Positions 1 through 64,000 of a stretch of 64,000 bases of DNA are shown one piece after another. The stretch spans positions 62,001 to 126,000 of the forward strand of contig NZ_JAAIXY010000026.1 in assembly GCF_010894455.1 (NCBI RefSeq), written 5' to 3'. Under the pieces are notes generated by a model that worked only from the letters and a program-made list of their open reading frames with translations, searched no databases and had not been told where the DNA came from. Numbering within the stretch: the stretch's first letter is position 1; every line of letters starts with the position of its first letter. The stretch is from Myxococcus eversor (lineage in GTDB: Bacteria > Myxococcota > Myxococcia > Myxococcales > Myxococcaceae). Made by a program: the position numbers and the translations under genes.

Positions 1-833
1 CGGTGGACGTGGTGCTGCTGGTGGGTGGCATGACGCGCGTGCCGCTGGTGCGCCGGCTGGTGGCGGACTTCTTCGGCCGCGCGCCCTCCACGGACGTGCA
101 CCCGGACGAGGCGGTGGCGCTGGGCGCGGCGGTGCAGGCGGACGAGCTGCTTCGCCAGTCGGGTCAGGCGCTGCTGTTGGACGTGGCCAGCCAGAGCCTG
201 GGCGTGGGCGTGCTGGGCGGACGCGTGAAGCGGCTCATCGCGAAGAACACGGGCGTGCCCGTCGTCGCGCGGGACATCTTCTTCCCCGGGACGTCCGGCC
301 AGGCCGAGGCGCGCATCCCCGTGTACCAGGGCGAGAGCGAGTTCCAGGACGAGAACCACAAGCTGGGTGAAGTGGTGCTCAAGCACCTGCACGTGGCCGC
401 GCGTGGTGACGTGCCGCTGGAGGTCGTCTTCGAGCTGTCCGGCGAGGCGATTCTTTCCGTGAAGGCCACGGACCTGACCACCGGCAACATGGAGACGGTG
501 CGCCTGGAGGCGCGCGCGGGCCTGCCGCACGGCGAGGCGGAGAAGCTGGGCGCGGAGCAGGCGAACTACGCGAAGTCGCAGGGCGTGGTGGATGCGAAGC
601 GCGCGGAGGAGCTGTTCCGCAAGCTGCTGGAGCGCGGCGAGAAGCTGGCGCGGATGCTCCAGAAGAGCGCGCAGGAGAACCCCAGTCCTGAGGCGGAGGC
701 CGCGGTGGGCACGGTGCAGCGGCTGCTCGACGGCGGGCGCACCGCGCTGGAAGGCAAGGACGCGGCGAAGTGCGCCGCCATCGCCCGGCAGCTCACGCAG
801 TTGTTGTCCGGCAAGCAGGAGCCGCGCGCCTGA
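1..833 (+). CDS. DnaK/Hsp70-family chaperone, C-terminal part (cut by the window edge)
   Basis: The left edge cuts this gene; the reading frame is open from base 3. The visible 276 residues begin in the end of the actin-like ATPase domain, with the motif VVLLVGGMTRVPLV and then HPDEAVALGAA, both typical of Hsp70 near the hinge of subdomain IIB. The substrate-binding beta domain follows, with LLLDVASQSLGVGVLGG where DnaK has DVTPLSLGIET, then a charged helical lid. It should bind exposed hydrophobic peptides in the cytoplasm. The lid is short and the DVTPLSLG motif is altered, so this is probably one of the many divergent myxobacterial DnaK paralogues, not the housekeeping copy. It ends 2 bp before the next gene, so the two are probably co-transcribed. 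Confidence 0.85.
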   Translation, partial: VDVVLLVGGMTRVPLVRRLVADFFGRAPSTDVHPDEAVALGAAVQADELLRQSGQALLLDVASQSLGVGVLGGRVKRLIAKNTGVPVVARDIFFPGTSGQAEARIPVYQGESEFQDENHKLGEVVLKHLHVAARGDVPLEVVFELSGEAILSVKATDLTTGNMETVRLEARAGLPHGEAEKLGAEQANYAKSQGVVDAKRAEELFRKLLERGEKLARMLQKSAQENPSPEAEAAVGTVQRLLDGGRTALEGKDAAKCAAIARQLTQLLSGKQEPRA

Positions 834-835
834 CC

Positions 836-2005
836 ATGAATGTCCCCACCTCCACCACGCGCGAGGCCGTGTTCGTGGTGGATGACTCGCGCACCGCGCG
901 CGAGGTGGTGAGGCTGCATCTGGCCAGGCTGGGCTGCGAGCCGGTGACGCTGGACGGCGGCGAGGCGTGTCTGTCCGAGCTCGCGCGCCGCGCGCCCATG
1001 CTCATCCTGATGGACCTGCGCATGGAGCGCATGCAGGGCGATGAGGTGTGCCGCGCGGTGAAGGCACACCCGGCCGGCCGCAACGTGCCCGTCATCATGT
1101 TCACCTCCGCGGGCGAGCCGCACGAGGTGATGCACTGCTGGCGCGCGGGCGCCGACGACTTCCTGCCCAAGCCCGTGGCGCTGGAGGCGCTCCAGGCGAA
1201 GCTCGTGGCCGTGCGCGGCGCGAAGGAGCGCGCGAAGGAAGGCCCGCCGAAGGGGCGCCGCATGCTGCTCGTCGAAGGCGGGCGCTTCCTCCACACCTTC
1301 CTGGGCGGCGCGCTGGAGCAGGAGGGACTGCACGTCCTCTACGCGCGTGACGCGGTGGACGCGGAGAAGCTCGCGAACGAGCACGCCGCGCAGTTGGACG
1401 GCTTCCTCGTGGATGTCTCTCGTGCGCCGCGCGAGACGCTGGCCCTGGCCGCGCGGCTGCGCGACGCGAACCCGAAGAAGCCGCTGGTGCTGTTGTCTCG
1501 CGCGGAGGAGTCCACGGACGTGCTCGCCCGTGCGCAGGCGCTCGCCGGGGCGCCGCTGTTGGAGAAGCGGCACCTGGGCGCGGATGAGTTGCTGGGGCGC
1601 GTGCTGTCGCGGCTCGTCCCGGAGCGCGTGCCCCTGCGGGCCGCGGAGCGTGTGCCCTTCTTCACCGTGGTGGAGTTCGCCCCGGTGGGCGGTGGCGCGA
1701 CGTTGACGGGCTTCAGCCACGACGCCAGCCCCGACGCCCTCTTCGTGCGCACCCTCACCCCCGCGCGCGAGGGGACGAAGCTGACGCTGAAGGTGCTGCT
1801 CGCCGGGCAGCGCACGCCCTGCTCGGCCGAGGCCACCGTCGTCTGGTCCAACCCGCCCCGCACCCCAGGCCCCTTCCGTGCTCCCGCGGGCATGGGCCTG
1901 CGACTGGAGCGCATGGACCCGGCGCTGACGCAGCAGTTCGTCCGCTTCGTGCCCAGGACCCACGGTTTTTCCCCCTCGGGGACTCCTCGCTCCTCAGGTT
2001 TCTGA
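836..2005 (+). CDS. Response regulator: REC, degenerate REC, PilZ-like domain
   Basis: This is a 389-residue cytoplasmic signalling protein. The first domain is a standard receiver, with acidic pair VVDDS near the start, phospho-acceptor Asp in LILMDL and Lys in FLPKPV. The second domain (about residues 140-260) has the receiver fold pattern, with MLLVEGG, FLVDVS and LVLLSRA, but lacks the acidic pair, so it is probably a pseudo-receiver. The C-terminal ~110 residues look PilZ-like, with VPFFTVVEF, GFSHDASPDALFV and PAGMGLRLE. The usual RxxxR c-di-GMP motif is poorly kept, so binding is doubtful. The ATG at 836 is chosen over an upstream in-frame ATG at 770, which lies inside the chaperone gene. 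Confidence 0.82.
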   Translation: MNVPTSTTREAVFVVDDSRTAREVVRLHLARLGCEPVTLDGGEACLSELARRAPMLILMDLRMERMQGDEVCRAVKAHPAGRNVPVIMFTSAGEPHEVMHCWRAGADDFLPKPVALEALQAKLVAVRGAKERAKEGPPKGRRMLLVEGGRFLHTFLGGALEQEGLHVLYARDAVDAEKLANEHAAQLDGFLVDVSRAPRETLALAARLRDANPKKPLVLLSRAEESTDVLARAQALAGAPLLEKRHLGADELLGRVLSRLVPERVPLRAAERVPFFTVVEFAPVGGGATLTGFSHDASPDALFVRTLTPAREGTKLTLKVLLAGQRTPCSAEATVVWSNPPRTPGPFRAPAGMGLRLERMDPALTQQFVRFVPRTHGFSPSGTPRSSGF

Positions 2006-2175
2006 GAGGCCTCGCCTCCCGCAACCCCCTGGAAATCCCGGAGTCCGCTGTCTGCCCGGTGCTGGCATGACGGTGGCAAGAGCGCGCCCGGACCGCGCAG
2101 CCACCCGGACGTAGCGGGCTGGACGAGCCAGCTCGCGCACCGGGTGGGGCCAAGACGCGACAAGGGAGAAGCCTC

Positions 2176-4308
2176 ATGCGGCAATGGAAGCGCTACGGGT
2201 GGGTGGGACTGGCGGCGGTGGCGGCGGTGGGCTGCGGGGATGACCCGGAGTACGCGAAGGTAGAGAACGAGCCGGTGCAGCAGCAGGCCCGGCTGGAGTC
2301 CTTCGAGGAGTGTGCTCCGCTGGAGCAGTACATCGAGGACACGGCGACCCGGCGCATGCGCGCGTCGCTGGAGCAGGCCCGGCCTCGACATGGCGGCTGG
2401 CTGTTCGGTGATGGCTCGATGCCTCCGACGGTGGGCATGCCCACGGAGGGCGACGCCAACGGCGGCGGGGCGCCGCGCGGGCCGGATGACTACACGGGGA
2501 CCAACAACCAGGTGGCGGGCGTGCACGAGGCGGACTTCGTGCAGAACGACGGCACCCGCATCTTCGTGCTGTCCGGGCCCCGACTGTACCTGCACCGCTC
2601 CTGGCCCGCGGAGCAGCTCACCCTGGCCTCGTCGATGGAAATCCAGGGCTGGCCCCGGGAGATGCTCTACGACAAGGAGCGCCAGCGACTGGTCATCACC
2701 TCGCAGGTGGACGACGACCGTCCGGGACGTCCCACGGTGTGGGGTGGCTCGCTGATGACCGGCGCGCCCGTCATGGACTGCGCGGGCGTGGGCTTCCGGT
2801 GTGGCTACATGGGCGGCGACACGCTGAAGGTCACCGTGGTGGACGTGTCGGACCTGGCCGCGCCCAAGGTGAAGCAGCAGGTGTTCCTGCCGGGCTCGTA
2901 TCTCAGCGCCCGTCGCGTGGACGGCGCGGTCCGGCTGGTGCTGTCGGACGACTTCCGTTGGCCGGCGGACGTGCGCTTCTACCCCGAGTACTCGCCGTCG
3001 CTGAACCGCAGCCAGAAGAAGATGAACGAGGCCATCGACGCGCTCATCGCGAAGAATGAGCAGCTCATCCGGGCGCAGACGCTGACGGACTGGGTGGCGC
3101 CGGGCAAGCACGTGGCCGAGGACGGAACCGTCACGCCGCTGCCCGTGTCGTGCGGGGACTTCTACCGCTCCAACGCGCCCACCGGGCTGGGCTTCGTGAC
3201 GGTGCTGTCGCTGGATTTGGACGCCGCGGAGGGCGCGGCGCCGCTGGGCCGCACCAGCATCGTGTCCGCGCCGGGCACGGTGTACGCGTCTCCGGACGCG
3301 CTCTACCTGGCGGCGTCCCACTGGTGGTGGTGGCCGGAGGCGAACCAGTCCGACCACACGTACCTGCACAAGTTCGACCTCAGTGCGCCGAACCGCGCGG
3401 CGTACGCGGGCAGCGGCACGCTGGAGGGCAGCCTGGTGAACCAGTTCGCCATGGACGAGCACGAGGGCGTGCTGCGCGTGGCCACCACGGTGAGCACCTG
3501 GCGCGTCGACCCCAACACCAACGGCAATGGCGTGTCGGCCCCCAACACGATGGAGACCCACAGCCGGGTCGTCACGTTCGGCGCCGAGGGCGGACACCTC
3601 CAGGAGCTGGGCCGTAGCGAGGACCTGGCGTCGGGCGAGCGCATCTTCAGCGCGCGCTTCGTGGGCAAGAAGGGCTACGTCGTCACCTTCCGCCAGACGG
3701 ACCCGCTCTTCACCTTCGACCTGAGTGACCCCGCGCACCCGCGCAAGGTGGGCGAGCTGAAGATTCCGGGCTTCTCCACGTACATCCACCCGCTGGGTGA
3801 CACGCACCTGCTCACCTTCGGCGAGGACCGCGCCGAGGACGGCAGCTGGACGAGCCGCGCGCTGAAGCTGTCGCTGTTCGACGTGAGTGATTTGGCCCAC
3901 CCGAAGGAGGCCTTCACGCACCGGATGGGCGGGACGAGCAGCTACAGCGACGCGCAGGGCGACCACAAGGCGTTCAACTTCTTCCCCGCCAAGGGCCTGC
4001 TGGCGCTCCCCTTCACGGACTGGGATTACAGCGGCTACGACTACTGGACGGGCTTCAAGAGCGAGCTGCGCGTGTTCCGCGTGGACACGGCCACGGGCTT
4101 CACGCCGGTGGGCGCGCTGTCGATGAAGGACGTGTACCAGAGCTTCAACGAGCCGCAGTGGAACTGGTACTGGTCGCCCTCCGTGCGCCGCAGCGTCATG
4201 GCGGATGACTACGTGTACGCCATCTCCGACGCGGGCATCCGCGTGTCGAAGGCGGACTCGCTCCAGACGCCCGTGGCCACCACGCGCTTCCAGCCGCCCG
4301 TGCGCTGA
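2176..4308 (+). CDS. Secreted lipoprotein with C-terminal beta-propeller domain
   Basis: The 710-residue protein starts with a lipoprotein signal (lipobox AAVGC, acylated Cys about residue 20). The rest matches the secreted beta-propeller family (PF09826-like): GVHEADFVQNDGTRIFVLSG near residue 115, then repeated blade-like stretches such as LKVTVVDVSDLAAPK, TFDLSDPAHPRKVGELKIPG and LSLFDVSDLAHPKE. It is probably anchored in the outer or inner membrane and exposed to the periplasm or surface. Its ligand is unknown. A GGGAG Shine-Dalgarno site precedes the ATG. It is probably a single-gene unit, because a strong terminator follows. Confidence 0.85.
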   Translation: MRQWKRYGWVGLAAVAAVGCGDDPEYAKVENEPVQQQARLESFEECAPLEQYIEDTATRRMRASLEQARPRHGGWLFGDGSMPPTVGMPTEGDANGGGAPRGPDDYTGTNNQVAGVHEADFVQNDGTRIFVLSGPRLYLHRSWPAEQLTLASSMEIQGWPREMLYDKERQRLVITSQVDDDRPGRPTVWGGSLMTGAPVMDCAGVGFRCGYMGGDTLKVTVVDVSDLAAPKVKQQVFLPGSYLSARRVDGAVRLVLSDDFRWPADVRFYPEYSPSLNRSQKKMNEAIDALIAKNEQLIRAQTLTDWVAPGKHVAEDGTVTPLPVSCGDFYRSNAPTGLGFVTVLSLDLDAAEGAAPLGRTSIVSAPGTVYASPDALYLAASHWWWWPEANQSDHTYLHKFDLSAPNRAAYAGSGTLEGSLVNQFAMDEHEGVLRVATTVSTWRVDPNTNGNGVSAPNTMETHSRVVTFGAEGGHLQELGRSEDLASGERIFSARFVGKKGYVVTFRQTDPLFTFDLSDPAHPRKVGELKIPGFSTYIHPLGDTHLLTFGEDRAEDGSWTSRALKLSLFDVSDLAHPKEAFTHRMGGTSSYSDAQGDHKAFNFFPAKGLLALPFTDWDYSGYDYWTGFKSELRVFRVDTATGFTPVGALSMKDVYQSFNEPQWNWYWSPSVRRSVMADDYVYAISDAGIRVSKADSLQTPVATTRFQPPVR

Positions 4309-4352
4309 AGTCGCACCCGCGTCGAGACGACGTGGCGATGACGTGACGGGTC

Positions 4353-4397
4353 GGGGCCCTCGGGACCGTGGATGTCCGGGGGCCCCTCTCTTTTTTT
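4353..4397 (+). terminator. Rho-independent terminator after the beta-propeller gene
   Basis: A near-perfect GC-rich inverted repeat (GGGGCCC at 4353 pairing with GGGCCCC ending about 4386) is followed by TCTCTTTTTTT. It lies 45 bp after the stop codon. It also argues against starting the next gene at the in-frame GTG at 4368, which sits inside the hairpin. Confidence 0.8.
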
Positions 4398-4499
4398 GAC
4401 GAAGGAGTCCCCCGCCCGGGCAGGTCAGGTGGGCGAGCGGCGAGGCGTCCCTCGCGATTGGCGCATTCCATGCCGGAAGGCGCTATAGGCCGGGCCGTC

Positions 4500-5915
4500 A
4501 TGTCCACCGCCGTCGCACCCTCCGCTCCGTCGCAGCCGCAGACCCGTCGCGGGCTCATCGTCGCGGAGTTTCGCGCGCTGACCCGGCTCGCCGTGCCCAT
4601 CGCCATCGCCCAGGGCGGCCAGGCCCTCATGGGGTTGGTGGACACGCTCGTGGTGGGGCGTGCGGGCACCTCCGCGCTGGCCTCGGTGGGACTGGGCAAT
4701 GGCCTGTTCTTCGCCATGAGCGGCTTCGGCATCGGGCTGATGATGGGCTTCGACCCGCTGCTGTCCCAGGCGGTGGGGGCCAAGGCCATGGCGCGGGCCC
4801 GGGCGCTGCTCTGGCAAGGCGGCTGGATGTCCCTGTTCGCCGGCCTGCTGCTGGGCGGCCTGCTGCTGTTGACGCCGTTGCTGCTGCCACTGGCGGGCAT
4901 TGGCGCGACGGAAATCGACGGCGCCTGGGACTACCTGCTGTGGCGCGCTCCGAGCATGCCCCTGATGCTGGCCTTCATGACGATGCGCTCCTATCTCCAG
5001 TCCACCGCTTTCACGCGGCCCCTGGTGGTGGCGACGGTGCTGGCCAACGTCCTGAACCTGTTCGCGGACATCCTGCTGGTGTTCGGTGGCGCGGGGCTGC
5101 CGGAGTACTTCGGGCCGCTGCGCGCGGTGCCCGCCATGGGCGTCGCGGGCTCGGCGCTGGCGACGACGCTGTGCACGTTGTTGCAGTTGGGCGTGGTGAT
5201 GTTCGCGGTGTCCAGGCTGCCCGCGGAGCGCGGAGCGCGGCCCACGCGCCTGCCGGTGTGGAAGGACCTGGCGCAGGCGGCGCGGGTGGGCGTGCCCATC
5301 GGCCTGCACATCGCGGCGGAGATTGGCGTCTTCGCGCTGGCGGGCGTGCTGGCGGCGGGGCTGGGGCCGGCCAGCGTGGGCGCGCATCAAATCGCCATCG
5401 CCTTTTCGAGCGTCACCTTCACGGTGGCCATGGGCATCGGCAACGCCGGCAGCGTCCGGGTGGGCTGGGCGGTGGGCGCGCACGACACGCCCAGGGCGAG
5501 GCTGAGCGGCTTCATGGCCTTCGCGGGAGGCGCGGGCTTCATGGCGGTGGGTGCCCTGGTGTTCGCCCTGTTCCCCACGGCGCTGGCGAAGCTGGCGGGA
5601 GCGCCGGATGACGTGCTTCCGCTGGTGGTGCCCCTGCTGATGGTGAGCGCCATCTTCCAGGTGTTCGACGGCGTGCAGGGCGTGGGCGCGGGCGTGCTGC
5701 GCGGCGCCGGAGACACCCGCTTCACCTTCCTGGCCAACCTGGTGGGGCACTACGCCATCGGCCTGCCGCTCACCTGGCTGCTGGGCTTCAAGCTGGGGCT
5801 GGGCGTGGTGGGCATCTGGTGGGGCCTGTGCGCGGGGCTCATCGCGGTGGCCCTGTCGCTGCTCTGGCGCTTCAACCATGTGAGCGCTGGCACGCTGCGT
5901 CCGCTCGATGCCTGA
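4500..5915 (+). CDS. MATE-family multidrug/cation antiporter
   Basis: The 471-residue product has about 12 hydrophobic segments in two similar halves, the usual size and layout of MATE (NorM/DinF-like) exporters. These inner-membrane proteins expel cationic compounds in exchange for Na+ or H+. Family features include LAVPIAIAQGGQALMGLVDTL in the first helix and the QxxDGxQGVGAGVLRG segment (FQVFDGVQGVGAGVLRG) in the second half. The ATG at 4500 is preferred: it gives a normal-length N terminus, and the longer frame would begin inside the upstream terminator. The substrate cannot be told from sequence. Confidence 0.9.
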   Translation: MSTAVAPSAPSQPQTRRGLIVAEFRALTRLAVPIAIAQGGQALMGLVDTLVVGRAGTSALASVGLGNGLFFAMSGFGIGLMMGFDPLLSQAVGAKAMARARALLWQGGWMSLFAGLLLGGLLLLTPLLLPLAGIGATEIDGAWDYLLWRAPSMPLMLAFMTMRSYLQSTAFTRPLVVATVLANVLNLFADILLVFGGAGLPEYFGPLRAVPAMGVAGSALATTLCTLLQLGVVMFAVSRLPAERGARPTRLPVWKDLAQAARVGVPIGLHIAAEIGVFALAGVLAAGLGPASVGAHQIAIAFSSVTFTVAMGIGNAGSVRVGWAVGAHDTPRARLSGFMAFAGGAGFMAVGALVFALFPTALAKLAGAPDDVLPLVVPLLMVSAIFQVFDGVQGVGAGVLRGAGDTRFTFLANLVGHYAIGLPLTWLLGFKLGLGVVGIWWGLCAGLIAVALSLLWRFNHVSAGTLRPLDA

Positions 5916-5935
5916 TTGGGGCCCGGGCCCGGCGA

Positions 5936-6649
5936 CTACCAGGGCAGGTACTGCTGAATCATCTCCCGCCACACGGGCCAGTCGTGGTTGCCGCCCTGCC
6001 AGATGGCGAGCTGGTGGGCCAGGTCCTTCTTCCACAGCAGGCTGGAGAGGTGCTCGTTGGAGCCTCGGCAGAAGTCGTGCTCTCCCACCGCGAGCACCAT
6101 CTCCACGCGCTGGAGCGCGGCGAGCTGCTGGCCGTCGGTGACGTTGGGCAGCCACTGCGTGGCGGAGTGGTAGTAGACGTCCGTGTCCTGGTGGCCGTCG
6201 AGGAACTCGTCCGTCTCGAACTTGCCGCCCATGGAGATGAGCCGGCGGAAGACGTGCGGGTGGCGCAGGCCCACGTTGTACGTGTGGAAGCCGCCGAAGC
6301 TGCACCCGGCCAGGGTGAGCCGGCCTCCCGTGCCGCGACTCAAGAGCAGCGGCACCACCTCGTGCAGCAGGTAGGCCTCCCACTCCTGGTGGCGGGCGAT
6401 GCGGTCATGCGGATGGATGGACTTGTTGAACCACGACTCCTCGTCCACCGAGTCCGGACACACGACGACGTAGCGGCCGGACTGGATGCGGTCGGCGATG
6501 GCGCCGATGAGGCCGAAGTCCTCTGCCTGGAAGAAGCGCCCCCGGCTGGTGGGGAGCAGCAGCACCGGTTCCCCGGAGTGGCCGAAGACCAGCAACTCCA
6601 TGTCCCGATGCAGGCGCTCGCTGTGCCAGCGGAGGTATTCGCGGTTCAT
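5936..6649 (-). CDS. Alpha/beta-hydrolase, esterase family
   Basis: This 237-residue protein resembles the putative esterase (esterase D-like) family. The nucleophile elbow is GCSFGG (about residue 121) and a late NHDWPVW supplies the likely catalytic His. A preceding VVCPDSVDEESWF and the cap-like region HQDTDVYYHSATQW fit cytoplasmic family members of unknown substrate. No signal peptide is present. The ATG at 6649 is chosen; a TTG three codons upstream is less likely. It converges on the MATE gene, with only 20 bp between the two stop codons. Confidence 0.8.
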   Translation of the reverse strand: MNREYLRWHSERLHRDMELLVFGHSGEPVLLLPTSRGRFFQAEDFGLIGAIADRIQSGRYVVVCPDSVDEESWFNKSIHPHDRIARHQEWEAYLLHEVVPLLLSRGTGGRLTLAGCSFGGFHTYNVGLRHPHVFRRLISMGGKFETDEFLDGHQDTDVYYHSATQWLPNVTDGQQLAALQRVEMVLAVGEHDFCRGSNEHLSSLLWKKDLAHQLAIWQGGNHDWPVWREMIQQYLPW

Positions 6650-6948
6650 GGGCGGCAACTTAACCGCGCCGCGTCAACGACTGGCAATGACATGCGGGCT
6701 TCGCGTCCGCACTACGTACGAGTGAACACCTCGCGTCGCGCGTGACGCCCCTGGGGTCCGTGACGTCCCACCCCTGATGGCGAGTCACGGGGACGTCGCG
6801 AGCCCTCGCGCGACAGGGTTGTGGCGTGTGGAACCGCTCCGAGGGCGTCGGGCCATCCTTCCGGGTCTGGTGGGGTGGGCGAAACTCTCCGGATTTCCGG
6901 GTGATAATCGACGAGGGGATTTCTCGTGGTTTTACCTGAGGGCCGGAC

Positions 6949-7746
6949 ATGTCCAGTGTGAGCGGCAGTACCAGTGGCAGCAGGGGCGCGGACAGCGCCA
7001 GCAGGTCTGGCTCCTCCACCCGGTCCGAGTCGACCGAGTCCGCCCGCGCGGATGCGGCGAAGGCGGAGGCCGCGAAGGCCGAAGCCGCGAAGGTCGAGGC
7101 GGCGAACGTCGAGGCGGCCGCGGTGGCTCAGGCGGTCCAGGCGTCGCTGAAGGTGGACGCCTTCACGGCGGCGCCGGCCGCGGCGCCGGTGGAGCTCAAC
7201 CCCCAGCTGTCGATGCTGTCGCCCACGCCCATCTCCCAGCAGGCGGTGGCGGAACAGCCGCCGAGCATCACGATGGACTCGATGCTGTCCGCCACGCCCC
7301 TGGGGACGCCGACGTCCTTCACGGGCACCCTGAGCACGCAGGGGCTGATGGCGGCGGCCAACAGGCTGGAGACGCCGGCGATGCGCGAGGCCTGGAGCGG
7401 CTCGCAGCTCGCGGCGCAGCGGGCCAAGGACATCGCGACCGAGATGGGCTTCTCCGTGTCGAGCACCAAGCGCACCAAGACGGGGTCGATTGGCTCGAAG
7501 TCCACCTCCGACCACCACACGTCGCAGACGAACGCGTATGCCTATGACTTCCCGGCGGAGGGAGCGAAGGGCACCCAGTTGGCCGAGGCGATTGCCAAGG
7601 CGTATGGCTTTCCCGTCGACCAGCTCGGCACGTACCACAAGCAGCCGTTCACGTTTCAGGACAAGGAGTACCGGGTCCAGGTGCTCTGGGGCTCGGGCAT
7701 CGACCACGACGACCACGTGCACGTGGGCGTTCGCAGCCTGGACTGA
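6949..7746 (+). CDS. Ala/Ser-rich protein with C-terminal M15/endolysin-like metal-site domain
   Basis: The N-terminal ~70 residues are Ser/Arg-rich and then a heptad-like AAKAEAAKAEAAKVEAA stretch that may form a helix. The C-terminal ~110 residues contain SDHHTSQTNAYAYDF and end with DHDDHVHVGVR. This SxHH...AxD plus HxHVG spacing resembles the zinc-binding triad of M15-type D,D-peptidases and phage endolysins. The inference is a peptidoglycan-acting or vestigial peptidase domain. There is no clear signal peptide, so an export route is unknown. A terminator follows. The fold assignment is tentative. Confidence 0.65.
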   Translation: MSSVSGSTSGSRGADSASRSGSSTRSESTESARADAAKAEAAKAEAAKVEAANVEAAAVAQAVQASLKVDAFTAAPAAAPVELNPQLSMLSPTPISQQAVAEQPPSITMDSMLSATPLGTPTSFTGTLSTQGLMAAANRLETPAMREAWSGSQLAAQRAKDIATEMGFSVSSTKRTKTGSIGSKSTSDHHTSQTNAYAYDFPAEGAKGTQLAEAIAKAYGFPVDQLGTYHKQPFTFQDKEYRVQVLWGSGIDHDDHVHVGVRSLD

Positions 7747-7773
7747 CGCGCGCGGCGTCACCGGTTGATGCGA

Positions 7774-7822
7774 GGGCGGGCGGCCCGGGGAGTGATTCCC
7801 GGGAGCCCGCCCTTCGCCTTTT
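7774..7822. terminator. Probable bidirectional terminator between convergent genes
   Basis: The arms GGGCGGGC-CCGGGG and CCCGGGAGCCCGCCC form a long GC hairpin, followed on the plus strand by a short T-rich run (CGCCTTTTC). It lies between two convergent stop codons, at 7746 and 7843. Confidence 0.6.
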
Positions 7823-7842
7823 CGTGGACCAGGCTGTCGTGC

Positions 7843-9351
7843 TCAGTCCGGCCAGTTGCCTTCGAGGGGATGGGGCCCGTCGGTGAAGGCTCGCACCAGG
7901 TGCGTGCCGCCGACGAAGGCGCCGGCCCAGGAGCCGCCCTTGCCTCCGAAGGACTCCTCGCGGTCTCCGCGTGAGCGCAGCTTGTTGATGCCGACCTTGA
8001 AGGCGTGGAGCCGCGCGGCGATGCGCTCGGCGAGGCCGGGGTCGTCCGTGGCCACGGAGGCCACGAGCGCGCCGTTGGAGACGTTGGCCTCTTTCACGAG
8101 CTCCTCCTCGGAGTCGACGGAGATGAGCACGTCGATGGGTCCGAAGGGCTCGCGCAGGTACAGCTCACTGTCGCGCTGGACGCCGAAGAGCAGGGTGGGC
8201 GGGAGGTAGGCGCCGCGCTCCTGTTGCGCGGTGAAGGCGTCCTCGGCGAGCTCACCCTGGAACAGCACCGCGGTGCCGTGCTCTTTCGCGTCCGCGATGA
8301 GGGCGCGCAGCTCCTCGCCCTTGCTGGATGAGATGAGGGGCCCGAAGTCCACGGGCGCGCCGAGGAGCGGATTGCCGACGCGCAACGTCGACACGGCGTC
8401 CACGTAGGTGCGCACGAACTTGGGGACGAGGGACTGCTCGACGACCCAGCGCGTGTAGGCGGTGCAGCGCTGCTTGCCGAAGTCGAAGCCCGCGCGAATC
8501 TGCTGGCCGAGCTTGTCCCAGTCCGTGAAGGAGGTGATGGCGTAGGCATTCACGCCTTCCATCTCGAGTGCGTAGCGCTTGTCGGTGGCGCGCAGGCGGC
8601 GGTGGACCTCGGCGCCGTTGGCTCGGCCGCCGATGAAGGCGACGCCCGCGATGCGCGGGTGGGCGACGAGTGACTCGGAGAGGTCCCTGCCGCGTCCGCC
8701 CGCGAGCGAGACAGGCAGCTTCGCGCGGCGCAGCAGGGCGAAGGCGATGGTGAGCGAGACGCCGCCACCCTGGGTGGGAATCTTCGCGATGACCGAGTTG
8801 CCCGCGAGCGCCTGGACGAGCACGTTGAGCAGCAGCACGGAGAAGGGATAGTTCCAGGAGGCGATGTTCGACACGAGGCCGAGCGGTTGCCGGCTCTCGA
8901 GCATCGGGCCTATCTGCTCCAGGTACCACTCGATGCCCGCGAGGCACCGGTCCACGTCGTTGTAGGCGGTGGGCAGCGTCTTGCCGATATCCCACGCGAG
9001 GATTCGCACGAGCAGGTCGCGGTGCTCCTCGAGCAGGTCCACGGCCGCGATGACGGCGCGGCTGCGGTCCTCGAGGGAGCGGGCCGCCCAGGGGATGAAC
9101 TCGGAGGCGGCCTTCTCGACGCCCGTGGCGACCTGGGCGGCGTCGAGCAGTGGCAGCTCGGCGAGGACCTTGCCGTCGATGGGAGAGATGGCGTCGAACC
9201 AGGCGGGTGGCTTGACCCAGGCTCCCGCAATCGGAGAGAGCAGTCGTCCTTGAGAGTCGAAAGCCTCTGGGACCACGCGTCTGGCTTCAGCCAGCAGACG
9301 GCGGCTTTCGAGGTGAAGAAGGGGCTCGCCAACGAGTTCGGTATCCAGCAC
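7843..9351 (-). CDS. Aldehyde dehydrogenase family protein
   Basis: This is a 502-residue NAD(P)-dependent aldehyde dehydrogenase, close to the usual ~490-510. Visible active-site parts are ASWNYPF (Asn about 167), the cofactor Lys in SVIAKIP (about 190), general base Glu in LEMEG (about 263) and nucleophile Cys in FGKQRCTAY (about 296). The usual LELGGK motif is changed to LEMEGV and the nucleotide-binding GxxxxG stretch is unusual (FIGGRANG), so it belongs to a divergent subfamily. Substrate is unknown. The start is a GTG preceded by AGGAGG at good spacing. Confidence 0.85.
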   Translation of the reverse strand: MLDTELVGEPLLHLESRRLLAEARRVVPEAFDSQGRLLSPIAGAWVKPPAWFDAISPIDGKVLAELPLLDAAQVATGVEKAASEFIPWAARSLEDRSRAVIAAVDLLEEHRDLLVRILAWDIGKTLPTAYNDVDRCLAGIEWYLEQIGPMLESRQPLGLVSNIASWNYPFSVLLLNVLVQALAGNSVIAKIPTQGGGVSLTIAFALLRRAKLPVSLAGGRGRDLSESLVAHPRIAGVAFIGGRANGAEVHRRLRATDKRYALEMEGVNAYAITSFTDWDKLGQQIRAGFDFGKQRCTAYTRWVVEQSLVPKFVRTYVDAVSTLRVGNPLLGAPVDFGPLISSSKGEELRALIADAKEHGTAVLFQGELAEDAFTAQQERGAYLPPTLLFGVQRDSELYLREPFGPIDVLISVDSEEELVKEANVSNGALVASVATDDPGLAERIAARLHAFKVGINKLRSRGDREESFGGKGGSWAGAFVGGTHLVRAFTDGPHPLEGNWPD

Positions 9352-9525
9352 GGTGCACCTCCTCGTGCGTCGGGATTCACTCTGAATCCGCTCAAACCGA
9401 GGCCCATGACGAGCCGCGGCGTGGGCGGAATATCGTCACGCGAGTTCGGTCTGTCTGGGCAAGCAGGCAAGGGCCCGGCGGGACGGTGGAGAATGGGACG
9501 CTGAGCAGACGAGGGAGCGGACGCG

Positions 9526-9993
9526 ATGATTCGGCTGAGTGCACAACAGAAGGTCCAGAGGCTGCTGCGAGTCTTCACGCGAGGCGGTGGGCCGGGTGAG
9601 CGGACCCGTTCGTTCGAGGACTTCCCCGTGGAGGTGCAGGGACAGCTCCTGGAGTTGGCGAGGCTGCGTGAGGGGGAGCTTCCGGTGCTCGCGTGCGTGC
9701 TGGAGGAGGCGCGGTGGGTGTTGCTCACCACGAGCCGGGTGGTGATTCGGCGAGTCGAGGGCGTGCGAGAGGTCGACTGGGGGGAACTCAAGGATGCGAC
9801 GACGGATGGCTTGCACGTCGATGCGGCGCTGGCGTCGGGAGCGCGCGGGAAGCTGGCGCTGAATCGGCTGAAGCTGGTGCGGCATGAGGGCGAGGCCGTC
9901 GAGCTGGAGCTGGAAGCGGGGCCTCCGTTCTTCGGCATGTGGAACGCGCTGAAGGCCGTGGCGTCTCCGCACTCGCCGAACTGGACGCAGTGA
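9526..9993 (+). CDS. Conserved hypothetical, possible PH-like domain
   Basis: The 155-residue soluble protein is not recognised with confidence. The middle reads as a small beta-rich domain, with WVLLTTSRVVIRRV, VREVDWGEL and later LELEAGPPFFGMW. That order recalls bacterial PH-like domains, where a strand with LTxxR is common. There are no signal or membrane segments. It is transcribed divergently from the aldehyde dehydrogenase and lies 180 bp before cas3, with no sign that it belongs to the CRISPR operon. Confidence 0.6.
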   Translation: MIRLSAQQKVQRLLRVFTRGGGPGERTRSFEDFPVEVQGQLLELARLREGELPVLACVLEEARWVLLTTSRVVIRRVEGVREVDWGELKDATTDGLHVDAALASGARGKLALNRLKLVRHEGEAVELELEAGPPFFGMWNALKAVASPHSPNWTQ

Positions 9994-10173
9994 TGTCGCG
10001 GGTGCCGTCCATCCCCCTCGGGGAGTAGAGACGCCCCGAGCGGGCGGTGTCATACCTCTTCGTGATGTGAGGAATTGACCGCTCCGCGCGCCGCGCGGTG
10101 ACGACCACCCACGCGTGCGCTGTACGGTGATTGAGATGACCTGGGCGGTTCAGTCAGGTCATGGGGGATTGCG

Positions 10174-12402
10174 ATGGCAGAGGATGAGGCGCCGCGTGTC
10201 TTGACGGAGGAGCCCCTCGCTCATGTCACGGAGACGATGCGCCCGCATCTGCTCCGTGAGCATCTGGAGGCTGTCGGGAGTCTCGCCGAGGAGTTCGCCC
10301 CTCGCGAGGACATGAAGGTGCCAGCGCTCGCGTCGGGGCGCTGGCATGACCTGGGAAAATACAGACCCCCGTTCCAGTTCCGCATCCGGAAGGAGAATGG
10401 CTTCGAGGCACACCTCGAAGGCGATGCATTGGCGGACCGCGACCATGCGACCGCCGGGGCGCTGTGGGCGCTGGGCATGGACCCCAGGCTCCTATCCGTG
10501 GCGATGGCCATCGCGGGTCACCATGGTGGCCTGTCGGACCTGGAGAAGTTCAAGGAGCGCATCGGACGTCCGGAGAAGAAGGCGCTCCTCCAGGAAGCCC
10601 TGGCTTCGGGCATTCCCGAAGGACTCCGCGCGTCTCCGGTGGGACTGTCTGGCGAGTCCCTGCTGAAGCGCTCACGGCACCGGCTCGAGTTCTGGACGCG
10701 GATGCTCTTCTCGTCGCTCGTTGACGCCGACTTCCTCGACACCGAGGCGTTCTTCGACGCCACCCGTGGCACGGAGCGGCGGGTCGGCGTGACGCTGGAG
10801 CAGCTCACCGCCGCGCTGCGCGCGTTCATGGATAGGAAACAGGGTGGGGCGCCAGACACGGAGGTGAACCGTGTGCGCCGGGAGGTGCTCTCCTCGGTGT
10901 TCGCGGCGGCTCCGAATCCTCCAGGAGTCTTCAGCCTCACCGTGCCCACGGGTGGTGGAAAGACGCTCGCGTCCATGGCCTTCGCGCTGGAGCACGCCCG
11001 CGCCCGCGGGCTCCGGCGCGTCATCGTCGCCATCCCCTACACGTCCATCATCGAGCAGAGCGCCGCCGTTTACCGAGAGGCTTTTGGTGCGCATGGAAGC
11101 GCGGTCATCGAGCACCACTCCGCGGTGGACCCGCGACGCGAGACGCCGCGCAACCGGGTGGCCAGTGAGAACTGGGACGCGCCGGTCGTCGTCACCACCA
11201 CCGTGCAGCTTCTGGAGAGCCTCTTCGCGAACCGTCCGTCGGCGTGTCGCAAGCTGCACAACATCGCTCGCAGCGTCATCGTGCTCGATGAGGCGCAGAC
11301 GCTTCCGCCAGCGCTCCTGATGACCATCCTGGATGGACTGGGCACGCTGGTCGAGGACTACGGCTGCTCGGTGGTCATCTGCACCGCGACGCAGCCCGCG
11401 CTGGGACAGCGACCGGATTTTCCGATGGGGTTCCCGGCCGTTCGAGAGCTGGTGCCGCCGGTGTTGCGCGCGTTCGAGCGCCTGCGCCGCGTGAAGGTCC
11501 AGTGGCCGAAGGGACGGGAGAAGACCTCCTACGCCGAGCTGGCCGAGGCCGTGGCGCGCGAGCAGGACGTGCTCGTGGTGGTCCACAAGCGTGATGACGC
11601 GCGCGTGCTCTATGAGCGGGTGGAGGCCCTGCTGGGGAATCCCGGGACGACGCTGCACCTGTCCGCGCTGATGTGTCCCGAGCATCGTTCCTCGGTGCTG
11701 CGAGACATCAAGGCGCGCAAGCAGCGCGGGGAGCCCGTGCGGCTGGTGGCGACCCAGTTGGTGGAGGCGGGAGTGGACCTCGACTTCCGCGTTGTCTACC
11801 GGTGCATGGCGGGATTCGAGGCACTCGCGCAGGCCGCGGGGCGGTGCAACCGCGAGGGCCTGTTGAGTGGGCTCGGGGAGCTGCGCGTCTTCGAGGCGGA
11901 GACGGAGCCTCCGCCTGGAGTCCTCCAGACGGCGCTGGGCGTCGCCAGGACGATGCTGGCTCAGCGGCCGGACCTGGACCTGTTCGCGCCAGAGACCTTC
12001 AAACGCTACTTCGAGCGGCTCTATGCCACGGCGGTCAGCGACGGCAAGGGCATCCAGGACATGCGCAAGGCGCTGCGCTTCGAGGCGGTCTCCGAGCACT
12101 TCAAGCTCGTGGAGGACAAATGGAGCGCGCCTGTCGTCGTGCCCTACGCGGGCTGCGAGCCGTTGCTGGAGGAGCTGCGGTTGCTGGGGCCTTCACGTGA
12201 CCGCTTGCGAGCCTTGCAGCGCTTCACGGTGACTGTGCCTCGCAAGGTGCGCGAGCAGTGGGTGGCGCGCGAGCTGGCGCGGTTCGTCGCGGACACTGTG
12301 GTGTTCCTCGGGCCGGAGCACGTGCCCGCGTACGACAAGAAGTTCGGCCTGGTGCCGACCCGGGTCGGGGTGCTCGACCCGGGAGTGCTCATCCCCGGTT
12401 GA
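10174..12402 (+). CDS. cas3: CRISPR-associated helicase/nuclease Cas3, type I-C
   Basis: The 742-residue effector nuclease-helicase is recruited by Cascade to cut target DNA. The N-terminal HD nuclease is intact: early His residues about 25-30, HD at 58-59 in RWHDLGKY, His in DHATAG about 91, and GHHGG at 116-117. The helicase half has Walker A PTGGGKT at 258-264, DEAQ box at 372-375 in VIVLDEAQTLPP, and motif III CTATQPAL. The C-terminal helicase lobe has QLVEAGVDLDF and QAAGRCNREG. It is first in the operon; cas5c begins 19 bp downstream. Length and residues suggest a functional enzyme. Confidence 0.96.
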   Translation: MAEDEAPRVLTEEPLAHVTETMRPHLLREHLEAVGSLAEEFAPREDMKVPALASGRWHDLGKYRPPFQFRIRKENGFEAHLEGDALADRDHATAGALWALGMDPRLLSVAMAIAGHHGGLSDLEKFKERIGRPEKKALLQEALASGIPEGLRASPVGLSGESLLKRSRHRLEFWTRMLFSSLVDADFLDTEAFFDATRGTERRVGVTLEQLTAALRAFMDRKQGGAPDTEVNRVRREVLSSVFAAAPNPPGVFSLTVPTGGGKTLASMAFALEHARARGLRRVIVAIPYTSIIEQSAAVYREAFGAHGSAVIEHHSAVDPRRETPRNRVASENWDAPVVVTTTVQLLESLFANRPSACRKLHNIARSVIVLDEAQTLPPALLMTILDGLGTLVEDYGCSVVICTATQPALGQRPDFPMGFPAVRELVPPVLRAFERLRRVKVQWPKGREKTSYAELAEAVAREQDVLVVVHKRDDARVLYERVEALLGNPGTTLHLSALMCPEHRSSVLRDIKARKQRGEPVRLVATQLVEAGVDLDFRVVYRCMAGFEALAQAAGRCNREGLLSGLGELRVFEAETEPPPGVLQTALGVARTMLAQRPDLDLFAPETFKRYFERLYATAVSDGKGIQDMRKALRFEAVSEHFKLVEDKWSAPVVVPYAGCEPLLEELRLLGPSRDRLRALQRFTVTVPRKVREQWVARELARFVADTVVFLGPEHVPAYDKKFGLVPTRVGVLDPGVLIPG

Positions 12403-12421
12403 TGGACTTCTGGAGGTGTGG

Positions 12422-13081
12422 ATGAAGACAGCAGCGAGCAGACGGTTCCGCGTGCGTGCCAGCGGCCCCGTGGCGTGCTTCACGCGGCCGGAGATGAAGG
12501 CCGAGCGGGTCAGCTACGAGGTCATGACTCCCTCGGCGGCGAGGGGCGTGCTGGAGGCCATCCTGTGGAAGCCGGCGATTCGCTGGCACCTCCACGAAAT
12601 CGCCGTCCTGAATCCGGTGAAGTGGACGAGCTTCCGCCGCAACGAGGTGAACAGCCGCGCGGTGGTGGGGAAGTTCGACTACGCGGCGGATGAGGACCGC
12701 GCTCAGCGCAACACGGTGGCGCTGCGTGACGTGGACTATGTCCTCACCGCGTCCTTCACGCTGGTGCCCGGCAAGGCGGGCGCCGAGGACAACGTCCGCA
12801 AGTTCGAGGAGATGTTCGAGCGGCGGTTGGAGAAGGGCCAGTTCTTCCACGCGCCGTATCTGGGATGCCGCGAGTTCGACGCCCGGGTGGAGCCCGCCGG
12901 GGAGGACTTGAGTCCCTCGGAGGCGAGCCTGGGACGCAGACCTTTGGGGCTCATGTTCTACGACTTCGCCTTCGGTGACGCGGCGGCGCGGCCCCTGTTC
13001 TTCGACGCGTACCTGGACCACGGCGTGCTCCAGGTGCCGACGTGGGAGCAGGTGCTGGAACGAAATGGAGGTCCGTCATGA
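12422..13081 (+). CDS. cas5c: Cas5c (type I-C Cascade subunit and pre-crRNA endonuclease)
   Basis: This 219-residue RAMP protein has the type I-C Cas5 pattern: an early RVRASGPVACFTRPEMKAER stretch and YEVMTPSAARGVLEAILWKP, then the conserved EIAVLNPVKW and the late YLGCREF. In type I-C, Cas5c replaces Cas6 as the pre-crRNA processing nuclease, which fits the lack of a cas6 gene here. The ATG at 12422 follows a GGAGG at 12412-12416. Its stop overlaps the cas8c start as ATGA. Confidence 0.95.
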   Translation: MKTAASRRFRVRASGPVACFTRPEMKAERVSYEVMTPSAARGVLEAILWKPAIRWHLHEIAVLNPVKWTSFRRNEVNSRAVVGKFDYAADEDRAQRNTVALRDVDYVLTASFTLVPGKAGAEDNVRKFEEMFERRLEKGQFFHAPYLGCREFDARVEPAGEDLSPSEASLGRRPLGLMFYDFAFGDAAARPLFFDAYLDHGVLQVPTWEQVLERNGGPS

Positions 13082-14829
13082 TGCTCACGGCGCTCAACGA
13101 CTTCGCGCTGGAGCGGGGGCTCATGGATGACCCGCTTTATGAGACGCGGCCCGTGGACTTTCAGATTCGGCTGAGTCCGGAGGGCAAGTTCCTGGGTCTG
13201 GTGCCCACACAGGATGAGCGCGGGAAGGGTCTGCCCGTGCTGATTCCGCGCATTCCCCAGCGCTCGGTGAACATCGCGGCGGGCTTCGCGGTGGACAACT
13301 CCAAGTACGTGCTCGGGCATGAAAAGGAGGAGCCCTCCGCACGCGCGGGAAAGGCGGGGAAGGGCGCGGTGCGCTTCGTGGCCTTCTTGAAGCTGCTGCG
13401 CGAGGCCGTGGCCCAGACGGACGTGCCCGAGCTGCGCGCCGTGGAGGCGTTCCTCGCGAACGAGAAGGCGCGTGCGAAGGCGCTCGCGGAGCGGCCCGAA
13501 GACGAGTGGACCGGGTCGGAGATGCTCGCCTTCGTCGTCGGGGACTCCGTCACGCCCGTGCACCAACTGCCGGAGGTTCGCGCGTGGTGGGAGCGGCGAG
13601 GCGAGCAGGCGGCGGCGCTGGGGCGCACGGGGCTGTGCCTGGTGAGTGGCCGGAACGCGGTGCTGGCGGAGACCCATCCCAAGCTCAAGAACGTTCCCCA
13701 GGCGCAGAGCTCGGGCGCTTCTCTGGTGTCCTTCAACGCGAACGCGTTTGTGTCCCATGGGCTCGAACAAGGAGAGAACGCTCCCATCTCCCAACAGTCG
13801 GCGTTGGGCTACACGCTCGCGCTGAATGACCTGCTCCGGAAGTCGGAGGAGCGCCGTTACCGACAGGGCATCCAGCTCGGAGAAGACTCGGTGCTGGTGT
13901 TCTGGACGAACAGCACCGCGGAGCAGGAGAGCCTGTTGCTCAACTGGGCGGACCCCACGGAGGAGACCCTCCGCCGCTTCCTGGAGGCGCCTCGGCGCGG
14001 ACTGGAGCCGGGGGAGCTGGACGAGCGGAGCTTCTATTCCGTGACGCTCGCGGGCAACTCCGGCCGCGTCGCCGTGCGCGACTGGTTCCAGACGAGCGTC
14101 GGTGAGGTGAAGCGAAGCCTCCGCCGCTACTTCGAGGACCTGCGCCTGGGCGAGGCGAAGACGGACCAGCCCATCCCGGTGTGGCGACTGCTCAAGGCCG
14201 TGGAGGCGCCTTCGGGCAAGGGGCTGTCTCCGGACCTCGCCACCCGGATGATGGGGGCCGCGCTTCGGGGACATCCGTTCCCGCGCCAGCTCCTCTCCGC
14301 ATCCCTGGACCGACTCCGGCTTCCTCCCGCCGACGGGAAGCTGGAGCGAGAGCAGCTCCGTCTTCGTGTCGCGCTCATCAAGGCCACCCTCATTCGCAGC
14401 CATGCCTTTTCTCAGGAGGTCACCGTGTCATTGGACAAGAACAACCGGCTCCAGCCGTACGTCCTGGGCCGTCTCTTCGCCGTGTTGGAGCGCTTGCAGG
14501 CCGTGGCGTTGGGGAGCGACCTCAACTCCACCATCCGCGACCGTTACTTCGCCTCGGCGTCGCGCACGCCCGCGCTGGCCTTCTCCCGACTGCTGCCGCT
14601 CTCCGTCCATCACGCCGCCAAGGCAGGTGACGAGGGCAGGTGGCTGGAGCGGACCAAGTCCGAGGTGATGGCCCTGGTGGAGCCCGACTTCCTGCCCAGC
14701 GTCTTCGACCTCAACGCGCAGGGCCTCTTCGCGGTGGGCTACTACCACCAGCGCGAGGCGTTCTTCTCCAAGCGCACGCCCTCCGAGTCCAAGCCTCCGA
14801 AGGGCGAGCCTTCCGACTCCGCCGACTGA
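13078..14829 (+). CDS. cas8c: Cas8c/Csd1, large Cascade subunit
   Basis: The 583-residue protein matches Csd1 in length and pattern: PLYETRPVDFQIRLSPEGKF at the start region, FAVDNSKYVLGHEKE, then LVSFNANAFVSHGLEQGENAPIS, which is very characteristic of the family. This subunit recognises the PAM and stabilises the R-loop. In type I-C, an internal start within this gene often also makes the small Cas11 subunit; I could not identify such a start with confidence. The start at 13078 overlaps the cas5c stop by 4 bp. A second ATG follows at once at 13081. Confidence 0.96.
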   Translation: MMLTALNDFALERGLMDDPLYETRPVDFQIRLSPEGKFLGLVPTQDERGKGLPVLIPRIPQRSVNIAAGFAVDNSKYVLGHEKEEPSARAGKAGKGAVRFVAFLKLLREAVAQTDVPELRAVEAFLANEKARAKALAERPEDEWTGSEMLAFVVGDSVTPVHQLPEVRAWWERRGEQAAALGRTGLCLVSGRNAVLAETHPKLKNVPQAQSSGASLVSFNANAFVSHGLEQGENAPISQQSALGYTLALNDLLRKSEERRYRQGIQLGEDSVLVFWTNSTAEQESLLLNWADPTEETLRRFLEAPRRGLEPGELDERSFYSVTLAGNSGRVAVRDWFQTSVGEVKRSLRRYFEDLRLGEAKTDQPIPVWRLLKAVEAPSGKGLSPDLATRMMGAALRGHPFPRQLLSASLDRLRLPPADGKLEREQLRLRVALIKATLIRSHAFSQEVTVSLDKNNRLQPYVLGRLFAVLERLQAVALGSDLNSTIRDRYFASASRTPALAFSRLLPLSVHHAAKAGDEGRWLERTKSEVMALVEPDFLPSVFDLNAQGLFAVGYYHQREAFFSKRTPSESKPPKGEPSDSAD

Positions 14830-14868
14830 CCCCGCTTCCGCTTCCACCCATTCCAGAGAGAGAACGCC

Positions 14869-15783
14869 ATGACCGAGCTCAAGAACCGCCACGACTTCGT
14901 CCTGTTGTTCGACGTCCAGGACGGCAATCCCAATGGAGACCCCGACGCGGGCAACCTGCCGCGCATCGACCCGGAGACGGGCCACGGGCTGGTGACCGAC
15001 GTGAGCCTCAAGCGCAAGGTGCGCAACTTCATCCAGCTCACGCAGGATAAGAAGCCAGGGTTCGACATCTTCGTGAAGGAGAAGGCCATCCTGAACGTGT
15101 CCATCAACGACGCGTACAAGGACCTGGGCATCGACCTGAACGAGAAGCCCAAGGTGGAGAAGGACGGCAAGAAGCGCGACACCAAGGGAAAGGCCCAGGG
15201 CTCAGAGGTCGAGAAGGGGCGCGAATGGATGTGCAAGACGTTCTTCGACGTCCGTACCTTTGGCGCCGTCATGTCCACGGGCCCCAACGCGGGGCAGGTG
15301 CGTGGACCCGTGCAGCTCACCTTCGCCCGCTCGGTGAGTCCCATCGTTTCGCAGGAGCACTCCATCACCCGCATGGCCGTGGCCACGGAGGCGGAGGCGG
15401 AGAAGCAGGGCGGTGACAACCGCACCATGGGGCGCAAGAACACCGTGCCCTACGGGTTGTACCGCGCGCATGGCTTCATCTCGCCGCACCTCGCGAGGCA
15501 GACGAAGTTCAACCAGGCGGACCTGGAGCTGCTGTTCAAGGCCTTCGCGAACATGTTCGAGCTGGACCGCAGCGCCGCGCGAGGGCTGATGTCCATGCGC
15601 AAGGTCATCGTCTTCAAGCACGGCTCCGAGCTGGGCAACGCGCCCGCGCATGCGCTGTTCGACCGCGTCCATGTCGAGCCCGTGCAGCCGGAGAAGCCCG
15701 CTCGGGCGTTCAAGGACTACACGGTGAAGGTGGACACGGCGAAGCTACCCGAGGGCATCGAGGTGATGGACCTGGCGGGATGA
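14869..15783 (+). CDS. cas7: Cas7/Csd2, Cascade backbone subunit
   Basis: The 304-residue RAMP protein polymerises along the crRNA. Family signatures are the N-terminal [59 protein letters not shown] and [16 protein letters not shown] purine-rich site (AGAGAGAG) lies upstream of the ATG, 39 bp after cas8c. The stop overlaps the cas4 start as ATGA, so translation is probably coupled. Confidence 0.97.
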
Positions 15784-16427
15784 GCGACGCTCGCGAGACC
15801 TGGGTGGCGCTGTCCGCCTTGCAGCACCTGTTGTTCTGCGAACGGCAGGCGGCGCTCATCCATGTCGAGCAACTGTGGCGGGAGGATGTGAACACCGCCC
15901 TGGGCCGGCTGCTCCATGAGCGGGTGGACCTTCCGGGGCATGACGCCCGGCCGGGCTGCCGCGTGGAGCGCGCGGTTCGGCTGGGGTGCTCGCGGCTGCG
16001 TGTCTCAGGCCGCGCCGACCTGGTCGAGTACCACCCGGACCCCGCCAGTCCCATGGGCTGGCGGCCGTACCCGGTGGAGGTGAAGCGCGGGCGGCGGAAG
16101 TCGCACGACGCGGACGCCGTGCAGCTCTGCGCCCAGGCGCTGTGTCTGGAGGAGATGCACGGCGTCGAGGTTCCCGAGGGTGCGCTCTTTCATGGCGCGG
16201 AGCATCGGCGACGGGCGGTGCTCTTCGATGCGCGACTCCGGGCTCGGACGGAGGAGGCCATCGCGAGGATGCATGAGCTGCTGGCGCGACGGTGCGTGCC
16301 CGTCGTGCCGAGGGCGCCGAAGTGCGCGGCGTGCTCGCTGGAGCCGATGTGTCTGCCCCAGGTCACCGCGGGCCAGCGGAGTGTCTCCGAGCACTTGCGG
16401 CGGATGGTGGAGCCCGTGGACCCCTGA
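15780..16427 (+). CDS. cas4: Cas4, Fe-S RecB-like nuclease for spacer processing
   Basis: The 215-residue protein has the RecB nuclease motifs, with D80 in GRADLVEY and E100-x-K102 in YPVEVKRG, followed by Q115. The four iron-sulphur cluster cysteines are C20 in LLFCERQ and C182, C185 and C191 near the C terminus. Cas4 trims prespacers and helps select PAM and orientation during adaptation with Cas1-Cas2. It overlaps cas7 by 4 bp and cas1 begins 37 bp later. Confidence 0.95.
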
Positions 16428-16464
16428 AGCGCGGGCCCTGACGTGTCACTGGAGGAGGACTGGC

Positions 16465-17493
16465 ATGACGACCGCGCTCAATACGCTGTTCATCACCGTG
16501 GAGGGCACCCGCCTGAACAAGGAGGGCGAGCGCGTGGTGGTGACGATTCAGGACGAGAAGAAGGCGGAGGTGCCATTGCGTCATCTGCGCTCGGTGGTGT
16601 GTCTGGCGCGTGCGTGGATGACGCCGGAGCTCCTGGAGAGCTGCGTGGAGGCGGGGATTCACGTGTCGTTCTTCGGGATGACGGGGCGATTCCTGGCGCG
16701 AGTCGAGGGGCTGCCTGGCGGCAACGTGCTGCTGCGGCGTACGCAGTTCCGCGCCGCGGATGACGGGGCTCGTACGCTGGCCATCGCTCGGGCGATGGTC
16801 GTGGGGAAGTTGGGGAATGCTCGCCAGTTCCTCTTGCATGCGCGGCGGGACGCGGCGGAGGAGCGCAAGGCGTCGCTGGAGGAGGCGGCTCGGCGACTGT
16901 CTGGTCATCTTCGCGCGCTGGAGCGGGCGGATGACCTGGACCAGGTGCGAGGGCTGGAGGGCATCGCGGCGCGGGACTACTTCGAGGTGTTCCCTGATTT
17001 GTTGAAGGGTGATGCTCGGCGGTTCGTGTTCGATGGTCGGAACCGGCGGCCTCCGAGGGACCCGCTGAATGCGCTGCTGTCCTTCGGGTATGCCCTGCTG
17101 GCGCAGGACTGCGCGGGGGCGCTGGCGGGCGTGGGGCTGGACCCGGCGGTGGGGTTCCTCCATGAGGACCGGCCTGGGCGGCTGTCACTCGCGCTGGACT
17201 TGATGGAGGAGCTCCGCGCGCCCGTGGTGGACCGGTTGGTCTTCTCACTGGTGAACCGGGGGCAGCTCAAGCCGGAGGACTTCAAGACGGAGGCGGCGGG
17301 AGCGGTGATGCTCAAGGACGACGCGCGCAAGACGTTCCTCGTGGCGTACCAGGGCGCGAAGCAGGTCGAGGTCCAGCATGTGTTCCTGGGGCAGCAGACG
17401 AGTTGGGGGCTGGTTCCCCATCTGCAGGCGTTGCTGCTGGCTCGAGCGCTCCGGGGCGAGCTGGATGGCTATCCGCCCTTCGCGGTGCGCTGA
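16465..17493 (+). CDS. cas1: Cas1 integrase, type I-C
   Basis: This is the 342-residue integrase that inserts spacers with Cas2. The metal ligands are visible: E165 in LEGIAARDYF, H233 in VGFLHEDRPGR and E248 in LDLMEELR. The start at 16465 is fixed by GGAGGAGG at about 16451 and by the family N terminus LNTLFITVEGTRL; longer upstream frames overlap cas4. The stop TGA shares its last base with the cas2 ATG. Confidence 0.97.
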   Translation: MTTALNTLFITVEGTRLNKEGERVVVTIQDEKKAEVPLRHLRSVVCLARAWMTPELLESCVEAGIHVSFFGMTGRFLARVEGLPGGNVLLRRTQFRAADDGARTLAIARAMVVGKLGNARQFLLHARRDAAEERKASLEEAARRLSGHLRALERADDLDQVRGLEGIAARDYFEVFPDLLKGDARRFVFDGRNRRPPRDPLNALLSFGYALLAQDCAGALAGVGLDPAVGFLHEDRPGRLSLALDLMEELRAPVVDRLVFSLVNRGQLKPEDFKTEAAGAVMLKDDARKTFLVAYQGAKQVEVQHVFLGQQTSWGLVPHLQALLLARALRGELDGYPPFAVR

Positions 17494-17792
17494 TGCGAAA
17501 GGTCACTGTGCTCGTGTGTTACGACGTCCGGGTCTCCGATGCGGACGGGCCACGCCGGCTCCGGCGGATTGCTCGGGCGTGCAAGGACCATGGGGTCCGG
17601 GTGCAGTATTCGGTCTTCGAGTGTGTGCTGGAGCCGAAGGACTGGGTGGTCTTGCGCGCACGGCTGCTCGCGGAGCTGGATGATGCGAGCGACAGTCTGC
17701 GGTTCTATTTCCTGAGCGAGGATGTGGCTCGGAAGACGGAGCACCATGGCGCGAGGGTGCCGTTGGATGTGGAGGGACCGCTCATCCTGTGA
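17493..17792 (+). CDS. cas2: Cas2, adaptation subunit
   Basis: The 99-residue ferredoxin-fold protein dimerises between two Cas1 dimers. It has the typical first strand with VLVCYDVRVSD (conserved Asp), RRLRRIARACKDHGVRVQYSVFEC and the C-terminal RFYFL. It overlaps cas1 by one base and is the last gene before the leader. Confidence 0.96.
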   Translation: MRKVTVLVCYDVRVSDADGPRRLRRIARACKDHGVRVQYSVFECVLEPKDWVVLRARLLAELDDASDSLRFYFLSEDVARKTEHHGARVPLDVEGPLIL

Positions 17793-17996
17793 GGGGCTCG
17801 CGTGCCCGGATTGGGGCGCGCGGACCTGTGCCGGTGTGGGCTCCGTCGGAGGTTCGCGTTCTTTGAAATCTCCAATAGGATTCAGAGGTTGCGCGGGGGG
17901 GCTCGGTGAGCGCCGGGTTTGGGGTCGCTCGTGGGGAGTTGGGTTCGCGCGAAGCGGCTGGATTCCCTTGGAGTTCTGGTAGCTTGGACGGGCAGA
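17793..17996 (+). promoter_or_regulatory. CRISPR leader
   Basis: These 204 bp lie between the cas2 stop and the first repeat. The stretch is less GC-rich than its surroundings, for example TTCTTTGAAATCTCCAATAG near 17858. By position it should hold the pre-crRNA promoter and the Cas1-Cas2 integration signals. I could not define a -10/-35 pair with confidence. Confidence 0.75.
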
Positions 17997-20900
17997 GTCG
18001 CTCCTCGTGACCGCGAGGAGCGTGGGTTGAAACAACGATCATCAGCGTGTAGTGGTGCATGTGCGTAGTCGCTCCTCGTGACCGCGAGGAGCGTGGGTTG
18101 AAACACGAGTGGGACGCGCCGACGGGCCCACTGGGCGGTCGCTCCTCGTGACCGCGAGGAGCGTGGGTTGAAACGCCATCATCGCCACGCCAAGCACTCG
18201 GCTGGTGTCGTCGCTCCTCGTGACCGCGAGGAGCGTGGGTTGAAACGTAGTGGTGCTGGCCGTGCTGCTCGTGCTGGGCGGTCGCTCCTCGTGACCGCGA
18301 GGAGCGTGGGTTGAAACGAAAACGTGCGGCGCTCCGACGTGGCGCGGCAGAGTCGCTCCTCGTGACCGCGAGGAGCGTGGGTTGAAACTACAGCGACGGC
18401 AGCCAAGTCTACTCCGTGGGCTCGTCGCTCCTCGTGACCGCGAGGAGCGTGGGTTGAAACTGCCTAGTTAGGACAAGGGCCGTATTCACCTCGGTCGCTC
18501 CTCGTGACCGCGAGGAGCGTGGGTTGAAACATCAAGCGGAACACAGAGGGAACCCCGCAGGCCAGTCGCTCCTCGTGACCGCGAGGAGCGTGGGTTGAAA
18601 CGTCGCAGCCGCCTGCGCCGTCCCCACTGCCGTCTGTCGCTCCTCGTGACCGCGAGGAGCGTGGGTTGAAACTCGAACTGCTCAGCGAACGTGCGCATCT
18701 TCCGTCGTCGCTCCTCGTGACCGCGAGGAGCGTGGGTTGAAACGACGCGTGGCGCATGGAATTCGGCGCGTGGGCGCTGTCGCTCCTCGTGACCGCGAGG
18801 AGCGTGGGTTGAAACCGCCGCTGGGACGCGGCCACTGGCCACCTCAACGTCGCTCCTCGTGACCGCGAGGAGCGTGGGTTGAAACTGCGCGGCGGTGATG
18901 AGGTATCGACGGCCGGTGAGTCGCTCCTCGTGACCGCGAGGAGCGTGGGTTGAAACTGCCTGCCGGAGCACTCCAGCAGGCCGTCGGGGCGTCGCTCCTC
19001 GTGACCGCGAGGAGCGTGGGTTGAAACTGCCGTGCGAGACGAAGGACCATGGGCGCGCCAGGTCGCTCCTCGTGACCGCGAGGAGCGTGGGTTGAAACGC
19101 TCGGGACACGGAGCAGACGCTCATCGCCCGGGTCGCTCCTCGTGACCGCGAGGAGCGTGGGTTGAAACTGTTTCAACAGCTCGGCGTCGTCGAAGTCGCC
19201 GAGGTCGCTCCTCGTGACCGCGAGGAGCGTGGGTTGAAACAAGGACACGCCGTCCGGCTGGGCGCAGCGCTGGGTCGCTCCTCGTGACCGCGAGGAGCGT
19301 GGGTTGAAACCCGCAGTCCCATTGAGGTCCGCATGGCGTGTCAGTCGCTCCTCGTGACCGCGAGGAGCGTGGGTTGAAACCTCTCGCGCCTGGCGCGCTC
19401 CTCCTCGGCGGTGGGTCGCTCCTCGTGACCGCGAGGAGCGTGGGTTGAAACGATGCATTGGCGCGCGGGGACGTCAACGAGCCCCAGTCGCTCCTCGTGA
19501 CCGCGAGGAGCGTGGGTTGAAACCGAACATGGTGACTCCGCGGGTGACTGGGTGAGGTCGCTCCTCGTGACCGCGAGGAGCGTGGGTTGAAACCATTGGT
19601 GGGAGCCACGTTGTCGTCTGCACCAAGTCGCTCCTCGTGACCGCGAGGAGCGTGGGTTGAAACGAGGAAATCTGGCTGGTGCGCAACCGGCTGGAGGTCG
19701 CTCCTCGTGACCGCGAGGAGCGTGGGTTGAAACACCGTTTTGACGCTCGCCCACCCGTCAGGGGCCGAGTCGCTCCTCGTGACCGCGAGGAGCGTGGGTT
19801 GAAACCGCCGAGACGCCTTGCAGCGAGCGCACCGAACCGTCGCTCCTCGTGACCGCGAGGAGCGTGGGTTGAAACTGGAGGCCACCGAGCTCGTCCCTCG
19901 CGGCCCGGGTCGTCGCTCCTCGTGACCGCGAGGAGCGTGGGTTGAAACCGGATGTCTGTGAGCCCGAACCCATGGAAGGTGAGTCGCTCCTCGTGACCGC
20001 GAGGAGCGTGGGTTGAAACAGGCCGAGCTCCAGGCGGACCTGACGCGCACCCAGGTCGCTCCTCGTGACCGCGAGGAGCGTGGGTTGAAACGCGGGTCCC
20101 GAGCTTGCTACAGACGTAGTCGCTGTGTCGCTCCTCGTGACCGCGAGGAGCGTGGGTTGAAACGAATCGTGGGCGCGCGGACAGCAAGAGGCAGACGAGT
20201 CGCTCCTCGTGACCGCGAGGAGCGTGGGTTGAAACGCGTCCATGGACCAGAACATCCTGCTGCTCTGCCGGTCGCTCCTCGTGACCGCGAGGAGCGTGGG
20301 TTGAAACTCCACAAGCGCCCCAGGGCACGCCCCACCGAGGTCGCTCCTCGTGACCGCGAGGAGCGTGGGTTGAAACACCAGATCGCGCCCACCTGGAGCG
20401 GGAGTTGAAGTCGCTCCTCGTGACCGCGAGGAGCGTGGGTTGAAACTGGCTCGCCAACTTCAGCATCTGGAGGGCACGGTTGTCGCTCCTCGTGACCGCG
20501 AGGAGCGTGGGTTGAAACACGTCCAGCCCTGCCAGGAAGACGCCGTTCTCGTCGCTCCTCGTGACCGCGAGGAGCGTGGGTTGAAACCAGCTCGCGGAGT
20601 CGAATCGTGAGACTGTCGTAGTGGTCGCTCCTCGTGACCGCGAGGAGCGTGGGTTGAAACGGCGGCGTGCCGTTGGAGCAGGTGGTGGTCCAGTCGCTCC
20701 ACGTGACCGCGAGGAGCGTGGGTTGAAACGGGTTCCCGGCAGGGTCCCTGTCGTTGGCGTCCGTCGTCGCTCCTCGTGACCGCGAGGAGCGTGGGTTGAA
20801 ACAGCAATGCGACGCAGTTGGGGCGACGGTGGCTCAGTCGCTCCTCGTGACCGCGAGGAGCGTGGGTTGAAACTCTTCGTCCGTGTAGAAGAGGTAGTGC

Positions 20901-22777
20901 CCGGCCGGTCGCTCCTCGTGACCGCGAGGAGCGTGGGTTGAAACCAGATTCTCACGAAGCAGCGCCAACGCACCCGCAGTCGCTCCTCGTGACCGCGAGG
21001 AGCGTGGGTTGAAACGCTGGCGCGGTGGCGTTGCCCAACGTGGGCATGGTCGCTCCTCGTGACCGCGAGGAGCGTGGGTTGAAACCGGAACGGGACCATC
21101 GTCATCAACGTCGACTCTTGTCGCTCCTCGTGACCGCGAGGAGCGTGGGTTGAAACGCGGTGAAGAACACGTACTTCAGCAGGTTCCGCAGTCGCTCCTC
21201 GTGACCGCGAGGAGCGTGGGTTGAAACCGATTCAGATTAGTGGGCCCCAGTAGTCGTCAGGGTCGCTCCTCGTGACCGCGAGGAGCGTGGGTTGAAACCA
21301 CGTGTTCCCGCGCCGCCAGCGAAGCGCTCCGGTCGCTCCTCGTGACCGCGAGGAGCGTGGGTTGAAACTACGCGGCCCTCCGGGACTGCTACATCGTGTA
21401 CGGTTGCTCCTCGTGACCGCGAGGAGCGTGGGTTGAAACACGGAGGACGACCACTCGGGCCTCGTCAAGTCGCTGGTCGCTCCTCGTGACCGCGAGGAGC
21501 GTGGGTTGAAACTCTTTGGCCGTCGCGATGGTCTGGCGGTACTGCGTCGCTCCTCGTGACCGCGAGGAGCGTGGGTTGAAATCAGCGCGTCAGCACCGGC
21601 AGGAGCGCGTCGAGCAGTCGCTCCTCGTGACTGCGAGGAGCGTGGGTTGAAATTTCACAGCGCTGTCAGCCGTCAAGTCGCGCAGGTCGCTCCTCGTGAC
21701 CGCGAGGAGCGTGGGTTGAAATGCCAACAACCGGACCACGGAGCTCTGGGTCGGACGCGTCGCTCCCCGTGGCCGCGAGGAGCGTGGGTTGAAACGTGGC
21801 GTCCAAATCGCCACGGAGGGCCAGACGCAGGTCGCTCCTCGTGACCGCGAGGAGCGTGGGTTGAAACGTGGCGCTCCAGCAGAGGAGCTTTCCCGCCGCG
21901 AGGTCGCTCCGCGTGACCGCGAGGAGCGTGGGTTGAAACCACGAACGTCAAGGCCGCGTCGGGAGTCATTGGTCGCTCCGCGTGACCGCGAGGAGCGTGG
22001 GTTGAAACTACCGTCAGAAGCCCGGGTACGTGCGCGACCTGGAGTCGCTCCGCGTGACCGCGAGGAGCGTGGGTTGAAACGGCAGTCGGAATGCCGCCCC
22101 CAAGTGGTACGAGGTCGCTCCTCGTGACCGCGAGGAGCGTGGGTTGAAACTCGCCGCCCATGGGGGCCGGGACGCTGACGTCGTCGCTCCTCGTGACCGC
22201 GAGGAGCGTGGGTTGAAACCGCCACCAGGTGCTGCACGTCGCGCTAACGGACGTCGCTCCTCGTGACTGCGAGGAGCGTGGGTTGAAACCAGGAGCTTGA
22301 TCGAGCCGGAGCCGGTCGAGTCGCTCCTCGTGACTGCGAGGAGCGTGGGTCGAAACAAGGGATTCGCGTCCGACGCGCAGTCGAGACGGCGTCGCTCGTC
22401 GTGACCGCAAGGAGCGTGGGTTGAAACTGCGATCAGGGCGGCAGCCACCTCTGGGTGGTGCGTCGCTCCTCGTGACCGCGAGGAGCGTGGGTTGAAACCA
22501 GAAGCTTGATCGAGCCGGAGCCGGTCGAGTCGCTCCTCGTGACAGTGAGAAGCGTGGGTTGAAACGAGCACGCCTCTTACCTGCTGCGTAAGTACAACGG
22601 TCGCTCCTTGTGACCGCGAGGAGCGTGGGTTGAAACGCGTTGGTGCCCGCCTCCGTGCCGCGTTGGCGCAGTCGCTCCTCGTGACCGCGAGGAGCGTGAA
22701 TTGAAACTGGCTGGCCTCAAAGTCCGCCGACAGGAGTCGCGTTGCTCCTCGTGACCGCGAGGATCGTGAGGAGTCTT
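17997..22777 (+). CRISPR. Type I-C CRISPR array, 68 repeats and 67 spacers
   Basis: The 37-bp repeat begins GTCGCTCCTCG and ends GTGGGTTGAAAC. Its inner 24 bp fold into a 9-bp hairpin (CGCTCCTCG / CGAGGAGCG, loop TGACCG). I located 68 repeat starts one by one, from 17997 to 22741, at spacings of 67-73 bp, giving spacers of 30-36 bp. The first ~38 repeats are essentially identical. From 20693 onward variants appear, and the last repeat (22741-22777) has lost its GTTGAAAC end, which marks the trailer. The leader end faces cas2. Long antisense frames across the array (reading ...HAPRGHEER...) are translation artefacts of the repeat. Confidence 0.98.
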
Positions 22778-22785
22778 CGCGCAAG

Positions 22786-23361
22786 CTACACCCGGGTGAA
22801 CGTCAGGCCTGTAGCCTTCGCCCGCTCCAGGGCCTCCTTGATGTCCTCATGGATGATGAGGGCGAGAGGCCAGCCCCCTGTGCGGAACGTCCTGGCCTCT
22901 CCCACTTTCGTCGGGTCGATGTGCAGGTCGTCGACGGCGTAGTACTGCCCCACCTTCTCAGCCAGGCCGTCTTCTGGCATCCAGAACTGCACCGCCGACG
23001 CTTTCTCGTCGATGCAGTGGATGAGCTTTGTTGCCACCAGGATGAGGTACTGGTCCGCGTGACCTTGGAGATCCACGGGAATGAGCTGTACGTCGCCAGG
23101 GGCCAGCGCCGTGAAGATCTCCGCGACCTTGATGTGGACGATGGGAACGCTGAGCGCCGTCAAGGTGAAGTCCAGCGGCTTCCCTGGATGTTGAATGGGG
23201 ACCTTCAGTCCCCCTTCAACAGGAACCGGGTGCCCTGCGTTGAAATCTCGCGGGTCGTCCACCTCGCGCCCATGACGGTCCGTAGGGTCATCGAGATGCC
23301 AACGGCCTGGAGCATGGACATCCTCCTTCAACCTGAAGAAGCGCTGGGACATGGCGGGCAT
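22786..23361 (-). CDS. Imm11-family (DUF1629-like) probable immunity protein
   Basis: The 191-residue soluble protein resembles the Imm11 family, which is common in myxobacteria and accompanies toxins. Visible features are RFFRLKEDVHAPGRWHLDDP at the start, VDLQGHADQYLILVATKLIHCIDEKAS in the middle and HIDPTKVGEARTFR late. Its ATG begins directly after the stop of the AHH lipoprotein gene, with no gap, so the pair is surely co-transcribed. It should neutralise that toxin in the producer and its siblings. The 3' end lies only 8 bp from the CRISPR terminal repeat. Confidence 0.8.
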   Translation of the reverse strand: MPAMSQRFFRLKEDVHAPGRWHLDDPTDRHGREVDDPRDFNAGHPVPVEGGLKVPIQHPGKPLDFTLTALSVPIVHIKVAEIFTALAPGDVQLIPVDLQGHADQYLILVATKLIHCIDEKASAVQFWMPEDGLAEKVGQYYAVDDLHIDPTKVGEARTFRTGGWPLALIIHEDIKEALERAKATGLTFTRV

Positions 23362-24711
23362 CTAGGGCAATGAACTCTTGGTGAGAAGCTGGTTCAGTCT
23401 TGTTCCTGGCGTGCGGACCTCCACCGCCAGTCTATTGAGGGCCCTCGTCAGGACTTCCCTGCACTCCGAAACCTTACGGCAATGGAGGGTCGCGCCGTAG
23501 AGGCGTTCGTGGACCAGGTCGTGGTACTCCTGGGGATGCGGCCCTTTGTGACCTTGGAGGGACACGATGTTCTCCACGTCATCCAGCTCCATCCCCGCCT
23601 TCCGGAAGATCTTCTCGAACTTGGGTGTCCAGGGACCACCACGTGCCTTGGAGACACTGTTCTTGTTCGTGGCGAGGTGATGCTTCTCCGTGGGGCCGTC
23701 ACTCATTCCCCGGGCCGCCATCGCCACCGCGTTGGGGGCCAGCGCGATGGTGAATCCCTCGGCCGTCAGCGCCACGGACCGCACGCCGCCAATCGCCATG
23801 AAGCGGTAGCCCGCCTGTGCCTCGACAGCGAGTGCCGCTTGCGCGGAGCCCGGCAGTCCCGATGCTTTCGCAGCCAGGCCGAGGGTGCCCCCAATGGCCG
23901 CCGTTGCCAGCATGACGAAGATGCGCGCGGCGTTCTCTCCCAGGACTTCCCCATACGCTTCACCAGCCTCACTGAGCTGAGCGAAGTTGGTGGCACGATC
24001 TACCTGGCGCACCAGCGAGATCCAACCATTGAGAATCCGCCACACCGTATCCACACCCAGGTAGGCGATTGCCGAAGCCGTCAGCAGGGACGCCAATCCC
24101 TTCGAGAAAGGTTCGGGCAGCGTCCAAAGGAGCATGTACATGCTGACAGATGCGGTCACCGTCGCGAGGAGCGCTTGTGGGTCGGCCATGTCCTCCAACG
24201 CTTCGGCCGTCTCCTCCCACACGGAGCTCATTGCGATGGCCATGGCCAGCGAGTACTTGCCATCACTGGCCAGCAGAGGGCCTTCGGCAAGCAGATGCAG
24301 GCAGTCGCCTGGTTGGTCTTTGCGTGCGCACCACTTGCCATAGGATTGTGTCAGTTCCTCATCCGCATAGGACTCCAGGAGCCGCAGACCCTCAGATGAA
24401 TCATCCTCCTTCAGCGGGATGAGGCGTGGGCCTCTGCTCTCATACTGGTACACCGCGCTTCTCTCAGGAACCCCGAAGAGCTGGCGGGCTTCGCGAAGGG
24501 GATTGGTGAAGACCCGCACATCACGAGCGAGTACCGCCACCGCTTCTTCGAATTCGTCGCCGTCAAGCTCCACGGGCCCTGCATCATCTTCAATGATGGG
24601 AGTGTGCACGAGAGTCGGCTCGTTCGCTGTCTCCAGTCGTACCACTCGTGCCGCGGAGCAGCCCACGCTGGCAAGTGCCAGGAACAACCAGACGACCCAA
24701 CGGGCCTTCAT
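23362..24711 (-). CDS. SitA-type polymorphic toxin lipoprotein with AHH nuclease domain
   Basis: The 449-residue protein has a lipoprotein signal (lipobox ASVGC, Cys 18), followed by ARVVRLET and a segment shared with the lipoprotein at the right edge of the window. Two hydrophobic stretches lie at about 185-235 and 265-285. The C terminus is an AHH-type HNH nuclease: EKHHLATNKN (His 344-345), TPKFEKIFRKAGM, then GHKGPHPQEYH at 387-397. Myxobacterial SitA toxins have this design and are passed between cells by TraA/B-dependent outer membrane exchange; the SitA label is inferred from architecture and host. A GGAGGA site precedes the ATG. The immunity gene follows at once. Confidence 0.82.
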   Translation of the reverse strand: MKARWVVWLFLALASVGCSAARVVRLETANEPTLVHTPIIEDDAGPVELDGDEFEEAVAVLARDVRVFTNPLREARQLFGVPERSAVYQYESRGPRLIPLKEDDSSEGLRLLESYADEELTQSYGKWCARKDQPGDCLHLLAEGPLLASDGKYSLAMAIAMSSVWEETAEALEDMADPQALLATVTASVSMYMLLWTLPEPFSKGLASLLTASAIAYLGVDTVWRILNGWISLVRQVDRATNFAQLSEAGEAYGEVLGENAARIFVMLATAAIGGTLGLAAKASGLPGSAQAALAVEAQAGYRFMAIGGVRSVALTAEGFTIALAPNAVAMAARGMSDGPTEKHHLATNKNSVSKARGGPWTPKFEKIFRKAGMELDDVENIVSLQGHKGPHPQEYHDLVHERLYGATLHCRKVSECREVLTRALNRLAVEVRTPGTRLNQLLTKSSLP

Positions 24712-24848
24712 CCGCGTCCTCCAGTTCAGGGGGTACCCTCGACGGCCGAACTCAGGATGCCAGCATCGGCTGACACGTCACGGTTCGAAGTTCTCTGGGG
24801 GGCGCAGTGAGGACTCGGCTCGATGTCCCTGGATTGAGTCCCTGTCTC

Positions 24849-25535
24849 TCACGCCCCCCAGGGACGCAGGAACTCTTCCGACTCCGCGAGGATTCGCGGG
24901 AGGGACGCGGTCAGCTCGTGACCGTCATCCACCTCCACCATCCGTACATTCCTTCGCCCCTCCACCCACTGGCGCGAGTAACGGATGTCGCAGGTGTCGT
25001 CCTTCGTCCCGTGGATCAACAGCGTCGGCACTCGCACGTCCGGCCAGCCTCCCGTGCGCGCGTCCACCGTCTCCGCATCGTCGATGAACCCCGCGTGGAT
25101 GCGCACCTTGCGCTTCTCCGCGAAGTCGTCCGTCTCAATCCAACCCGACGTCTTCCAGTGCCCCCACGCAGCCTCACCCATCCGCTTGCGCAACTGCGAC
25201 ACCACGTGGAACGCCGGGGCCAGCAAGACCAGCCCGCACACCCTCGCGTCCTCCGCCGCGATTCTCGCCGCCGTCAGGCCTCCCAGGCTGGAGCCGAAGA
25301 GCACTGCCCGGTCCTCCTTCTCTCCCAGCGCCGCTCGCACCGTCTCCAGCATCGCGCTCAACCGGAGCTGCTCCATCGAGGGGACTCGCAGGTTCAACCT
25401 CGCGACGTGGACACCTCGCGCCTCGAAGTGCCTTGCCACGGCCACTCCCTTGGCCGAGTCGGGCCCCGATGCGAAGCCGTGCAGATACAGCCAGCGCGGT
25501 GCGACGGGCTTCGGGACGGATGGAAGGTCACTCAT
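24849..25535 (-). CDS. Alpha/beta-hydrolase (YqiA/UPF0227-like esterase)
   Basis: This 228-residue cytoplasmic hydrolase has the oxyanion motif YLHGFASGP near the start, nucleophile elbow GSSLGG, an acid-residue loop HGTKDDTCDIRYS and the catalytic His in DDGHEL. These are the features of small YqiA-like esterases, often active on short acyl esters. The ATG at 25535 gives a normal start just before PKPVAPRWLYLHGF; a longer frame from 25580 adds a sequence without family support. It is probably unrelated to the toxin pair downstream. Confidence 0.8.
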   Translation of the reverse strand: MSDLPSVPKPVAPRWLYLHGFASGPDSAKGVAVARHFEARGVHVARLNLRVPSMEQLRLSAMLETVRAALGEKEDRAVLFGSSLGGLTAARIAAEDARVCGLVLLAPAFHVVSQLRKRMGEAAWGHWKTSGWIETDDFAEKRKVRIHAGFIDDAETVDARTGGWPDVRVPTLLIHGTKDDTCDIRYSRQWVEGRRNVRMVEVDDGHELTASLPRILAESEEFLRPWGA

Positions 25536-25636
25536 GACCATCCACTGTAGCGCCTGGCCCTCATCCTCTCGGGGCCTCACCCTCGGAACGCGTTAGCCGC
25601 GCTCAACCGAGGCATGAGGCCCGTCGAGGCCCTTCG

Positions 25637-25987
25637 CTACTTCACTTCGCGCGTGAGCCTGGAGTCCCACGGGCACCAGTGGCTGCCCGGCAGGAAGGCG
25701 CCTCCCGCCTCGTCCAGGTGGTCCTCCACGTACACCATGTTCGCGTCGCAGACCTCGATGGCCATCGAGAAGAACTGGATGGTCGACGGGTCCAGATGGA
25801 ACGAGAACTTCGGATTGTACGGCTGCATCCTCTTGATGATTCGCCCATGCACGTGGACCTCGTTCGTCTCCTGGCCGGAGAGAATCTTCCGTGCATGGTT
25901 GATCGTCTTGTCGTCCGTCAACTCGATGATGAACTCGGTCCCAGGTGAGCTCGGCTGCGTGAATGCGAAGCGGGTGGCGGTCGCCAT
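25637..25987 (-). CDS. BP74-related protein
   Basis: The 116-residue protein matches the small BP74 N-domain family, named after a Dictyostelium calmodulin-binding protein and also found in myxobacteria. Conserved blocks are FIIELTDDKTINHARKILSG, the HVHGRIIK core, FSFHLDPSTIQFF, EVCDANMVYVEDHLDE and FLPGSHWCPWDSRL. There is no signal peptide. Its bacterial role is not established. The downstream hydrolase lies about 100 bp away. Confidence 0.75.
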   Translation of the reverse strand: MATATRFAFTQPSSPGTEFIIELTDDKTINHARKILSGQETNEVHVHGRIIKRMQPYNPKFSFHLDPSTIQFFSMAIEVCDANMVYVEDHLDEAGGAFLPGSHWCPWDSRLTREVK

Positions 25988-26069
25988 GGCGCAACTCCTG
26001 TGAGGGTGGGGCGCCCGGTGTAAAGGGTCACCTCCTCACGCCACAACGCACCCGCGCTCCCCGCAGTGG

Positions 26070-26097
26070 AAAACCCCTCAATGTCTTGTGCGGGGTT
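26070..26097 (-). terminator. Possible terminator after the retron reverse transcriptase
   Basis: On the minus strand AACCCC and GGGGTT flank a 14-nt loop and are followed by TTTT. The stem is short. Its position, 33 bp after the stop codon, suits the end of the retron operon. Confidence 0.35.
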
Positions 26098-26129
26098 GTG
26101 AAATCACACACATCAATCCGTCCAGCGAC

Positions 26130-27410
26130 TCACCCACCCCGAGGCTTGCGGTACCTCGCGAGGCGAGTCGCGTGCTCGGGATTCAACATCCCCACATACG
26201 CCAACATCCCGTCGATGCGCGCGCTCCGCTTCGCATCCCCACCGTCCCGGTCCTCCTGGTGAATCATCGCCCGCAGCTTCCGCCGCTCCTCCCGCGACAA
26301 CCCCAACCCCTCGTTCACCGTGACGCCCGTCACTCGCTGCCGCCCACCCTTGCGCTGCACGCGTGTCTTCTCGGCATTCACCTCGAAGCCTTCTTCGCGC
26401 ACGTACCTCGCGGCCAGCGCTCGCACCTTCTCCAGCGCCCCCACGTCATCCCCGGAGAACGTCAAATCATCCGCGTAGCGCGTATACGCATAGCCATACC
26501 GCCGCCCCAGCCCCGCCAACCTCCGGTCCAGCCGCGTCAGCACCGCATTGCACAGTCCCGGACTCGTCGGCGCGCCCTGCACGCAGACTCGCGGGCCTAC
26601 CGGGACGTGAAACACCGTCCCCTCTACGTCCACCCGCTGACGCTCCGCCTCCGTCATCAACACCGCCAGCGTCGCCGCCACCGGATAGCCATACCCGAAG
26701 GCCAACAACAGCCCTCGCACCCTGCTCACCGTGACGGATGGGAAGAAGTCCTTCAGGTCCAGCTTCAACACCACCCGCTTGCCCACGTGCGGCGCCGCTC
26801 CCGTCTTGATGGAGCGCCCCGTCACGAAGCCGTGTGCCTGCTCGCTCACCGGGAGCTTCGACACCAGCACGTCCAACAGTCGGCGCTGTATCGCCTTCAG
26901 CTTCCGCTTCGGTGCATGCAACAGCCGCTGGCCTCCGGAGCGCTTCGGCACGGTGAACGTCACGTAGTGCGACACCCGCTCCCGCGCCCGGTGCGTCGAA
27001 TAGTGCCGCAGTTGTCCCACCGACAAGCCCAGCGCAGTGGCCACGTCCTCCTCCGTGCGCCACACGGGCAGCCCGTACCGCGCGAGCTGTGCCTCGTCCG
27101 GGAGCAAGTCGCGCACGTTCCGATTCCGCGTCCGGAACGCCGTGGAGAAGAAACGCCGCGCCTCAAGCGCGCTGAAGAGCCGCTTCCGCTTCTTCGTGTA
27201 GACCCGCTTGCCCTTGGGCAGCAGCCGCGCGTCTCTCAGAATCTGGCGCAGGTGGCCGGGCTTCAGCGGTCCCGAGGTGGCCACCGTCTCGCGCACCACG
27301 TCGGGTGGACGGTCGCTCGCGTCGCGCTCGAACGGCGCATCCAACCGTGAGACATCGCGAGTCACCGGCTTGGGGGAGAACAACCCCTTGAACCAATCGA
27401 GCCAGCTCAT
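26130..27410 (-). CDS. Retron reverse transcriptase
   Basis: This 426-residue enzyme copies part of the adjacent msr-msd RNA into msDNA joined by a 2',5' bond. Polymerase motifs are complete: first Asp in KLDLKDFFPSV (D218), QGAPTSPGLCNAV (277-290), YADD at 312-315 and the retron-specific VTG at 360-362 (RQRVTGVTVNEG). The ~140-residue N-terminal extension is typical of myxobacterial retrons, and the length is close to what I recall for the Mx65-type enzyme. The ATG at 27410 follows a GGAG site (CCGGAGCACC); a longer frame would run into the RNA gene. No further open frame lies between the RNA and the enzyme. Confidence 0.95.
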   Translation of the reverse strand: MSWLDWFKGLFSPKPVTRDVSRLDAPFERDASDRPPDVVRETVATSGPLKPGHLRQILRDARLLPKGKRVYTKKRKRLFSALEARRFFSTAFRTRNRNVRDLLPDEAQLARYGLPVWRTEEDVATALGLSVGQLRHYSTHRARERVSHYVTFTVPKRSGGQRLLHAPKRKLKAIQRRLLDVLVSKLPVSEQAHGFVTGRSIKTGAAPHVGKRVVLKLDLKDFFPSVTVSRVRGLLLAFGYGYPVAATLAVLMTEAERQRVDVEGTVFHVPVGPRVCVQGAPTSPGLCNAVLTRLDRRLAGLGRRYGYAYTRYADDLTFSGDDVGALEKVRALAARYVREEGFEVNAEKTRVQRKGGRQRVTGVTVNEGLGLSREERRKLRAMIHQEDRDGGDAKRSARIDGMLAYVGMLNPEHATRLARYRKPRGG

Positions 27411-27412
27411 GG

Positions 27413-27573
27413 TGCTCCGGGAGGGGCCAGGGGACGACCTGCGAGGCGCTGGACCCGGGGCTCCCTGCGTTCCGTACGCAGGGACCCTGGAGAAGAGAAG
27501 GAGACAGAACACCGCCGCGGCGAAACACCACGGCACCGACGGCTCATCCGCGAGCCCAGGCCCTTCCCGAGAG
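27413..27573 (-). ncRNA. Retron msr-msd RNA
   Basis: The 165-bp gap between the SWIM gene and the reverse transcriptase has retron RNA structure on the minus strand. Outer inverted repeats a1 (27556-27572) and a2 (27415-27430) pair over about 12-14 bp with one bulge. Just inside a1 is GATGAGCC, holding an AGC that could carry the branching G. Next is a perfect msr hairpin of 9 bp with loop TTT (arms GCCGTGGTG and CGCCGCGGC, with G-U pairs, about 27512-27533). The msd hairpin follows, with CCCTGCGT and ACGCAGGG around loop ACGGA (about 27463-27483). The exact ends and branch site are inferred. Confidence 0.85.
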
Positions 27574-27575
27574 CA

Positions 27576-29222
27576 TCACCGGTTATCGTCATCGCCGCCG
27601 TCCTCGTCAAGCGCCTCGGTGTCGTCCGCCTCTGAGTCATCGTCCGTGTCGGCGTTCCTCGGCCTCCGCGCCGCCGCTTCCGCCGCGCTCACCGTCAGCG
27701 CCTCGGCCGAGGCCGGCACCGAGCTCGCCAGCTCCTTGCGCCGCGCCTTCGCCAATCGCAGCAACGCCAGCAGGTGCGCGCACGGCCCCTGATTCATCAG
27801 GTGCTCACGGAAGTACTCACAGCCGCACTTGCCGAAGAGCAGCCGGTCCTCGTCGTTCAACACCAGCTCCACGTCCTGCTGGGTCCCCGCGTGCCCGTGC
27901 ACCACCCAGTCGCGGTAGACCACCTCGCGCACCACCGCGCCCGCGGGTGTCGGCAGCTTGCGCACCTTGCGTGTCTCTCGCGTCGTCTCCGACGTCACCT
28001 TCACTGCGTCCGCCGCCGCCAGGCGCTCCGCCTCCTCGCGCCTCGCATCCGGCGGATACAGCCGGCCCAGGTCCACCGGCGCGGTGAACAGTTCGCGGTG
28101 CCGCCAGCTCCGCGCCTCCACGTCGAAGATCGCCCGCCCCGCCGCGCACAGCCCCGCCAGCGCCCCCGCGGCTCGTGCCTTGCTCACGCCCAACGCCTGC
28201 GCGACCTCCTCCGTGGACACGTGGACGCGCTCGCGCAACAACCCGAGCACCCGCTCCGTCAGCTCGCTGTCCTGCTCGGGCTCCAGCAACAGGTCCATCC
28301 CCGCCGTGCCCGTCCACCGGTTCGCCGTCCATCCCGACAGCCCGAGCACGAAGCGCACGCCCGGCCCCAGGTGCACCGCGTAGAAGTGCGGCAGCGCCCG
28401 GCCCTTCAGGTAGATGTCCACCTTGTCCGCGTACGGCAGCAACGGCTCCAGCAACCGCAGTCGTCTCCGGCCCCACGTGCGCACCGTGCGCGGCTCCGTG
28501 GCGCCATGGGTCGCTCCTCGCAGCGGCACCTCGTGCTCCCACGGCTCCAGCACCAGCTTCGCGTCATGGCCCGGCGTGAGCACGTAGCGCAGCGCTCGCG
28601 GGGACACCTTCGCCTTGGTGAAGGTGAGGTGGCGCACCGCCGAGAGCAGGTCCACCGGCCGCACCGTCAGCTTCGTGCCCGGCATCGCCATGCCGCCCTG
28701 GAGCTGGAGGAAGCCTCGCACCCACTCGTCCGGCACCTCCACCTTCTGCTCGAAGCGTCCTCCCGAGCCCTTCGTGCGGACCTCGAAGCCCTCCGCCCCC
28801 ACTCGCAGGTGCGTCTCCCGGCTGGAGCGCATCTCCGCCAGCGCCGCCCACAGCCACGCCGTGAAGTCCACGTTGGTGGTGCCGCAGCGCACCTCGCCCT
28901 CGGGCTCGAAGCGGCTCCGGTCCACGATGACCATTCCGTACGAACTCTGGTCCTGACTGAACGCCTCGAAGAAGACCCGGTCCGGATGCACCGTGATGAT
29001 GGGGTCCATCAATCCCCCCATCCACTCCGAGCTCCACTCGTCCGACTGCCAGATGAGCTGCCCCAACGCCTGGAGCGCCAGTCGTATCGGCAGCACGTCC
29101 TTCGCCACCTTCGCGTGGAAGCGCACCGGGCGATGCTGGTCCGCCGACAAGCCCAGCAACGCACGCTCCCGCGTGGACTCGAAGACCGACGGCGTCGCGT
29201 AGAGGAGGTCGACCACCGTCAT
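27576..29222 (-). CDS. SWIM zinc-finger protein with winged-helix segment
   Basis: The 548-residue protein carries a SWIM motif near the C terminus: C466-x-C468 in KCGCEYF and C481-x-H483 in GPCAHLL. A winged-helix-like stretch lies at about 335-375 (STEEVAQALGVSKARAAGAL). The tail is very acidic (many Asp/Glu). SWIM proteins occur beside MoxR/vWA genes, as with Escherichia coli YehQ next to YehL and YehP, so it may work with the MoxR/bpX system to the right. It also sits directly upstream of the retron RNA, which starts within a few bases of its stop. Its start overlaps the stop of the helical-repeat gene. Confidence 0.78.
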   Translation of the reverse strand: MTVVDLLYATPSVFESTRERALLGLSADQHRPVRFHAKVAKDVLPIRLALQALGQLIWQSDEWSSEWMGGLMDPIITVHPDRVFFEAFSQDQSSYGMVIVDRSRFEPEGEVRCGTTNVDFTAWLWAALAEMRSSRETHLRVGAEGFEVRTKGSGGRFEQKVEVPDEWVRGFLQLQGGMAMPGTKLTVRPVDLLSAVRHLTFTKAKVSPRALRYVLTPGHDAKLVLEPWEHEVPLRGATHGATEPRTVRTWGRRRLRLLEPLLPYADKVDIYLKGRALPHFYAVHLGPGVRFVLGLSGWTANRWTGTAGMDLLLEPEQDSELTERVLGLLRERVHVSTEEVAQALGVSKARAAGALAGLCAAGRAIFDVEARSWRHRELFTAPVDLGRLYPPDARREEAERLAAADAVKVTSETTRETRKVRKLPTPAGAVVREVVYRDWVVHGHAGTQQDVELVLNDEDRLLFGKCGCEYFREHLMNQGPCAHLLALLRLAKARRKELASSVPASAEALTVSAAEAAARRPRNADTDDDSEADDTEALDEDGGDDDNR

Positions 29223-31165
29223 GGCGCGGCCTCCTTCGTGGTCGCGGAGAAGACTCGGGGAACCTCCGACGGGCCTCGCAGCTCGGGCCAGCGCGTGAGC
29301 ACCTTCGCCAGCAGCTCCACCAGGGCCTCCTTCGGATAGCGCTTGTCCGGCAGCGCGAAGGCTTCACGCATCCGGGGCAACAGCACCCTCGCGGTGTCCT
29401 CGTGATTCAGCGCGGCGTTGGCCAGCGCTCCGAAGGCCGCGAGCCGCGTGCGCCGGTGCAGGGGCCTCAACAGCGTGGCCTGGAGCAGGTCCAGGTTGAG
29501 TATCGCCAGCGCACTCGCGCGCGCCGAGTCCCGCCCCAAGAGTCGGAACGCGAGCGCCTGCACGTGAATCTGCGGCGCCTCCAGCAAGTCCCTCACCGCC
29601 AGCGGGTCCGCCAGGTAGAAGTCATCCGAGCGCTGGAAGAACAGCCGCGCGAGCCGGTTCCGCGACAACAACCCGTCGAAATCCCAGATGGAGAACGCGG
29701 GCACCGCCCCCAGGGCGTTGGCGGCCCGACGCGCGAACACGCCGCCTTCCTTCGGCAGCTCCTCGTAGTGCGTCGCCAGCGCCTCCAACACCCGCGTCCA
29801 CTCCTTCTGTCGCTTGTTCGCGCCATGCTCGGGCACGGGCTGCGTGGCGGCTCGGCTCGCGATGAAATCCAGCAGCTCCTCGTCGCGCCGCTCCAACACT
29901 CGCGCCACCAGCTCCGGGTACGCCGCGTGCCAGCCGGAGGCCACGTGCATCCGGAAGGGGCCGCGCACCAGCTCCGGGAAGCGCTCGTACATCGCCACCG
30001 CCGTCGCGTCCGTCAGCGGCAACACCCTCGCGAAGCCGAGCCCTGGCAGGTTCCATTCGGCCCCCGCCCCCGCCACCTGGAGGAGCCGACGCCGCGCCAC
30101 CTGCTCGTCCCGGTCCGCGTCCTTCACCAGCTTGCGCACCTCGGTGTCGAATGTCTCCTCCGTCGCGGAGGTGCGCAGCGCCGCGCTCCACACGTCCTCC
30201 CAGCCGCGCACCCGGCACAGCTCCAGCAACTCCGGCAGCGCCTTCGCGTTCTTCACCCCGTTGATGCTCCCCAGGCCCGCCCAGCGCGGGAACACCGAGC
30301 GCAGGTGCTCCAGGACATAGGGCACCACGTCGCGCCCGCGCCGCTCCACCAACTCCACGAAGACGTGGGCTGCCACGGTGGGGGCGAACTCCGGATGATG
30401 CTCGTCCAGCGCGCGCACCAGCGCCTCCGGCTCCTGGATGGACTGGGTGAGCGCCAGCGCGTCCTCGCGCCAGGCCTCATCGGACACCAGCCGGCGATAC
30501 ACCGTCCACGCCTGCTCCATGTCTCCCCTGGCGAAGAGGCGCTCCCGGTAGGTGCTCCACATCGGCACCGGCTTCTTCGGCCGGGACCAGGTGGTCCCCG
30601 GGAAGGGCAGGTGCTGACGGATGAAAGGGCGCGCCGCCTCCGGGTCCACCGCGTCCAGCGCGAGCGCTGTCGCCTCATCCAGCCGGAGGTGGAGCTGCTC
30701 CACCTTGCTCAACTCGAGGTGCCGGGCGCTCCGCGTCTTCGCGCCCCGGAAGCGCCGCGCGACGTCCTCGCGCCACACCGGCTCCTGCTTCTTGCCCAGC
30801 CCCTGCAGCTTCCAGCTGTACAGCTTGCGGAACACGGCCACGTCGTCGGCGCGGTCCGCATCGTTCAGCCACGTCTCCAGCGCGGCGGTGTACTCGCTCT
30901 TCCACGGGTCGAAGAGCTTCCCGCTCGTGGTGACGTTGGCCGGCATCAGCCAGGAGAGGATGAGCGGACGGAAGAGGACCCGGTCCCTCGCGTTCAGCGC
31001 CGGTCCCCACAGCCAGGGGAAGCTCCGGAAGCGTGGCCTCTGGGCCAGCGACTCCAGCTCCGCGCGCAGCTCCAGGTCCGACTGTCTTCGCGCGAAGGCG
31101 CTCTGGATGGCGGCTTCCATCTCCCGCGCTTCGCGTCGTGCTCGCTGCTCCCAGCTCTCGCTCAC
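29219..31165 (-). CDS. Large helical-repeat (HEAT-like) protein, operon partner of the SWIM gene
   Basis: The 648-residue protein is soluble and almost all alpha-helical, with many Leu/Ala/Arg helices of 30-40-residue periodicity, for example ALAFRLLGRDSARASALAILN and LAAFGALANAALNHEDTARVL in the C-terminal third. I do not recognise a catalytic motif. It could be a scaffold. Its stop overlaps the SWIM start by 4 bp (29219-29222), so the two are translated together. It is the first gene of the minus-strand unit that runs through the retron. Confidence 0.7.
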   Translation of the reverse strand: MSESWEQRARREAREMEAAIQSAFARRQSDLELRAELESLAQRPRFRSFPWLWGPALNARDRVLFRPLILSWLMPANVTTSGKLFDPWKSEYTAALETWLNDADRADDVAVFRKLYSWKLQGLGKKQEPVWREDVARRFRGAKTRSARHLELSKVEQLHLRLDEATALALDAVDPEAARPFIRQHLPFPGTTWSRPKKPVPMWSTYRERLFARGDMEQAWTVYRRLVSDEAWREDALALTQSIQEPEALVRALDEHHPEFAPTVAAHVFVELVERRGRDVVPYVLEHLRSVFPRWAGLGSINGVKNAKALPELLELCRVRGWEDVWSAALRTSATEETFDTEVRKLVKDADRDEQVARRRLLQVAGAGAEWNLPGLGFARVLPLTDATAVAMYERFPELVRGPFRMHVASGWHAAYPELVARVLERRDEELLDFIASRAATQPVPEHGANKRQKEWTRVLEALATHYEELPKEGGVFARRAANALGAVPAFSIWDFDGLLSRNRLARLFFQRSDDFYLADPLAVRDLLEAPQIHVQALAFRLLGRDSARASALAILNLDLLQATLLRPLHRRTRLAAFGALANAALNHEDTARVLLPRMREAFALPDKRYPKEALVELLAKVLTRWPELRGPSEVPRVFSATTKEAAP

Positions 31166-31226
31166 CCCCGGTTTTCTACACCGGCCGAGACACGCGGCGC
31201 ATCAGTCGAGTGCGCTCGCGGGTGTC

Positions 31227-31820
31227 TCAGAAGCGCAGCACCGGGCCCACAATCACCGACTGAATCAGCTTGGCGCACTCGTCCACTGAGTCCCGTGTGA
31301 GCTTCACGTCGCAGAACTGGAAGGCCGTGGCGGCGGAGATGCCCCAGCGCTGGCTGAACCAGGCATCCACTCCCACGCGGAATGCCATGCTCGTGGTGTC
31401 CACGTTCTCCCGCAGGAAGTTGCCGAACTCGTCCGGCGTGAAGGTGCTGCCCCAGCTCTTCGACAGCCGCGCGCCCACCCAGGGGGTGATGGGCTTGTCC
31501 CGGAAGAAACGCAGCCGCGCCTCGATTCCGACGGCCTTGTAGTCCAACTGGGTGCGCTCCAGCCGGTCCTCCCTCGCCGCGTCTCGCAGCTCCGTGCCCC
31601 ACGTCTCCGAGACTTCGGCCAGGAGGCCCAGGGACAACCCCGGCGGGGACTCCACGCCCAGGTAGGCATGCAGCGCCGGCCCCTTCGCGCGGAAGTCACT
31701 CAGGTGGTCCAGGGAGATGCCCGCGCCCAGCGAGGCATAGCCATTCCAGCCGTCCGCCACCGCCTGGGTGCCCACGCCCAGCACGCCCACCACCGCCACC
31801 CACTTCGACACCGTTTTCAT
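31227..31820 (-). CDS. Predicted outer-membrane beta-barrel protein
   Basis: The 197-residue protein has a Sec signal (MKTVSKWVAVVGVLGVGTQAVA, cleavage after AVA). The mature part shows alternating strands rich in aromatic and Gly residues (YASLGAGISLDHL, LSLGLLAEVSETWG, VGIEARLRFF, ITPWVGARLSKSWG) and ends in Phe (VGPVLRF), as outer-membrane barrels usually do. Function is unknown. It is divergent from the moxR-like gene across a 221-bp gap that should hold both promoters. The ATG at 31820 is chosen because it gives an ideal signal peptide. Confidence 0.75.
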   Translation of the reverse strand: MKTVSKWVAVVGVLGVGTQAVADGWNGYASLGAGISLDHLSDFRAKGPALHAYLGVESPPGLSLGLLAEVSETWGTELRDAAREDRLERTQLDYKAVGIEARLRFFRDKPITPWVGARLSKSWGSTFTPDEFGNFLRENVDTTSMAFRVGVDAWFSQRWGISAATAFQFCDVKLTRDSVDECAKLIQSVIVGPVLRF

Positions 31821-32041
31821 GGCCGGCAGTCTATGTCCGACCCGCGCCCGGAGCATGAAGTGGGATGCCATGTCATGAAGCAAACCGCCCTCCGTCACGC
31901 AAGGGTCGTCCCGTTTTCGCACCCACCCCCATCGCCAGGCAGGCGTCCCGGCACCGCGAGGCCGGTGGACGTCCGCTGGTGTTCCTTCGTGGGGGGTGGG
32001 TGCGCTTCGCGCCGGTGGAGTCCGGCGGTTAGGCTTCGTCC

Positions 32042-33223
32042 ATGTCCGTCACCTTTGAAGCCGCGGCCAGCGCCGTCCGCGACGCCCTCTCCGACGCGGG
32101 ACGGGGACTCGTCGAGCGCGAGGCCATGGTGGAGCTCATCGCGCTGTCCGCCGTCGCAGGGGAGCACCTGCTGGTCATCGGTCCCCCCGGTACCGCGAAG
32201 AGCGAGGCCGTCCGCCGCACCGCTCGCGCGCTGGGCGGCTCGTATTTCGAGTACCTCCTGGGCCGCTTCACCGAGCCCTCCGAGCTGTTCGGCCCCGTGG
32301 ACCTGCGCAAGCTGCGCGAGGGGCTGGTGGAGACGGAGACCACGGGCATGCTGCCCGAGGCGGATATCGCCTTCCTCGACGAGGTCTTCCTCGGCTCCAC
32401 CGCCATCCTGAACACGCTGCTGGGCCTGCTCAACGAGCGGACGTTCCGCCGGGGCCACACGCGCATGCACTGCCCGCTGCGCGTCTGCGTGGGCGCGGCC
32501 AACGCATTGCCGGAGGACGAGTCGCTCGCCGCCTTCGCGGACCGCTTCCTGGCGCGCATCTTCGTCGAGCCCGTGCCGGACCCGCGACTGGAGGACCTGC
32601 TCGCGGGCGGGGCCTCGCTGTGGGGCGACGGTTCGGGACGCCGTGCCTCGCTGGAGGCGCTGGATGTGCTCGCGCAGGCGGCGCGCGAGGCGGACCTGGC
32701 GCCCGTGCGTCCGCATCTGGCCCACGCGCTGCGCTCCCTTCGCGGGGCGGGGCTCGCGCTGTCGGACCGGCGCGCGGTGAAGGTGCAGCGTCTGGTGGCC
32801 GCGGCGGCCGTGCTCGCGGGACGCTCCGTGCCGAGCACCGCGGACCTGTGGCCGCTCGTGTACGCGGTGCCGACGAAGGAAGGCCAGGCGCTCGCGCGGG
32901 ATGTGCTGCGGGAGTTGCTCGCGGCGACGGAGAACCCGGCCCTCTCGGCGGCGGCGCTGGAGGCCAGTGCGGGGCCGTGGGCTCGGGCGCAGCGAATCGC
33001 CCAGGCCGGGCAGGTGCTGCTCGCCGAGCGGCCCAGTGACACCGACGCCGAGGCCTTCTCCGCGTGGCACCTCAAGCTGGAGGGCGTGGCGCGGGAGATG
33101 GATGCCAGCTTCGCTCCCGAGTTCCTCACCGAGGACCTGAAGGTCCTGCGCGCCGGGCTCACGGAGGCGCTCGCGCTCGTGTCTCCGGTGTCGCTGGAGG
33201 CTCGCGGCGCCGGGCTCTCCTGA
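32042..33223 (+). CDS. MoxR-family AAA+ ATPase of a ternary conflict system
   Basis: The 393-residue ATPase has Walker A GPPGTAKS at 47-54, Walker B DIAFLDE at 108-114, and the RavA/MoxR-type segments LGRFTEPSELFGPVDL, LLGLLNERTFRRG and AAGALPED-like AANALPEDE followed by FADRFLAR. MoxR proteins remodel vWA-domain partners. The next three genes encode bpX5-, vWA-propeller- and bpX6-like proteins. This is the gene order of the MoxR-vWA-beta-propeller ternary systems, which have been proposed from genomics to act in biological conflict. It lies 85 bp before the bpX5-like gene. Confidence 0.92.
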   Translation: MSVTFEAAASAVRDALSDAGRGLVEREAMVELIALSAVAGEHLLVIGPPGTAKSEAVRRTARALGGSYFEYLLGRFTEPSELFGPVDLRKLREGLVETETTGMLPEADIAFLDEVFLGSTAILNTLLGLLNERTFRRGHTRMHCPLRVCVGAANALPEDESLAAFADRFLARIFVEPVPDPRLEDLLAGGASLWGDGSGRRASLEALDVLAQAAREADLAPVRPHLAHALRSLRGAGLALSDRRAVKVQRLVAAAAVLAGRSVPSTADLWPLVYAVPTKEGQALARDVLRELLAATENPALSAAALEASAGPWARAQRIAQAGQVLLAERPSDTDAEAFSAWHLKLEGVAREMDASFAPEFLTEDLKVLRAGLTEALALVSPVSLEARGAGLS

Positions 33224-33308
33224 CCGGAGATGTCGTGGCGGCGCGGTCCGCGTCGACGACGTGAGGGACGGGTCTTCAAGACGTGCGAGAGGGCGGTGGA
33301 GTGGAGTC

Positions 33309-33779
33309 ATGAGCAGTGAAAGTCAGGGGGCCCTGCCGGTTCGCTGGGGACCGCGCGCGGAGCCGATGGAGCCGCTCGCCGTCGTCGGCGTGGGAGAGGT
33401 GGCGCACGTGCTCGCGCGACGGGCTCTCCAGGAGGACGACGCGAGGCTGGGCGCGTGGCGCGGTGTCGCGGGGCAGGGCGTCCTTGTGCTGTTGGGCGCA
33501 GCGGAGTCCCTGCCTTGGGTGGATGGTGTCCTGTACCTGGGCCGCGACAGCACCGCGCCGTCACTGCTGCTGCCGTGTGCGCTCGCGCCTGACGTGGTGG
33601 CCTCGTTGCTGGAGCGTGCGCTGCTTGCGCTGGTGGGGAACACCGCGACGCCGCTCGCCGTGCTTCCAGGCCCGCTTCAGCTCGTCTCGGTGGCCTCGGC
33701 TCGGCCGGTGCATCGCGCCACGCTCGTCGCGTGGCTCGCTGGCGAGGAAGCCGTCGCGGGAAGGGACGGGGCGTCTTGA
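33309..33779 (+). CDS. bpX5-like protein of the MoxR ternary system
   Basis: The 156-residue protein has short strands and helices, with GVLVLLGAAESLPWVDGVLYLGRD and a late APLAVLP-like stretch (TPLAVLPGPLQLVSVASARP). The LPWVDGVxYLGRDxxAPxLLLP pattern is what I recall for the bpX5 domain that follows MoxR in these operons. The molecular role is unknown. The ATG at 33309 is preceded by a weak GGAG (GTGGAGTC). Its TGA overlaps the TTG start of the next gene. Confidence 0.7.
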   Translation: MSSESQGALPVRWGPRAEPMEPLAVVGVGEVAHVLARRALQEDDARLGAWRGVAGQGVLVLLGAAESLPWVDGVLYLGRDSTAPSLLLPCALAPDVVASLLERALLALVGNTATPLAVLPGPLQLVSVASARPVHRATLVAWLAGEEAVAGRDGAS

Positions 33780-35689
33780 GCTCGCTGCCTCCCGCGCTGC
33801 GCCCGTGGGCGGAGTCGCTCGCGCTGTTCCCCGAGGAACTGGCCGTGCACCTGGGACCGTTCGTGGCCCGGCTGTCCGCGGCCATGGGGACGTTGCGGCC
33901 GCGTGGAGAGACAGAGGGTGGCGAGCCCCAGGGCTATGACGGAATCACCCGCCGGGGCTCCTTCGACCGGCTGCTCGTCAGTGAATGGCTGTGGGCCCTG
34001 GAAGCTCCGGACGAGCTGGTGCGTCGCGCCGCTTACGGTGAGCTGTCCTTCCTCAAGCCCGCCTTCCGCCAGCCCCAGGGTGCGCGCCGCATCGTCGTCC
34101 TGCTGGACGCGGGACCCGACCAGCTCGGCAACCCTCGCATCGCGCACCTCGCGCTGCTCATCGTCATGGCCCGCCGTGCCCAGGCAGCCGGAGCCTCCTT
34201 CGCGTGGGGCGTGCTTCAGGCCTCGCCCGAGCGCGGCACCTATTCCGAGGTGACTCCCAGCGTGCTGCTCACCTGGCTCGCCGCGCGCGACGTGGAGCCC
34301 CCCACCGCCGAGCGACTCGCCGCATGGCATGCGGCTTTGTCCCTGGGGGACGCTCCGGAAGAGACGTGGCTGGTGGGGAGTGCTCGCCTCGCGCGGCTGC
34401 CCGGTGCTCAGTCGATGTCCCGCATCGAGGTGATGGAGGTGCTGGTCCCCGAGGAGCGCAAGCTCACCGTGGACGTGCGTCCCGCCTCCCGTCCGGTGCG
34501 TTCAATCGTGCTGGACCTGCCGCCTCCAGACGACAGCATCCGTCTGCTGAGGGACCCGTTCCAGAGTCGCGTCGCGAAGCCCGTGTCGATGGCCGGACGT
34601 CCGAAGGCCAGCTCGTTCCACTTCTCGGCGGACGGCTTCCGGCTCGTGATGTTCCACTCCGACGGCGGCGTGTCCGCGATGGCGATTCCCGACTCGGTCA
34701 GCTCCACCGCGCCTCGGCCTCGACGCATGAAGCTCCAGCCCGGTCATCTGATGCTGGCCGCGGGGTGGCGCTCGAATGGTGGACTGCTCGCGTTGATGGA
34801 GCGGGCGGACCGCTATGTCCTCCACGGCACGCTCAAGTCCCAGCCTCCCCGGGCCGACGCGAGTGAGCGGCGCCCGGTGACCGAGCGGTGGACGCCGGGC
34901 CACGCGTCGGAGCGCCCCGCCGCGCATTCAGGCCTCGGCCGGCTGTTCTCGTGGAGGGACCGCGATGGAGAGTCGGTCCTGCTGCTGACGCGGACCGGAG
35001 AACTCTTCCTCGTCTATCTGGTCAAGGCCGAGCACAAGGTCGAGTTGATGGCGCTGGACAACTCGGTGACGGCGATGGCTCGGATTCACGGCAAGCTCGT
35101 CTACGTCCGGAGTGGCCCCAGCGTCCCCGTGGGCACGGGGTTGCGGGGCTTGTATCCCGTGTCTCCGAATCCGCCCAATGTCTGCAAGCCTGTCTACATC
35201 GCGCCCTTGGAGGGGCCGCCCTCGCCCGCGCGGACGACGCTCCATGTCGTGGGGCCGGACGCGTCGACGAGCACGGTGCTGGAGGCACGAGGGGGCGAGG
35301 CCTTCTTCGGTCACGCGGTCGGAGTCAAGGTGCCTGGGGACTCGGGGTTGCTCGCGATGAGTCACGGGCCGAGAGTGTGGCGACTGTTTCTAGAGGGCTC
35401 CGTCCAGGACATCATGGTGCCTCCAGGCTTCTTCGTGGTCGGCGTGGGCTGCTGGCACGGCGCTCCGGGGCAGGCCGGGTTGGTGGTGCTGGGACCGGAT
35501 GAGCGCACCTTGTCGTGGTTCGGCGCGAAGGAGCACCACGTGCTCACTCGGGCCTCGGCTCCGGTGGTGCACGCGGAGACCAGCCACGCCACGTCGCTGC
35601 TCGGCTTGCTCACGCAGACCGGGGAGATGGTGTTGCTGGACCTTCGTGACGGACAGGTGCGCTATCGCGCGACGGCGGAGGGCTCTTGA
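33776..35689 (+). CDS. Degenerate vWA domain plus beta-propeller protein (ternary system)
   Basis: The 637-residue protein starts with a helical segment, then a vWA-like Rossmann region: RRIVVLLDAGPDQLGNPRIAHLALL (about 105-128), where DAGPD replaces the metal-binding DxSxS site. The rest (about 280-637) is beta-rich with propeller-like blades such as FHFSADGFRLVMFHSDGGV and LLLTRTGELFLVYLV. The probable start is TTG at 33776, overlapping the bpX5 stop as TTGA; no ATG or GTG is available there without a long overlap. The protein should form the platform that MoxR remodels. Domain naming beyond this is uncertain. Confidence 0.72.
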   Translation: MSSLPPALRPWAESLALFPEELAVHLGPFVARLSAAMGTLRPRGETEGGEPQGYDGITRRGSFDRLLVSEWLWALEAPDELVRRAAYGELSFLKPAFRQPQGARRIVVLLDAGPDQLGNPRIAHLALLIVMARRAQAAGASFAWGVLQASPERGTYSEVTPSVLLTWLAARDVEPPTAERLAAWHAALSLGDAPEETWLVGSARLARLPGAQSMSRIEVMEVLVPEERKLTVDVRPASRPVRSIVLDLPPPDDSIRLLRDPFQSRVAKPVSMAGRPKASSFHFSADGFRLVMFHSDGGVSAMAIPDSVSSTAPRPRRMKLQPGHLMLAAGWRSNGGLLALMERADRYVLHGTLKSQPPRADASERRPVTERWTPGHASERPAAHSGLGRLFSWRDRDGESVLLLTRTGELFLVYLVKAEHKVELMALDNSVTAMARIHGKLVYVRSGPSVPVGTGLRGLYPVSPNPPNVCKPVYIAPLEGPPSPARTTLHVVGPDASTSTVLEARGGEAFFGHAVGVKVPGDSGLLAMSHGPRVWRLFLEGSVQDIMVPPGFFVVGVGCWHGAPGQAGLVVLGPDERTLSWFGAKEHHVLTRASAPVVHAETSHATSLLGLLTQTGEMVLLDLRDGQVRYRATAEGS

Positions 35690-38600
35690 GGAACTTCGCG
35701 CACGCGAGGACCGCGCCGCGCCAGCACGTGCACCGGGGCACGGTGAATGCCTCGGCGTTCTGGTTCGACCCGGAGCTGCTCGGCGAGCAGGTGGCTCGGC
35801 GTCGGGTGATGGCGCTGTGGGCGCCGGGCATGTCCGTGCTGTTCGTGGCGGGGGGATATCTGCTGCGGTCTCCGCGCGTGCAGCGCGTCTCGACGGCGTC
35901 GAGCCCGGGGCTGCCCCTCACGCTGGAAGGCGGTGTGCTCACCTCCGCGCCGCTGACCGCGTCGGAGTGGGGGCGGTTGGGCGCGGCGAGGGATTCGCTC
36001 GTGCTCGTGCGCTCGGGCCACGCCCAGGTGCATTCGCTGTCGGGCGCGCGCGTCGTGGACCTGTCCTCGTGGTTCGACGTGTCCGCGTGGACGGTGCTGC
36101 CCACGAAGGGGTTGGGGGCGCCACCACCACCCGTGGCTTCCGCCGTCGAGCCCATGGCGCCTGTCACCCGCGCCTTCTTTGGTGGCTCCATTCCAGAGCC
36201 GTCGCGAGAAGCACGTGTGGTGATGGCGCGGATGGAGGGGCGCGCTCTTCCGCCCGAGGTCGTGGTGGCCAGGCGTCCGGGATTGCTCGCGCGGCTGCGC
36301 TCCGCCTGGAAGAGGTCGTCCGCCGCGGGCCCGGGTCCTCGTGATGATGTCGTGGGTGCGCGCGCCGGGATGTTGTCGCGACTGCGTGCCCTGTGGGGAG
36401 CATCGTCGAAAGTGTCGAGCGGGGCGACGTCGGGAAGCGAGGGCCCTGGAATCGTCGGCAGGTGGCTCGGACTCCTGGCGGCATGGCTGGGCCGTGCGTC
36501 CTCCACGGCGGGCGCGCTGCCCTCGGGGGACGGCAAGGGCACCTCCACTTCTGGCGCGCGGCGCAATGCCCTGACTCCGAGGACGCCATCCCTGCTGAGC
36601 CGTCTGTGGGCGGTGTTTCGTTCTCGCTCGGGGACGCAGCAGGCCCCCGGAAGCGGAGCGGGGGCTCGTCCCACGTCACCCCGGCCCTCGGGTCCTCCTC
36701 CGGGCCCCGGGCCGCTGTCGCGCCTGTCCCAATGGCTGGTGCGCAACACGCCCCTGGGAGACCTGCTCGGGCGCCGCAAGGCGGAGTACCTGCGCCGCCT
36801 CTTCGAGATGTTCGAGGGCGGCGACCTTCACGAAGCGCTGCGCCACGCCATCCCCCTGGGTGGGAACCTGACCGCCAACACCCGCGAGGCGCTCGGCCTG
36901 CCGGGGCCGAGAGAGGAACTCAAGCTCCAGCTCGGACCGCGCGGTCCGGCCTCGACCTTCGCTGGAGGCGACGCGCTCTTCGAGGCGCTCCGCCAGCGCT
37001 ACCGCGCCGCCTTGCAACGCTTCGAGCGCGAGGGTCGCATCGACGAGGCCGCGTTCATCCTCTCCGAACTGCTCGGCGCTCACGAGGAGGCCGTCGCCTT
37101 CCTGGAGCGGCACGGGCGCTTCAAGCTCGCGGCCGAACTGGCCGAAGGACGCGGACTGCCACCGGGGCTGGTGGTGCGTCAGTGGTTCCTCGCGAAGGAC
37201 TTTCGGCGCGCCATCGATATCGCCCGGCGCCACAACTGCTTCGCGGACGCCGTGCTGCGCCTGGAGCGCACGCACCCCACCGAGGCGAACGCGCTGCGCC
37301 TCTCTTGGGGCCAGTCACGCGCCGACGCGGGAAACTGGGCCCAGGCCGTCCACGCCATCTGGCCGGTGCAGGAGGCTCGGCCCCAGGCGCGCGAGTGGCT
37401 GGAGCGCGGCGCGGAGGTGGGCGGCGTGAGTGGCGCGCGGCTCCTGGCGCTGTGGGTCGGCTCGATTCAGGGAGGGCTGGAAGCGGCGCGCCCTCGCGTG
37501 CTCGCGCTGCTGGACGATGACTCCTCGCAGGGCCCTTCGGAGCGGCTGGCCTTCGCCCAGGCCCTGCTGAAAGAGCCTGTGTCCGCGGCCCGCGCCGCCG
37601 TGCTCGTCCCCACCGCGCGCGCCCTCCTGCGGGACCGCTCCCTGGGCCGGGCCCACTTCCTCTTCGAGTTCATCCCCCAGCTCCTCCAAGGCCTGCCGGA
37701 CGGCGCGCTGCGCGCGGACCTGCCCGCGCTGGTCCCTCCAGCCCAGTCCTCCTGGGTCCACGACACCCGGCGGACCCTGCTGATGGCGACGGCCTCACTC
37801 GCGGACGCGGGACCCTTCCCCATCCACGACGCGGTGGCGCTCCCCGGAGACCGGCTCCTGCTCGCGCTGGGCGAGGCGGGCGCCGTCCTCATGAGCGCCG
37901 AGGGCCGGAGGCTCGCGCACTTCGATGTGCCCGCCTTCTCCCTGGTCGCCTCGCTCCATGGAGACCGGGTGCTGGCTGTCGCCCCGCGCGGCGAGGTGCA
38001 CCATGTGTCCCGGGTGGACGTGGTGCGGCGTCGGGCCACCACGTGGTGCGACGTGTCCATGAACGCGTGGGCCCCCACCTACGACGGCGAGGTGTGGTTC
38101 GTCGCGTCCAGGCACACCGTGATGATGCTGGATGCCCAGGCCCCCGAGCCGCGTGCCCTGTGGCGCGTGTCGGAGGTGCAGGGGCTCGTCGCCTGGCTGG
38201 CCGCGAGCGAGACGCACGTGTGCTTCGTCACCTCCGATGCGGAGCGCTGGGTCTACGAGCTGGGGAACGGTCCCACCCTGCGCGTGCGCGACTCGTTCAT
38301 GCCCCGACGGGAAGGCGTCTCCGTCCTGCTCCTCTCCTGCGCCCTCACCGCCGATGGCGAGGTGCGCGCTTCCGTCCACTTCAGCGACCGCGAATACCCC
38401 CGCATCACCGACGCGGACTGGCTGTGGGTGAAGCCGCTGGGGTCCCGCCTCGCCACGGCGCTGCCCGCGGACCAGGAGTCCCTGGAGCGCGTGAGGGGCT
38501 TCCTCTCGGAGTCGTGGCGCGCGGAGCTGGTGTTCGTCAACGAGGTCTGGCGCGTCCGCCTGTTCGACGCGCGTGACATCCTCCGGGCGCGGCTCACCTT

Positions 38601-38733
38601 CACCACCGACGGGGATGAGCAGCTCCCACGCGTCCAGCTCACCTCCACCGCGCTGCTCGTGTTCGACCCCCGGGGCCGCCTGCTGTGGCTGGACCTGGAG
38701 CACGGCACGGTGCGCAACGGAGGGCCCGCGTGA
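35686..38733 (+). CDS. bpX6-like large protein of the MoxR ternary system
   Basis: The 1015-residue protein opens with a domain typical of bpX6 (RQHVHRGTVNASAFWFDPELL, then VMALWAPGMSVLFVAGGYLLRSP). Residues 195-362 hold five short amphipathic helices set in Pro/Gly/Ser-rich linkers. Residues 365-590 are helical-repeat-like (AAFILSELLGAHEEAVAFLERHGRF), and the C-terminal third is propeller-like. The start is TTG at 35686, overlapping the previous stop as TTGA, the same junction as one gene earlier. The role is unknown; it is likely the largest scaffold or sensor of the complex. Confidence 0.72.
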   Translation: MRNFAHARTAPRQHVHRGTVNASAFWFDPELLGEQVARRRVMALWAPGMSVLFVAGGYLLRSPRVQRVSTASSPGLPLTLEGGVLTSAPLTASEWGRLGAARDSLVLVRSGHAQVHSLSGARVVDLSSWFDVSAWTVLPTKGLGAPPPPVASAVEPMAPVTRAFFGGSIPEPSREARVVMARMEGRALPPEVVVARRPGLLARLRSAWKRSSAAGPGPRDDVVGARAGMLSRLRALWGASSKVSSGATSGSEGPGIVGRWLGLLAAWLGRASSTAGALPSGDGKGTSTSGARRNALTPRTPSLLSRLWAVFRSRSGTQQAPGSGAGARPTSPRPSGPPPGPGPLSRLSQWLVRNTPLGDLLGRRKAEYLRRLFEMFEGGDLHEALRHAIPLGGNLTANTREALGLPGPREELKLQLGPRGPASTFAGGDALFEALRQRYRAALQRFEREGRIDEAAFILSELLGAHEEAVAFLERHGRFKLAAELAEGRGLPPGLVVRQWFLAKDFRRAIDIARRHNCFADAVLRLERTHPTEANALRLSWGQSRADAGNWAQAVHAIWPVQEARPQAREWLERGAEVGGVSGARLLALWVGSIQGGLEAARPRVLALLDDDSSQGPSERLAFAQALLKEPVSAARAAVLVPTARALLRDRSLGRAHFLFEFIPQLLQGLPDGALRADLPALVPPAQSSWVHDTRRTLLMATASLADAGPFPIHDAVALPGDRLLLALGEAGAVLMSAEGRRLAHFDVPAFSLVASLHGDRVLAVAPRGEVHHVSRVDVVRRRATTWCDVSMNAWAPTYDGEVWFVASRHTVMMLDAQAPEPRALWRVSEVQGLVAWLAASETHVCFVTSDAERWVYELGNGPTLRVRDSFMPRREGVSVLLLSCALTADGEVRASVHFSDREYPRITDADWLWVKPLGSRLATALPADQESLERVRGFLSESWRAELVFVNEVWRVRLFDARDILRARLTFTTDGDEQLPRVQLTSTALLVFDPRGRLLWLDLEHGTVRNGGPA

Positions 38734-38742
38734 GCCGCGTCG

Positions 38743-39432
38743 TCAGGACGGCTTGAGCAGGTGAGCGGGCAGGTCCACCGACGTGCCGCGCAGCACGCGC
38801 GCTTCGTCGTCCACCTCCAGCACCACCCGCACGCCCTCCACGGAGACCATCAGCGCGGGAGGCGTGCCCGGCAGCGCCATCAGCCACGTGGACGCCATGG
38901 GCAGCTCGGTGCCCACCAGCTCCGCCGCGTGGAGCAGGTGCATGCGCACCGCGTGCCCCACCGAATGCGGCAACAGGCGCAGCGGCAGCGCCACGTCCTC
39001 CGCCAGGCTCAGCGCATACGGGCCGGAGGACTCGCGCGCGCTCAGCTCCGGCGGATACCGGAGGTTCGAGCGCAGCGCCGTCAGCATCGCCTCCGGCACG
39101 TGGGGCTTGCGCAGATAGCCCACCACGCCACCCAGCGGCACCTCCTGTCCGCTGAGTGACTCGGAGAACATCAGCACATTCAGGTGCCGCAGCCGCGCAT
39201 CCGTGCGCAGCTGCCCGTACAGCTCCCAGCCATCCATCCTCGGCAACACCAAGTCCAACAGGATGAGGTCGGGGTGCCCCGCGCGAGGCCGCGTGCGCAG
39301 CCAGTCCAGGGCCTCCACGCCGTCCGAGGCGTGGCTCACGGCGACGCCCTCCGCGTGGGCCGCATCGGCCAGCCGTGACCGCCAGGAAGGGTCGTCCTCG
39401 ACGAGGAGCAGGTGACGTAGGGCCTGAGACAT
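38743..39432 (-). CDS. Response regulator with N-terminal REC and uncharacterised C terminus
   Basis: The 229-residue protein has a receiver domain: acidic pair VEDDPS, phospho-acceptor Asp in LILLDLVLP and Lys in YLRKPH. The C-terminal ~100 residues (LSLAEDVALPLRLLPHSVGH ... LMVSVEGVRVVLEVDDE) are not a known DNA-binding output domain. It converges on the bpX6-like gene with 9 bp between stops. It belongs to the signalling block with the histidine kinases to the right, but no cognate kinase is adjacent on the same strand. Confidence 0.85.
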   Translation of the reverse strand: MSQALRHLLLVEDDPSWRSRLADAAHAEGVAVSHASDGVEALDWLRTRPRAGHPDLILLDLVLPRMDGWELYGQLRTDARLRHLNVLMFSESLSGQEVPLGGVVGYLRKPHVPEAMLTALRSNLRYPPELSARESSGPYALSLAEDVALPLRLLPHSVGHAVRMHLLHAAELVGTELPMASTWLMALPGTPPALMVSVEGVRVVLEVDDEARVLRGTSVDLPAHLLKPS

Positions 39433-39646
39433 GGTGCCGGGGGGAAGAGACCTGTTTCAGATACCGCGCGCCAGCATTTCCCGCCTGTTGGACGCAGCGG
39501 GGCCCGTTCGGTGGAAGACAGCCGGAGAGGTGACGCACGGCGGCGCGCGGGAAGTCCAGATTCGTGGAAGTTGGAAGAGCACCAGTCTCATTGACCCTGG
39601 GCACGTCTTGTTGGCCACGCCCAAGGTGGTCACCCTGAGTAGGACC

Positions 39647-39895
39647 ATGGCTCTTCGTCTTCAGCTCGCGCCTCCTGCATTGCGTACGCTCGACAAGTGT
39701 CCGGCCCCGGTCCGGCAGCAACTCCAGGGGGAGCTGGCCGCGCTGGCCGCCGGACTGCCACTCGAGGGGCCGCTGCTCCCGGAGGAAGTGGGACTGGTGG
39801 TGCTGGGCTCCGGCTTCCGCGTGCACTACCTGCTGGAGCAGGAGCACCGCCTGCTGCGGCTCACGGATGTGATGGCGCCCGCGTCGTCACATTGA
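39647..39895 (+). CDS. Small RelE/ParE-like protein without antitoxin partner
   Basis: The 82-residue protein has the order of the RelE/ParE fold: an N-terminal strand (LRLQLAPPALRTLDKCP), a helix (VRQQLQGELAALAAG), then two strands (GFRVHYLLEQEHRLLRLTDVM). The central x-Y-x-[LI] strand is the usual one in these toxins. The basic catalytic residues of active RelE toxins are few here. No antitoxin gene lies on either side, so this may be a housekeeping relative or an orphan. The ATG at 39647 sits in a gap between a divergent regulator and the next kinase. Confidence 0.55.
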   Translation: MALRLQLAPPALRTLDKCPAPVRQQLQGELAALAAGLPLEGPLLPEEVGLVVLGSGFRVHYLLEQEHRLLRLTDVMAPASSH

Positions 39896-39950
39896 GCGAC
39901 AGTCGCCGCGAGCCTTCGGGGATGTCGACACGAAATGAAGTGTGGCCTGG

Positions 39951-42476
39951 ATGGCGCATGGCTTCTGCTCGGTTGTAGACGGGCGGGCGAGTGCCCTAAA
40001 TCCACGCGCACCTCGTGCCCGGCCCCGGGGCACTCCTTCCGACACGCCCTTGCCCATCCCCCTGGCTGACTTCCTGCTTCAGAACCGCGACACCATCCTG
40101 CAAGCGTGGGAGGCGGAGGTCCGCTCCATTCCCGCGGCCCAGGCCCTGGCGCGCCCCGCGCTGCGCGACGGACTGCCCCACCTGCTGGAAATCATCTCGG
40201 CGATGATGCGCGGGCCCGACTCGGAGCTGGCCGCGGGGCTGAAGGCCATCAGCGACGACCACGCCCTGGAGCGGCTGGGCGGGGGCTTCGACCTTCGGCA
40301 GGTCGTCGCCGAGTACCGGCTCTTGCGAAGCTGCGTGTTGCGCCTGTGGTCCGCGCGCGGCCACCCGACGCCCCGTCCGGAGGAGGAGCGCATCTTCCAC
40401 GAGGCGATGGACGAGGCCGTCGCCTCCGCCGTCAGTCGCTACACCCGAGCGCGCGAGCGCACGTTGCATGCCATGGACCTCATCAGCGCGGCGGCGCTGG
40501 GCAGCCCCGACGTGGCGGGCTTCCTGCTCCGGCTGCTCCAGGTGCTGCGCGACACGGTGCCCGCGGTGGACGTGGCCGCGGTCCTGCTGCGCGACGGCGA
40601 GGACACCCTGCGCGTGGAGATAGGCGTGGGGGAGGGCGTGGAGGTAGGTGGGCGTGTGTCCGTGGGGCAGGGCTTCGCCGGCACCATCGCCGCCACACGC
40701 CAGCCCTTGCTGGTGCACGACGCCAGCCTCGACGAGCGGGCCCACTCGGCCGTGGTGCGCACCGCCGACGTGCGCGCGCTGTACGGCGTCCCGCTCGTCC
40801 TGAACGACGCGCTCATCGGCGTGGCCCTGATGGGCAGCCGTGGCAGCACCGAGCTGTCCGAGGAGGACCTCCTGTTGTTCCGTGCCATGGCGTCGCGCGC
40901 CACCGCGCTGGTCGCCCAGGCCCAGGCCCGCGCGGAGGCGAAGGCGTCCCTTTCTCGCCTGCGCGAGAGCGAGGCCGGCCTGCGGCGCTGGGAGGAGGTC
41001 TTCTTCGGCCTGGGCGTCGGCGTCGTCGTGGTGTCCGCCCAGGACGACACGATGCTGGACGTCAACCCCGCCTTCGCGCGCATGCACGGCACCACGCCGG
41101 AGAGCCTCATCGGCCGGCCGCTGGAGACGACGATTGCCCCCGAGGCCCGTGGAATGCTCCCGCGCCACGCCACCGCCGCGAACTCCAAGCTCTCGCACGA
41201 GTACGAGTCGCTCCACCTGCGCGAGGATGGCAGCCGCTTCCCCGCCTTCTCCCACGTCACCGCCTTCCGCGACGAGACGGGGCGGGTGTCACGGCGCGTG
41301 GGCACCGTGCTGGACATCACCCAGCGCCGCGTGGTGGAGGCGGACCGGCAGCGGCTCTTGTCCACCATCGAATCGGAGCGCGCGCGCCTGGCCGCCGTGC
41401 TGGAGCAGCTGCCCGCGGGCGTCTTCATCGCGGACGCGCCCAGCGGCCGGCTGGTGCTCGCCAACCGGCAGGTCTCCGAGCTCACCGGGCGTCCCTTCCT
41501 GCCCATGTCCAACGTGGACACCTTCACCAGCGCCTACGGCGCCCGCCATCTGGAAGGGGCGCCGTATGCGCCGGACGCGTGGCCGCTGGCGCGCACCCTT
41601 CGCACGGGCGAGGTGGTGCAGGGAGAGGAGGCGATGCTGAAGCACGCGGACGGCCGGACGCTCACGGTGCTCGTCTCCAGCGCGCCCATCCGCGACAGGG
41701 ACGGAGCGCTCATCGCCGGGGTCGCCACGCTGGCGGACGTCACCGAGCGCCGCCGCGCGCAGGAGGCCGCGCTCCAGGCCGCCCGCTTCGGTGAGCGCCT
41801 CATCGCCATCGTCAGCCACGACTTGCGCAACCCCCTCAACGCCATCCACCTGTCCACCACGCAGCTGCTCCACAGCGAGGTGCTCGCGGAGCGGGAGCGC
41901 CGCTTCGTCACGCGCATCGCCCGCTCCAGCGCGCGGATGACGCGGATGATTTCGGAGCTGCTCGACTTCACGCGCGGGCGGCTGGGCGGAGGCATTCCCA
42001 TCCAGCGCACGCCGGGAGACCTGCGGGCGGTGGTGCGCCAGGGCGTGGAGGAGCTGGAGGCCGCGTGGCCGGAGCGCTCCCTGCGGGTGGAGGGCGGCGC
42101 GGGCCGCTATGACGGCCAGTGGGACGCGGACCGGTTGCTCCAGGTGGTGAGCAACCTGGGCGGCAACGCGCTCCAGTACAGCAAGCCGGAGGCGCCCGTC
42201 ACCCTCACGCTGACGGACCTGGGCGACGAGGTGAGGCTGGAGGTCCACAACCCCGGAGAGCCCATCTCCGCCGAGGCGCTGCCCCACCTGTTCGACCCGT
42301 TCCGCCGCGCCACCAGCAGCCACCAGGGCAGCAGCATCAGCGGCGGCCTGGGCCTGGGCCTCTACATCGTCGAGCAGGTGGTGAAGGGCCACGGGGGCCG
42401 CATCCAGGTGACCTCCACCGAGGCGCACGGCACCGTCTTCCAGGTGACGCTCCCGCGCGCGCCTCCGCCGGCCTGA
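39951..42476 (+). CDS. Soluble histidine kinase (N-terminal helical sensor-GAF-PAS-PAS-HisKA-HATPase)
   Basis: The protein (about 841 residues) has an RsbRD-like helical N domain, then a GAF domain (AVLLRDGEDTLRVEIGVGEG ... GVPLVLNDALIGVALMGS), two PAS domains (the first after VFFGLGVGVVVVSAQDD, the second after LEQLPAGVFIADA), an H-box [11 protein letters not shown] and an ATPase with DADRLLQVVSNLGGNALQY and GLGLGLYIVEQVV. There is no membrane segment, so it is cytoplasmic. The start is uncertain: ATG 39951 or GTG 39942 give a low-complexity N terminus, and the conserved part begins near 40050. Its C terminus converges on a single-domain response regulator with 12 bp between stops. Confidence 0.85.
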   Translation: MAHGFCSVVDGRASALNPRAPRARPRGTPSDTPLPIPLADFLLQNRDTILQAWEAEVRSIPAAQALARPALRDGLPHLLEIISAMMRGPDSELAAGLKAISDDHALERLGGGFDLRQVVAEYRLLRSCVLRLWSARGHPTPRPEEERIFHEAMDEAVASAVSRYTRARERTLHAMDLISAAALGSPDVAGFLLRLLQVLRDTVPAVDVAAVLLRDGEDTLRVEIGVGEGVEVGGRVSVGQGFAGTIAATRQPLLVHDASLDERAHSAVVRTADVRALYGVPLVLNDALIGVALMGSRGSTELSEEDLLLFRAMASRATALVAQAQARAEAKASLSRLRESEAGLRRWEEVFFGLGVGVVVVSAQDDTMLDVNPAFARMHGTTPESLIGRPLETTIAPEARGMLPRHATAANSKLSHEYESLHLREDGSRFPAFSHVTAFRDETGRVSRRVGTVLDITQRRVVEADRQRLLSTIESERARLAAVLEQLPAGVFIADAPSGRLVLANRQVSELTGRPFLPMSNVDTFTSAYGARHLEGAPYAPDAWPLARTLRTGEVVQGEEAMLKHADGRTLTVLVSSAPIRDRDGALIAGVATLADVTERRRAQEAALQAARFGERLIAIVSHDLRNPLNAIHLSTTQLLHSEVLAERERRFVTRIARSSARMTRMISELLDFTRGRLGGGIPIQRTPGDLRAVVRQGVEELEAAWPERSLRVEGGAGRYDGQWDADRLLQVVSNLGGNALQYSKPEAPVTLTLTDLGDEVRLEVHNPGEPISAEALPHLFDPFRRATSSHQGSSISGGLGLGLYIVEQVVKGHGGRIQVTSTEAHGTVFQVTLPRAPPPA

Positions 42477-42488
42477 GTCGTCAGTCCC

Positions 42489-42860
42489 TCAACCCGCGGC
42501 GTTCACCACGCGGGCGAGCGTCGCGCGCAGCTCCCACAGGTCCACCGGCTTGGGCACGGCGGCCTGCACACCGTCGGGCAGGGGCTGGCTGCTGCCGGCG
42601 CCGGATACGACGACGACGGGCAGGGCGTTCAGCGTGGCGTCCTCGCGGACATGGCGCATCAGCTCCCACCCGCTCATCACCGGCATCATCAAGTCCAGCA
42701 GCACCGCGTCCGGACAGGGTGGACGTCGCAGGCGCTCCCACGCCGTCTGGCCGTTGCCCGCCGTCTCCACGGCGAAGCCCTCCATCGTCAGGAACTCCTC
42801 CAGGAGCTCCCGGCTGTCAGCGTGGTCTTCCACCAGGAGGACGAGGCTTGGCGTGCACAT
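42489..42860 (-). CDS. Single-domain response regulator
   Basis: The 123-residue protein is a lone receiver: LLVEDHADSR, phospho-acceptor in AVLLDLMMPVMSGWEL, Thr/Ser in VVVVSGAG and Lys in VPKPVD. Such CheY-like proteins pass phosphate between kinases or to other partners. It converges on the histidine kinase gene with 12 bp between stops, a plausible partner. Confidence 0.92.
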   Translation of the reverse strand: MCTPSLVLLVEDHADSRELLEEFLTMEGFAVETAGNGQTAWERLRRPPCPDAVLLDLMMPVMSGWELMRHVREDATLNALPVVVVSGAGSSQPLPDGVQAAVPKPVDLWELRATLARVVNAAG

Positions 42861-42981
42861 GGAGACTGAGACTCGTACCGAAGTCTCAGTCCTGCCAGCC
42901 GCACCGCGTCGATACGTCCTCGCGGGGACGGTGCGGGTGTTCGCCAGCGCACGCTTCCGAAAAACAAGGGGTGTGCGGGGA

Positions 42982-44115
42982 TCAGCTCGCGGGGTCCTCC
43001 TCCGGCAACAGCCTGTCCTCCAGCACCTCCTCGGGAGACTCCCCGGCCTGTACGCGCAGAGAGGCGTACCTCAGGCCCGTCACCTCCGCGAGCGCGTCCG
43101 CGCGTCCGAAGACGAGCCCCGCGCGGCGCGCGTACAGCCGCAGCGTGCGCGCCAGCTCCGCGCCGGTGCCGAAGCGCTCCTCTCGCTCGGGCGCCAGGGT
43201 GCCTCGCAGGAGCGGCTGGAAGGCCACGGGCACCGCGCGCAGCGCGTCCTCCAGGTCCTCGCGGCTGTAGGCGCGGATGCGACGGCGCAGCTCCCGCGCC
43301 GCGGCCAGGCTGACGGCCTCCTGCATGGCCGAGTCCAGCGCGTGCACCTCCTCCGCGCTGTCCTGGGAGAGGGCCCGCTCGCGGCGCTGGCGGCGCTCCG
43401 CCTCGAAGCGGTCCGCGCCCTCGAAGAGGTGTCGGCCGGTGAGCAGTTGGAGCAGCACCAGCCCCAGGCTGAACAGGTCCGCGCGTCCGTCTAACGCCTG
43501 CCGCGCGACGTGCTCGGGGGCGGCGTAGGCGAGGCTGGTGGGGTGCTCCTGCGCCTCCGGAGCGCCGGAGAGCGTGGACGACGCGGCGCCGAAGTCGAGC
43601 AGCTTCACCGCGCCGTGCTCGGTGATGAGGATGTTGTGGGGACCGACGTCGCGGTGGACGACGCGCAGCGGCCGGCCGTGCTCGTCGGTGAGGGTGTGCG
43701 CGTGGTGCAGCGCCTCGGCGACTTCGGCGGCGACGTAGAGGGCGAAGCCCTCCGTGAAGGGCAGGTGGGCGCGGGCAGAGGCCTCCATGAGCGAGTCCAG
43801 CCGGTGTCCCGGGGTGTGCTCGAAGACGAGCACGGGCGCGTCATCGGGACCCTTCAGGTCATGCACGCTGACCACGTTCGGGTGGTGCAGGAGCGCGGTG
43901 AGCCGCCCTTCCTCCAGGAGCCGGTGCGCGGCCTCGGCGCGCAGTGGACGCTTGATGACCGCGTAGCCTCCGAAATCCGACTCGTAGCGGCGGCGCGCGA
44001 GGAGCAGCTCCCCGTGGTGCGCGGCGCCCAGCGACTTGACGAGCTCATATGAGGCGCGACCGGAGCGCAGCAGCACATGCGGCTGGGCGGAGGCGTCGGA
44101 CGACGGGGGCGACAT
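42982..44115 (-). CDS. Eukaryotic-like Ser/Thr protein kinase
   Basis: The 377-residue kinase has the catalytic Lys in YAVIKRP, the loop HRDVGPHNIL (with Gly instead of the usual Lys/Arg after HRD-V), DFGAAS and the APE motif YAAPEHV. It lacks a clear Gly-rich loop (LGAAHHGELLLA) and has no membrane segment. The C-terminal ~90 residues are helical, with no known sensor. The catalytic HRD-DFG-APE set suggests activity. The ATG at 44115 follows AGGAGAG; the ATG at 44130 is less likely. Target is unknown. Confidence 0.88.
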   Translation of the reverse strand: MSPPSSDASAQPHVLLRSGRASYELVKSLGAAHHGELLLARRRYESDFGGYAVIKRPLRAEAAHRLLEEGRLTALLHHPNVVSVHDLKGPDDAPVLVFEHTPGHRLDSLMEASARAHLPFTEGFALYVAAEVAEALHHAHTLTDEHGRPLRVVHRDVGPHNILITEHGAVKLLDFGAASSTLSGAPEAQEHPTSLAYAAPEHVARQALDGRADLFSLGLVLLQLLTGRHLFEGADRFEAERRQRRERALSQDSAEEVHALDSAMQEAVSLAAARELRRRIRAYSREDLEDALRAVPVAFQPLLRGTLAPEREERFGTGAELARTLRLYARRAGLVFGRADALAEVTGLRYASLRVQAGESPEEVLEDRLLPEEDPAS

Positions 44116-44228
44116 GGCGACTCTCCTCATGACGGACGGACCCGACGGGCCCGCGGACTCACTCGGAGAGTATGGTCGTCCTCCGGCGGGAAGTCACCTC
44201 ATGGGTAGTGTCCGCCCCGGCCGCTGCT

Positions 44229-44786
44229 TCAGGCCCCCGAGGCCGGCTTCAAGAGCCCGTCCTGTCGTGCGTACTCGCGCACCTGCGCCACCTCGTCCAA
44301 CAGCCGCGGCGAGTCCGGGAAGACCTTCTCCGCGCGCTCCGCCAGCCGCAGCCCCTTCTCCAGGGACTCCTTCGTGCGCGCATCCCCCAGGCTCCGCAGC
44401 ATGCCGGCCCACGCCTGCTCCAGCGTCTTCAGGGCCTGGTTGGAGCCCTCTTCCCACAGGGCCATCGCGTCGTCCTCGCGGCTGCGGATGACGTCCAGGA
44501 AGTAGCCCAGCTCCACCAGCGGAACCGCGTTGCGGCGCGACACGGAGACGGACTGTTCCAGCAGCCGCTGCACCTCCGCGAAGGCGACCTCCGGGTCCAC
44601 GCCGGGCTCCTCCGCGAGTTGGAGCAGCCGCGCCAGCTCCAGTAGCGCGGGCGCGAAGGTGGGGGCGTCCCGCGTCAGCTCGCGCAGCAGTCGCAGCTGC
44701 TCCGGGCTGGCGTGGTTGGTGTCGCCAGCCTCGCGAGTGGTCAGCAGGCGCTTCATCAGCTCATCGGCGGTGGGGTGCCCGGCCAT
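44229..44786 (-). CDS. TPR-like helical protein
   Basis: The 185-residue protein consists of paired helices (FAPALLELARLLQLAEEPG, QRLLEQSVSVSRRNAVPLVELGYFL, LEKGLRLAERAEKVFPDSPRLL), so it is probably a TPR adaptor. It has no signal peptide. It lies upstream of the Ser/Thr kinase on the same strand, with 113 bp between them, and may be its partner. Confidence 0.65.
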   Translation of the reverse strand: MAGHPTADELMKRLLTTREAGDTNHASPEQLRLLRELTRDAPTFAPALLELARLLQLAEEPGVDPEVAFAEVQRLLEQSVSVSRRNAVPLVELGYFLDVIRSREDDAMALWEEGSNQALKTLEQAWAGMLRSLGDARTKESLEKGLRLAERAEKVFPDSPRLLDEVAQVREYARQDGLLKPASGA

Positions 44787-45182
44787 GGTGGGTCCTCTGT
44801 CTTCGAGCCTGCCATTTTTAAGGCGATGTCTTGATTTTCGGCTTTACGAATGGGAGGTGTCAAGCGCCGAAGCCGAAGCGTCCAGGACCTGTCAGGAGGG
44901 GCTCGCCTTGCGTGGGAGGTCTTGTCACAGGTGCTGGACCTCCTGGGTTCTGAGGAGGTGCTGCCTCAGAGGGAGCGGAGGAGGGCGTCAGAGGAGGGAC
45001 TCGGACGGAGCGTGGGGGCGTGGCGGGTGGGCGGCGGGTCTGGCGGGGACCGGGAGACTACCCGCCATATCGGTATTTCGCCTGATGACTTGCTGGGTTA
45101 TAAGTCCTGTCGGACACGCGTCCGAGGACGGCCTGTGCCTGTGTGGGCCGGGGCCTCGGCCCGTACTCATAAGGTTGACGCG
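44787..45182. other. Intergenic region without a recognisable gene
   Basis: These 396 bp separate the divergent TPR and XRE-type genes. No convincing coding frame, hairpin terminator or RNA gene is visible. An in-frame extension of the regulator reaches back to 44850, but it has no family similarity. The region probably holds both promoters. Confidence 0.5.
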
Positions 45183-45650
45183 GTGAAGACCCACCCTGAA
45201 GGTTTCGCCTCCACCCGCAAGTCGCCCCGAGGACGCCTGGGACGGCCGAGCGACCGCGCCCGGCAGTCGCGTCAACAACTGGAGCGTCGCCTGGCGGTGA
45301 GTGTGGGCGAGGAGGCGCGGTCGGCGCGGATGCGCGCGGGGCTGACGCAGGCGGATGTGGCCGAGCGCATCGGCATCGCCGCGGAGGTCTATGGGCGGAT
45401 GGAGCGCGGGAAGATGATGCCCAGCGTGCCGACGCTGTTCCGGCTGTGCCTGGCGCTGCGCTTGTCGGCGGACGTGGGGTTGGGGCTCGTCACCGCGGCG
45501 TCGGTGGGGGCCGCGCTGTGGGAGGAGGACTCGCGGGACAAGGACCACCTGCCTGAGATGCGCCGCCTCATGCGCACGCTGCGTCGCATGTCGCGCGGCC
45601 AGCTCAAGCTGGTGAACCAGGTGGCCTCGGCCATCCTCCCCCAGCGCTGA
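45183..45650 (+). CDS. XRE-family HTH regulator
   Basis: The 155-residue protein holds a helix-turn-helix: RSARMRAGLTQADVAERIGI then EVYGRMERGKMMPSVPTLFRLC, the xre pattern. The N-terminal ~45 residues are basic. The C-terminal ~60 residues are helical and basic. The start is taken as GTG at 45183; longer frames begin without support. Target genes are unknown; it is not clearly linked to the sigma factor gene that follows 162 bp later. Confidence 0.8.
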   Translation: MKTHPEGFASTRKSPRGRLGRPSDRARQSRQQLERRLAVSVGEEARSARMRAGLTQADVAERIGIAAEVYGRMERGKMMPSVPTLFRLCLALRLSADVGLGLVTAASVGAALWEEDSRDKDHLPEMRRLMRTLRRMSRGQLKLVNQVASAILPQR

Positions 45651-45812
45651 ACGCGTTTTCGGAACCCGAGCGAACCCAAGCGAGCCCGAGCAGGCGGGCG
45701 TCACCTCGCGCGACGTCTTCGCGGCATTCAGTGCGCGTGGGCCTTCGTGGTAGATGCATGAGCGTGGCCCTGGCCCCGGCAATCGCGGGCTCGAGGTCGG
45801 GAGCGCTTTGGG

Positions 45813-46709
45813 ATGCATGGGGCTGACTCCGAGTCCTTCGAGTGGGTGTTGCGGTCCGCGGGCGAGTCGTCCTCCGCCCGCCTGCGCGACGCTCCGGGCG
45901 CCAGGGAGGCCGTGGAGCGGGCCTTCACCCAGGCCGCTTCGCTCTCCGCCGCCGCGCCCGAGCCGCGTGCCTTCGCTCGACACCTGGGGGCCTGGCTCTC
46001 GCGGGCGGGGGACCCGGTGCTCGCGTTGGAGCGACTGCATGCGCGGGATTTCGCGCTCGCGCTCGCCTGCGCCGAGGGACTGCCGGCGGCCACCACGCTC
46101 CTGGAGCAGGAGGTCCTCCTCGCGCTGCGCGTTCCGCTGTCTCGCATCCATCCCTCGCCGGTGTTCGTGGACGAGGTGCTGCAGGTGCTCCGGGCGAACC
46201 TCTTGATGCCTCGCGCGGACGCGCCCTCGCGGCTGCTGGGTTACGCGGGCGTGGGCCCGCTGCTGCACTGGGTGAGTGTCTCCGCGGTGCGGCTGGCGTT
46301 GAGGATGCGCAAGGCTCAAGGAGAAGAGTCCCTGGTCGATGCCGAGGTGCTCGCCGCGCACCCTTCGCCGGGAGGGCTGGAGCTGGGCTTCGTCCGGGAG
46401 GAGGCGCGGGGACACGTGCGCGCGGCCTTCATCCGCGCGGTGGCCTCGCTGGATGATGAGGACCGGGAGTTGTTGCGACTGCACTTCGTGGAGCGACTCT
46501 CGCTGGAGCGGATGGGCGCGCTGTTCGGCCTGCACAAGTCCACCCTGTCGCGTCGGCTCTCCTCGGTGCAGGCGCTGTTGGAGAAGCGGACGCGTCGCGC
46601 GCTCTCCGAGCGGTTGGCACTGCCCGAGCCGGAAGTGGACAGCCTGATGCGCGCCATCCATGGACGGTTGGATTTGAGCCTCTCGGGACTGCTGGCGGCG
46701 CGCGAGTGA
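45813..46709 (+). CDS. Sigma-70-like factor of the myxobacterial TIGR03001 type
   Basis: The 298-residue protein has the N-terminal variable half, then region 4-like HTH: AVASLDDEDRELLRLHFVERLSLERMGALFGLHKSTLSRRL. This combination fits the TIGR03001-like sigma family that accompanies zinc-finger/Ser-Thr kinase proteins in myxobacteria. Its last codons overlap the GTG start of the kinase gene as GTGA, so production of both is coupled. It should be held inactive by its partner until signalled. Confidence 0.8.
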   Translation: MHGADSESFEWVLRSAGESSSARLRDAPGAREAVERAFTQAASLSAAAPEPRAFARHLGAWLSRAGDPVLALERLHARDFALALACAEGLPAATTLLEQEVLLALRVPLSRIHPSPVFVDEVLQVLRANLLMPRADAPSRLLGYAGVGPLLHWVSVSAVRLALRMRKAQGEESLVDAEVLAAHPSPGGLELGFVREEARGHVRAAFIRAVASLDDEDRELLRLHFVERLSLERMGALFGLHKSTLSRRLSSVQALLEKRTRRALSERLALPEPEVDSLMRAIHGRLDLSLSGLLAARE

Positions 46710-49700
46710 GCTGCCCGGACGAGAACACGCTCTCGGGATATGCGAGCGGCGGGCTGGACTCCGAGGGCACCGAAGCCGTGCGCCAGCATGTCTCCGGCTG
46801 CTCGGAGTGCCGGAGCGTGCTCGCGGTGCTGGGCGGGTTCCAGACGCCGTCACCGAGGGTCGACGCGGGGCTGCTCGTCACGGGCGCGCGCGTGGGGCGC
46901 TACATCGTGCTGGGGCTGCTCGGTGAAGGAGGCATGGGGCGCGTCCATGCGGCGTATGACCCGGAGCTGGACCGCAAGGTGGCGCTCAAGCTGCTGAACC
47001 TCGCGCGGCTCGGGGAGGGCTCGCTCACTCAAGCGCGTCAGCGACTGGAGCGCGAGGCGCGCACGATGGCGCGGCTGTCGCATCCGCACGTGGCCCACCT
47101 GCATGACGTGGGCGAGTTCCAGGGGCAACTCTTCCTGGTGATGGAGTTGGTGGAGGGAGGCACGCTGCGGCGGTGGTTGTCGGAGAGGCCGCGCACGCGC
47201 CGGGAAATCCTCGCGCGCTTCATCCAGGCGGCGGACGGGCTGGCGGCCACCCATGCGCTGGGCATCAGCCACCGCGACTTCAAGCCCGACAATGTCCTGC
47301 TGACGCGCGACGGTCAGGTGCGCATCACCGACTTCGGTCTGGCCAACGCGGCGGTGCTGGAGCCGTCACTGGGGGAGGTGCGCATCATCGACGTTGGCCC
47401 GGCCAACGCGGCGACGGGAGAGCCGTCACGGGGCGAAGTGCGCATCACCGACGTCAGCCCGACCAGCGCGGCGACACTGGAGCCGTCACGAGAAGCAGAG
47501 CCACTCGTCCCCGGCACGGAGCCACTCACCGTCACCGGAGTGTTCCTGGGGACGCCCGCGTATGCGGCGCCAGAGCAGCTTCAAGGAGCGCGCGGTGATG
47601 CGCGTTCGGACCAGTTCGCCTTCTGCGTCGCACTGTACGAGGCGCTCAACGGACAGCGGCCCTTCGCGGGCGCCACGAGCGAGGAGTTGCTCGCGTCCAT
47701 GCTGCGCCAGGAGGTGCGTCCCGAGAAACGGAGCGTGCCCTCGTGGCTCAAGGCCGTCGTCCGACGAGGACTCCACGCGGACCCGTCGCGGCGCTTCGAG
47801 TCCATGCAGGTGCTGCGCTCCCGCCTCTCGCAAGAATCAAGCGCCTGGAAGCGCAGCGCCGTGGCGGCGGTGCTCGCGGGAGGACTGGTGGGTCTGGGGT
47901 TCCTCGTGTTCAGCCCTTCCTCGGCGACACCGAGCGAGGCCTGTCAGGGCAGTGAGCGGCACCTGGCGGGAATCTGGGACACGTCCGTGCGCGAGTCCAC
48001 GCATCTGGCCTTCCTGAGAACGGAGGACCCGTTGGCCGAGGCCTCGTTCCAGGCCGTGGCCTCCACGTTGGAGCGGTGGACGCGGGACTGGACGCTCGCG
48101 CATCAGTCCGCATGCGAGGCGACGCGCGTCTTCGGTGAACAGTCGGAAGCAGCGATGGGGCTGCGCATGACGTGCCTGGACCAGCGGCTGGGAGAACTGT
48201 CGCGACTGACGGTGGCGCTGCAGGGCGCGGACGCGCGGACGGTGGAGCGGGGCTTCAGGCTGGGGACCTCGCTCGGTGGCGTGAGCCGCTGCGCGGACGT
48301 GCGCACGTTGCAGGAGGCCGTGTCTCCACCAGAAGACCCGACGGTGCGCGCGGAGGTGGACGCGGTACGCGCCGAGCTGGCCCGGGCCAACGCGGAGCTG
48401 CTCGCGGGCCACACCTCGGAGGCGCTGCGCATCGCACTGCCCGCTCGAGCGCGCGCCCTCGCCACGCGGCATCGACCCCTGGAAGCGGAGGCGCATCAGC
48501 TCTGCGCGCTGTTGCAGGAGGACGCGGGTGCGTTCGAGGACGCGCGCGCATCACTGGCCCAGGGCTCGCTGGCGGCAGAGGCGGGGCGACACCTGGGCGT
48601 GCTCGCGCGGGTGCTGAAGTCCCAGGCCTGGCTGCACGGGTACGGCCTGGGGCGCACCCCGGAGGCGTGGCCCTTCCTCCAGCGAGCACGGGCCGTGGCG
48701 GAGACGCTGCGAGACGCCGAGCTGGATACGATGCTGGACCACGTGCAGGCGGAGTTGCTGGAGCAGGAGGGCCGCTTCTCGGAGGCGGAGCCGCTGCTGC
48801 GTGCCTCGCTGGAGACCGCCACCACGCGCGGACAGACGCACGCGCGCGCGGAGCTGAGCGGCCGGCTGGGCCTGCTCGCGCGGCAACAGGGGCGCCTCTT
48901 GGAGGCGAAGCGCTGGCAGGAGGAGGCGCTGCGGCTGCATGAGGAGCACTTCGGTCCGGCGCACCGGGACACGGGACGGGCCCTCGCGAACCTGGGAGGC
49001 ACGCTGGCCCTCCTGGGCGAGCTGTCGAGGGCCGAGGCCGTCCTCCAGCGCGCGCTCACCATCCTCCGCAAGACGCTGGGCGAGGAGAACCTGTCGGTGG
49101 CGCGGACCTTGTCCAACCTGGCCCTCGTCTACTTCGAGTGGGGACATGGAGCCCAGGCGCGGGAGGCCGCGGACGGGAGCTGGGCCGTGGCGCGCAAGAG
49201 CGTGGCCGCCGACAGCCCGGTGCTGATGGGGATGGCGTCCAACCGGCTCGGCGTCCTGGGAGAGCAGGGCGAGCGTCCGCTGGAGCTGGAGCATGTCCGA
49301 CGCGTCCTCGCGCATCGCGAGCGTGTCTATGGCGCTTCACACCCGGAGGTGGCCCTCGATGTCCACGAGGTGGGCAGGCTGCTGCGCCTCTTGGGGCGTC
49401 CGGATGAGGCGCGAGGCTTCCACGCGCGCGGCGTCGCGCTCCAGGAGCCGCTGCTCGCCAAGGGCGAGATGGATGGCGCGGGACTGCGCTCCCTGGCGGA
49501 TGCCCAACTCTTCCTCGGGAAGGTGGACGAGGCGCGGCGTCACGTGGATCAGGCGCTCGCGAGCATGGAGCGCGATTTGGGCCCCTCCTCGTCCGAGCGA
49601 ATCGAGGCGCTGCTCCTCCTGGGAGACGTCCAGCTCGCGCGAAGTCAACCCGCCGAGGCCCTGGCGCCGCTGCGCACCGCGCTGGAGGTGCTCACGGCCC

Positions 49701-49897
49701 GGCAGGTGAGCTCCGCGCGAGTTCCGAGAGTTCGTCGTCGGCTCGCGCGAGCGCTCCGGTTGACGGGCGCGACGCAAGAGGCCTGCGCGGAGGCGCACCG
49801 TGCCTGGGAGGAGCTGGCTCCGTGGAGCAAGGCCTACGCCCAGGAGACGGCGGAGGCGCGGGCCGAGTTGGGGCACTGTCGACAAGTTGTGCGTTGA
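46706..49897 (+). CDS. Zinc-finger / Ser-Thr kinase / TPR protein with triplicated DFG segment
   Basis: The 1063-residue protein starts with a zinc anti-sigma-like motif (C3, H28, C32, C35), then a kinase with Gly loop LGEGGMGRV, Lys in VALKLL (K95), HRDFKPDN (D192), DFG (D210) and APE (about 289-291). Three copies of a 20-residue segment (206-265) replace the usual DFG-to-activation-loop stretch. A transmembrane helix lies at 385-404, so the kinase is cytoplasmic and the C-terminal TPR repeats are periplasmic. With its coupled sigma factor gene it suggests a membrane anti-sigma kinase. The start GTG overlaps the sigma stop. Confidence 0.88.
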   Translation: MSCPDENTLSGYASGGLDSEGTEAVRQHVSGCSECRSVLAVLGGFQTPSPRVDAGLLVTGARVGRYIVLGLLGEGGMGRVHAAYDPELDRKVALKLLNLARLGEGSLTQARQRLEREARTMARLSHPHVAHLHDVGEFQGQLFLVMELVEGGTLRRWLSERPRTRREILARFIQAADGLAATHALGISHRDFKPDNVLLTRDGQVRITDFGLANAAVLEPSLGEVRIIDVGPANAATGEPSRGEVRITDVSPTSAATLEPSREAEPLVPGTEPLTVTGVFLGTPAYAAPEQLQGARGDARSDQFAFCVALYEALNGQRPFAGATSEELLASMLRQEVRPEKRSVPSWLKAVVRRGLHADPSRRFESMQVLRSRLSQESSAWKRSAVAAVLAGGLVGLGFLVFSPSSATPSEACQGSERHLAGIWDTSVRESTHLAFLRTEDPLAEASFQAVASTLERWTRDWTLAHQSACEATRVFGEQSEAAMGLRMTCLDQRLGELSRLTVALQGADARTVERGFRLGTSLGGVSRCADVRTLQEAVSPPEDPTVRAEVDAVRAELARANAELLAGHTSEALRIALPARARALATRHRPLEAEAHQLCALLQEDAGAFEDARASLAQGSLAAEAGRHLGVLARVLKSQAWLHGYGLGRTPEAWPFLQRARAVAETLRDAELDTMLDHVQAELLEQEGRFSEAEPLLRASLETATTRGQTHARAELSGRLGLLARQQGRLLEAKRWQEEALRLHEEHFGPAHRDTGRALANLGGTLALLGELSRAEAVLQRALTILRKTLGEENLSVARTLSNLALVYFEWGHGAQAREAADGSWAVARKSVAADSPVLMGMASNRLGVLGEQGERPLELEHVRRVLAHRERVYGASHPEVALDVHEVGRLLRLLGRPDEARGFHARGVALQEPLLAKGEMDGAGLRSLADAQLFLGKVDEARRHVDQALASMERDLGPSSSERIEALLLLGDVQLARSQPAEALAPLRTALEVLTARQVSSARVPRVRRRLARALRLTGATQEACAEAHRAWEELAPWSKAYAQETAEARAELGHCRQVVR
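47318..47497 (+). repeat. Three in-frame 60-bp tandem repeats in the kinase gene
   Basis: Three units, at 47318-47377, 47378-47437 and 47438-47497, each encode VRI-[TI]-D-x(3)-[PL]-x-[NS]-A followed by EPS. The first holds the true DFGL; the others read DVGP and DVSP. They insert 40 residues into the activation segment. Confidence 0.9.
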
Positions 49898-49951
49898 CCG
49901 ATGGCCAGGCTCTCCCAAGAGCGAGCCCTGGTGCGTCCAGAGGCCTGGTGT

Positions 49952-50200
49952 TCAGCGGCTCGGCAGGCAGAGCGTGTCGGGAGGGCAGCGCTCGGGGCCC
50001 ATCGCCCCGGGCCTCGCGGGTTCCCTCAGGCGCTCCGCGTCATCGCGCGGCCCCACCGTCTGTTCAGCCGTGAGCGTGTCCTGCTGGGACGCCTCCACGG
50101 AGGGGATGAAGCTCAGCGCGGCCAGCACGACGAGCAGCAGTCCGAAGAGCAACTGAAGCAGGCGAGCGCGCACCACATGGATGGTCGGAGGGGCGATCAT
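49952..50200 (-). CDS. Possible small membrane protein
   Basis: This frame of 82 residues has one hydrophobic segment (LLQLLFGLLLVVLAALSFIPSV) followed by a polar tail with two Cys near the end. It overlaps the stop of the small frame upstream as ATGA. No family is recognised. It lies on the strand opposite to the kinase and the TonB receptor genes in a region otherwise free of genes. The coding evidence is only the overlap and the membrane-like pattern. Confidence 0.38.
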   Translation of the reverse strand: MIAPPTIHVVRARLLQLLFGLLLVVLAALSFIPSVEASQQDTLTAEQTVGPRDDAERLREPARPGAMGPERCPPDTLCLPSR

Positions 50201-50367
50201 CCCACGCCCTCCCCGACGACAATCCACGTCCCAGCGGTCACCACGTCCCCCACCGAGCACGTCGGCGGAGCCAGGGGGAGCAGGCAGGCAGCGAGAGACA
50301 GGGACGAGGACGGCGGCGTGGCGATGGACGCCAGCCGGCACCAGGACGGGGACAGACAAAGACTCAT
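50197..50367 (-). CDS. Possible 56-residue secreted or membrane peptide
   Basis: The frame has a hydrophobic core (SLSLAACLLPLAPPTC) and two more Cys early on, ending in GTWIVVGEGVG. Its TGA overlaps the start of the next small frame. It is listed because the two could form a short operon; no family is recognised. Together with the neighbour it covers most of the gap 49898-50604. Confidence 0.28.
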   Translation of the reverse strand: MSLCLSPSWCRLASIATPPSSSLSLAACLLPLAPPTCSVGDVVTAGTWIVVGEGVG

Positions 50368-50604
50368 GACGCGGGGCTCCGGAGTGCGGGGAACTTGGTG
50401 AGCCCCCGTGCGCATGTCCTCCCTCCCTCGGGGACAAGCCCCGTGTCGGGTGTGTGACGCGGTGGATGCGCTCCGTCCAACCCGGGACGGAGCCGAAGGT
50501 TTCGCGGTTGCTTCTGCTCTGCGGGTGACGACTTCGCCGGAGGGATGCTTGTCACTCCGCTCCGTCCCTGGCCTCATGCGAGCCAGGGGCCCTCGGGAAC
50601 AGAC

Positions 50605-53421
50605 GTGACGGAAACGATTCGGGGAAGGCGACGCGGAGGACTCGGCGCGCGCGCGTGCATGGCGGTGTGGCTGCTGGCGCTGCTCGTGCCGGTGCTCCCC
50701 TCCCATGCGCAGGCCCCGGCACCGTCGGATGCGGGGAGCCCGGACGCGGGAGTGGCCGAGGAGGTGGGCCTGGCGCGCACGGACGCGGGCTGGGCGGTGG
50801 ATGTCGCGACGCCGGATGGTGGCGGGGTCGAGTCCGTCTTCATCCCTCCCGCGCTGACGCAGGACTCTCCCGCGCCCTATCCGCCCAAGCTCGCCTCGGA
50901 GCGCGTGTCGGGCGTCGTCCGCCTGGAACTCCTGGTCGACGACGCGGGCGAGGTGGAGTCCGCCACGCTGGTGCAGGGCGTCCACCCGCTGTTGAACGAG
51001 GCCGCGCTGCACGCCGCGCCGTCGCTGCGCTTCACGCCGGCCACCGTGGATGGGAAGCCGGTGCCGGTGCGCCTCGCCTTCGAGTACCGCTTCGAGGCGC
51101 CCGTCGTCGCCGAGGACGCGCGCCCCGAGGCCCCCGTCACCCTGCGCGGCCTGGTGCGCACCAAGGGCAACCGACGTCCCGTCGTCGGCGCCACGCTGGT
51201 GTCGGAGAGCGCGCCGGATGCGCCGGTGCAGACGGACACCGACGGCCGCTTCGAGGCGCGCTGGCCCTCGGGAGGACACCGCGTCCGCATCTCGGCTCCT
51301 GGCCACAAGCCCGGCCTCTTCCGCGAGGCGCTCCGGGAGCAGGAGGCGCTGGAGGTGGTGTACGGGCTGGAGCCGCTCGTCATCAACCCGTACGAGACGG
51401 TGGTGCGCGGAGACCGCGAGCGCACCGAGGTCAGCCGCGTCACGCTGCACGACGCGGAGCTGCGCGAGGTGCCCGGCACCATGGGCGACCCGTTCCGCGT
51501 CATCATGCTGTTGCCCGGCGTGGGCAGCATGTTGTCCGGCGTGGCGTACCCCGTGGTGCGAGGCAGCCAGCCCGCCGCCACCGGCTACTTCCTGGATGGC
51601 ATCCGCGTCCCCATCCTCTTCCACCTGTTCCTCGGTCCGGCCGTCATCCACCCGGACTTCATCGACTCCATCGACTTCTTCCCGGGCTCGCCGCCGCCGC
51701 GCTACGGGCGCTTGTTGGGCGGCGCGATTGAAGGCCGGCTCAGCAGGCCGAGAGATGACCGCGTCCACGGCAGTGCGTACGCGGACCTCATCAACGCGGG
51801 CTTCTTCCTGGAGACGCCGTTCGTCTCCACCGGCACCAACGTCAGCCTCGCGGGGCGCTACTCCTATACGCCGTGGCTCATCGCGCTCGCGGCCAACAAG
51901 CTCCAGGACCCGCCGTCGCCGGGCCGCGTCAACCCGCAGGTCGTCCTCGACTTCTGGGACTACCAGCTCCGCGTCGAGCAGGACGTGGGCCAGGGCAAGC
52001 TGCGGCTGTTCGCCTTCGGCTCGTCGGACACGTTCGGCTCCGAGGCGCAGGACGAGTTCGGCGACACCGCGCTGCAGTCCATCATCTTCCATCGCGTGGA
52101 CCTGCGGCACCGACACCCGCTGGCCGGCGGCGAGTTCGAAATCGGCGTGACGTGGGGACTGGACCGCTTCGCCGTCACCAGCAGCACTCCGCCGAGCGAC
52201 GCGACGTCCGTCTTCATCGACCAGGGCACCTGGGCCGCGCGCCTGAACTACACCGCGCCGTTGGACTCGAAAGTCACGCTGCGCCTGGGCGGCGACGTGG
52301 ACCACAAGCGCGCCATCGTCGACTTCTACGAGCTGAACCCGGATGAGGAGACGGCCGAGTTCGCCCCGGTGGCGCTGGCCACCTTCCTGGGCGCGTGGGC
52401 GGAACTGGTGTGGCAGCCCACGCCCAAGTGGTCCGTGGTGCCGGGCCTGCGCGTGGACAACTACCACCTGTCCCCGGGCATCGACCGCACCGCGCTGGAG
52501 CCGCGCCTCACGCTGCGCCACCAGCTCACCGACTCGCTCGTCCTCAAGGGCTCCGCGGGCCTGTTCCACCAGCCGCCCACGTCCCTCATCAGCCTGCCGG
52601 TGGTGGACGTGGGGAGCCTGATTCTGGGACTCCAGGAGGGAGCGCAGTTCTCGCTCGGCGCCGAGTGGAAGGCCTTCACCGGCCTGGAGCTGGGCATGGA
52701 CGTCTACGTCAACCCGCTGGTGCGGACGATTGAACTGACGCCCTTCTCCGACGAGGGCCTGGTGGATGACCCGGACCCGTTTCCCACCCCGGACCAGGAC
52801 CCGGGCATCCCGGACCGCGACGACATCAACTTCCCCGACTTCACCAGCCAGGGCCTCGCGTACGGCCTGGAGCTGCTCATCCGCCACCCGCTGGGCGACA
52901 ACTGGTTCGGCTGGCTCTCGTACACGTTGCAGCGCAGCGTCCGGCGCACGCGCTTCTACCGGTACGACCTGGAGGGCAACGTGCTGGGCGAGGCGCAGGC
53001 GGACCTGCCCTTCGCCTTCGACCAGTCGCACGTGCTCAACCTGGTGCTCAGCTACAAGTTCTCCAACAGCGTCACCCTGGGCGGCGTGCTGCACTTCAAC
53101 ACCGGCCGCCCCGAGTACGGGACGCTGGGCACGCAGACACACCGCGCGGGCCGCGACAGCTCCGGCCGTCCCTCGTGGGTGAAGGTGGACCGGGACTCCG
53201 TGGACCGGCTGCCGCCGTTCTTCCGCTTCGACGTGCGCCTGTCCAAGTCGTGGGTGTATGAGACCTTCAGCCTGGAGGCGTACCTGGACATGCTCAATGT
53301 CACCATCAGTCAGGAGACGGTGAGCTTCGAGTACGACGGAGGGAGCGGGCGACCGCTGTCCAAGGAGGCCGTGGGCCTGCCCATCGTCCTGCCCATCCTG
53401 GGCGTGAAGGGGCGATACTGA
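50605..53421 (+). CDS. TonB-dependent outer-membrane receptor with N-terminal TonB-C domain
   Basis: The 938-residue receptor has a Sec signal (RGRRR then AVWLLALLVPVLPSHAQA). Next comes a TonB-C-like domain (PYPPKLASERVSGVVRLELLVDDAG ... HAAPSLRFTPATVDGKPV), about residues 85-165, then a carboxypeptidase-regulatory-like domain (GRFEARWPSGGHRVRISAPGH), a plug (VPGTMGDPFRVIMLLPGVGS, with VRGSQPAATGYFLDGIRVP) and a 22-strand-type barrel ending with VGLPIVLPILGVKGRY. The start GTG at 50605 gives a normal signal peptide. The ligand is unknown. Confidence 0.85.
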   Translation: MTETIRGRRRGGLGARACMAVWLLALLVPVLPSHAQAPAPSDAGSPDAGVAEEVGLARTDAGWAVDVATPDGGGVESVFIPPALTQDSPAPYPPKLASERVSGVVRLELLVDDAGEVESATLVQGVHPLLNEAALHAAPSLRFTPATVDGKPVPVRLAFEYRFEAPVVAEDARPEAPVTLRGLVRTKGNRRPVVGATLVSESAPDAPVQTDTDGRFEARWPSGGHRVRISAPGHKPGLFREALREQEALEVVYGLEPLVINPYETVVRGDRERTEVSRVTLHDAELREVPGTMGDPFRVIMLLPGVGSMLSGVAYPVVRGSQPAATGYFLDGIRVPILFHLFLGPAVIHPDFIDSIDFFPGSPPPRYGRLLGGAIEGRLSRPRDDRVHGSAYADLINAGFFLETPFVSTGTNVSLAGRYSYTPWLIALAANKLQDPPSPGRVNPQVVLDFWDYQLRVEQDVGQGKLRLFAFGSSDTFGSEAQDEFGDTALQSIIFHRVDLRHRHPLAGGEFEIGVTWGLDRFAVTSSTPPSDATSVFIDQGTWAARLNYTAPLDSKVTLRLGGDVDHKRAIVDFYELNPDEETAEFAPVALATFLGAWAELVWQPTPKWSVVPGLRVDNYHLSPGIDRTALEPRLTLRHQLTDSLVLKGSAGLFHQPPTSLISLPVVDVGSLILGLQEGAQFSLGAEWKAFTGLELGMDVYVNPLVRTIELTPFSDEGLVDDPDPFPTPDQDPGIPDRDDINFPDFTSQGLAYGLELLIRHPLGDNWFGWLSYTLQRSVRRTRFYRYDLEGNVLGEAQADLPFAFDQSHVLNLVLSYKFSNSVTLGGVLHFNTGRPEYGTLGTQTHRAGRDSSGRPSWVKVDRDSVDRLPPFFRFDVRLSKSWVYETFSLEAYLDMLNVTISQETVSFEYDGGSGRPLSKEAVGLPIVLPILGVKGRY

Positions 53422-53425
53422 ACCC

Positions 53426-53464
53426 GGGGAGTGATGGATAGCGCACGCTTGCCACTCCTCCCCG
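53426..53464 (+). terminator. Inverted repeat after the TonB receptor gene
   Basis: The arms GGGGAGTG (53426) and CACTCCTCCCC pair with one bulge across an 18-20-nt loop. There is no U-run, so it is a weak terminator candidate or an RNA-stabilising hairpin. Confidence 0.35.
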
Positions 53465-53522
53465 TGAGCGACCCCGACACGCCGACCGCCAGCACGGTTT
53501 GATTCCAGGGGAAGGAGTGTTG

Positions 53523-55397
53523 ATGGGAGCCGGCCCCGCCCCTGGGCCGGATGGACACTCCCAGGCTTCGAAGGTGGACCGCGCCCGACATCCAGGTGAA
53601 GACTCCAGTTTCCACGAAGGGATAGCGACGATGGCGGAATGGTTGCGGTGGCGGGGAACTCCGGGGACGCAGGGGAGCTCCAGTGCCACGCTCTCTCCGG
53701 ACGTCTCCTCCGACAACACCGTCCCCGTGGGCGTCGAGGCCCCGGGCGTGCTGCTGGTGGACGACAACCCCGCCAACCTGGTGTCGCTGGAGGCCATCCT
53801 CGAGCCGCTCGGCGTGCGGCTGACGAAGGCTTCGTCGGGAGAGCAGGCGCTGCGCTTCCTCTTGCGCGAGGACTACGCCGTCATCCTGCTGGACGTGCGG
53901 ATGACGGGGATGAACGGCTTCGAGACGGCCTCCCTCATCAAGCAGCGCGAGCGCACGCGCAACGTCCCCATCATCTTCCTCACCGCGTACGGACGCGACG
54001 ACTCGGAGCTCGTCACCGGCTACTCCACCGGCGCGGTGGACTTCCTGCAGAAGCCCTTTCCGCCGGAAGTGCTGCGCTCGAAGGTGAATGTCTTCGTGGA
54101 GCTGTTCCGCGCGCAGCACCAGGTGCGTGCGCAGGCGGAGCTGTTGCGACAGAAGGAGTCGGAGGCGCGCGAACTGGCGCACCGCGCGGCGGGCCACATC
54201 GACCGGCTGCGCGACTTCACCGCGCGACTGTCGGAGGCCAGCACGGTGGCCGAGGTGTGCCGCGCGCTCTTCGAGCAGGGCCTGGTGGCCGCGGGCGCGA
54301 AGGCGGGCGCGGTGAATCTCCTGAATGACGAAGGGGACGCGCTCGAAATCGTGGACGCGGTGGGCTACCCCGAGCAGGTGCTGGCGAAGTGGCGCCGGAT
54401 TCCATTGTCCAACCCGGTGCCGCTCACGGAGGCGGTGCGCGAGCAGCGGCCCATCTGGCTGGGCTCGCTGGAGGACTGGCAGGGGCGCTACCCGCACCTG
54501 AACGCTTACGGCATCCACGAGTCCGCCATCGCCCTGCCGCTGTTGGTGAAGGGGCGTGCGCTGGGGGCCATTGGCCTGTCCTTCGCGCGGGCGCGGCTCT
54601 TCACGGAGATGGACCGGGCGTTCTTCTCCGCGCTGGCGCACGCGTGCGCGCAGGCGCTGGAGCAGGTGCGCCTCATCACCGAGGAGCGCCGCGTGCACGA
54701 GGAGCTGCGGAGGCGCGCGGAGTTCGAGCAGCAACTGGTGGGCATCGTCTCGCACGACTTGCGCAACCCGCTGGCGGCCATCTCCATGTCGGTGGGGCTC
54801 CTGGAGAAGAAGGGCGAGCTGTCCGACATGCAGCGGCGCACGGTGCTGCGCATCGGTCAGGCCAGCGAGCGCGCGGCGCGGATGATTCGAGACCTGCTGG
54901 ACTTCACCAAGGCGCGGCTGGGCGGAGGCATCGCCCTGCACCGCCAGACGACGGACCTGCGGGACGTGGTGACGCAGGTGCTGGACGAGGTGCAGGGCGC
55001 CCACCCCGGGCGGCACGTGCAGGTGGACGTGGCGTCGGACGTGCGAGGGGAGTGGGATCCAGACCGCATCGCCCAGGTGCTGACGAACCTGCTCTCCAAC
55101 GCGCTGGCCTACAGTCCGCCGGACGCGCCGGTGCGGCTGCGCACCTTCGGAGAAGCGGGCCACGCGCTCGTCAGCATCTACAACGGGGGGGACCCCATCC
55201 CCCACGAGCTCCTGTCGCGCCTGTTCGAGCCGATGACGCGGGGCATGTTGAAGGAGGGCCAGTCCAGCCGCAGCATCGGCCTGGGCCTCTACATCGTCCG
55301 GGACATCGTCCGGGGCCATGGCGGCAGCGTGGACGTGGTGTCCTCTCCAGAGGATGGCACCACCTTCACGGTGCGCCTGCCCCGGCTCCAGGGCTGA
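53523..55397 (+). CDS. Hybrid histidine kinase: REC-GAF-HisKA-HATPase
   Basis: The 624-residue cytoplasmic protein starts with a receiver (LLVDDNPANLVSL, Asp in VILLDVRMTGM, Lys in LQKPFPP). A coiled-coil linker, a GAF domain (AVCRALFEQGLVAAGAKAGA-like) and then the kinase core follow: SHDLRNPLAAI, DPDRIAQVLTNLLSNALAY and GLGLYIVRDIV. The domain order (receiver first) suggests that a separate kinase controls this one. The ATG at 53523 follows AAGGAG. The kinase core is closely similar to the two other kinases nearby. Confidence 0.88.
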   Translation: MGAGPAPGPDGHSQASKVDRARHPGEDSSFHEGIATMAEWLRWRGTPGTQGSSSATLSPDVSSDNTVPVGVEAPGVLLVDDNPANLVSLEAILEPLGVRLTKASSGEQALRFLLREDYAVILLDVRMTGMNGFETASLIKQRERTRNVPIIFLTAYGRDDSELVTGYSTGAVDFLQKPFPPEVLRSKVNVFVELFRAQHQVRAQAELLRQKESEARELAHRAAGHIDRLRDFTARLSEASTVAEVCRALFEQGLVAAGAKAGAVNLLNDEGDALEIVDAVGYPEQVLAKWRRIPLSNPVPLTEAVREQRPIWLGSLEDWQGRYPHLNAYGIHESAIALPLLVKGRALGAIGLSFARARLFTEMDRAFFSALAHACAQALEQVRLITEERRVHEELRRRAEFEQQLVGIVSHDLRNPLAAISMSVGLLEKKGELSDMQRRTVLRIGQASERAARMIRDLLDFTKARLGGGIALHRQTTDLRDVVTQVLDEVQGAHPGRHVQVDVASDVRGEWDPDRIAQVLTNLLSNALAYSPPDAPVRLRTFGEAGHALVSIYNGGDPIPHELLSRLFEPMTRGMLKEGQSSRSIGLGLYIVRDIVRGHGGSVDVVSSPEDGTTFTVRLPRLQG

Positions 55398-55661
55398 GGC
55401 TCGGGGGCGGGTGGGAGTCACGCCTTCCTGCCCCGTGGGGCAGTGGCGGTTGTCACCCAGGGTGCACTTTGCTCTCGGAGACGGGTGGGGACGGGGGACG
55501 TGGCGCGCGCCACACAGTGCTTACGGGTGAGCACTGCGGGAATCGCTGTACCCGAGGACAAGTTCGCGACACCTCGGACATGGCACTCTCTGCCAACGCG
55601 CGTTCCGCCCCTCAGTCTCCGCACGTGGACTGGCGGGGTGCTGGGCGCCGGGGGGAAGTCG

Positions 55662-57596
55662 ATGGTGAGCCTGTCGTCGTTGCCAGGGAATGCCTTGGCA
55701 CGGTCGCTCCATGCCGCAAGTCCCGCACCGTGCATGCGCTTGGAAGCGCTGCGGGGACCGGCGGGCGAGGTGCTCGACTTCCAGGGGTCGTCGCTCAACG
55801 CGGCCGCGGAGCACTTCGTCCATGACTGGGGCGTGCCCTCCTGTGTCTCTCGCTGGGTGCAGCAGGGCATGCGCGGCGTGGAGCTGGAGGCGTGCGTGCG
55901 CGTCTGGGCCACCGGCGTGCCCCTGTCCGCGACGCTGCGGCTGTCCCGGGACGGGCTGGAGGCGTGCTTCCAGGTGGTGGGCATCAAGGAGTCGGAGGGC
56001 CTGGCCCTGTGGCTTCTGGAGCCGTCGCCGGAGGACGCGGCGGGGCTGCGCGACACCTTGGAGCGGGAGCGCGAGGCTCGACGGCGCGCGGAAGGCGCAC
56101 TGGAGGGCGCCAGGGACTTGCAGGCCCGCGAGGAGCTCCTGCGGCTGGCCCTGTCCAAGGCCCGCATGGTGGCGTGGGAGTGGACGGAGGCGCGGCGCGC
56201 GGTGACGTGGTCCCCGGACGCGGAGGCGTTCTTCGGTCAGGCGCCCGCGTCGCTGGGCACCTCGCTGCCGGCCTTCCTGTCCTGCGTGGTGGTGGAGGAC
56301 CGACCCAAGGTCGCGCGCGGAATCGAGCAGGCGCTGGCCGTGGACGGGGCCTATGCGCTGAAGTTCCGCTGCCGTCATCTGGACGGCACCACCCATTGGT
56401 ACGAGGCGGTGGGGCAGAGCTTCCACGAGGGGGAGCGGCCGCACCGCATGGTGGGCGTGGTGGCGGACTGCACGGAGCGCGAGCAGGCGGAGGCCACGCT
56501 GCGGGAGGCGGAGGAGCGCTACCGGCTGGCCGCGCGCGCCACGCATGACGTGCTCTGGGATTGTGATTTGGCCACGGGGCGGGTGCGGTGGGACGCGGGG
56601 CAGGAGGAGCTGTTCGGCTATGGACGCGACGCCTCGGACCATGACCTGGGCTGGTGGACGCAGCGGCTGCACCCGGACGAGCGCGACGCGGTGGCCACCA
56701 GCCTGCGCGACTTCACGGCGTCCACCCGGGCCGCGTGGCAGGCCGAGTACCGTTTCCTGCGCAACGACGGAACCTGGGCGCACGTGTTGGACCGGGGCGT
56801 GCTGTCGCGTGACGCGGCGGGCCGGCCGGTGCGGATGATTGGCTCGATGATGGACATCACCGAGCGCAAGCGCGCGCTGGAGCGGCTGGCGGAGGAGGCG
56901 GAGTTCCGCGAGCGCTTCATCGGGATTCTCGGCCACGATTTGCGCAACCCCCTCAACGCGATAACCCTGTCCGCCCGGGCCTTGCGCCGCCGCGCCGCCA
57001 TCAGCTCCACCCAGCAGCAGATGGCTCAGCGCATCGAAGCCTCCGCGGAGCGGATGGGGACGATGATATCGGACATCCTGGACCTCACGCGGGCCCGGCT
57101 GTCCGGGGGCATCCCCTTGCAGGTGGCGCCCGCCAACCTCTCCACCGTGTGTCAGCAGGTGGTGGAGGAGCTGTCCGCCGTCCATCCGGACCGCTACATC
57201 GCCTTCGACGTGGACGGCCGTTGTGACGGGCTGTGGGACGCGGACCGGCTGGCCCAGGTGCTCAGCAACCTGGTGGGTAACGCGCTGGAGCACGGCGCCC
57301 AGGATGCTCCCGTGCTGCTGCGGTGTCTGGATTACGAGACGCGCCAGGTGGTGGAAGTCACGAACCCCGGGGCGCCCATCCCCGCGCCGCAACTGGCCAC
57401 CCTGTTCGACCCGTTCCGTCAGGCCGGCGCCGCGCGCGAGAAGGGCCGACGGCGGGGGGGGCTGGGACTCGGGCTCTTCATCGTCCGGGAGATTGTCCAC
57501 GCGCATGGTGGCAGCGTGGACGTGCGTTCCTCCGAGCTGGATGGGACGACGTTCACCGTGACGCTCCCGCGTGACGCGCGCCGCGCGCCGCGGTGA
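55662..57596 (+). CDS. Soluble PAS histidine kinase
   Basis: The 644-residue cytoplasmic kinase carries PAS-like domains ([22 protein letters not shown] and [19 protein letters not shown]), a PAC-like segment with [13 protein letters not shown], then a dimerisation and H-box [11 protein letters not shown] and an ATPase domain ([32 protein letters not shown]). The ATG at 55662 is chosen because it has a GGGGGAAG site; a longer frame reaches 55443 without domain support. It has the same HDLRNPL H-box as its two neighbours, so the three are probably paralogues. Confidence 0.86.
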
Positions 57597-57659
57597 TGTT
57601 TCAAGGGCGTCTCGCGGTGTGTCACTGACAGTGAATCAGCGTCAACCGTGAGTCGATAC

Positions 57660-57685
57660 ACGGCTGAAACGTCAGCCGTTTATCG
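57660..57685 (+). terminator. Candidate terminator after the PAS kinase gene
   Basis: A perfect 8-bp stem (ACGGCTGA / TCAGCCGT) with loop AACG is followed by TTAT. It lies 63 bp after the stop. A second short palindrome (TCACTGACAGTGA, about 57622) precedes it. Confidence 0.5.
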
Positions 57686-57817
57686 AAAGCCTTGTCGGAC
57701 GCACGACCCCAACGGAAGAATTGCACGTGAGTACACCTGTCGCCCTGGGCGGGAAGCACTACCCGTTGTCTTGGCCGCGAGAAACCGCGCGGTCACCCCC
57801 AACGCGGAGACAGTCAC

Positions 57818-58804
57818 ATGCGCCAGTGCTTCAGCCGTTTCGAGTCCCGTCCGTCCTTCCTTCGTGAATTGACCGCGTGGGGGTTGCCCGCGCTCCTGAG
57901 CATCACCATCGGATGCGGCCCGGCGGGGCTGGGAGGGGGCGAGCCGAGCGAGTCCCTGGGCGCCCACGAAGACGGCCTGGTGTCGATGAATGGCTTGTCG
58001 ACGAACGGGCTGAGCACGAACGGTTTGTCGACGAACGGGTTGAGCACGAATGGCCTGTCGACGAACGGTTTGTCGACGAACGGGTTGAGCACGAATGGGG
58101 TGTTCAATACATGGTTCACCGCCAATCCAGCCGAGGCGGAAATGCTGATGCGGTATGTCGCCCGCTGTGCATTGTCTTCAAATCAATCCCTGACGTACAC
58201 TCATGGCGGAACGACGTACTCATGGCCCGGCGCGTTGGGGCTGGCGCCGGGGTGGACGGGGAGCGCGTCGGGCTCGCAGCCGCAGCCGGCGACGGTGGCG
58301 GAGCAGCAGGTGGTGTCCGCGTGTCTGGCGGCGCACGCGAACAAGTTCGGCGTGCACGTGAACATCTCCGTGCTGGGCAAGGGCGCGACGAACGTGGCGA
58401 TTCCCTCCAGCACGGAGGAGATGCAGCTGTTCAGCCAGAAGGAGGCGTGCTTCTTCGGCAACCTCTTCAACAACGAGGGCCTCTTCGCGGCCAACGACAC
58501 CAGCTACCTGGCCTATGACCAGAGCACGGTGCGCACCTGCGGCCTGTCGTCGTGGAGTGGCGACTCCGCGTGCGCGCCCGCGATTACGCACGTGGGCTCC
58601 TGCCTGGACTACTGCCAGCTGGATGCGTCGCGGACGTCGTACAAGAGCTGCACGTTCAACGGGAAGGTGTACCGCCCCATCAATACCCGCATCCGTCCCC
58701 AGGACATCTACCAGTGCGGCGACGGCGTCTGCCAGATTTCGGAGAAGTGCGGCACGGGTGTCACCGCGAACAGCTGCGCGGCGGACTGCGGCGCCTGCCA
58801 GTAG
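57818..58804 (+). CDS. Secreted lipoprotein with NGLST repeats and Cys-rich C terminus
   Basis: The 328-residue protein has a lipoprotein signal ending SITIGC. Seven copies of NGLST follow directly after the linker (about residues 58-92). The remaining part has scattered Cys residues and ends in CGDGVCQISEKCG...DCGAC, a pattern seen in Cys-rich myxobacterial surface proteins. Function is unknown. It is probably displayed on the outer membrane. It is a single-gene unit with the next gene 242 bp away. Confidence 0.78.
   Translation: MRQCFSRFESRPSFLRELTAWGLPALLSITIGCGPAGLGGGEPSESLGAHEDGLVSMNGLSTNGLSTNGLSTNGLSTNGLSTNGLSTNGLSTNGVFNTWFTANPAEAEMLMRYVARCALSSNQSLTYTHGGTTYSWPGALGLAPGWTGSASGSQPQPATVAEQQVVSACLAAHANKFGVHVNISVLGKGATNVAIPSSTEEMQLFSQKEACFFGNLFNNEGLFAANDTSYLAYDQSTVRTCGLSSWSGDSACAPAITHVGSCLDYCQLDASRTSYKSCTFNGKVYRPINTRIRPQDIYQCGDGVCQISEKCGTGVTANSCAADCGACQ
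57989..58093 (+). repeat. Seven tandem 15-bp repeats encoding NGLST
   Basis: Seven in-frame 15-bp units encode Asn-Gly-Leu-Ser-Thr. Codons for Leu and Ser alternate between units (TTG/CTG, TCG/AGC), so the tract was made by duplication of one or two starting units and then drifted. A truncated eighth unit (Asn-Gly) follows. Confidence 0.95.
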
Positions 58805-59046
58805 GGGAAGCAGGCGGACTTCGGACCCGCGGCTCCCCCCGCCGCGTGGGTCCATGAAGGGCTGGCCGGAGCTCCTCCGGCGGCGATATGTCCGGAAGTC
58901 GCAGGCGTTCCCGCCCCGAAGCACCCTGGGGGCGGAGGTTCATTCCCGCCGCGACAACATGCCACACGGCGTTTGCTCCCGGGGCTGGTACTCCTGCAGT
59001 CCGTAGCGGTGCGCTCCTCGCATCCGCCCCCGTGGAGGTCGATTCG

Positions 59047-59907
59047 ATGAACGCCGTCTGGAAGCCCGCGTCCTGGGCCCTCGTGCCCTTCCTCCTGCTC
59101 ACGCAGGGCTGCGGTGACGACGAGAAGAAGAGCGACAAGACCTACACCGTCCGTTTCAGCCCCCAGGTGCGGCAGGAGGCCCTGCGGTGTGGGACCACCT
59201 ACCCGGATATCGGCACGTCGCGCGGCGTCATCGAGCTGCTCGACTTCAAGATGTACCTGCGTGACGTCACCCTGGTGCGCGCCAATGGCGAGCGCCACGC
59301 GCTGACGCTGGCGCAGGATGGGACGTGGCAGCGGGACGCGATTGCCTTGCTGGACTTCGAGGATGGCACCGGGGCGTGCACCACGGGCAGCTCGGAGACG
59401 CACCGCGAGGTGGTGGGCACGGCGCCGGAGCACGACGACTACACGGGCCTGGAGTTCAAGGTCGGCCTGCCGCCGGAGCTGAACCACCTGGACGCGGAGG
59501 CCGAGCGCGCGCCGCTGAACGTGGCGCCGATGTGGTGGAGCTGGCAGGGTGGCTACAAGTTCGTGGCCCTGGACATCCGCTCCCAGGCGAACGAGAGCTT
59601 CTACTTCCATATGGGGGCCTCGGGGTGTCGGGGCTCGGTGCCGGACGGCTTCACCTGCACGGCGGACAACCAGGCGACCATCACCCTGGCGGGCTTCGAC
59701 CCGGAAGAGAACCACGTCGTCCTGGACCTGGCGGGGCTGTACTCGGAGCTGGACGTGAATCGCGTCCCGAACGGAACGACGGACATGATGCCGGGGTGCA
59801 TGTCGGGCGCGAGCGACCCGGAGTGCCCGGTGCTCTTCTCGCAGTTCGGCCTGGCCGCGGATGGCAGCCCCAAGGCGCTGCCGACGACGTTCTTCCGGGT
59901 CCGCTGA
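59047..59907 (+). CDS. MbnP-like lipoprotein (four-Cys, metallo-mystery-pair protein)
   Basis: The 286-residue protein has a lipoprotein signal (lipobox LTQGC, Cys 22). The mature part matches the four-Cys MbnP family: GVIELLDFKMYLRDVTLV, GLEFKVGLPPELNH, and PMWWSWQGGYKFVALDI (Trp 163, 164, 166). Cysteines at 48, 111, 194, 204, 251 and 260 may form disulphides. In the Methylosinus system, MbnP binds copper and a Trp is oxidised to kynurenine by MbnH; the same chemistry is inferred here. The partner gene follows 30 bp later on the same strand. Confidence 0.85.
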   Translation: MNAVWKPASWALVPFLLLTQGCGDDEKKSDKTYTVRFSPQVRQEALRCGTTYPDIGTSRGVIELLDFKMYLRDVTLVRANGERHALTLAQDGTWQRDAIALLDFEDGTGACTTGSSETHREVVGTAPEHDDYTGLEFKVGLPPELNHLDAEAERAPLNVAPMWWSWQGGYKFVALDIRSQANESFYFHMGASGCRGSVPDGFTCTADNQATITLAGFDPEENHVVLDLAGLYSELDVNRVPNGTTDMMPGCMSGASDPECPVLFSQFGLAADGSPKALPTTFFRVR

Positions 59908-59937
59908 CCTCCGGCGGGTGACATGAGGAGTGCCAGG

Positions 59938-61077
59938 ATGTTCCACGCATGGAAGGTGGGCGCCGCGTTGGGCGCGCTGATGCTGGTGGGGTGTGGCGGC
60001 GAGGAAGGCGCGCCGCCTCCCGCGCCCTATGCGTGGAAGTTGCCGGTGGGCTTTCCGGAGCCCTTCGTTCCGGCGGACAACCCCATGTCGGACGCGAAGG
60101 TGGAGCTGGGGCGCCACCTGTTCCACGACAAGAGGCTGTCGGGCAACGGCACCATGGCGTGTGTGAGCTGCCACGAGCAGGCGCGGGCGTTCTCGGATGG
60201 CAAGCCGACGCCCCGGGGCTCCACGGGAGACCACGTCGCGCGCAACTCGCCAGGGCTGGCCAACGTGGCGTACCTGGCCACGTACACCTGGGCGAACCCG
60301 CTGCTGGAGACGCTGGAGTCCCAGGCGCTGGTGCCGCTGTTCAACGAGTTCCCCACGGAGATGGGCGTGGCGCCCCGGCTGGAGGAGGTCTTCCAGCGGC
60401 TGAGGGACGATGTGAAGTATCAGGAGCTGTTCCGCGAGGCGTATCCCGGCAAGGCGGAGCTGGTGGACCGCGAGACGGTGGTGAAGGCGCTGGCGTCGTT
60501 CCAGCGCACGCTGTTGTCGGGCAGCTCGCCGTATGACCGCTATCTGCGGGGCGAGCGGGAGGCGCTGACGCCCGAGGCGCGGCGGGGCATGGAGCTGTTC
60601 TTCGGGGAGCGCGCGGAGTGCTACCACTGTCACAGTGGGAGGCATCTCTCGAACTCGTTCCGTTCGAAGGACTCGGTGCTGCCGAACATGCAGTTCTTCA
60701 ACACGGGGCTGTACGACTTGGATGGGCGGGGCGCGTACCCGTTGGACAACCCGGGCCTGTTCGAGTTCACCCAGCGGGTGGAGGACCAGGGCCGCTTCCG
60801 CGTGCCGCAGCTGCGCAACGTGGAGCTGACGGCGCCGTACATGCACGACGGCAGCATCGCCACGCTGGAGGCGGTCCTCGACCACTACATGGCCGGTGGG
60901 CGCAACGTGACGGAGGGGCCGTTCGCGGGAGATGGCCGGGCGAACCCGAACAAGGACCCGTTGGTGCGGCCGTTCGAGCTGACGGAGTCGGAGCGCGCGG
61001 ACCTCATCGCGTTCCTGAAGAGCCTCACGGACGTGGAGTTCACGCGCGACGCGCGGTACTCGAACCCGTGGGAGTGA
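59938..61077 (+). CDS. MbnH-like dihaem cytochrome c peroxidase family lipoprotein
   Basis: The 379-residue protein has a lipoprotein signal (LVGC about residue 19), then two haem c sites CVSCH (75-79) and CYHCH (228-232), as in bacterial dihaem peroxidases. Conserved patches include LGRHLFHDKRLSGNGTMACVSCH and RVPQLRNVELTAPYMHDG. It should work in the periplasm on its partner MbnP and form a high-valent iron state. The ATG at 59938 is preceded by AGGAG; the ATG at 59923 is an alternative. It converges on the minus-strand immunity gene. Confidence 0.86.
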   Translation: MFHAWKVGAALGALMLVGCGGEEGAPPPAPYAWKLPVGFPEPFVPADNPMSDAKVELGRHLFHDKRLSGNGTMACVSCHEQARAFSDGKPTPRGSTGDHVARNSPGLANVAYLATYTWANPLLETLESQALVPLFNEFPTEMGVAPRLEEVFQRLRDDVKYQELFREAYPGKAELVDRETVVKALASFQRTLLSGSSPYDRYLRGEREALTPEARRGMELFFGERAECYHCHSGRHLSNSFRSKDSVLPNMQFFNTGLYDLDGRGAYPLDNPGLFEFTQRVEDQGRFRVPQLRNVELTAPYMHDGSIATLEAVLDHYMAGGRNVTEGPFAGDGRANPNKDPLVRPFELTESERADLIAFLKSLTDVEFTRDARYSNPWE

Positions 61078-61083
61078 GAGAGG

Positions 61084-61554
61084 TCAGGCTTCGTCGTCGG
61101 GGAGCAGCCTGCGTAGAAGCTCGTCGTCGGGTCCGAGGGGACGCCATCCCGCGGGCGGTGGATTGGCGAGAAGGGCATCACCCGCCAGTTGCACACGGGT
61201 TTCATGCGTTTCTGGGACGATGCCGGACCAGAGCCCGAGCGCCTTGGCGACCCTGAAGCGGTTGTCGTCATCCAGCACGGCCGGCCAACCCTCAGGGAGG
61301 CTTCCCCACAGCTCGCGCACGAGATGTCCGCGAACCAAGCGGGTCACTTTCTTGCTGCGCACCGCTTCGGCCACCAATCCATCGTACACCTGAACTCCGG
61401 CAACGTCGTCCGGACCCAGTTCCTCGGCCAATGCCACCAACGATGCGGTGGGACGGGCCTCGGCAAAGGCCGTGAGTGAGTCGTAGCCGCGCTCACGGAC
61501 GCGCTCATACAAGCGGGCCTTCCAGTTCTCCCGCCATGAACGTCCGTCGGTCAT
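61084..61554 (-). CDS. Putative immunity protein for the adjacent SitA-like toxin
   Basis: The 156-residue protein is soluble and acidic, with no recognised family. Readable patches are AEARPTASLVALAEELGPDDVA and WPAVLDDDNRFRVAKAL. Its start overlaps the toxin stop as ATGA (61551-61554), the usual toxin-immunity arrangement. The role as immunity protein is inferred from position only. Confidence 0.6.
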   Translation of the reverse strand: MTDGRSWRENWKARLYERVRERGYDSLTAFAEARPTASLVALAEELGPDDVAGVQVYDGLVAEAVRSKKVTRLVRGHLVRELWGSLPEGWPAVLDDDNRFRVAKALGLWSGIVPETHETRVQLAGDALLANPPPAGWRPLGPDDELLRRLLPDDEA

Positions 61555-63068
61555 CGGCTCCTCCCCTTCGTGAACATGAGTGGGACTTTGTAGAACTGCA
61601 TACGCTCCGCGACGATGTCCAGGACCTGATTCCGCGTCAACATCCGGCCTGCCCTGGACTCAGCGTCGCGTAGCGTCTTCATGATCATCCGGTTCCACTC
61701 ACCGGGCCACACGCGCCCCAGCTTCCAGTTTCCTCCGCCGTGAATGGCCTCGTGGTGGGCCTGCTCCAGCCGGACGCAGAACTGGTCGATGTCCATGTCG
61801 CCCTTGAAGCCGCGCTGCTCGAACCACTCCCGGTGCTCCTTCGGGAGGACGTGGTGCTTCGGAGCGTCGGACATGCCCGCTCCTGCCTTGCCCGTCACCC
61901 GCATGCCCCGCACCTCCGGACTGTCCCCCAGCGCCTCGCGCACGCCCTCGGGCAGGTCTTGATGGGCCTGAGCCATCATCACCTGACCCCCGTGGATGCG
62001 GACGGCCGTGCTGACGGCGGGGAGGGAGATGACGCCCGCCTGTACGAGCCTTCGCATCAGCTCCACCCACTCGGCGGAGACAACGATGCGTGAGCCCGCC
62101 ATGACACCCCCTGAACTCATCGCGAGGCCCACGCCGAGCGTCGCGGGTGCGGCCGGGGGAAGCCGGGGCAGCGACATCTTCAGCGAGGAAATCAGGGTGA
62201 CCATCTCCAACACCTGCACGGCCACCAGAACCTTGCCGCCGTCCTCCATGGCCGACTGTCCATCCGAATGAATCGCGTTGAACTCCCGGGTCAATGTCCC
62301 CATCAGCTCGGGCATCGCGAGTGCCGCGGCCTCGACACGGTCCGGGTCCTGGGAAGCGAGGTCCGCCAACGGGGGCTCCACCAGACCCCGGACACGGTTG
62401 AGGTCCACGAACTGCTTCTCGAAGCTGCAGATGAAGCACTCCCGGAGCAAGGCATCGGTGAGCTGGAGGAAATCAACCCAGGTGGAGAGCAGCAGTGTGC
62501 CGAACATCGCGGCCTGGAGCCGTGGCCCCGTCATGCGCAGGACGCCCAGCTCCATCTCCGGGTTCTCCACTTCCGACGCGGCCCCAGCCATCACCGTCGC
62601 GCTTCCGAGCGCACCGCGAATCCACGTCACCTGTTTGGAGCCAAGGCGGAGAAAGCGCATGAACACCTCGCCGTTGATGGCCCGGCCATCAAAGCCGGGC
62701 CGACGCGTCGCAATCATGGACAACGCGGACTCGACCCTCTCCAGCGAGCCCTTCATCTCGTCAATGGACTCGAGGATTGCTTGTCGAGTCAGCGTGGCGC
62801 TCCGCGCTCCGCCTCCGATGGCTCCAGCCACAGTGCCAGGCCCAGCCCGCGTTGCGTCGCTTCGTGGCCCCCGATGCCGCCACAACCGTTGTCCTGCTTC
62901 GGGTCCCGCGATGGCGTGCGGGCGTTCGTCGCTCGGCTCCCCTTCCCAAGCGGGGGACGAGGCTGCACGCGGCGCGTGGTTCAGCGTTCCGTCGCGCCCG
63001 GGCGCATGAGTCACCGAGGCGCATCCCGTGGCCAGCAGCACTATGGCCAGCAAGGCGTTGGCGCGCAT
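61551..63068 (-). CDS. SitA-like polymorphic toxin lipoprotein with DUF2380-type nuclease-like domain
   Basis: The 505-residue protein has a lipoprotein signal (lipobox LATGC, Cys 16). The middle is helical with hydrophobic segments (about 270-330). The C terminus carries KHHVLPKEHREWFEQRGF (His 405-406), then QAHHEAIHGGGNW (about 437-445), motifs of the DUF2380/TIGR02269 lipoprotein toxins of myxobacteria and suggestive of an HNH/endonuclease VII-like fold. Toxins of this type move between cells by outer membrane exchange. The GGGGGTGG stretch before the start is the end of a transposase fragment, so the upstream region looks rearranged. The frame runs upstream without stop to 63611, but the lipoprotein signal fixes the start. 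Confidence 0.82.
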   Translation of the reverse strand: MRANALLAIVLLATGCASVTHAPGRDGTLNHAPRAASSPAWEGEPSDERPHAIAGPEAGQRLWRHRGPRSDATRAGPGTVAGAIGGGARSATLTRQAILESIDEMKGSLERVESALSMIATRRPGFDGRAINGEVFMRFLRLGSKQVTWIRGALGSATVMAGAASEVENPEMELGVLRMTGPRLQAAMFGTLLLSTWVDFLQLTDALLRECFICSFEKQFVDLNRVRGLVEPPLADLASQDPDRVEAAALAMPELMGTLTREFNAIHSDGQSAMEDGGKVLVAVQVLEMVTLISSLKMSLPRLPPAAPATLGVGLAMSSGGVMAGSRIVVSAEWVELMRRLVQAGVISLPAVSTAVRIHGGQVMMAQAHQDLPEGVREALGDSPEVRGMRVTGKAGAGMSDAPKHHVLPKEHREWFEQRGFKGDMDIDQFCVRLEQAHHEAIHGGGNWKLGRVWPGEWNRMIMKTLRDAESRAGRMLTRNQVLDIVAERMQFYKVPLMFTKGRSR

Positions 63069-63290
63069 GGCCCACCCCCAACTTGAGCGTGCTGAACCAG
63101 CTCTCCATGGCCGCGTTGTCGTAGCCGTTGCCGCATCGGCTGATGCCGTGCCTCGCCAGAACGTGCGGGTAGTGCTCACCGGCGTATGTGCTCCCCTGGT
63201 CCGTGTGGTGCAATAGCCTACCAGTCCGCCGCGCTGTACGGCGACGCCGGAGGGGCGCATGAGTTGACGGCGCGGCGGCACGCCATGGCG
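63069..63290 (-). pseudogene. IS3-family transposase (OrfB) fragment
   Basis: Minus-strand translation near 63213-63075 reads LLHHTDQGSTYAGEHYPHVL, then GNGYDNAAMESWFSTLK, a signature of the IS3 integrase core (DDE). The catalytic D of HHTDQG and E of AAMESWF are present but the remaining C terminus is missing. Upstream the similarity is lost or shifted to another frame (MACRRAVNS, near 63240-63290). Inverted ends of an IS were not found. It abuts the SitA-like start exactly at 63069. Confidence 0.8.
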
Positions 63291-63411
63291 CCCGTGCCTC
63301 GACGCAATACCTCCCGAGGGGGATGTCCGTCCCCGGAGTCTTCGGGTGTCATCCCCGGAGATGAGGCGCATCGCTCGTTGATGCGCTGACGGCTGTCTTC
63401 TGGGGCCATCC

Positions 63412-64000
63412 ATGAGAGTGTTGGGAGTTCTTGCGCTGCTGCTGCTGGCGGGCGGCTGTGCGTCGACCCGTGTCGTGCGTCTGGATACGGGAGGGGGAAA
63501 GTCAATCGCATACACGCCCATCGAGACCGAGCCTGTCGAGATGGACGAAGAGGAGTTCAAGGGCGCCGTCGCGCGGCTCGTACCCGACCTGCGGCTGGAC
63601 GCCGTGTTCAAGGAGGTCGACCAGGAGGACCGTCGCTCCTCAAGCGTGTCCCACGGGAGCGGCGGTGACGGGGCGCTGGGGCGGGCTGTCTCGTCGGCCC
63701 ATGAGCGCGTCTGTCAGCGTCAGGAGGACCCAATGGGCTGTCTGGGCATGATGACCGGTGGACTCACACTGGGGCCGATGGAGCGCAGGATGCTCGCGCT
63801 CTACTTCGCGTTCGATGGCGCCTGGGACGACGTCGAGGAGGACCTCCGCGACACGGTGAATGTCGCGGCCCTGCGGGGCCTGGTGACGACGATGTCCGGG
63901 GCGGCACTGAAGACGCTGGTGGCTCCCGAGCCCATGACGAAGCCCATCTCGCTGGCCTGGGCGGCCTCGCTGATTGCGTATCTAGGGACGGAGCCCGTCT
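63412..64000 (+). CDS. SitA-like lipoprotein, N-terminal part (runs off the window)
   Basis: The frame is open from 63412 to the right edge (196 residues). It has a lipoprotein signal with lipobox AGGC (Cys 16), then STRVVRLDTGGGKS and EPVEMDEEEFKGAVARLVPDLRL, similar to the toxin at 23362-24711 (ARVVRLET ... VELDGDEFEEAVAVLARDVR). Further matches are CQRQEDPMGCL and SLAWAASLIAYLG. The toxin domain lies beyond the window. It is divergent from the SitA-like gene at 61551-63068, about 340 bp away. Confidence 0.8.
   Translation, partial: MRVLGVLALLLLAGGCASTRVVRLDTGGGKSIAYTPIETEPVEMDEEEFKGAVARLVPDLRLDAVFKEVDQEDRRSSSVSHGSGGDGALGRAVSSAHERVCQRQEDPMGCLGMMTGGLTLGPMERRMLALYFAFDGAWDDVEEDLRDTVNVAALRGLVTTMSGAALKTLVAPEPMTKPISLAWAASLIAYLGTEPV

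Follow-up and report, generated by a model that had tools for sequence, protein, structure and literature searches.

The overlapping genes for a sigma factor and a Ser/Thr kinase in Myxococcus eversor raise two questions: how the two products might act together, and what it means for the kinase that a tandem repeat lies in its activation loop. All positions refer to the window that was analysed, 64,000 nucleotides of contig NZ_JAAIXY010000026.1 (Table 1). The open reading frames are adjacent and have the bases GTGA in common, at the stop of the sigma factor and the GTG start of the kinase, which bears out the pairing and the overlap described in an earlier note on this DNA. At 28 of the 29 homologous junctions compared, a set in which L063/L011 and L061/L039 are duplicate entries of the same genes, this RTGA overlap likewise contains the sigma stop; in the exception, L025, the sigma stop lies one codon earlier. 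The gene pair is a known sort of system, a sigma-kinase pair, in variant form, with the position of the repeat as its unusual feature. The locus as a whole is probably best explained as an operon-coupled pair of a sigma factor and a receptor kinase with a tolerated in-frame minisatellite.

Table 1. Features of the sigma factor-kinase locus in window positions
Feature	Position	Strand	Remarks
Sigma factor gene, TIGR03001 (Sig-70_gmx1)	45813..46709	+	298 aa plus stop
Ser/Thr kinase gene, probable membrane protein with N-terminal zinc finger and C-terminal TPRs	46706..49897	+	1063 aa, GTG start
zf-HC2 finger with HVSGCSEC (Hx3Cx2C), kinase residues 9-36	46730..46813	+	Domain search
Kinase-domain segment used for the structure model, residues 57-390	46874..47875	+	
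Repeat unit 1, with the catalytic DFG at 47330-47338	47316..47375	+	TRF and unit alignment
Repeat unit 2, DVG	47376..47435	+	TRF and unit alignment
Repeat unit 3, DVS	47436..47495	+	TRF and unit alignment
T-loop and P+1 segment LTVTGVFLGTPAYAAPE, intact, 3' of the array	47525..47575	+	
Probable membrane helix	47876..47941	+	Hydrophobic stretch judged by eye
Probable periplasmic part with TPRs	47942..49894	+	TPR_12 matches; location inferred from the helix

The sigma factor belongs to the TIGR03001 (Sig-70_gmx1) family, scoring 287.8 bits over residues 54-294 against a curated cut-off of 154.6. No difference from this family was seen in it. Five loci of the M. eversor genome exceed the family cut-off, and a literature search for the name and accession of the family yielded no paper. 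The best fold matches are ECF sigma factors, a profile match to AlgU was obtained, and a sigma-4 region is found at about residues 204-250, where both Pfam sigma-4 matches are below their cut-offs. Adjoining genes for a sigma factor and a Hanks-type kinase are also known from the ECF43 pairs EcfP-PknT and EcfK-PknS, in which the kinase directly phosphorylates the sigma factor according to the available text of two papers (PMC13147305, PMC8999054). A mechanism like that of EcfP/PknT, in which the sigma factor becomes active only once a threonine in region 2.2 is phosphorylated by the kinase and the finger has a purely structural role, is improbable here and was not favoured. ECF43 sigma factors have lost the DxxD acids of region 2.2 and carry a conserved Thr, a combination that the sigma factor here does not show: D120, E121 and Q124 are each kept in at least 90% of 42 gmx1 sequences, and in the profile alignment with AlgU, read by eye and only moderately confident at this point, E121 falls on the second DxxD acid and Phe118 on the first. 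The gmx1 sigma factors differ from ECF43 in retaining an acidic residue in region 2.2, and the kinase here differs in having a zinc finger and TPRs. Outside ECF43, sigma-kinase groups may follow another mode of action, as one review states (PMC8999054).

The finger provides the second argument. HVSGCSEC fits the Hx3Cx2C signature of zinc class I anti-sigma domains (ASDI) and the zf-HC2 score is 25.4 bits (cut-off 22.2); a match of the kinase N terminus to the ChrR anti-sigma factor is weak (E 0.0084, far below its cut-off). Among the best 79 of at least 570 loci, taken by similarity to the kinase here, a linked gmx1 sigma gene is present at 18 of the 28 with an Hx3Cx2C finger and at 0 of the 51 without one (p 4.8e-11, a value that ignores phylogeny); when the five closest loci are left out, the counts are 14 of 23 and 0 of 51 (p 1.8e-9). 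In the M. eversor genome itself, four of the five gmx1 sigmas over the cut-off adjoin a finger kinase; one gmx1 sigma on contig 113 (L042) is without a kinase in the flank examined, and one finger kinase on contig 51 (L009) is without a gmx1 sigma in its examined flank. The ten finger kinases of the 28 that have no gmx1 sigma in the flank examined include L060, L097 and L129, at which one or both flanks are incomplete, and four additional sigma queries did not reveal a sigma at any of these ten. The motif that the earlier note called anti-sigma-like is thus confirmed as a motif, its presence goes strongly with that of a linked gmx1 sigma, and on these comparative grounds an anti-sigma role of the finger gains support. 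That the finger tracks the sigma gene also speaks against the ECF43-like reading. The motif at the N terminus and the association with sigma genes are common to the finger and ASDI proteins; the finger here differs in being fused to a kinase domain, and its sigma binding is putative.

In the preferred model of an operon-coupled pair, the N-terminal zinc finger would dock the gmx1 sigma factor at the membrane or restrain it there. The TPRs would perceive a signal that turns the kinase on, and the sigma factor would then be freed or activated by phosphorylation of itself, of the finger, or of both. The finger is followed by a Pkinase domain from residue 67, a hydrophobic stretch near residues 393-411 (by eye) and five TPR_12 stretches, an order that suggests a periplasmic location of the TPRs.

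The catalytic domain is that of a Hanks-type Ser/Thr kinase, with a Pfam Pkinase score of 143.7 bits (cut-off 31.7) and the motifs HRDFKPDN, DFG in unit 1 and GTPAYAAPE. By TRF the array has a period of 60, 2.9 copies and a score of 231; copies 2 and 3 are 80% and 77% identical to copy 1. The unit peptides are, in order, VRITDFGLANAAVLEPSLGE, VRIIDVGPANAATGEPSRGE and VRITDVSPTSAATLEPSREA, which confirms the change from DFG to DVG in copy 2 and to DVS in copy 3. The DFG-to-APE span is 82 aa here and 40-43 aa in single-unit homologs, so that the three in-frame repeats add about 40 residues to the activation loop, as the earlier note had stated. A search of the M. eversor genome (11.4 Mb) with the 180-bp array, at E up to 0.001, gave a single match elsewhere, to 26 bp of a paralogous kinase, and a dispersed repeat was therefore rejected. 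A long activation loop was also rejected as an unusual trait. Among 80 kinase regions of the same genome, picked from the listed part of 213 matches and thus a part of the kinome, a strict pattern reads the span in 46 (median 32 aa, range 26-155 aa) and a loose pattern, which overshoots in at least two cases, L169 and L204, reads it in 73 (median 30). Long spans without repeats, one of 155 aa, occur at this position in further kinases of the genome, and with both patterns the highest internal repeat score is 4, compared to 14 in the kinase here.

The closest ortholog, from Myxococcus qinghaiensis, is 93% identical and has six units with a DFG-to-APE span of 141 aa, a count that is possibly off by one, as a single base distinguishes unit 2 from unit 3 in that species. 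Chance does not explain the repeat, since an extended form of this array is present in the sister species. A single unit is found in 26 of the 28 close homologs compared. The three- and six-unit kinases are sisters in the tree (support 100/100) and are nested in a clade of 14 rows (support 100/100), of which the other 12 are all single-unit. The expansion is specific to one lineage, varies in its number of units and, among the homologs compared, is restricted to these two sister species. The variation in repeat number that the earlier note proposed between strains thus stands at the level of species (1, 3 and 6 units), with one genome compared per species. Both genomes are drafts, of 124 and about 90 contigs, and an array created by faulty assembly has to be considered. 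This is extremely improbable and was rejected because the array, with corresponding unit types, is present in the separate assemblies of both species; further evidence against it comes from the units here, any two of which differ at 13-15 of 60 bases, and from a gene about 11 kb away that contains a five-residue repeat and for which the match covers the same 984 bp in the two genomes. The latter, a single gene, also argues against general repeat instability in the species pair. The array would have originated as an in-frame minisatellite when a stretch across the beta8-DFG segment was duplicated in tandem, before M. eversor and M. qinghaiensis split, and unequal exchange may later have altered the unit number to three here and six in the sister.

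The activation segment controls most kinases of Hanks type, and an insert inside it might damage the enzyme, leaving a pseudokinase-like scaffold or anti-sigma factor. This is quite improbable, as HRD, DFG, APE and the T-loop are retained in both species with the array and the kinase flanks are conserved: compared to M. qinghaiensis, dN/dS is 0.09 from the start to DFG and 0.17 in the 120 codons 3' of the array, and other kinases of the genome have the long DFG-to-APE spans described above. Purifying selection has acted on the kinase between the two species, which does not by itself prove catalysis. In an AlphaFold2 model of the kinase segment, built without phosphates, ATP or partner, 214 of 334 residues have a pLDDT of 90 or more and all segments below 50 are inside 159-222, so that the core is predicted with confidence and the repeat insert is modelled as disordered. 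The best fold matches of the model are the kinase domains of M. tuberculosis PknA and PknB (E 1e-22 to 1e-21), from which the kinase here differs by the approximately 40 extra residues. The effect on kinase activity that the earlier note expected of the insertion is therefore not supported. A tolerated length variant is favoured because DFG is kept in unit 1, the domain is under purifying selection and a confident core accommodates a disordered insert; the array is more likely such a variant, judged by constraint and the model rather than by a measure of activity. Only unit 1 would be a real DFG site, and the enzyme would tolerate the extra units as a disordered bulge of its activation loop.

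The extra units themselves point in the same direction. Between the two species, dN/dS is 0.18 for unit 1 against unit 1 and 0.39-1.30 for seven other unit pairs, with 4-15 differences per pair and copies that are not independent; the pair W2-Q3 has a nonsynonymous excess over the kinase flanks (Fisher p 0.013). On these small counts, the extra units are under weaker constraint. The F of DFG is kept in both first units and in none of the seven extra units of the two species, all of which have DV. The array could instead be a functional tuner, in which unit number sets activation-loop autophosphorylation or substrate docking and slippage changes sigma output rapidly and reversibly. The unlike unit numbers of the sister species, length changes of 60 and 57 bp, which are multiples of three, and the added Ser/Thr residues of the extra units would fit this, as would E. 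coli tolA, in which the number of in-frame tandem repeats alters phenotype and stress tolerance according to the available text (PMC3477136). Little protein-level constraint in the extra units and a single unit as the rule among close homologs count against it, and we consider it fairly unlikely. Unlikely, too, is the bolder form of an evolvable rheostat, in which slippage between one and six copies reversibly retunes autophosphorylation and the sigma regulon within populations, while F-to-V in every extra unit stops decoy DFGs from competing for the active site. In-frame repeats of varying number are common to tolA and this array; by contrast with tolA, the units here are inside a kinase activation segment, copy its DFG segment and are known to vary only between species. 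Literature searches on kinase tandem repeats, duplications and activation-loop inserts yielded no activation-loop repeat array among the matches listed.

With one, three and six units in the activation segments of orthologous kinases, the probably tolerated minisatellite provides a natural length series, and with it native alleles for testing loop tolerance and tuning. The association of finger and sigma gene offers comparative grounds for regarding the zinc finger of such myxobacterial kinases as a sigma-docking module. If true, this would tie kinases to particular regulons in genomes that are very rich in kinases.

The sigma factor of the pair belongs to the TIGR03001 (Sig-70_gmx1) family, with a profile match of 287.8 bits against a cut-off of 154.6, and its gene shares a GTGA with that of the downstream Ser/Thr kinase, which bears out an overlap of sigma stop and kinase start proposed in an earlier note. 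This arrangement is not confined to the window, as an RTGA overlap with the sigma stop inside is found at 28 of 29 homologous junctions. In the kinase, zf-HC2 covers residues 9-36, and the Pkinase domain is matched in two stretches. A second kinase-like ORF, with motifs judged by eye, lies on the minus strand at 42982-44130, within 2 kb of the sigma gene. Elsewhere in the window, the ORFs upstream of a CRISPR array (region 13042-22707) resemble Cas8c, Cas7 and Cas1, which we take to be a candidate type I-C system, and an ORF with an NGLST repeat, perhaps a lipoprotein, is matched over an equal length in the sister species Myxococcus qinghaiensis and has homologs in all 27 genus genomes, with at least two in each.

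Features of the window with their coordinates
Feature	Position	Length	Details
CRISPR array	17997-22707		repeat GTCGCTCCTCGTGACCGCGAGGAGCGTGGGTTGAAAC
Sigma gene	45813-46709	298 codons	TIGR03001 Sig-70_gmx1 match
Kinase gene	46706-49897	1063 codons	zf-HC2 + Pkinase + TPRs
ORF with NGLST five-residue repeat	57818-58804

Relatives of the kinase are numerous: the own genome (11.4 Mb, 124 contigs) alone has 213 matches. The kinase protein finds matches at E 1e-120 or better in 27 of 100 genomes, and the 5' portion of its gene does so at E 1e-60 or better in 21 of 27 genus genomes, the own genome included in both counts; the closest named relatives among the matches listed are Myxococcus, Corallococcus and Pyxidicoccus. 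Among the best 79 of at least 570 related-kinase loci, 28 carry an Hx3Cx2C motif ahead of the kinase domain, and a gmx1 sigma was found in the flank examined of 18 of these 28 versus 0 of the 51 without the motif (p 4.8e-11), flank sequence being incomplete for some loci of both kinds. With the five closest loci removed, the counts are 14/23 versus 0/51 (p 1.8e-9). Four extra sigma queries added no sigmas at the scanned kinase loci. As the gmx1 sigma lies upstream on the same strand at six of the 18 linked loci, downstream on the same strand at eight and divergent at four, the link outlasts gene order. Class I anti-sigma domains have Hx3Cx2C as their published zinc signature (PMC7406223). The anti-sigma-like zinc motif claimed for the kinase N terminus is supported, both as a domain match and by its association with a linked gmx1 sigma.

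Five gmx1 sigmas of the own genome score above the cut-off, and four of them adjoin a finger kinase. The fifth (L042, contig 113) has no kinase in the flank examined and one finger kinase (L009, contig 51) no gmx1 sigma in its own; the two are possible orphan partners. At L045 (G000:C10, ~98423-99337, minus strand), one ORF fuses a kinase N-lobe, where neither HRD nor DFG was recognised, with the C-terminal half of a gmx1 sigma. This may be a natural chimera, again linking both families, or else the remains of a pair that has decayed.

Within the kinase gene, Tandem Repeats Finder detects a 60-bp period at 47316-47490 (2.9 copies, score 231), with units 2 and 3 being 80% and 77% identical to unit 1. 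The unit peptides read DFG, DVG and DVS, as had been noticed from the sequence alone. The closest ortholog, in M. qinghaiensis QH3KD-4-1, has five 60-bp units and one of 57 bp. In a tree of 28 close homologs (orthologs and a few near paralogs, two from some genomes) and two outgroup rows, the span from DFG to APE measures 82 aa in the window kinase and 141 aa in its sister, against 40-43 aa for the remaining 26 homologs and 54-56 aa for the outgroup. Both genes with several units group together as sisters (support 100/100), nested in a 14-row clade (100/100) of which the remaining 12 rows are single-unit; intermediate forks have lower support (80/88 and 86/87). A pattern search retrieved two more homologs, L248 and L249, each with one unit. 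Window unit W2 differs from sister unit Q3 at 8 positions per 60, from Q2 at 9 and from Q1 at 10, while W3 and Q6 have a Pro and a Ser in common, which suggests an ancestor with at least two units, probably three, and a later exchange of units in the sister lineage. Both first units retain the F of DFG and all seven extra units have V instead. The array is therefore a lineage-specific, in-frame insertion of variable unit number in which only the first unit retains DFG.

The kinase model, built from a 73-sequence alignment, has a mean pLDDT of 83.8, reaches pLDDT 90 at 214 of 334 residues and has PknA and PknB as its best solved matches. Segments with pLDDT below 50 are confined to residues 159-222, which comprise the insert and the remainder of the loop, so that the insertion is predicted to occupy a disordered stretch of the activation loop. 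Of 80 own-genome kinase regions picked from the matches listed, the activation span was readable in 46 with a strict and 73 with a loose pattern. One kinase (L177, G000:C47:24700-25700) has a span of 155 aa with an internal repeat score of 4, and a long activation loop is thus not exceptional; a score above 4 was found in none of the 80 sampled regions that were read, the window kinase having 14.

A comparison of the two species gives a dN/dS of 0.092 for the segment from kinase start to DFG, 0.165 for the 120 codons that follow the array, 0.119 for the membrane part and what lies beyond it, and 0.176 between the first units. The seven other unit pairs computed gave 0.583, 0.808, 0.703, 1.299, 0.392, 0.973 and 0.607. 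Nonsynonymous to synonymous changes are 6:2 for W2-Q3 versus 15:40 for the flanking kinase sequence (Fisher p 0.013), and W2-Q3 and W3-Q6 pooled by codon position give p 0.010, both tests being limited by small counts and shared ancestry. With kinase flanks at 0.092-0.165, the evidence favours the array as a tolerated passenger over damage, and the earlier expectation that the insertion should alter kinase activity is not upheld; that the array tunes the kinase is less likely.

The sigma model (mean pLDDT 80.4, pTM 0.61) ranks nearest to ECF sigmas such as sigma E, AlgU, SigK and SigW, weakly (best E 2.7e-3), with no solved-structure match at E below 0.001 and a TM-score of 0.27 when normalised by query length. 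The fit improves for sigma-4 taken by itself (2h27, TM 0.78 by target, rmsd 2.0), and the sequence profile of the sigma matches AlgU at E 4.4e-10. Across 42 gmx1 sigmas, D120, E121 and Q124 are each at least 90% conserved; in the AlgU alignment, read by eye, E121 is paired with the second acid of region 2.2, and the first acid has Phe118 opposite it. According to PMC8999054 and PMC13147305, ECF43 sigmas have lost the region 2.2 acids and are switched on by phosphorylation, whereas other kinase-linked groups retain these acids or similar residues and may work differently. The gmx1 sigmas differ from ECF43 in retaining an acid in region 2.2. Most likely, we infer, the pair is a membrane receptor kinase whose zinc finger would dock its own sigma factor, which the kinase would then release or activate upon a signal.
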